NCBI GenBank assembly: GCA_027596035.1
Contig: JADGJA010000757.1
Coordinates: forward strand, 1-11,196
DNA from: Thoreauomyces humboldtii
Lineage: Eukaryota > Chytridiomycota > Chytridiomycetes > Spizellomycetales > Powellomycetaceae
Direction of reading: 5' to 3'
DNA length: 11,196 nt
Shown here: positions 1 through 11,196 of the stretch, piece by piece
Position numbering within the stretch: position 1 is the stretch's first letter
Layout of the letters: each line of letters starts with the position of its first letter
Made by a program: the position numbers and the translations under genes
The notes under the pieces: generated by a model
Database searches by the model: none
Seen by the model: the letters and a program-made list of their open reading frames with translations, nothing else
What the model was told of the DNA's origin: nothing

Positions 1-26
1 CCCCCCCAGGTGTCACGCACATCAGG

Positions 27-42
27 GTGACGATATGAATAA
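27..42 (+). promoter_or_regulatory. 17-nt gene-start motif, plus copy 1
   Basis: The sequence GTGACGATATGAATAA matches the window-wide consensus GTGAcaatATGAATAGA except at the end. It is followed by a hairpin-forming, rRNA-like stretch and heads an open frame beginning Met-Asn-Lys. By analogy with the copies that abut tRNAs, it probably marks a transcript start or processing point. Whether its ATG is used for translation is unknown. Confidence 0.6.
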
Positions 43-529
43 GGAGAAGGAATGGTGGCTCATCTCTTCTCAGCCACTAATTGGGGAGTGGCCTGTCGTC
101 GGCCTTTCGCCTAATTGCAGGTGATCTAATTAGAGGGTACCAACTAGTTGGTTATTTATCTTTTGGATTCTAACTATTGTAGTAGCTGTCGATCATCTTG
201 ATTTATGATCGACTTGAGGCCGACTCCCACAGGGACACCTTCGGTGGCTCGTAGAGAAGAGCTACGCGACTGGTTGGGACCACCGGTACCGACGAGACTC
301 TTTGTGATATACCTGTGATTGCAACTACAATTGCCTCATCTACAATTAGTGATTGGACCTGAGGTGGATAATTAATCATCTATTGTTCATGTTTTAGGTC
401 AGACCGATTCTAGACCATACCAACTATTTCAAATCCCGCGAAACTATTTTTCGTTATGGTATCCCTAGATTTCTACTACAATCTGTTACAAATAGACCTA
501 GCACAATATGTAATCGTAATCTAATATAA
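35..529 (+). CDS. open frame of 164 codons headed by the motif (MNK...), unassigned
   Basis: The frame begins at the ATG inside the motif and runs to UAA if UAG and UGA are sense. It has three in-frame UAG and five UGA. Residues about 39-52 are hydrophobic (WLFIFWILTIVV) and could be a single membrane segment; the rest is mixed and Arg/Trp rich. I recognise no family. The first 90 bases may instead be an rRNA fragment. The last 100 bases carry a dispersed repeat (core AAACTATTTTTCGTTAT) and overlap coding-like sequence on the other strand. So the frame could be accidental, with real content only in its middle. Confidence 0.25.
43..130 (+). rRNA. possible 5'-end fragment of mitochondrial SSU rRNA
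   Basis: This stretch starts where the gene-start motif ends. About 13 nt in, at 56-62, it carries TGGCTCA, the core of the near-universal SSU 5' element, which sits at a similar distance from the end in bacterial 16S rRNA. A colinear GGCCT (101-105) and TTGCAGGTGA (115-124) follow, resembling the GGCCT...ATGCAAGTCG order of bacterial 16S. Hairpins can form, for example GTGGCT with AGCCAC. The last part recurs near 7815 as a dispersed repeat, which weakens the case. The fit to the separate central SSU piece at the other end of the window, also directly behind a motif, supports a scattered rRNA gene. The 3' limit is unknown. Confidence 0.35.
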
Positions 530-720
530 CAGGTAGAGATGATAACTATTATAGTTGAATTCAAGAACAATATCCGTTACCAATAGAGGATAACAGGGAC
601 ACCTAATACAATAACTAATATGATAGCAACTGTAATTAAACTAGCAGAATATAATCCAAATTAAGTAAAAGGTAAGACCAATAAAATAATACCATAAAAT
701 ACATCTTGGTATGGGGTGGT
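454..720 (-). CDS. membrane-protein-like coding stretch, one frame with two UAA
   Basis: Read on the minus strand from 720 down to 454, a single frame gives strongly hydrophobic, low-charge sequence, for example SASLITVAIILVIVLGVP at about 645-592 and NSTIIVIIS further on. UAA occurs in frame at 661-663, 577-579 and at the end. The strand is T-rich, as expected for sense strands of mitochondrial membrane proteins. It lies just downstream of the minus-strand tRNA at 729-801, so it could be read from the same transcript. Either the UAA codons are real stops, the frame is restored by editing, or this is a decayed gene. The family is not identified, though an NADH dehydrogenase subunit would fit the composition. 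Confidence 0.35.
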
Positions 721-728
721 ATGCACCC

Positions 729-801
729 TCTAAGCGATAGGAATCGAACCTACAACCTCTGGTATAAGATACCATCGCTCTTACAATTAAGCTACACCAA
801 C
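729..801 (-). tRNA. tRNA with apparent anticodon CUU (Lys), mismatched acceptor stem
   Basis: The minus strand folds as a tRNA. It has a 7-nt acceptor strand, TA, a D arm (GCTT/GAGC), an anticodon arm with loop ATCTTAT (U33, CUU, A37), a 5-nt variable loop, and a T arm GTAGG-TTCGATT-CCTAT. The acceptor strands GTTGGTG and CGCTTAG mismatch at pairs 1 and 3 and have two or more G-U pairs. The top of the anticodon stem is an A-G mismatch. CUU would read AAG as Lys. UUU is more usual for mitochondrial tRNA-Lys, so the identity is provisional. Acceptor mismatches suggest post-transcriptional repair. The gene-start motif lies 16 nt upstream. Confidence 0.8.
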
Positions 802-817
802 TTTTCTATTTTCCCTA

Positions 818-834
818 TCTATTCATATTGTCAC
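818..834 (-). promoter_or_regulatory. 17-nt gene-start motif upstream of the CUU tRNA
   Basis: The minus strand reads GTGACAATATGAATAGA, the exact consensus. It is 16 nt upstream of the tRNA at 729-801. The intervening bases contain a second partial AATAGAAAA immediately before the tRNA, as if the motif end were duplicated. Confidence 0.65.
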
Positions 835-870
835 AATGATATGTTCCTACACCTACAACCACACTTACAG

Positions 871-1122
871 TTATCATAGAGACCAAATGATTACCTAACT
901 TGTCACGAATAGCTACCGCAGTTTAGGGTAGAGCTAATTGTAAATCATTACGTAAATTGTAAACTAGGTAAATAATAAAAGGTGATTGATTATAAAACTA
1001 CAACAGGACGAGGTCACGATAAGAGTGATCAGGAATCTAAAACAGTAGTTAATTAAATCCCAGTAGAAGTAGACCAATCACAACCTCAATCCCAATGGAA
1101 CCAAATAAAATAGTAATAATAA
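871..1122 (-). CDS. T-rich 83-codon open frame, membrane-protein-like
   Basis: With UAG and UGA as sense, the minus frame from 1122 to the UAA at 871-873 is open and very hydrophobic. It starts LLLLFYLVPLG, continues with WLVYFYWDLINY, and later has IINHLLLFT. The same frame runs further upstream to 1383, broken by UAA at 1273-1275, 1159-1161 and 1123-1125. The pieces may therefore belong to one gene whose message is corrected, or to a decayed gene. Low charge, high Leu/Phe/Tyr and strand T-richness fit a mitochondrial respiratory membrane subunit. No diagnostic motif was found. Confidence 0.35.
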
Positions 1123-1332
1123 TTAATAAAAGATAGATCATAAATAATGGAATCTATATTATAATAGTAATACAAATATAATACCAACTATACATGAACA
1201 ATTAGAATTAATAAAGTATATCATAAAGTATAACCTAATTAGAATCTAAAATATAATTACAATCCATCCCAATTAGTAGATCATAATACTAATAAAGTAG
1301 TAACTATTGCAGTTGTAGGAATTGTAATAATC

Positions 1333-1340
1333 CCCGCGGG
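1333..1340. repeat. CCCGCGGG palindrome
   Basis: This is a perfect 8-bp GC palindrome within AT-rich sequence, preceded by another C. The same core occurs at five other places in the window, and similar short GC clusters are a known feature of some fungal and protist mitochondrial genomes. Confidence 0.7.
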
Positions 1341-1408
1341 AAATATTCAAATTCGGGTTCAAATCAATATTTCAATTTACAAATTATGTTATCATATACC
1401 TACGACAA

Positions 1409-1654
1409 TTATTGATGTTTGACATCAGACCGGTTTTCAAATCTCAAACTATTTATGTTACTAGTTGAATCTAAAATATAGAATAACTAATAAAGTAGAT
1501 CATAACTCAATTGAGAAATAGAATCAGTCCTAATTAATGATAATCTATTAGAAAGATAAATAATATAACCTAGATTTATAAATAGTAATCTTAGAGGGAA
1601 GATATACCTAAATAATCCCAATATACCATGTACTAGAAATGTAGGACCCAATAG
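1409..1654 (-). CDS. 81-codon hydrophobic open frame, unassigned
   Basis: The minus strand runs from just after a UAA (1655-1657) to the UAA at 1409-1411 and includes one UAG. It reads as membrane protein for most of its length, for example FLVHGILGLF, then FPLRLLFINLGYIIYLS and SQLSYDLLYYLFYIL. The last 20 codons run into a dispersed repeat. It overlaps the 3' end of the frame at 1591-1752 in a different register, so a frameshift between them would join two coding-like pieces. Family unknown. Confidence 0.35.
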
Positions 1655-1752
1655 TTAATTAAATAAAGTAGTAATAATAACAGACCTTGTACTACAATTA
1701 GATCATAACCTAATACATTAGATGATAACTAAAAGATATATACTTGTAGATC
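1591..1752 (-). CDS. 53-codon hydrophobic open frame, middle piece
   Basis: The minus frame between UAA at 1753-1755 and UAA at 1591-1593 uses two UAG codons. It encodes segments such as NVLGYDLIVVQGLLLLLLY and INYWVLHFYYMVYWDY, which look like one transmembrane helix plus an aromatic region. Its start overlaps the end of the 127-codon frame at 1698-2081 in another register, and its end overlaps the next frame. The three together look like successive pieces of one coding region with frame breaks. Confidence 0.35.
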
Positions 1753-2081
1753 TTAAATAAGTAAGGATAAATCTAAATGTAAAACATAAAATAGAATCAA
1801 TTATAAAATAGGAATCTAAAACATGATACCTAATTGTACCCAACTAAAATAGAATAAGTATAACCTAAAATAGGAATCTAGATGTTAATTAAAAGTGTAG
1901 GAGCGTAGCTACGACTAGAAATATCATTCATCTACAACAGGTCAAGACCAATCATACCCAATCAATTAATCATAAATCATAGAAAGGTATAAATTAAAAT
2001 AATCAATCATCCACCCGTAGGGATACCAATCAATCGTAGCAAATCAAAAACCTAAAATCCAAATTCCATCTCTCTATTCAT
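1698..2081 (-). CDS. 127-codon open frame headed by the motif (MNR...), UAG and UGA in frame
   Basis: The frame starts at the ATG of the minus-strand motif (Met-Asn-Arg, with another Met at codon 5) and ends at UAA 1698-1700. It has six in-frame UAG and four in-frame UGA. Residues about 25-41 (WLIILIYTFLWFMINWL, three of these Trp from UGA) form a clear membrane helix. Later parts are rich in Tyr, Phe and Ile. UAA would be expected about four times by chance in such AT-rich sequence, so the open frame is informative. Some internal segments (around 2010 and 1945) are dispersed repeats. No family was recognised; a respiratory-chain membrane subunit is the natural guess. Confidence 0.45.
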
Positions 2082-2089
2082 AATCTCAC
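2073..2089 (-). promoter_or_regulatory. 17-nt gene-start motif, minus, heading the 1698-2081 frame
   Basis: The minus strand reads GTGAGATTATGAATAGA. It forms a divergent pair with the plus copy at 2144-2160, separated by 54 bp that include an ACCGGT repeat. Its ATG is in frame with the 127-codon reading frame. Confidence 0.65.
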
Positions 2090-2143
2090 CGGTGGGTGTA
2101 TAAGGTAAAACCGGTAACGAGGTCAGGTCTAGAGCATATCGTA

Positions 2144-2160
2144 GTGACGTTATGAATAGG
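2144..2160 (+). promoter_or_regulatory. 17-nt gene-start motif, plus, divergent partner
   Basis: The plus strand reads GTGACGTTATGAATAGG, facing away from the minus copy at 2073-2089. It heads a short Met-Asn-Arg frame. Confidence 0.65.
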
Positions 2161-2343
2161 TAGGGACTGTGAGCCACCACAGGACCTCGTCACCTCGAGC
2201 GGGCGGGATTTGGGGAGGGACGAATGATCGACTACCAGATTCCTACAGGGACAGCAATTACTATTACCTGCAACTAGAAGAGGAGACCAATTAGATCATC
2301 CTGATCTTTTGGTCCGATTGTAGAAATCAGAAACAATAATTAA
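2152..2343 (+). CDS. 63-codon open frame headed by the motif (MNR...), unassigned
   Basis: The frame runs from the motif ATG to UAA at 2341-2343, with two UAG and two UGA as sense. The product would be basic and mostly soluble, with no membrane segment. Early bases (2161-2225) are GC-rich and can fold (GTGAGCC...), so a small structured RNA behind the motif is a real alternative. It contains one copy of the GGACGAATGATC repeat (2218 onward). No homology recognised. Confidence 0.3.
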
Positions 2344-2770
2344 TGATAAGTTAGGAAAATATACACCTACATTCCTACATCCTTCCTAGGTTAGATTCCT
2401 AACAAATAGATGGTATCATACCAACCCTACAAGAGGCGGACCATCTAGATGACCCCGTAGGGATACCATCACACCCTGCGACTGACCTACACGGGTCGAG
2501 TTGTGAATAAGTTGGTATCGGTCTTGATTTGATTGGACCGACACTTGTTTGTAGTTGACATCTCAACTAGTTGGTATCATCTAGATTCCTAATCGTAGAT
2601 TTACATCGTTACCACGTAGGGACGAATGATCCCAAACCCACGGGGATTGTAACAAGTAGGTGAGTTGCAAATATGGTAAGACCTCAAACATCTAGGGTAG
2701 GAGTTGCAACTAATAGAAGTATAACCTAAAAAGGAAGATAACTAATAACAGAAATAAAATAGAAATATCA

Positions 2771-2784
2771 TTTCCCGCGGGAAA
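2771..2784. repeat. extended CCCGCGGG palindrome (TTTCCCGCGGGAAA)
   Basis: A perfect 14-bp palindrome. The flanking AAATATxCAAATTCG also follows the copy at 1333-1340, so a longer unit of about 25 bp was copied between the two sites. Confidence 0.7.
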
Positions 2785-3099
2785 TATACAAATTCGACCT
2801 CAGTTCTCATTTACAAACCCGTTACACCTACACCGAGGTGGATGAATGATCATTGGTTGCAATGATTGACCCCATGCAATCGTAAAATAGTTTGTCAGTT
2901 GGTAAATCGGGAAGACCTCGAACTTTCGATCCTGAACAATAGGTTTTGTTGGTATGATACCGCAGGTGTAGGAGTCTAAATCATGATATACCATAACGGA
3001 AAAGATGGTACCAACTAGTTGCCATCAATCCAAATAATGTTATAAATCGAGCCCAAGTCATACCATAACGGGAAAAGTCGACCGGTGGGGCAACCGGAC

Positions 3100-3200
3100 A
3101 GAGGTCAAACATCAAAAAGAAAGATAGATACATATATACTTATTCGATTAGAGATACTACTAATATTATAATTAAAGGTAGATTTGGATTTCAACTACAA
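3100..3200 (+). repeat. (TA)n-hairpin repeat family, copy 1
   Basis: The order of blocks is GAGGTCAAACATC, a purine-rich link, TACATATATACTTATT, then ACTACTAATATTATAATTAA and GATTTGGATTT. The same order recurs in other copies, with the TACTTATT...AATAAGTA hairpin imperfect here. Confidence 0.6.
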
Positions 3201-3299
3201 TAGATGATAACCTAAGGTCTAGACCTACCTAATCGGTACCAACTAATATCTAAGATTAATATTTTATGATTTACAACCTAATCGGTATCCCGACAGGAC

Positions 3300-3400
3300 C
3301 TCTAATATGTAGGATAGATATATATATATATTTACTACTAATATTTTAATTAATCGTAGATTTAGATTTGTAATGTTTGACCTCGGTCCAACTTCTCATC
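3300..3400 (+). repeat. (TA)n-hairpin repeat family, copy 2
   Basis: This copy has AATATGTAGGATAGATATATATATATA, then TACTACTAATATTTTAATTAA and GATTTAGATTTG, followed by GTTTGACCTCGG. It is closest to the copy near 8941 (shared ATATGTAGGATAGAT). Confidence 0.6.
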
Positions 3401-3523
3401 GGGCTAACTTTTCACAACCCATCTAGATGGTTAGGAGCTGCGCACTAGGAGGGGTGCCAACCCTAGTCGATACCAACTACAAACAGAGTTGCAACATAAA
3501 CTCCCTACCAACTACACCCGTTG

Positions 3524-3540
3524 GTGAGAATATGAATAGA
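3524..3540 (+). promoter_or_regulatory. 17-nt gene-start motif, plus, heading 3532-3831
   Basis: The plus strand reads GTGAGAATATGAATAGA, identical to the copy that abuts the tRNA at 7694. No tRNA follows here; instead a Met-Asn-Arg frame continues for 99 codons. Confidence 0.65.
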
Positions 3541-3831
3541 AGGAGAAGTCATTCGTCTAAATCTAAAATGAGATCTGATATTATTTATGTTGGAATACCT
3601 AAAATATTGGTAGGAGCTCGAAGTTGACAAAATCCCGCGGGGTCGTAGACATGAGGTCCCACGGTATCATCTACCTCAGGTGCAATATCAATTCCTAATT
3701 GGGACAATCGACCCAAAAGTGAAAAGATGATCTACCTCCCTCGTAGGGCCGCAGGGACGGAGGCGCAGCATGTAGATGGCACTGGTGCAATCACAAAGAG
3801 TCTCGTAGGGACGATCAATCACCGTAGGTAA
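3532..3831 (+). CDS. 99-codon basic open frame headed by the motif (MNRRR...)
   Basis: The frame starts at the motif ATG and ends at UAA 3829-3831, with one UAG and two UGA in frame. The product is basic and hydrophilic (MNRRRSHSSKSKMRS at its start, later LPRRAAG), unlike a respiratory membrane subunit and more like an RNA-binding or ribosomal protein in composition. The same frame is open upstream back to 3247, so the motif ATG is chosen only by position. It crosses a CCCGCGGG palindrome (3634-3641) and dispersed repeat blocks, which argues for caution. No family recognised. Confidence 0.35.
3634..3641. repeat. CCCGCGGG palindrome
   Basis: Another copy of the GC palindrome, here followed by G (CCCGCGGGG), lying inside the 3532-3831 open frame. 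Confidence 0.6.
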
Positions 3832-3867
3832 GAGGTCATACCATCTAAATTCCAAAACCACTCTTAA

Positions 3868-3950
3868 ATATAACATCAAAAATAAAGATATATATATATT
3901 TATTCTTACCTTTAATTGAATAAGTATTACTAAGGGGTAAAATATCATTC
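3868..3950 (+). repeat. (TA)n-hairpin repeat family, copy 3
   Basis: The copy reads AACATCAAAAATAAAGATATATATATATTTATTC, a loop, GAATAAGTATTACTA. The arms TATTC/GAATA replace the TACTTATT/AATAAGTA arms of other copies, so pairing is kept while bases differ. Confidence 0.6.
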
Positions 3951-4024
3951 CAACTACAATCTGCCCTACCAATTTTATAATCGACCTACTTTCACAATTC
4001 ACGCGGGAATTGATCACTTTTATC

Positions 4025-4684
4025 ATGATTCCAATATTCCACCCGCGATACTATTTACGTTACGATATATCAACTTTCACAAATCTAGATGTACGAATCG
4101 ATGCAAGTCCCCGACTAGTTGGTACCCATCTATTTATTAGCTACTGCAATTAGACCAATACCTCAAAACCCACGACAATTATTCCCTATCCCTTTGGGTG
4201 CAAACTATCAAGTCGATTACCTTTGATCATCTACCTCCTAGGACAATATCTGTTAGGTGCAAGTCACCAATTAGATGAGAAACAAGATGGACCATCGGTT
4301 TCATACCAACCTACCATCGCAGGGACAAGCAAACTCGACAGGTACGACCCCAGACCTACATCTCAACGAGCTAACTTTTCTGTGAGTGGTTTTTCAATTA
4401 TCATATTATTTGATACCTACGGTTGTCCCAACATGGATGTTGAAACTATTTATGTTATCATTTATCAAATCGTGATTGGTCCCAACTAGTTGGTCTTGAC
4501 CTGTTGTAACTGTACCTGCTGTGGCCTCTTACCTAAGGGCCTATCTAGTAGAGTTGTGATACTTTTAATTCTAATTGGTCTAGACCTAGCCCAGTCAAGC
4601 GTAGCTCATGTCTGTTACAGACCTAGATGATTACCAACAAGGTCCCTTGGGTGGGTCGGTACCTATCACAACCAGTATTTCTAA
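4025..4684 (+). CDS. 219-codon open frame, longest in the window, unassigned
   Basis: The frame runs from ATG 4025 to UAA 4682-4684 with only two UAG (4151, 4487) and one UGA in frame; it is open upstream to 3941. The stretch from the TTG at 4223 to the UAG at 4487 is open even without reassignment. The product mixes soluble segments with hydrophobic ones, for example LPLIIYLLGQYLLGA, SGFSIIILFDTY and VVILLILIGLDLA. A Cys-rich patch (CCNCTCC) follows the second UAG. It contains dispersed repeat blocks, including a CAACTAGTTGG palindrome. No domain was recognised and no gene-start motif precedes it, so it may be a chance frame in UAA-poor DNA. Confidence 0.3.
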
Positions 4685-4957
4685 TTGAGGTGCTACATCT
4701 CTAAGATAAATCAGTTACAAAAGGACCAATTAGCTACTGCAATCACAGGACGAAGGATCAACAAGATGATCTGCAACTACAATAACTGTCGGTGGTCCCC
4801 GCCCACGGGTCGGTGCCATGCACCCTTTCGGCAGTCTCGGAGAGAATGTGGCATGCCTGCCACAGTGAAGGGTCCCCTATCTAGATGTTAGAGGTCTTGT
4901 GCTACAACAATAACTGATGTCCCTATGATACCGACGGTTATCATCTTGATTATCTAA
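4685..4957 (+). CDS. 90-codon open frame continuing the same register
   Basis: This frame begins directly after the UAA that closes 4025-4684 and stays in the same register to UAA 4955-4957, with one UAG. The product is basic and Cys-rich in the middle (CNYNNCRWSPPTGRCH). Bases 4790-4875 are GC-rich and fold into neat hairpins (GGTGC-CAT-GCACC and GTGGCA-TGCC-TGCCAC), so this section may instead be a structured RNA, possibly an rRNA piece. Readthrough of the UAA would join it to the preceding frame. Confidence 0.25.
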
Positions 4958-4964
4958 TTGCTAA

Positions 4965-5221
4965 TTAGGAATATAGTTGTCTATCATGTTGACCTCTTCT
5001 ACCAGGAACTGTTGGCACTAGTCGGGACTTGCCTCGCATGTCTTCGACAAGCTCTTCTCGTAGAGAAGGGCATCCCTTCGGGTTAGTGCCTAGTCGTAGG
5101 CACAAGGTGTGCCAACTCCTAGCGAGTGCAAACCCTGGGTTAGGTGCAAGAGTTGTCATCTAACTACATTTCTAGGTGGTGGTATGAGGCCACACCAACA
5201 TGCCAATCATCATACACCCTC
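4965..5221 (-). other. GC-rich hairpin zone downstream of tRNA-Trp, possible structured RNA
   Basis: On the minus strand, directly 3' of tRNA-Trp, several strong hairpins occur, including CTTCTC-GTA-GAGAAG near 5055 and a GGCACTAACCCGAAGGGATGCC stem near 5070-5090 (arms only quoted in part by position). A basic open frame (5159 to UAA 4965-4967, 64 codons) covers it but matches no family I know. Position behind a tRNA and motif, GC content and pairing suggest an rRNA fragment, but I could not align it to SSU or LSU. Confidence 0.3.
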
Positions 5222-5293
5222 CATCGGTGATAGGAATCGAACCTATATCGCTGGTTTTGGAGACCAGAATTCTAACCCTTGAACTACACCCTT
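5222..5293 (-). tRNA. trnW: tRNA-Trp (anticodon CCA), mismatched acceptor stem
   Basis: The minus strand folds as a clean tRNA. It has D arm GTTC/GAAT, anticodon arm CTGGT-CTCCAAA-ACCAG with anticodon CCA, a 4-nt variable loop, T arm ATAGG-TTCGATT-CCTAT, and discriminator G. The acceptor strands AAGGGTG and CACCGAT mismatch at pairs 2 and 3, so editing of one strand is needed for a normal stem. CCA reads UGG; UGA would need a modified wobble base or editing of C34 if UGA is Trp here, as the reading frames suggest. The gene-start motif ends exactly at the base before its 5' end. Confidence 0.9.
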
Positions 5294-5310
5294 TCTATTC
5301 ATAATGTCAC
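5294..5310 (-). promoter_or_regulatory. 17-nt gene-start motif abutting tRNA-Trp
   Basis: The minus strand reads GTGACATTATGAATAGA and the tRNA begins at the very next base. This fixes the motif's 3' edge as a mature or primary 5' end. Confidence 0.8.
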
Positions 5311-5315
5311 TACGA

Positions 5316-5332
5316 TATGTTTATGAATAGAT
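5316..5332 (+). promoter_or_regulatory. degraded gene-start motif, plus, in inverted pair with 5294-5310
   Basis: ATATGTTTATGAATAGA keeps the ATGAATAGA half but not GTGA. With the minus copy it forms an inverted repeat (CTATTCATAA ... TTATGAATAG) only 10-20 bp apart, which could be a bidirectional start or a cruciform. Confidence 0.45.
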
Positions 5333-5430
5333 GACCTCACTTATCATTTAATTGTGTCCCTCCGGTCCTAGGTACCTATTGTAGTTGTAATAACTATTGG
5401 TTTGATAGGTCTTGACCATCTAGTTGGTAA
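5323..5430 (+). CDS. 35-codon open frame headed by the degraded motif (MNR...)
   Basis: The frame runs from the ATG to UAA 5428-5430, with two UGA and no UAG. It is too short and featureless for a family call and is included because it keeps the motif-plus-Met-Asn-Arg arrangement. It could equally be the start of a structured RNA. Confidence 0.2.
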
Positions 5431-5558
5431 TCATTTTATTTATTAGTTATCATCTTACCTTTCTCTTTTTGGGTTGGAACTTGGTGTCGAGCCACCTGCC
5501 TCTGAGGGTAGGTGGTCATACGGTGGTACCAGACCAGTTTCTCTTTTAATTTATTAGG

Positions 5559-5789
5559 ATGAATGATCAATTAGATGATCTACTCCCTACGGTTGTACCA
5601 CCCCTGAGGACGAATGATCGACTAGGGTGTGGTATCCAACCTATTACCTCTGTCCCTACGGTGATTGTGACTAATCATTCGTCCTGTTGTAGATCCAATC
5701 GTGTCCTCATCCCCGCGGGGCCACGCCAACTACATTTCTAGTCGACTAGCTACGAGAGCTCTTGTCGTAGCCAAACATGTAGGTGATAA
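5559..5789 (+). CDS. 76-codon open frame, unassigned
   Basis: The frame begins MNDQLDDLLPTVVPP and is open under the standard code to a UAG at 5739-5741. With UAG and UGA as sense it reaches UAA at 5787-5789. It contains two copies of the GGACGAATGATC repeat, one in each orientation (about 5609 and 5673), and the CCCCGCGGGG palindrome. Much of its sequence is therefore shared repeat rather than unique coding, and a chance frame is quite possible. Confidence 0.2.
5711..5720. repeat. CCCCGCGGGG palindrome
   Basis: A perfect 10-bp version of the GC palindrome family. Confidence 0.6.
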
Positions 5790-6120
5790 AGTTGGTAAAA
5801 TAGGAATCTAGTTGGTAACTACAAACAGAAAAAGTATGAGGCTTGAAAAACTGGTCTAACATATTGTACCTAAATCCCAAATCTACCCTTATATATTGTA
5901 TTAGAAAGGTAGATGGTATAACGTAACGGAAATAATTCCTAATAAACTAGTAACTATAATCCTACTAAATATTAGATAACTAGAATAGAAATATTACTAA
6001 TAAAGGTAAGAATATTAGAATAAATACATATTAATTAAAGGTATATCATAAATAAGTAAGGATAAATCTAAATGTAATACCCAATCAATCCTAAAATAGC
6101 AAAAGATGCAGATATACGAT

Positions 6121-6162
6121 TAGCGGAGCTTGCCTTCAGCATGCGATGCAAGCCAAAGGCTA
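6121..6162. repeat. GC-rich hairpin inserted in AT-rich coding-like DNA
   Basis: TAGC (6121-6124) pairs with GCTA (6159-6162) and GCTTGC (6128-6133) with GCAAGC (6148-6153), with GCATGC in the loop. It stands out sharply in base composition from its surroundings and does not belong to the other repeat families seen here. Confidence 0.5.
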
Positions 6163-6165
6163 GAA

Positions 6166-6387
6166 TTAGATTCCTAACAAAGTGATGGTGAATAAGCGTA
6201 GTGGTATGAGCATGAACGTAGTGGTATAATTAATAACAGATGAATTAGATGAGAAATATCATAACCTAATTCAAGACAAGGTCCCTTCTACCAACTATTC
6301 AGGATGGACAATAACTAATAATCCTAAATAGAACCTCATTAATAAATATAAATATAGTTGTACCCTTAGACCAAGTAGATCATAATA
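6166..6387 (-). CDS. 73-codon open piece, unassigned
   Basis: The minus frame between UAA 6388-6390 and UAA 6166-6168 includes one UAG and two UGA. It has hydrophobic runs such as LYLYLLMRFYLGLLVIV and FMLIPLRLFTITLLG. It overlaps the 6245-6433 piece in a different register, so only one of the two can be coding at any point, or the register changes within the overlap near 6300. It ends near the GC-rich hairpin. Confidence 0.3.
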
Positions 6388-6433
6388 TTAGAAATAGTAA
6401 TAATAGGAAGGTATAACCAAATAAACTAGTTAA
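6245..6433 (-). CDS. 62-codon open piece with faint cox3-like segment
   Basis: The minus frame from 6433 to UAA 6245-6247 begins LTSLFGYTFLLLLFLILW and continues SKGTTIFIFINEVLFRIIS. The FIFINEVLF part resembles the helix of cytochrome c oxidase subunit III that carries an invariant Glu in a [ILF]-[IS]-E-V-x-F-F setting. The preceding piece (6434-6523) has TILVLGLYFS, also reminiscent of subunit III, but in the wrong order relative to it. I treat this as a hint only. The piece could be a shuffled or decayed cox3 or another membrane subunit. Confidence 0.3.
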
Positions 6434-6523
6434 TTAAATTGAGAAATATAATCCCAATACTAATATAGTTACAATCAATGGATACTAATTACTACTAATA
6501 GAAGTATAAAATAGTAATCATAA
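6434..6523 (-). CDS. 29-codon hydrophobic open piece
   Basis: The minus frame between two UAA, with one UAG and one UGA, contains PLIVTILVLGLYFSI. It lies in the same register as the 6245-6433 piece, separated from it by a single UAA at 6434-6436. If that UAA were read through or edited, the two would join into a 92-codon frame. Confidence 0.25.
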
Positions 6524-6809
6524 TTAAAACCTAAAATAGAAAAGGTAAACCATAAATAATTATAGAAATAATTCCTACTAACTAGTTACAACTAAAGTAG
6601 ATAAGTAGTAATTCTAAATTAGTAAGAACCTAACCTAATTAAGTAGAAGTAGAATAACTAATCGTAGATTTGCATTACTGATCTAGCTCGCTAGTAGATC
6701 TTAATCATTGATTATAAGTAATAATTATTGTATTTGATCATGTAAATTATAGGTAAAAGTAGAACCTAATATATCATAAAGTTGGTAAATCGTTACCAAT
6801 ATTTCCCTC

Positions 6810-6826
6810 TCTATTCATATTGTCAC
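6810..6826 (-). promoter_or_regulatory. 17-nt gene-start motif, minus, heading the T-rich region
   Basis: The minus strand reads GTGACAATATGAATAGA, the exact consensus. It forms a divergent pair with 6877-6893, 50 bp apart, a spacing close to that of the pair at 2073/2144. Confidence 0.7.
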
Positions 6827-6876
6827 CCGTAGGTGCTCTAAGTGACAACTCGAGGCTACAGGGTTAACACAAGGCT

Positions 6877-6893
6877 GTGAGAGTATGAATAGG
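6877..6893 (+). promoter_or_regulatory. 17-nt gene-start motif, plus, heading 6885-7196
   Basis: The plus strand reads GTGAGAGTATGAATAGG. It is the divergent partner of 6810-6826. Confidence 0.65.
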
Positions 6894-7196
6894 AAAGGAG
6901 CAGGTATGAATGTTGGTTGGGACCTCTTTTGCTTTTTTGCATCGGTGTTGGCCTGCCCGTAGGGAGCGGTATCGTAGACAATTCTAGATGTTGTCCAAGT
7001 AGATGTTGTAGGAGTAGAAATGTTGGTAACTCTTAGATATGAGCTAGAACCTGAACTGATTTATCTTTCTATTTTATTGTAGTTGCACCCTTAGGTACAA
7101 GTAGATGTTGTAGTTGGAATATTATTGTTTAGGATCGATTAGTTTGATCCTTAGATGAGGACTAGAAATCATGGTATAACGGAAAAAGTAGGTTAA
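6885..7196 (+). CDS. 103-codon open frame headed by the motif (MNRKG...), six UAG in frame
   Basis: The frame runs from the motif ATG to UAA 7194-7196 with six UAG codons and no UGA, which makes it one of the clearest tests of UAG reassignment. The predicted product has a hydrophobic early part (WDLFCFFASVLACPYGAV), an acidic centre (RYELEPELIYLSILLYL) and repeated VQVDVV blocks. The latter come from the dispersed CAAGTAGATGTTGTAG repeat. No family was recognised. The last third enters a repeat shared with 8894 onward (ATGGTATAACGGAAAAAGTAG), so the gene may end earlier than the UAA. Confidence 0.4.
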
Positions 7197-7204
7197 ATCT
7201 AGAA

Positions 7205-7275
7205 TTGGTCCAAGGTCGAATATCAAAAATAGATATACATATATACTACAACTAATATAGATGGGTTTATATGGA
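7205..7275 (+). repeat. (TA)n-hairpin repeat family, copy 4 (short)
   Basis: The copy has GGTCGAATATCAAAAATAGATATACATATATACTAC followed by a truncated tail (GGGTTTATATGGAT). It lacks the hairpin arms, so it looks like a deleted copy. Confidence 0.5.
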
Positions 7276-7676
7276 TCTACATTTCTAGATGTTGTATTAC
7301 TAATTGAGTTATACTTTATTTAATTGTTTCTAATTGAGGTTGTAATTGCAACCCATCTAGATGGTATCTAATTGTTTCCAATCAATAAATGCAGTTGCTC
7401 TCGTCGTAGCACCGTAGGTGTCGGTGTAACCGTAGGGACGATCAATCATTTGCTATGACTCTTCTCCTCTGTTGGTCCAATGATAACTGTAGATGGTCCC
7501 ACCTGTGGGACCTGTGATTGTAACTAATCATTCGTCCTGTAGGCCTCGCAGGGTCATAGGGATACACCCTCTCGAAGATAAATAGATAGGTACAGGTAGC
7601 GGATGATACATCTAGATGTTGTAGGAGTCCGTAGGTGTTTAAAAGGAGGTGACCTCATTGGTACAATCATACCTCA
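7276..7676 (+). other. repeat-rich spacer before a tRNA, no gene assigned
   Basis: The spacer contains ATCTAGATGG, CTAATTG and CGTAGGGACG blocks and an AATCATTCGTCCTGT copy near 7525. A TAACCGTAGGGACG segment (7427-7440) is superficially like the 3' end of SSU rRNA but belongs to a repeat also found near 3806. I see no convincing frame or RNA. Confidence 0.4.
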
Positions 7677-7693
7677 GTGAGAATATGAATAGA
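7677..7693 (+). promoter_or_regulatory. 17-nt gene-start motif abutting a tRNA
   Basis: The plus strand reads GTGAGAATATGAATAGA and the tRNA starts at the next base. This is the second case of exact abutment, on the opposite strand from the tRNA-Trp case. Confidence 0.8.
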
Positions 7694-7764
7694 AAGGGTG
7701 TAGTTTAATAGTTAGAGCTGTAATATTTATATTATAAGTGTAGGTTCGATTCCTACTGCCCTTG
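7694..7764 (+). tRNA. tRNA with an unusual anticodon arm, isoacceptor uncertain
   Basis: Acceptor strands AAGGGTG and TGCCCTT pair fully (two G-U). The D arm is GTTT/GAGC, the T arm GTAGG-TTCGATT-CCTAC, and the discriminator G. The anticodon arm is odd: TGTAA pairs with TTATA around an 8-nt loop TATTTATA, or as a 7-bp stem with a 4-nt loop, leaving only a 3-nt variable loop. No standard 7-nt loop with U33 forms. The best alignment with U33 and a purine at 37 gives UAU (Ile, AUA) at the cost of an A-A mismatch. The arm may be altered by editing, or the gene may be degenerate. The 5' acceptor strand is identical to that of tRNA-Trp. Confidence 0.8.
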
Positions 7765-7830
7765 TCGTAGGCCTGAGGTTGTGATAGGTCTAGACCTTAC
7801 CTACGGCCCATCTTGTTGCAGGTGATCTAA

Positions 7831-8439
7831 TTTAGTTTTATTTTTACATATCTGTTTCTATTTTTAACTTTTGAATTTACTTCTCCTCTTTTATTTATCT
7901 TCTTGTTGGGATACCGTACCTTAGGAAGTGTAGCTGTAGGAATGCCAGCGTAGCAGAAGATATCTAATTTAGGTAGCTAGTTACCTACATTAGCAGGTAC
8001 AACCATCGGTACGAAGGGACAAGGACCTCGAGTCCTCTTAGATACGTAGTCTATTATTAATTGGTCTTCTGGTTTGGATTTCAATTAGTCTTCTAATAGT
8101 TACGTAGATTACTGGATCTACTTTACCTATACCTTAGGAATAGATGTAGTTGTAACAGGCTCTAGCATAAGAGGGTTAATTTACCTAATCATTAACCTAA
8201 CTTATCATTTATTCCTGTTCTACTTTTAGATTTATAATATTTCAAATAGTTAGGTAATTTGTCCTTAGGTCGGGGTCCCCTCCCCCGGGGGGGAAGAGGT
8301 GCTAAAAGAAGAAAGATATCGAGGAGGCAAGGATGGTTGAGGGACCGAGGTCCTGATGTAGGTCATCTTGATTATTTGTAGTAGGTCGAGACCTTGTAGT
8401 TGACATCGCTAGAGGTAGGACCGACTGTAGGAATCTTAA
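7831..8439 (+). CDS. 202-codon open frame with eleven in-frame UAG, unassigned membrane protein
   Basis: The frame opens after a UAA at 7828-7830 and ends at UAA 8437-8439. It holds eleven UAG and two UGA. The N-terminal 28 codons are hydrophobic (FTYLFLFLT, then SPLLFIFLLGY). A polar middle follows (VAVGMPAYQKISNLGSYLPT, where Y is UAG in the first and last case). A second membrane segment lies at about codons 115-135 (GLIYLIINLTYHLFLFYFY). After codon 145 the sequence becomes GC-rich and repeat-like, so the true end may lie near 8265. No ATG occurs before codon 38, so the start is uncertain. I compared it by eye with cox, cob, nad and atp subunits and found no secure match. Confidence 0.45.
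8277..8293. repeat. C-run/G-run palindromic GC cluster
   Basis: CCCCTCCCCCGGGGGGG, an imperfect all-GC inverted repeat in AT-rich surroundings. It marks the point where the frame 7831-8439 loses its membrane-protein character. Confidence 0.6.
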
Positions 8440-8683
8440 ACTATTTGCGTTATTAGTTAGGATTCAGGTGTATATTTTCCTATTTTATGGTTTGTATTTA
8501 TTTTATCATTTCACCTTTTAGGATTTGTTAGGTGTAGACACGCGGGTTATTTTAGGTAGTTGGTCTGATTTAGGTACCAAGTTAGGTAATCATTTGGTTC
8601 CTACAAGTTTTAGATTACTACTATTTATGATTGCTGTAGCTATTTTATTATTTCTTAATTTACCTAATGTTTTAGAATTCTAA
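8333..8683 (+). CDS. 116-codon open frame with C-terminal membrane helix
   Basis: The frame runs from ATG 8333 to UAA 8681-8683, in the register next to the preceding frame, with one UAG and two UGA. It shows LKLFALLVRIQVYIFLFYG, then LGVDTRVILGSW, and ends with a clear helix LLLFMIAVAILLFLNLPN at about residues 95-112. The end of the protein is convincing, while the first 40 codons overlap GC-rich repeat DNA. The other register over 8440-8589 is also open, so some of this is ambiguous. There is a vague likeness to ATP synthase subunit c (atp9) in the small-residue stretch plus a terminal helix, but I do not rely on it. Confidence 0.4.
8438..8469 (+). repeat. exact 32-bp direct repeat, copy A
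   Basis: It begins AAACTATTTGCGTTATTAG and ends GATTCAGGT, and is identical to 9075-9106. Shorter relatives of its core (AAACTATTTnCGTTAT) occur near 433, 1447 (as ATTTATGTTA), 4445 and 10973. Confidence 0.8.
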
Positions 8684-9001
8684 CTCCTAGATTAGGTAAC
8701 TCTTAGGATGTAGAGCATATCTCTACGAGAGGTCTTGATTAGAATCTACCTGTTACAACAGGTCGAGATGACTCTTGTCCATACGGTAACTGATTTAGAT
8801 TTTGATTTAGCTTCTACTACTTATCTAATTGGTCTCGACTAGTATAGTTGGTTTGTAATTGGATACCTGATTGACTTTAGCTGTAGGTCCTAGAGGTCAC
8901 GATGGTATAACGTAAAAAGTAGACCCGTTGGTAAATCAGTCCGAGGTCAAATATGTAGGATAGATGTATATATATATATATACTTATTTATAAAAGAATA
9001 A
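8684..9001 (+). CDS. 105-codon open frame, weak candidate
   Basis: It continues the register of the preceding frame after its UAA and is open to UAA 8999-9001 with three UAG. An early part reads plausibly (VTDLDFDLASTTYLIGL, then SWFVIGYLIDF), but from about 8895 it lies in the (TA)n-hairpin repeat and is certainly not unique coding. The adjacent frame is also open over 8668-8910, so neither is secure. Confidence 0.2.
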
Positions 9002-9106
9002 GTATTATTACTACTATATGTAAGAGTAAATCTAGAATTCAGGTACAATATGTGACCCCGGTTTTGGAATTGAGAAACTATTTGCGTTATTAGTTAGGAT
9101 TCAGGT
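8893..9106 (+). repeat. (TA)n-hairpin repeat family, copy 5 (long)
   Basis: The full block order is visible here: ATGGTATAACG-AAAAAGTAGA, GTTGGTAAATC, GAGGTCAAATATG, a TA run, the perfect hairpin TACTTATT-TATAAAAG-AATAAGTA, TACTACTA, GAGTAAATCTAGA, TTCAGGTACAATATGTGACC, and the AAACTATTTGCG block. This is the best reference copy for the family. Confidence 0.75.
9075..9106 (+). repeat. exact 32-bp direct repeat, copy B
   Basis: Identical to 8438-8469. Here it is the right-hand end of the long repeat copy, which suggests that copy A is a partial element inserted next to a coding frame. Confidence 0.8.
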
Positions 9107-9215
9107 TGTACAAGTAGGTAAAAGCATCGCAGGTTGTAGTAGAGGCCACCGGTAGGTGATAGAAATAGAAGGGACCTCGATCTCGAGTCGATCAATAAAT
9201 CCTAAAAAGTTTAGG

Positions 9216-9233
9216 AATTCCCCCGCGGGAATT
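9216..9233. repeat. extended CCCGCGGG palindrome
   Basis: AATTCCCCCGCGGGAATT: arms AATTCCC and GGGAATT around the GC core. Confidence 0.7.
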
Positions 9234-9380
9234 GTCTACTTCTAATTAATTATTTACTTATTTATCATTTATCTAATATTAGTAATTTACATTCGAAGGG
9301 ATCTCGATACCTGATCTATTTTAGGTTCTACTAGTATATATAAATATTATGATCTATTAGGTTTAGGTATTATAATATAA

Positions 9381-9929
9381 GGTTCTACTTCTACTAGTAT
9401 TTATGTTACGATCTTTAGATCTATCTATTAGTATCTAATTGGGAATGATTGGTCTTTACTAGGTAGTTATCTTCTTACCTTTATTAGGTTGGTACGACCC
9501 TCCTGCTGCAACTACAATTAGATTCCTGAGGGAGTAGATCTTTCGTCCCAAGGTAAGTGGTGCAAGGTCAAACATGTAGGTAGGTATCCTACCCTCCTTG
9601 ACTTCTAGGTATCAGAGGATCTAGAAGAGATACCGGTAGAGATCACAACTTGACCCGCGGGGTGGTGTATCATCTCAACCTCAGGCGCTACGACCTCTGA
9701 AACCTACGCCTCATCTAGATGGTACAACAAGATGATTTGATACTCTAATAGTTACCAAGAGGCGAGCCTCGAAGGAAGAGGCACTCGTGCTACAGTTACC
9801 AACTATTTTAGCAAAAGGGGTCTACACGAGAATCAGATTATTTACATAACCGATGCCCTTAAGCATCACCAGCTTCATCCGACTGGCTCTTCTGGGTGGA
9901 TACATGCCGTATCCTGCAGTTGCTGGTAA
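9381..9929 (+). CDS. 182-codon open frame running into antisense rRNA, weak candidate
   Basis: The frame opens after UAA 9378-9380 and closes at UAA 9927-9929, with three UAG and two UGA. The first 35 codons look coding (SIYVTIFRSIYYYLIGN, then LLGSYLLTFIRL). The remainder is soluble, charged and partly repeat. From about 9821 it is antisense to the SSU rRNA piece, so the 3' part cannot be trusted. A gene, if present, probably ends before 9600. Confidence 0.2.
9654..9661. repeat. CCCGCGGG palindrome
   Basis: Sixth copy of the GC palindrome, in the context ACCCGCGGGGT. Confidence 0.6.
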
Positions 9930-10257
9930 ATATTGATGCAGGTTCCCCTGCGTTGTATCGATGACCTTCTCGGATCCTTCCCGTGCTATTCCTTAAAGAA
10001 TATACGATGGCCGCCAATAGGGTTTCTTTGGCTCTTTGCAGAGCGGAGCGCGGGCTCTCTTAGTACTCATACCTATGCTTAATGGAATAACCGAGGACAT
10101 ACACTCGCAGGCAGTGTAATAACCTGTAGCCCTGAATATTAAACCATTATCTTATAAATCTAGATTTCTTACTTTGGCTGTTATGATTAAACACTAACAG
10201 TTAATTCACTAAGGATGTAAATCCTGATTATTCTACCGGATACCCTCAGGTTCCTTC
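9821..10257 (-). rRNA. rns: central/3'-major fragment of mitochondrial SSU rRNA
   Basis: Read on the minus strand, conserved SSU elements appear in the correct order. GGTAGAATAATCAG (10237-10224) is like the GGTAGAATTCCAG region. ACAGGTTATTACACTG (10127-10112) is like the ACAGGATTAGATACCCTG loop. CTTTAAGGAATAGCACGGG (9998-9980) is like CTCAAAGGAATTGACGGG. TCGATACAACGCAGGGGAACC (9961-9941) is like TCGATGCAACGCGAAGAACC. GATGCTTAAGGGCATC (9867-9852) and TTATGT...CTCGTG follow, like the bacterial 1170-1240 region. It spans roughly bacterial 16S positions 650-1240. The 530 loop and the 3' minor domain are absent, so the gene is in pieces. It starts at the motif boundary; the 3' end is approximate. 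Confidence 0.75.
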
Positions 10258-10274
10258 TCTATTCATATTGTCAC
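10258..10274 (-). promoter_or_regulatory. 17-nt gene-start motif abutting the SSU rRNA fragment
   Basis: The minus strand reads GTGACAATATGAATAGA, the exact consensus. It shows that the rRNA piece has its own start, like the tRNAs, and is therefore a separate gene piece and not an internal part of a longer rRNA. Confidence 0.75.
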
Positions 10275-10299
10275 GTGAGTATGCTCGTGACCATGAACT
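10275..10299 (+). promoter_or_regulatory. possible degraded plus-strand motif opposite 10258-10274
   Basis: GTGAGTATG (10275-10283) and GTGACCATGAACTC (10287-10300) each keep part of the motif in the divergent position seen at the other pairs. Neither keeps the ATGAATAGA core. Confidence 0.25.
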
Positions 10300-10583
10300 C
10301 GAGCTCGGTGTCGACTCGACGACTAGAGCTACTGCATTTATTGGTTAGAGACAAATGGTGGTCGGCTGATGCGACCCTGTCACTGTGATCATGCTCCGCC
10401 TCTGAGGTTTGTGACTTTTCACGCTGTTAGCACCTGTGGTGCCTGTCGTATACATCTTGTCCTCGGTCCGATTTGTCTACGGGTCTAGGTGCAAGACCTT
10501 GTCGCAGCACCAAGGGGCGCAGCTCCTAGTAGCAGGTTGGCAACTACATGCTTCGTCTCTTGTAGGTCCTTCGACAGGTGTAA
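10281..10583 (+). CDS. 100-codon open frame in GC-rich DNA, weak candidate
   Basis: The frame runs from ATG 10281 to UAA 10581-10583 with four UAG and one UGA. It is Ser/Leu/Cys/Arg rich with no clear membrane segment or motif. The region is about half GC and rich in small inverted repeats (GTCGACTCGAC, CACCTGTGGTG), so a structured RNA fits at least as well. It could be another rRNA fragment, but I could not align it. Confidence 0.2.
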
Positions 10584-10825
10584 TTGCTCCCGTCTAGATT
10601 TACGAGTAGACTATTGTACCTAATCATATATTCTACAAGGACCAATTAAGGATAAATCATAAATAAAAAGAGAAACAATTCATAATCAATATGCAATAGA
10701 ATAAAAGTTGGTAACTAGTAACGGAAATATTTGGTTGGACCTGTTGCACCTGCGATTGTGATCGCTCATCTTGTTGCAGGTGAAATAATCTAGATGTTGT
10801 AGTCGGTGACACCCGACCTGGCAGG
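10584..10825 (+). other. short AT-rich spacer with dispersed repeat blocks
   Basis: The spacer holds TTGGTAACTAGTAACGGAAATAT and CATCTTGTTGCAGGTGA blocks shared with other parts of the window, plus CATAAATAAAAAGAGAAACAATTCATAATCAATATG-like AT sequence. No gene seen. Confidence 0.4.
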
Positions 10826-10990
10826 TGATAGAAATAGATCAGAGGTCAAACATCAGAAAGGTATATATATATACTTATTCCCTTATAAATAAGTATTATT
10901 ATAACTAATATTATATCTAAGAGTGGGTTTGGATTTTAGGTACAACCGGTGACCCCCGATTTGTAATTTAGAAACTATTTCGTTATACCA
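10826..10990 (+). repeat. (TA)n-hairpin repeat family, copy 6 (long)
   Basis: GATAGAAATAGATCAGAGGTCAAACATC, a TA run, hairpin TACTTATT-CCCTTATA-AATAAGTA (loop differs from copy 5, arms identical), ACTAATATTATATCTAAGAGT, TTTTAGGTACAACCGGTGACC and GAAACTATTTCGTTAT. This confirms the family's block order. Confidence 0.7.
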
Positions 10991-11196
10991 ACATTTAGAC
11001 TCCTACAACCACGCAGGTGTTGGACCAACTGGACCACATGATTTGTTACAACTGCAATCAAGATTAAGAAGAGAAACCATCTAGATGACCTAGATTCCTA
11101 ATTACTAATTTAGATTTTAATCAAATGTATATCCTAGTCGATCATAAAAAAGATGATACCCGTCTAGGTGAGGTGGTCCACCGCGGGCTTCGAGAC
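10991..11196 (+). other. window end, no gene assigned
   Basis: Contains TAGGTGTTGGACCAACTGG, ATCTAGATGACC and a terminal GGTGGTCCACCGCGG inverted repeat. No tRNA, motif or convincing frame. Confidence 0.4.

What the first reader, a model, noticed from the sequence alone, without database searches (positions are those of the whole stretch)
27..10299. A 17-nt motif GTGAcaatATGAATAGA sits at the head of tRNA, rRNA and open-frame genes on both strands
Nine good copies (27-42, 818-834 minus, 2073-2089 minus, 2144-2160, 3524-3540, 5294-5310 minus, 6810-6826 minus, 6877-6893, 7677-7693), a tenth at 10258-10274 minus, and degraded copies at 5316-5332 and 10275-10299. It touches the first base of two tRNAs on opposite strands and the SSU rRNA piece. 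A shared start signal for every gene class, with the transcript or mature RNA beginning right after it, resembles a mitochondrial promoter or a universal processing site. Its ATG-AAT-AGR core also opens Met-Asn-Arg frames, so it may serve two roles.
Basis: partly seen in the sequence, partly recalled or inferred. Interest (0 to 1): 0.88.

Follow-up and report, generated by a model that had tools for sequence, protein, structure and literature searches.

The report
Yeast-like mitochondrial promoter beside tRNAs
Ten copies of one short DNA signal on an 11-kb mitochondrial-looking contig are best read as transcription start signals for a phage-like (T7-type) RNA polymerase, two of them sitting so tightly against transfer-RNA genes that the RNA probably starts two or three letters before the tRNA, whose first letters may then need correcting.

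Summary
The motif is real: 10 copies (5 per strand), 0.08 expected. It is longer than reported: an upstream CA (10/10), GTGA, TATGAATA and a purine run R-R-N-A-G-G-G; flanks beyond are random (9 of 10 copies). Copies score 27-39 leave-one-out; the next site in the window 4.9. The three tRNAs found start 0, 0 and 16 nt after a copy. The core matches yeast's ATATAAGTA at 7 of 9 positions in six copies, 6 of 9 in four. Other contigs carry two Rpo41-type polymerase genes. Best reading: mitochondrial promoter, starting at motif position 15.

Not supported: a Met-Asn-Arg start and the two 'degraded copies'. The SSU rRNA claim is inconclusive and mostly against. Six of ten copies head no gene I recognise.

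New: tRNA acceptor mismatches (4 of 21 pairs, two tRNAs) all lie in pairs 1-3, and the genome has a Thg1 and a Thg1-like protein, suggesting 5' tRNA editing. In tRNA-Trp both mismatched bases are ones the promoter consensus calls for. No RNA data were available.

The parts
18..47 (+). promoter copy 1 (CA box to purine run; 17-mer at 27-43); no recognised gene downstream
814..843 (-). promoter copy 2, its 17-mer 16 nt upstream of tRNA 729-801
729..801 (-). tRNA gene; anticodon loop AUCUUAU (Lys CUU by my reading); acceptor mismatches at pairs 1 and 3
2069..2098 (-). promoter copy 3, head-to-head with copy 4; no recognised gene downstream
2135..2164 (+). promoter copy 4; no recognised gene downstream
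3515..3544 (+). promoter copy 5; no recognised gene downstream
5290..5319 (-). promoter copy 6; its 17-mer abuts tRNA-Trp and its purine run is the first tRNA bases
5222..5293 (-). tRNA-Trp (CCA); acceptor mismatches at pairs 2 and 3
6806..6835 (-). promoter copy 7, head-to-head with copy 8; no recognised gene downstream
6868..6897 (+). promoter copy 8; no recognised gene downstream
7668..7697 (+). promoter copy 9; its 17-mer abuts tRNA 7694-7764
7694..7764 (+). tRNA gene with fully paired acceptor stem but an anticodon loop of odd length (identity unclear)
10254..10283 (-). promoter copy 10, upstream of the only low-redundancy stretch of the window
9840..10257 (-). possible gene, perhaps a divergent rRNA piece (unproven; borders set by eye; the low-redundancy part measured is 9951-10150)
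   Evidence: for; against:

Best explanation
The motif is the core of a mitochondrial promoter read by a single-subunit (Rpo41/T7-type) RNA polymerase encoded in the nucleus. Shown by sequence: a block with CA at motif positions -8/-7, GTGA at 1-4, TATGAATA at 8-15 and a purine run at 16-22, at ten places on both strands. Inferred: the polymerase, perhaps with an Mtf1-like factor, binds the GTGA/TATGAATA face, melts AATA and starts at the A at position 15 (+1 A, +2 G in 9 of 10). The transcript then begins A-G-(A/G)-N-A-G-G-G, so the two abutting tRNAs would be made with a leader of about 3 nt. Inferred too: tRNA 5' ends with acceptor mismatches in pairs 1-3 are trimmed and rebuilt by a Thg1-like 3'-5' polymerase.
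For: 10 copies v 0.08 expected. Sharp block edges: mean pairwise identity of 9 of 10 copies (copy 1 dropped for want of upstream DNA) is 0.89 in the motif and 0.46 and 0.55 in the adjoining 9 and 7 nt (0 of 1000 random sets reach these), 0.25-0.27 further out (random 0.27). CA 10/10; no C in 80 cells of columns 16-23. Leave-one-out scores 27-39; with the full matrix 35-43, next site 4.9, maximum of 20 mononucleotide shuffles 13.6. 3 of 3 tRNAs start 0-16 nt after a same-strand copy; 100,000 random placements never reached 3 (the limit was set after looking). Two head-to-head pairs, P 0.007 (75-bp limit set after looking). Core v yeast ATATAAGTA: 7/9 in six copies, 6/9 in four (consensus in passages of PMC8979003); fits C. 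albicans WWATAGGTA at the ATRRRTA level (PMC4618339 section 9). Two Rpo41-type genes in the assembly. A copy in contig C445 lies in about 300 bp of window-like DNA.
Against: No transcript data: no start site is shown. Six of ten copies head no gene that I recognise and a seventh heads only a doubtful one. No mitochondrial protein gene was found in the window or, for COX1, COX3 and PF00361 (NAD2/4/5), in the assembly, so the mitochondrial assignment is inferred. One PF00398 locus was found and no separate Mtf1. The core match to yeast is short and post hoc. The copy in C69 has no window-like flanks by composition (0 of 30 bins).
Confidence: 0.85

Rival explanations
1. RNA processing signal: the motif is cut in a longer transcript, freeing the 5' ends of tRNAs and rRNA.
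For: Two copies end exactly at a tRNA 5' end; yeast mitochondria do use processing signals (passage of PMC8979003, for 3' ends).
Against: Conserved CA and GTGA boxes lie well upstream of the end, and the block continues into the RNA; two head-to-head pairs are natural for promoters; the third tRNA is 16 nt away; six copies have no recognised gene to free.
Confidence: 0.07
2. Replication-priming promoters or origins: RNA started here primes DNA synthesis, tRNA linkage being secondary.
For: The yeast nonanucleotide is linked to RNA priming of DNA replication (title in the reference list of PMC7939475); six copies head no recognised gene.
Against: All three tRNAs found are tightly linked to copies; ten origins in 11 kb would be many.
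Confidence: 0.04
3. Dispersed mobile or recombinogenic short repeat spread by copying, without promoter function.
For: The window is rich in short repeats (8-mers: 1.93 further copies each v 0.77 expected).
Against: Identity drops to random just outside the block; no intermediate decayed copies in the window; 3 of 3 tRNA linkage.
Confidence: 0.03
4. Translation start: the ATG AAT AGR core opens Met-Asn-Arg proteins.
For: Every copy contains an ATG.
Against: ORF codons from the ten ATGs are 32,3,9,3,38,19,23,25,7,12 (table 4), not significantly longer than other ATGs, P 0.29; two have a stop as fourth codon.
Confidence: 0.01

Closest known systems
Yeast mitochondrial nonanucleotide promoter (S. 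cerevisiae ATATAAGTA; C. albicans WWATAGGTA), Rpo41-Mtf1
   Same: AT-rich core ending in TA at +1, usually a purine at +2, copies on both strands, near tRNA genes; Rpo41-type polymerase gene present.
   Different: Conserved block of about 31 bp (columns -8 to 22) rather than 9, with CA and GTGA boxes upstream and an AGGG run downstream; core triplet GAA instead of AAG or AGG.
T7-type phage promoter (23 bp)
   Same: Long conserved block, single-subunit polymerase family, start next to ATA, purine-rich first bases (23-bp length: PMC7939475 passages; T7 letters recalled). In C. albicans one promoter resembles T7 with its +1 A at T7's -1 (PMC4618339), as A15/G16 would here.
   Different: Upstream letters do not match T7 as I recall it; host-encoded mitochondrial-type polymerase.
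Mitochondrial 5' tRNA editing (Acanthamoeba, Dictyostelium, Spizellomyces and others)
   Same: Mismatches limited to acceptor pairs 1-3 and a Thg1-like protein besides Thg1 (PMC4284800 passages).
   Different: Here one edited-looking end overlaps the promoter's initial transcribed sequence; no edited RNA has been seen.
Leaderless tRNAs of Nanoarchaeum equitans
   Same: Promoter placed so precisely that it sets the tRNA 5' end (PMC4284800 passage).
   Different: Archaeal; here a leader of 2-3 nt is predicted, and mismatches suggest editing.

Membership tests
Yeast-type mitochondrial promoter | nonanucleotide core from -8 to +1 | tested here: met
   NTATGAATA v ATATAAGTA: 7 of 9 in the six copies with A at position 7, 6 of 9 in the other four (consensus); a variant, not identical
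Yeast-type mitochondrial promoter | +1 A with +2 A, G or T | tested here: inconclusive
   Sequence fits (A at 15 in 10/10; G at 16 in 9/10, A in 1) but the start site is not mapped
Yeast-type mitochondrial promoter | Rpo41-type polymerase gene | tested here: met
   two loci, C219 and C489
Yeast-type mitochondrial promoter | Mtf1 initiation factor | tested here: inconclusive
   PF00398 found one locus, C251, in two stretches; a divergent Mtf1 could be missed
Yeast-type mitochondrial promoter | transcripts start at the motif | not testable with these tools
   no RNA data
T7 phage promoter | T7 consensus upstream of -4 | tested here: not met
   the conserved upstream boxes here are CA and GTGA; compared by eye with T7 letters recalled
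5' tRNA editing | mismatches only in acceptor pairs 1-3 | tested here: met
   4 mismatches in 21 pairs of 3 tRNAs (in 2 of the 3), all in pairs 1-3, P 0.021
5' tRNA editing | Thg1-like protein distinct from Thg1 | tested here: met
   C347 stretch matches Thg1-like entries 4kgk and 5axk only; C545 stretch matches four Thg1 sequences at about 2e-29 or better and 4kgk weakly
5' tRNA editing | mature tRNA differs from the gene at these bases | not testable with these tools
   needs tRNA sequencing
SSU rRNA | covariance-model match | tested here: not met
   9700-10330 at E up to 10: no rRNA family, two unrelated weak matches on the other strand

The most novel reading that the evidence does not exclude
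Promoter and tRNA gene overlap: the promoter's purine start (N-A-G-G-G) doubles as tRNA bases 1-5, so an acceptor stem may not be encodable correctly, and a Thg1-like 3'-5' polymerase rewrites the first bases. In this view 5' tRNA editing pays for promoter-tRNA fusion, and the two diverged Rpo41 paralogues may divide the promoters (GTGAC, six copies; GTGAG, four) between them.
Probability: 0.25. Interest if true: 0.75.

Novelty: new variant of a known kind. Interest (0 to 1): 0.57.

Why it matters
Mitochondrial promoters are known in detail from few lineages (my general knowledge). A block of about 31 bp with a yeast-like core suggests how much promoter sequence a Rpo41-type polymerase can use, and gives an annotation tool for this organism's missing mitochondrial DNA. 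The promoter-tRNA overlap offers a testable reason why 5' tRNA editing might persist.

Tried and rejected
Protein genes: six frames with stops read as residues gave one Pfam match, E 0.091, below its cut-off, and no PDB match at E up to 1. Three-base periodicity was low throughout, but I ran no shuffle control for it. rRNA: no rRNA family in the whole window or in 9700-10330, 1-900 and 2100-3000 searched apart. An alignment of 9800-10259 minus with an E. coli 16S stretch recalled from memory scored 27: 750 of 1000 shuffles reach that, and other tiles of the window score up to 42. Fold z -0.35. One SSU-like word, chosen after looking, matches exactly at 9941-9961 minus. Folding downstream of the copies: of 20 tests only copy 1 over 250 nt stands out (z -4.2). 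Motif in viral contigs: 0. 7600-8000 against plasmids: no match. A radial-spoke search for flagellate kinship found nothing and had no positive control. TATGAATAGAAAGGGTG with two mismatches gave 8 places outside the window against 1 for the reversed control; I read them as mostly chance and did not follow them further than a local blastn of the six that became loci. The organism could not be named.
Full report
Setting. The window is the whole of contig C724 of a 20.67-Mb, 823-contig assembly of an unnamed organism. The only genes I can name in it are three tRNAs: tRNA-Trp 5222-5293 minus, one at 729-801 minus and one at 7694-7764 plus. Six-frame scans gave no Pfam match above its cut-off and no PDB match. 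Short words recur more than expected (8-mers: 1.93 further copies each v 0.77). The assembly shows no COX1, COX3 or PF00361 match, so other mitochondrial DNA is probably missing from it, or its genes are not readable by such a search.

The observation. A search with up to three mismatches finds ten copies, 0.08 expected. Across the ten copies, C and A at motif positions -8 and -7, GTGA at 1-4 and TATGAATA at 8-15 are invariant, and columns 16-22 read R R N A G G G by majority; columns 16-23 hold no C and five T in 80 cells. For nine of ten copies (copy 1 lacks enough upstream DNA) mean identity is 0.89 in the motif, 0.46 and 0.55 in the adjoining blocks and random beyond. Leave-one-out scores are 27-39; with the full matrix the ten score 35-43 and the next site 4.9, while 20 shuffles reach 13.6. 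The two 'degraded copies' are not among the 20 best sites printed, though 5322-5331 is an exact core.

Placement. The three tRNAs begin 0, 0 and 16 nt after a same-strand copy; 100,000 random placements never gave three within 16 nt. Two pairs of copies (2073 minus/2144 plus; 6810 minus/6877 plus) are head-to-head within 75 bp, P 0.007. Both limits were chosen after looking. Copy 10 lies upstream of the only stretch of the window with fewer repeats than expected (ratio below 0.75), 9951-10150. Six copies (1, 3, 4, 5, 7, 8) head nothing that I could recognise.

Same organism? The pattern GTGANNNTATGAATAGR has 11 exact matches in the assembly: nine of the ten window copies, C69 and C445; the reversed control has none. 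The longer pattern with up to two mismatches gives the ten window copies plus those two; at three mismatches eight further places appear, against five in all for the reversed control, so most of those are probably chance. In C445 the copy lies in about 300 bp of window-like composition (3 of 30 bins of 100 nt positive, consecutive). In C69 no bin is positive, though 39 nt match the window at 79% (E 7e-4). C26 holds a tRNA-Trp piece (98% over 42 nt; 87% over 60 nt reaching into a decayed core). C216 matches over 42 nt, with no window-like composition at the site. (All unless said.) I read C445 and C26 as nuclear mitochondrial fragments and C69 and C216 as possible ones; this argues that the contig belongs to this organism.

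Mechanism. The core NTATGAATA matches the yeast promoter ATATAAGTA at 7 of 9 positions in six copies and 6 of 9 in four (consensus read in passages of PMC8979003), and shares the ATRRRTA pattern with C. albicans WWATAGGTA (PMC4618339, section 9 read). Yeast promoters start with +1 A and A, G or T at +2 (PMC4191429, abstract start and passages); here that is A at 15 and G at 16 in nine of ten. The assembly has two Rpo41-type polymerase loci. The C219 gene matches the yeast mitochondrial RNA polymerase entry at 572 bits and human entries at 399 (which organism each entry is from is recalled). The C489 gene, translated in one frame that covers only its N-terminal exon properly, matched the yeast entry alone, at 77.5 bits. 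Exon by exon the two share 323 of 551 aligned residues in the C-terminal part and 151 of 392 in the N-terminal part, and both keep HQDGTCNGLQHYAAL and HDS(Y/F)WTHA; that these stretches bear catalytic residues is recalled. One PF00398 locus was found and no separate Mtf1.

tRNA ends. Of 21 acceptor pairs in the three tRNAs, four are mismatched, in two tRNAs, all within pairs 1-3 (P 0.021). This is the pattern of mitochondrial 5' tRNA editing known from Acanthamoeba, slime moulds and chytrid fungi, with Thg1-like proteins as the likely repair enzymes (PMC4284800, passages). The assembly has two Thg1-family loci: one best matches Thg1 structures, the other only Thg1-like proteins. In tRNA-Trp the mismatched bases 2 and 3 (A, G) are those that the promoter consensus N-A-G-G-G calls for. 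That is one case. The other mismatched tRNA has a 16-nt leader, so overlap cannot be the only cause, and the third tRNA overlaps the promoter with no mismatch at all.

Against. No RNA data exist here. The Met-Asn-Arg idea fails. The SSU assignment stays open and is mostly unsupported: no rRNA covariance match, a recalled E. coli alignment below shuffles and below other tiles of the window, and one SSU-like word picked after looking. Literature: the listings of searches (51 and 70 showed 15 of 24 and 10 of 18 papers) showed no title or abstract start that names this motif or such an overlap; I saw passages of six papers (one section of one of them in full), and the library lacks most subscription journals (the chytrid editing paper PMC1370609 is not held). 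So I do not claim that it is unpublished.

Noticed in passing
L018 (C219), L019 (C489): Two diverged Rpo41-type RNA polymerase genes in one assembly (323 of 551 aligned residues identical in the C-terminal exon).
   Followed up: partly
L042 (C545), L043 (C347): One Thg1 and one Thg1-like protein gene, fitting 5' tRNA editing.
   Followed up: partly
window 7694-7764: tRNA whose anticodon loop comes out one base short (one search gives a two-letter anticodon); a base may be missing through sequencing error or be supplied by editing.
   Followed up: no
window, dispersed (e.g. CATCTAGATG): Short palindromic words recur through the spacers.
   Followed up: no
L002 about 1400-1700; L017 1487-1542; L001 and L037 near 1500: Apparent or possible nuclear mitochondrial fragments; three of the four carry the motif or a near-copy and were found with it, so no enrichment is claimed.
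   Followed up: partly
window 42-291 +: The 250 nt after copy 1 fold better than shuffles (z -4.2); a structured RNA may lie here.
   Followed up: no
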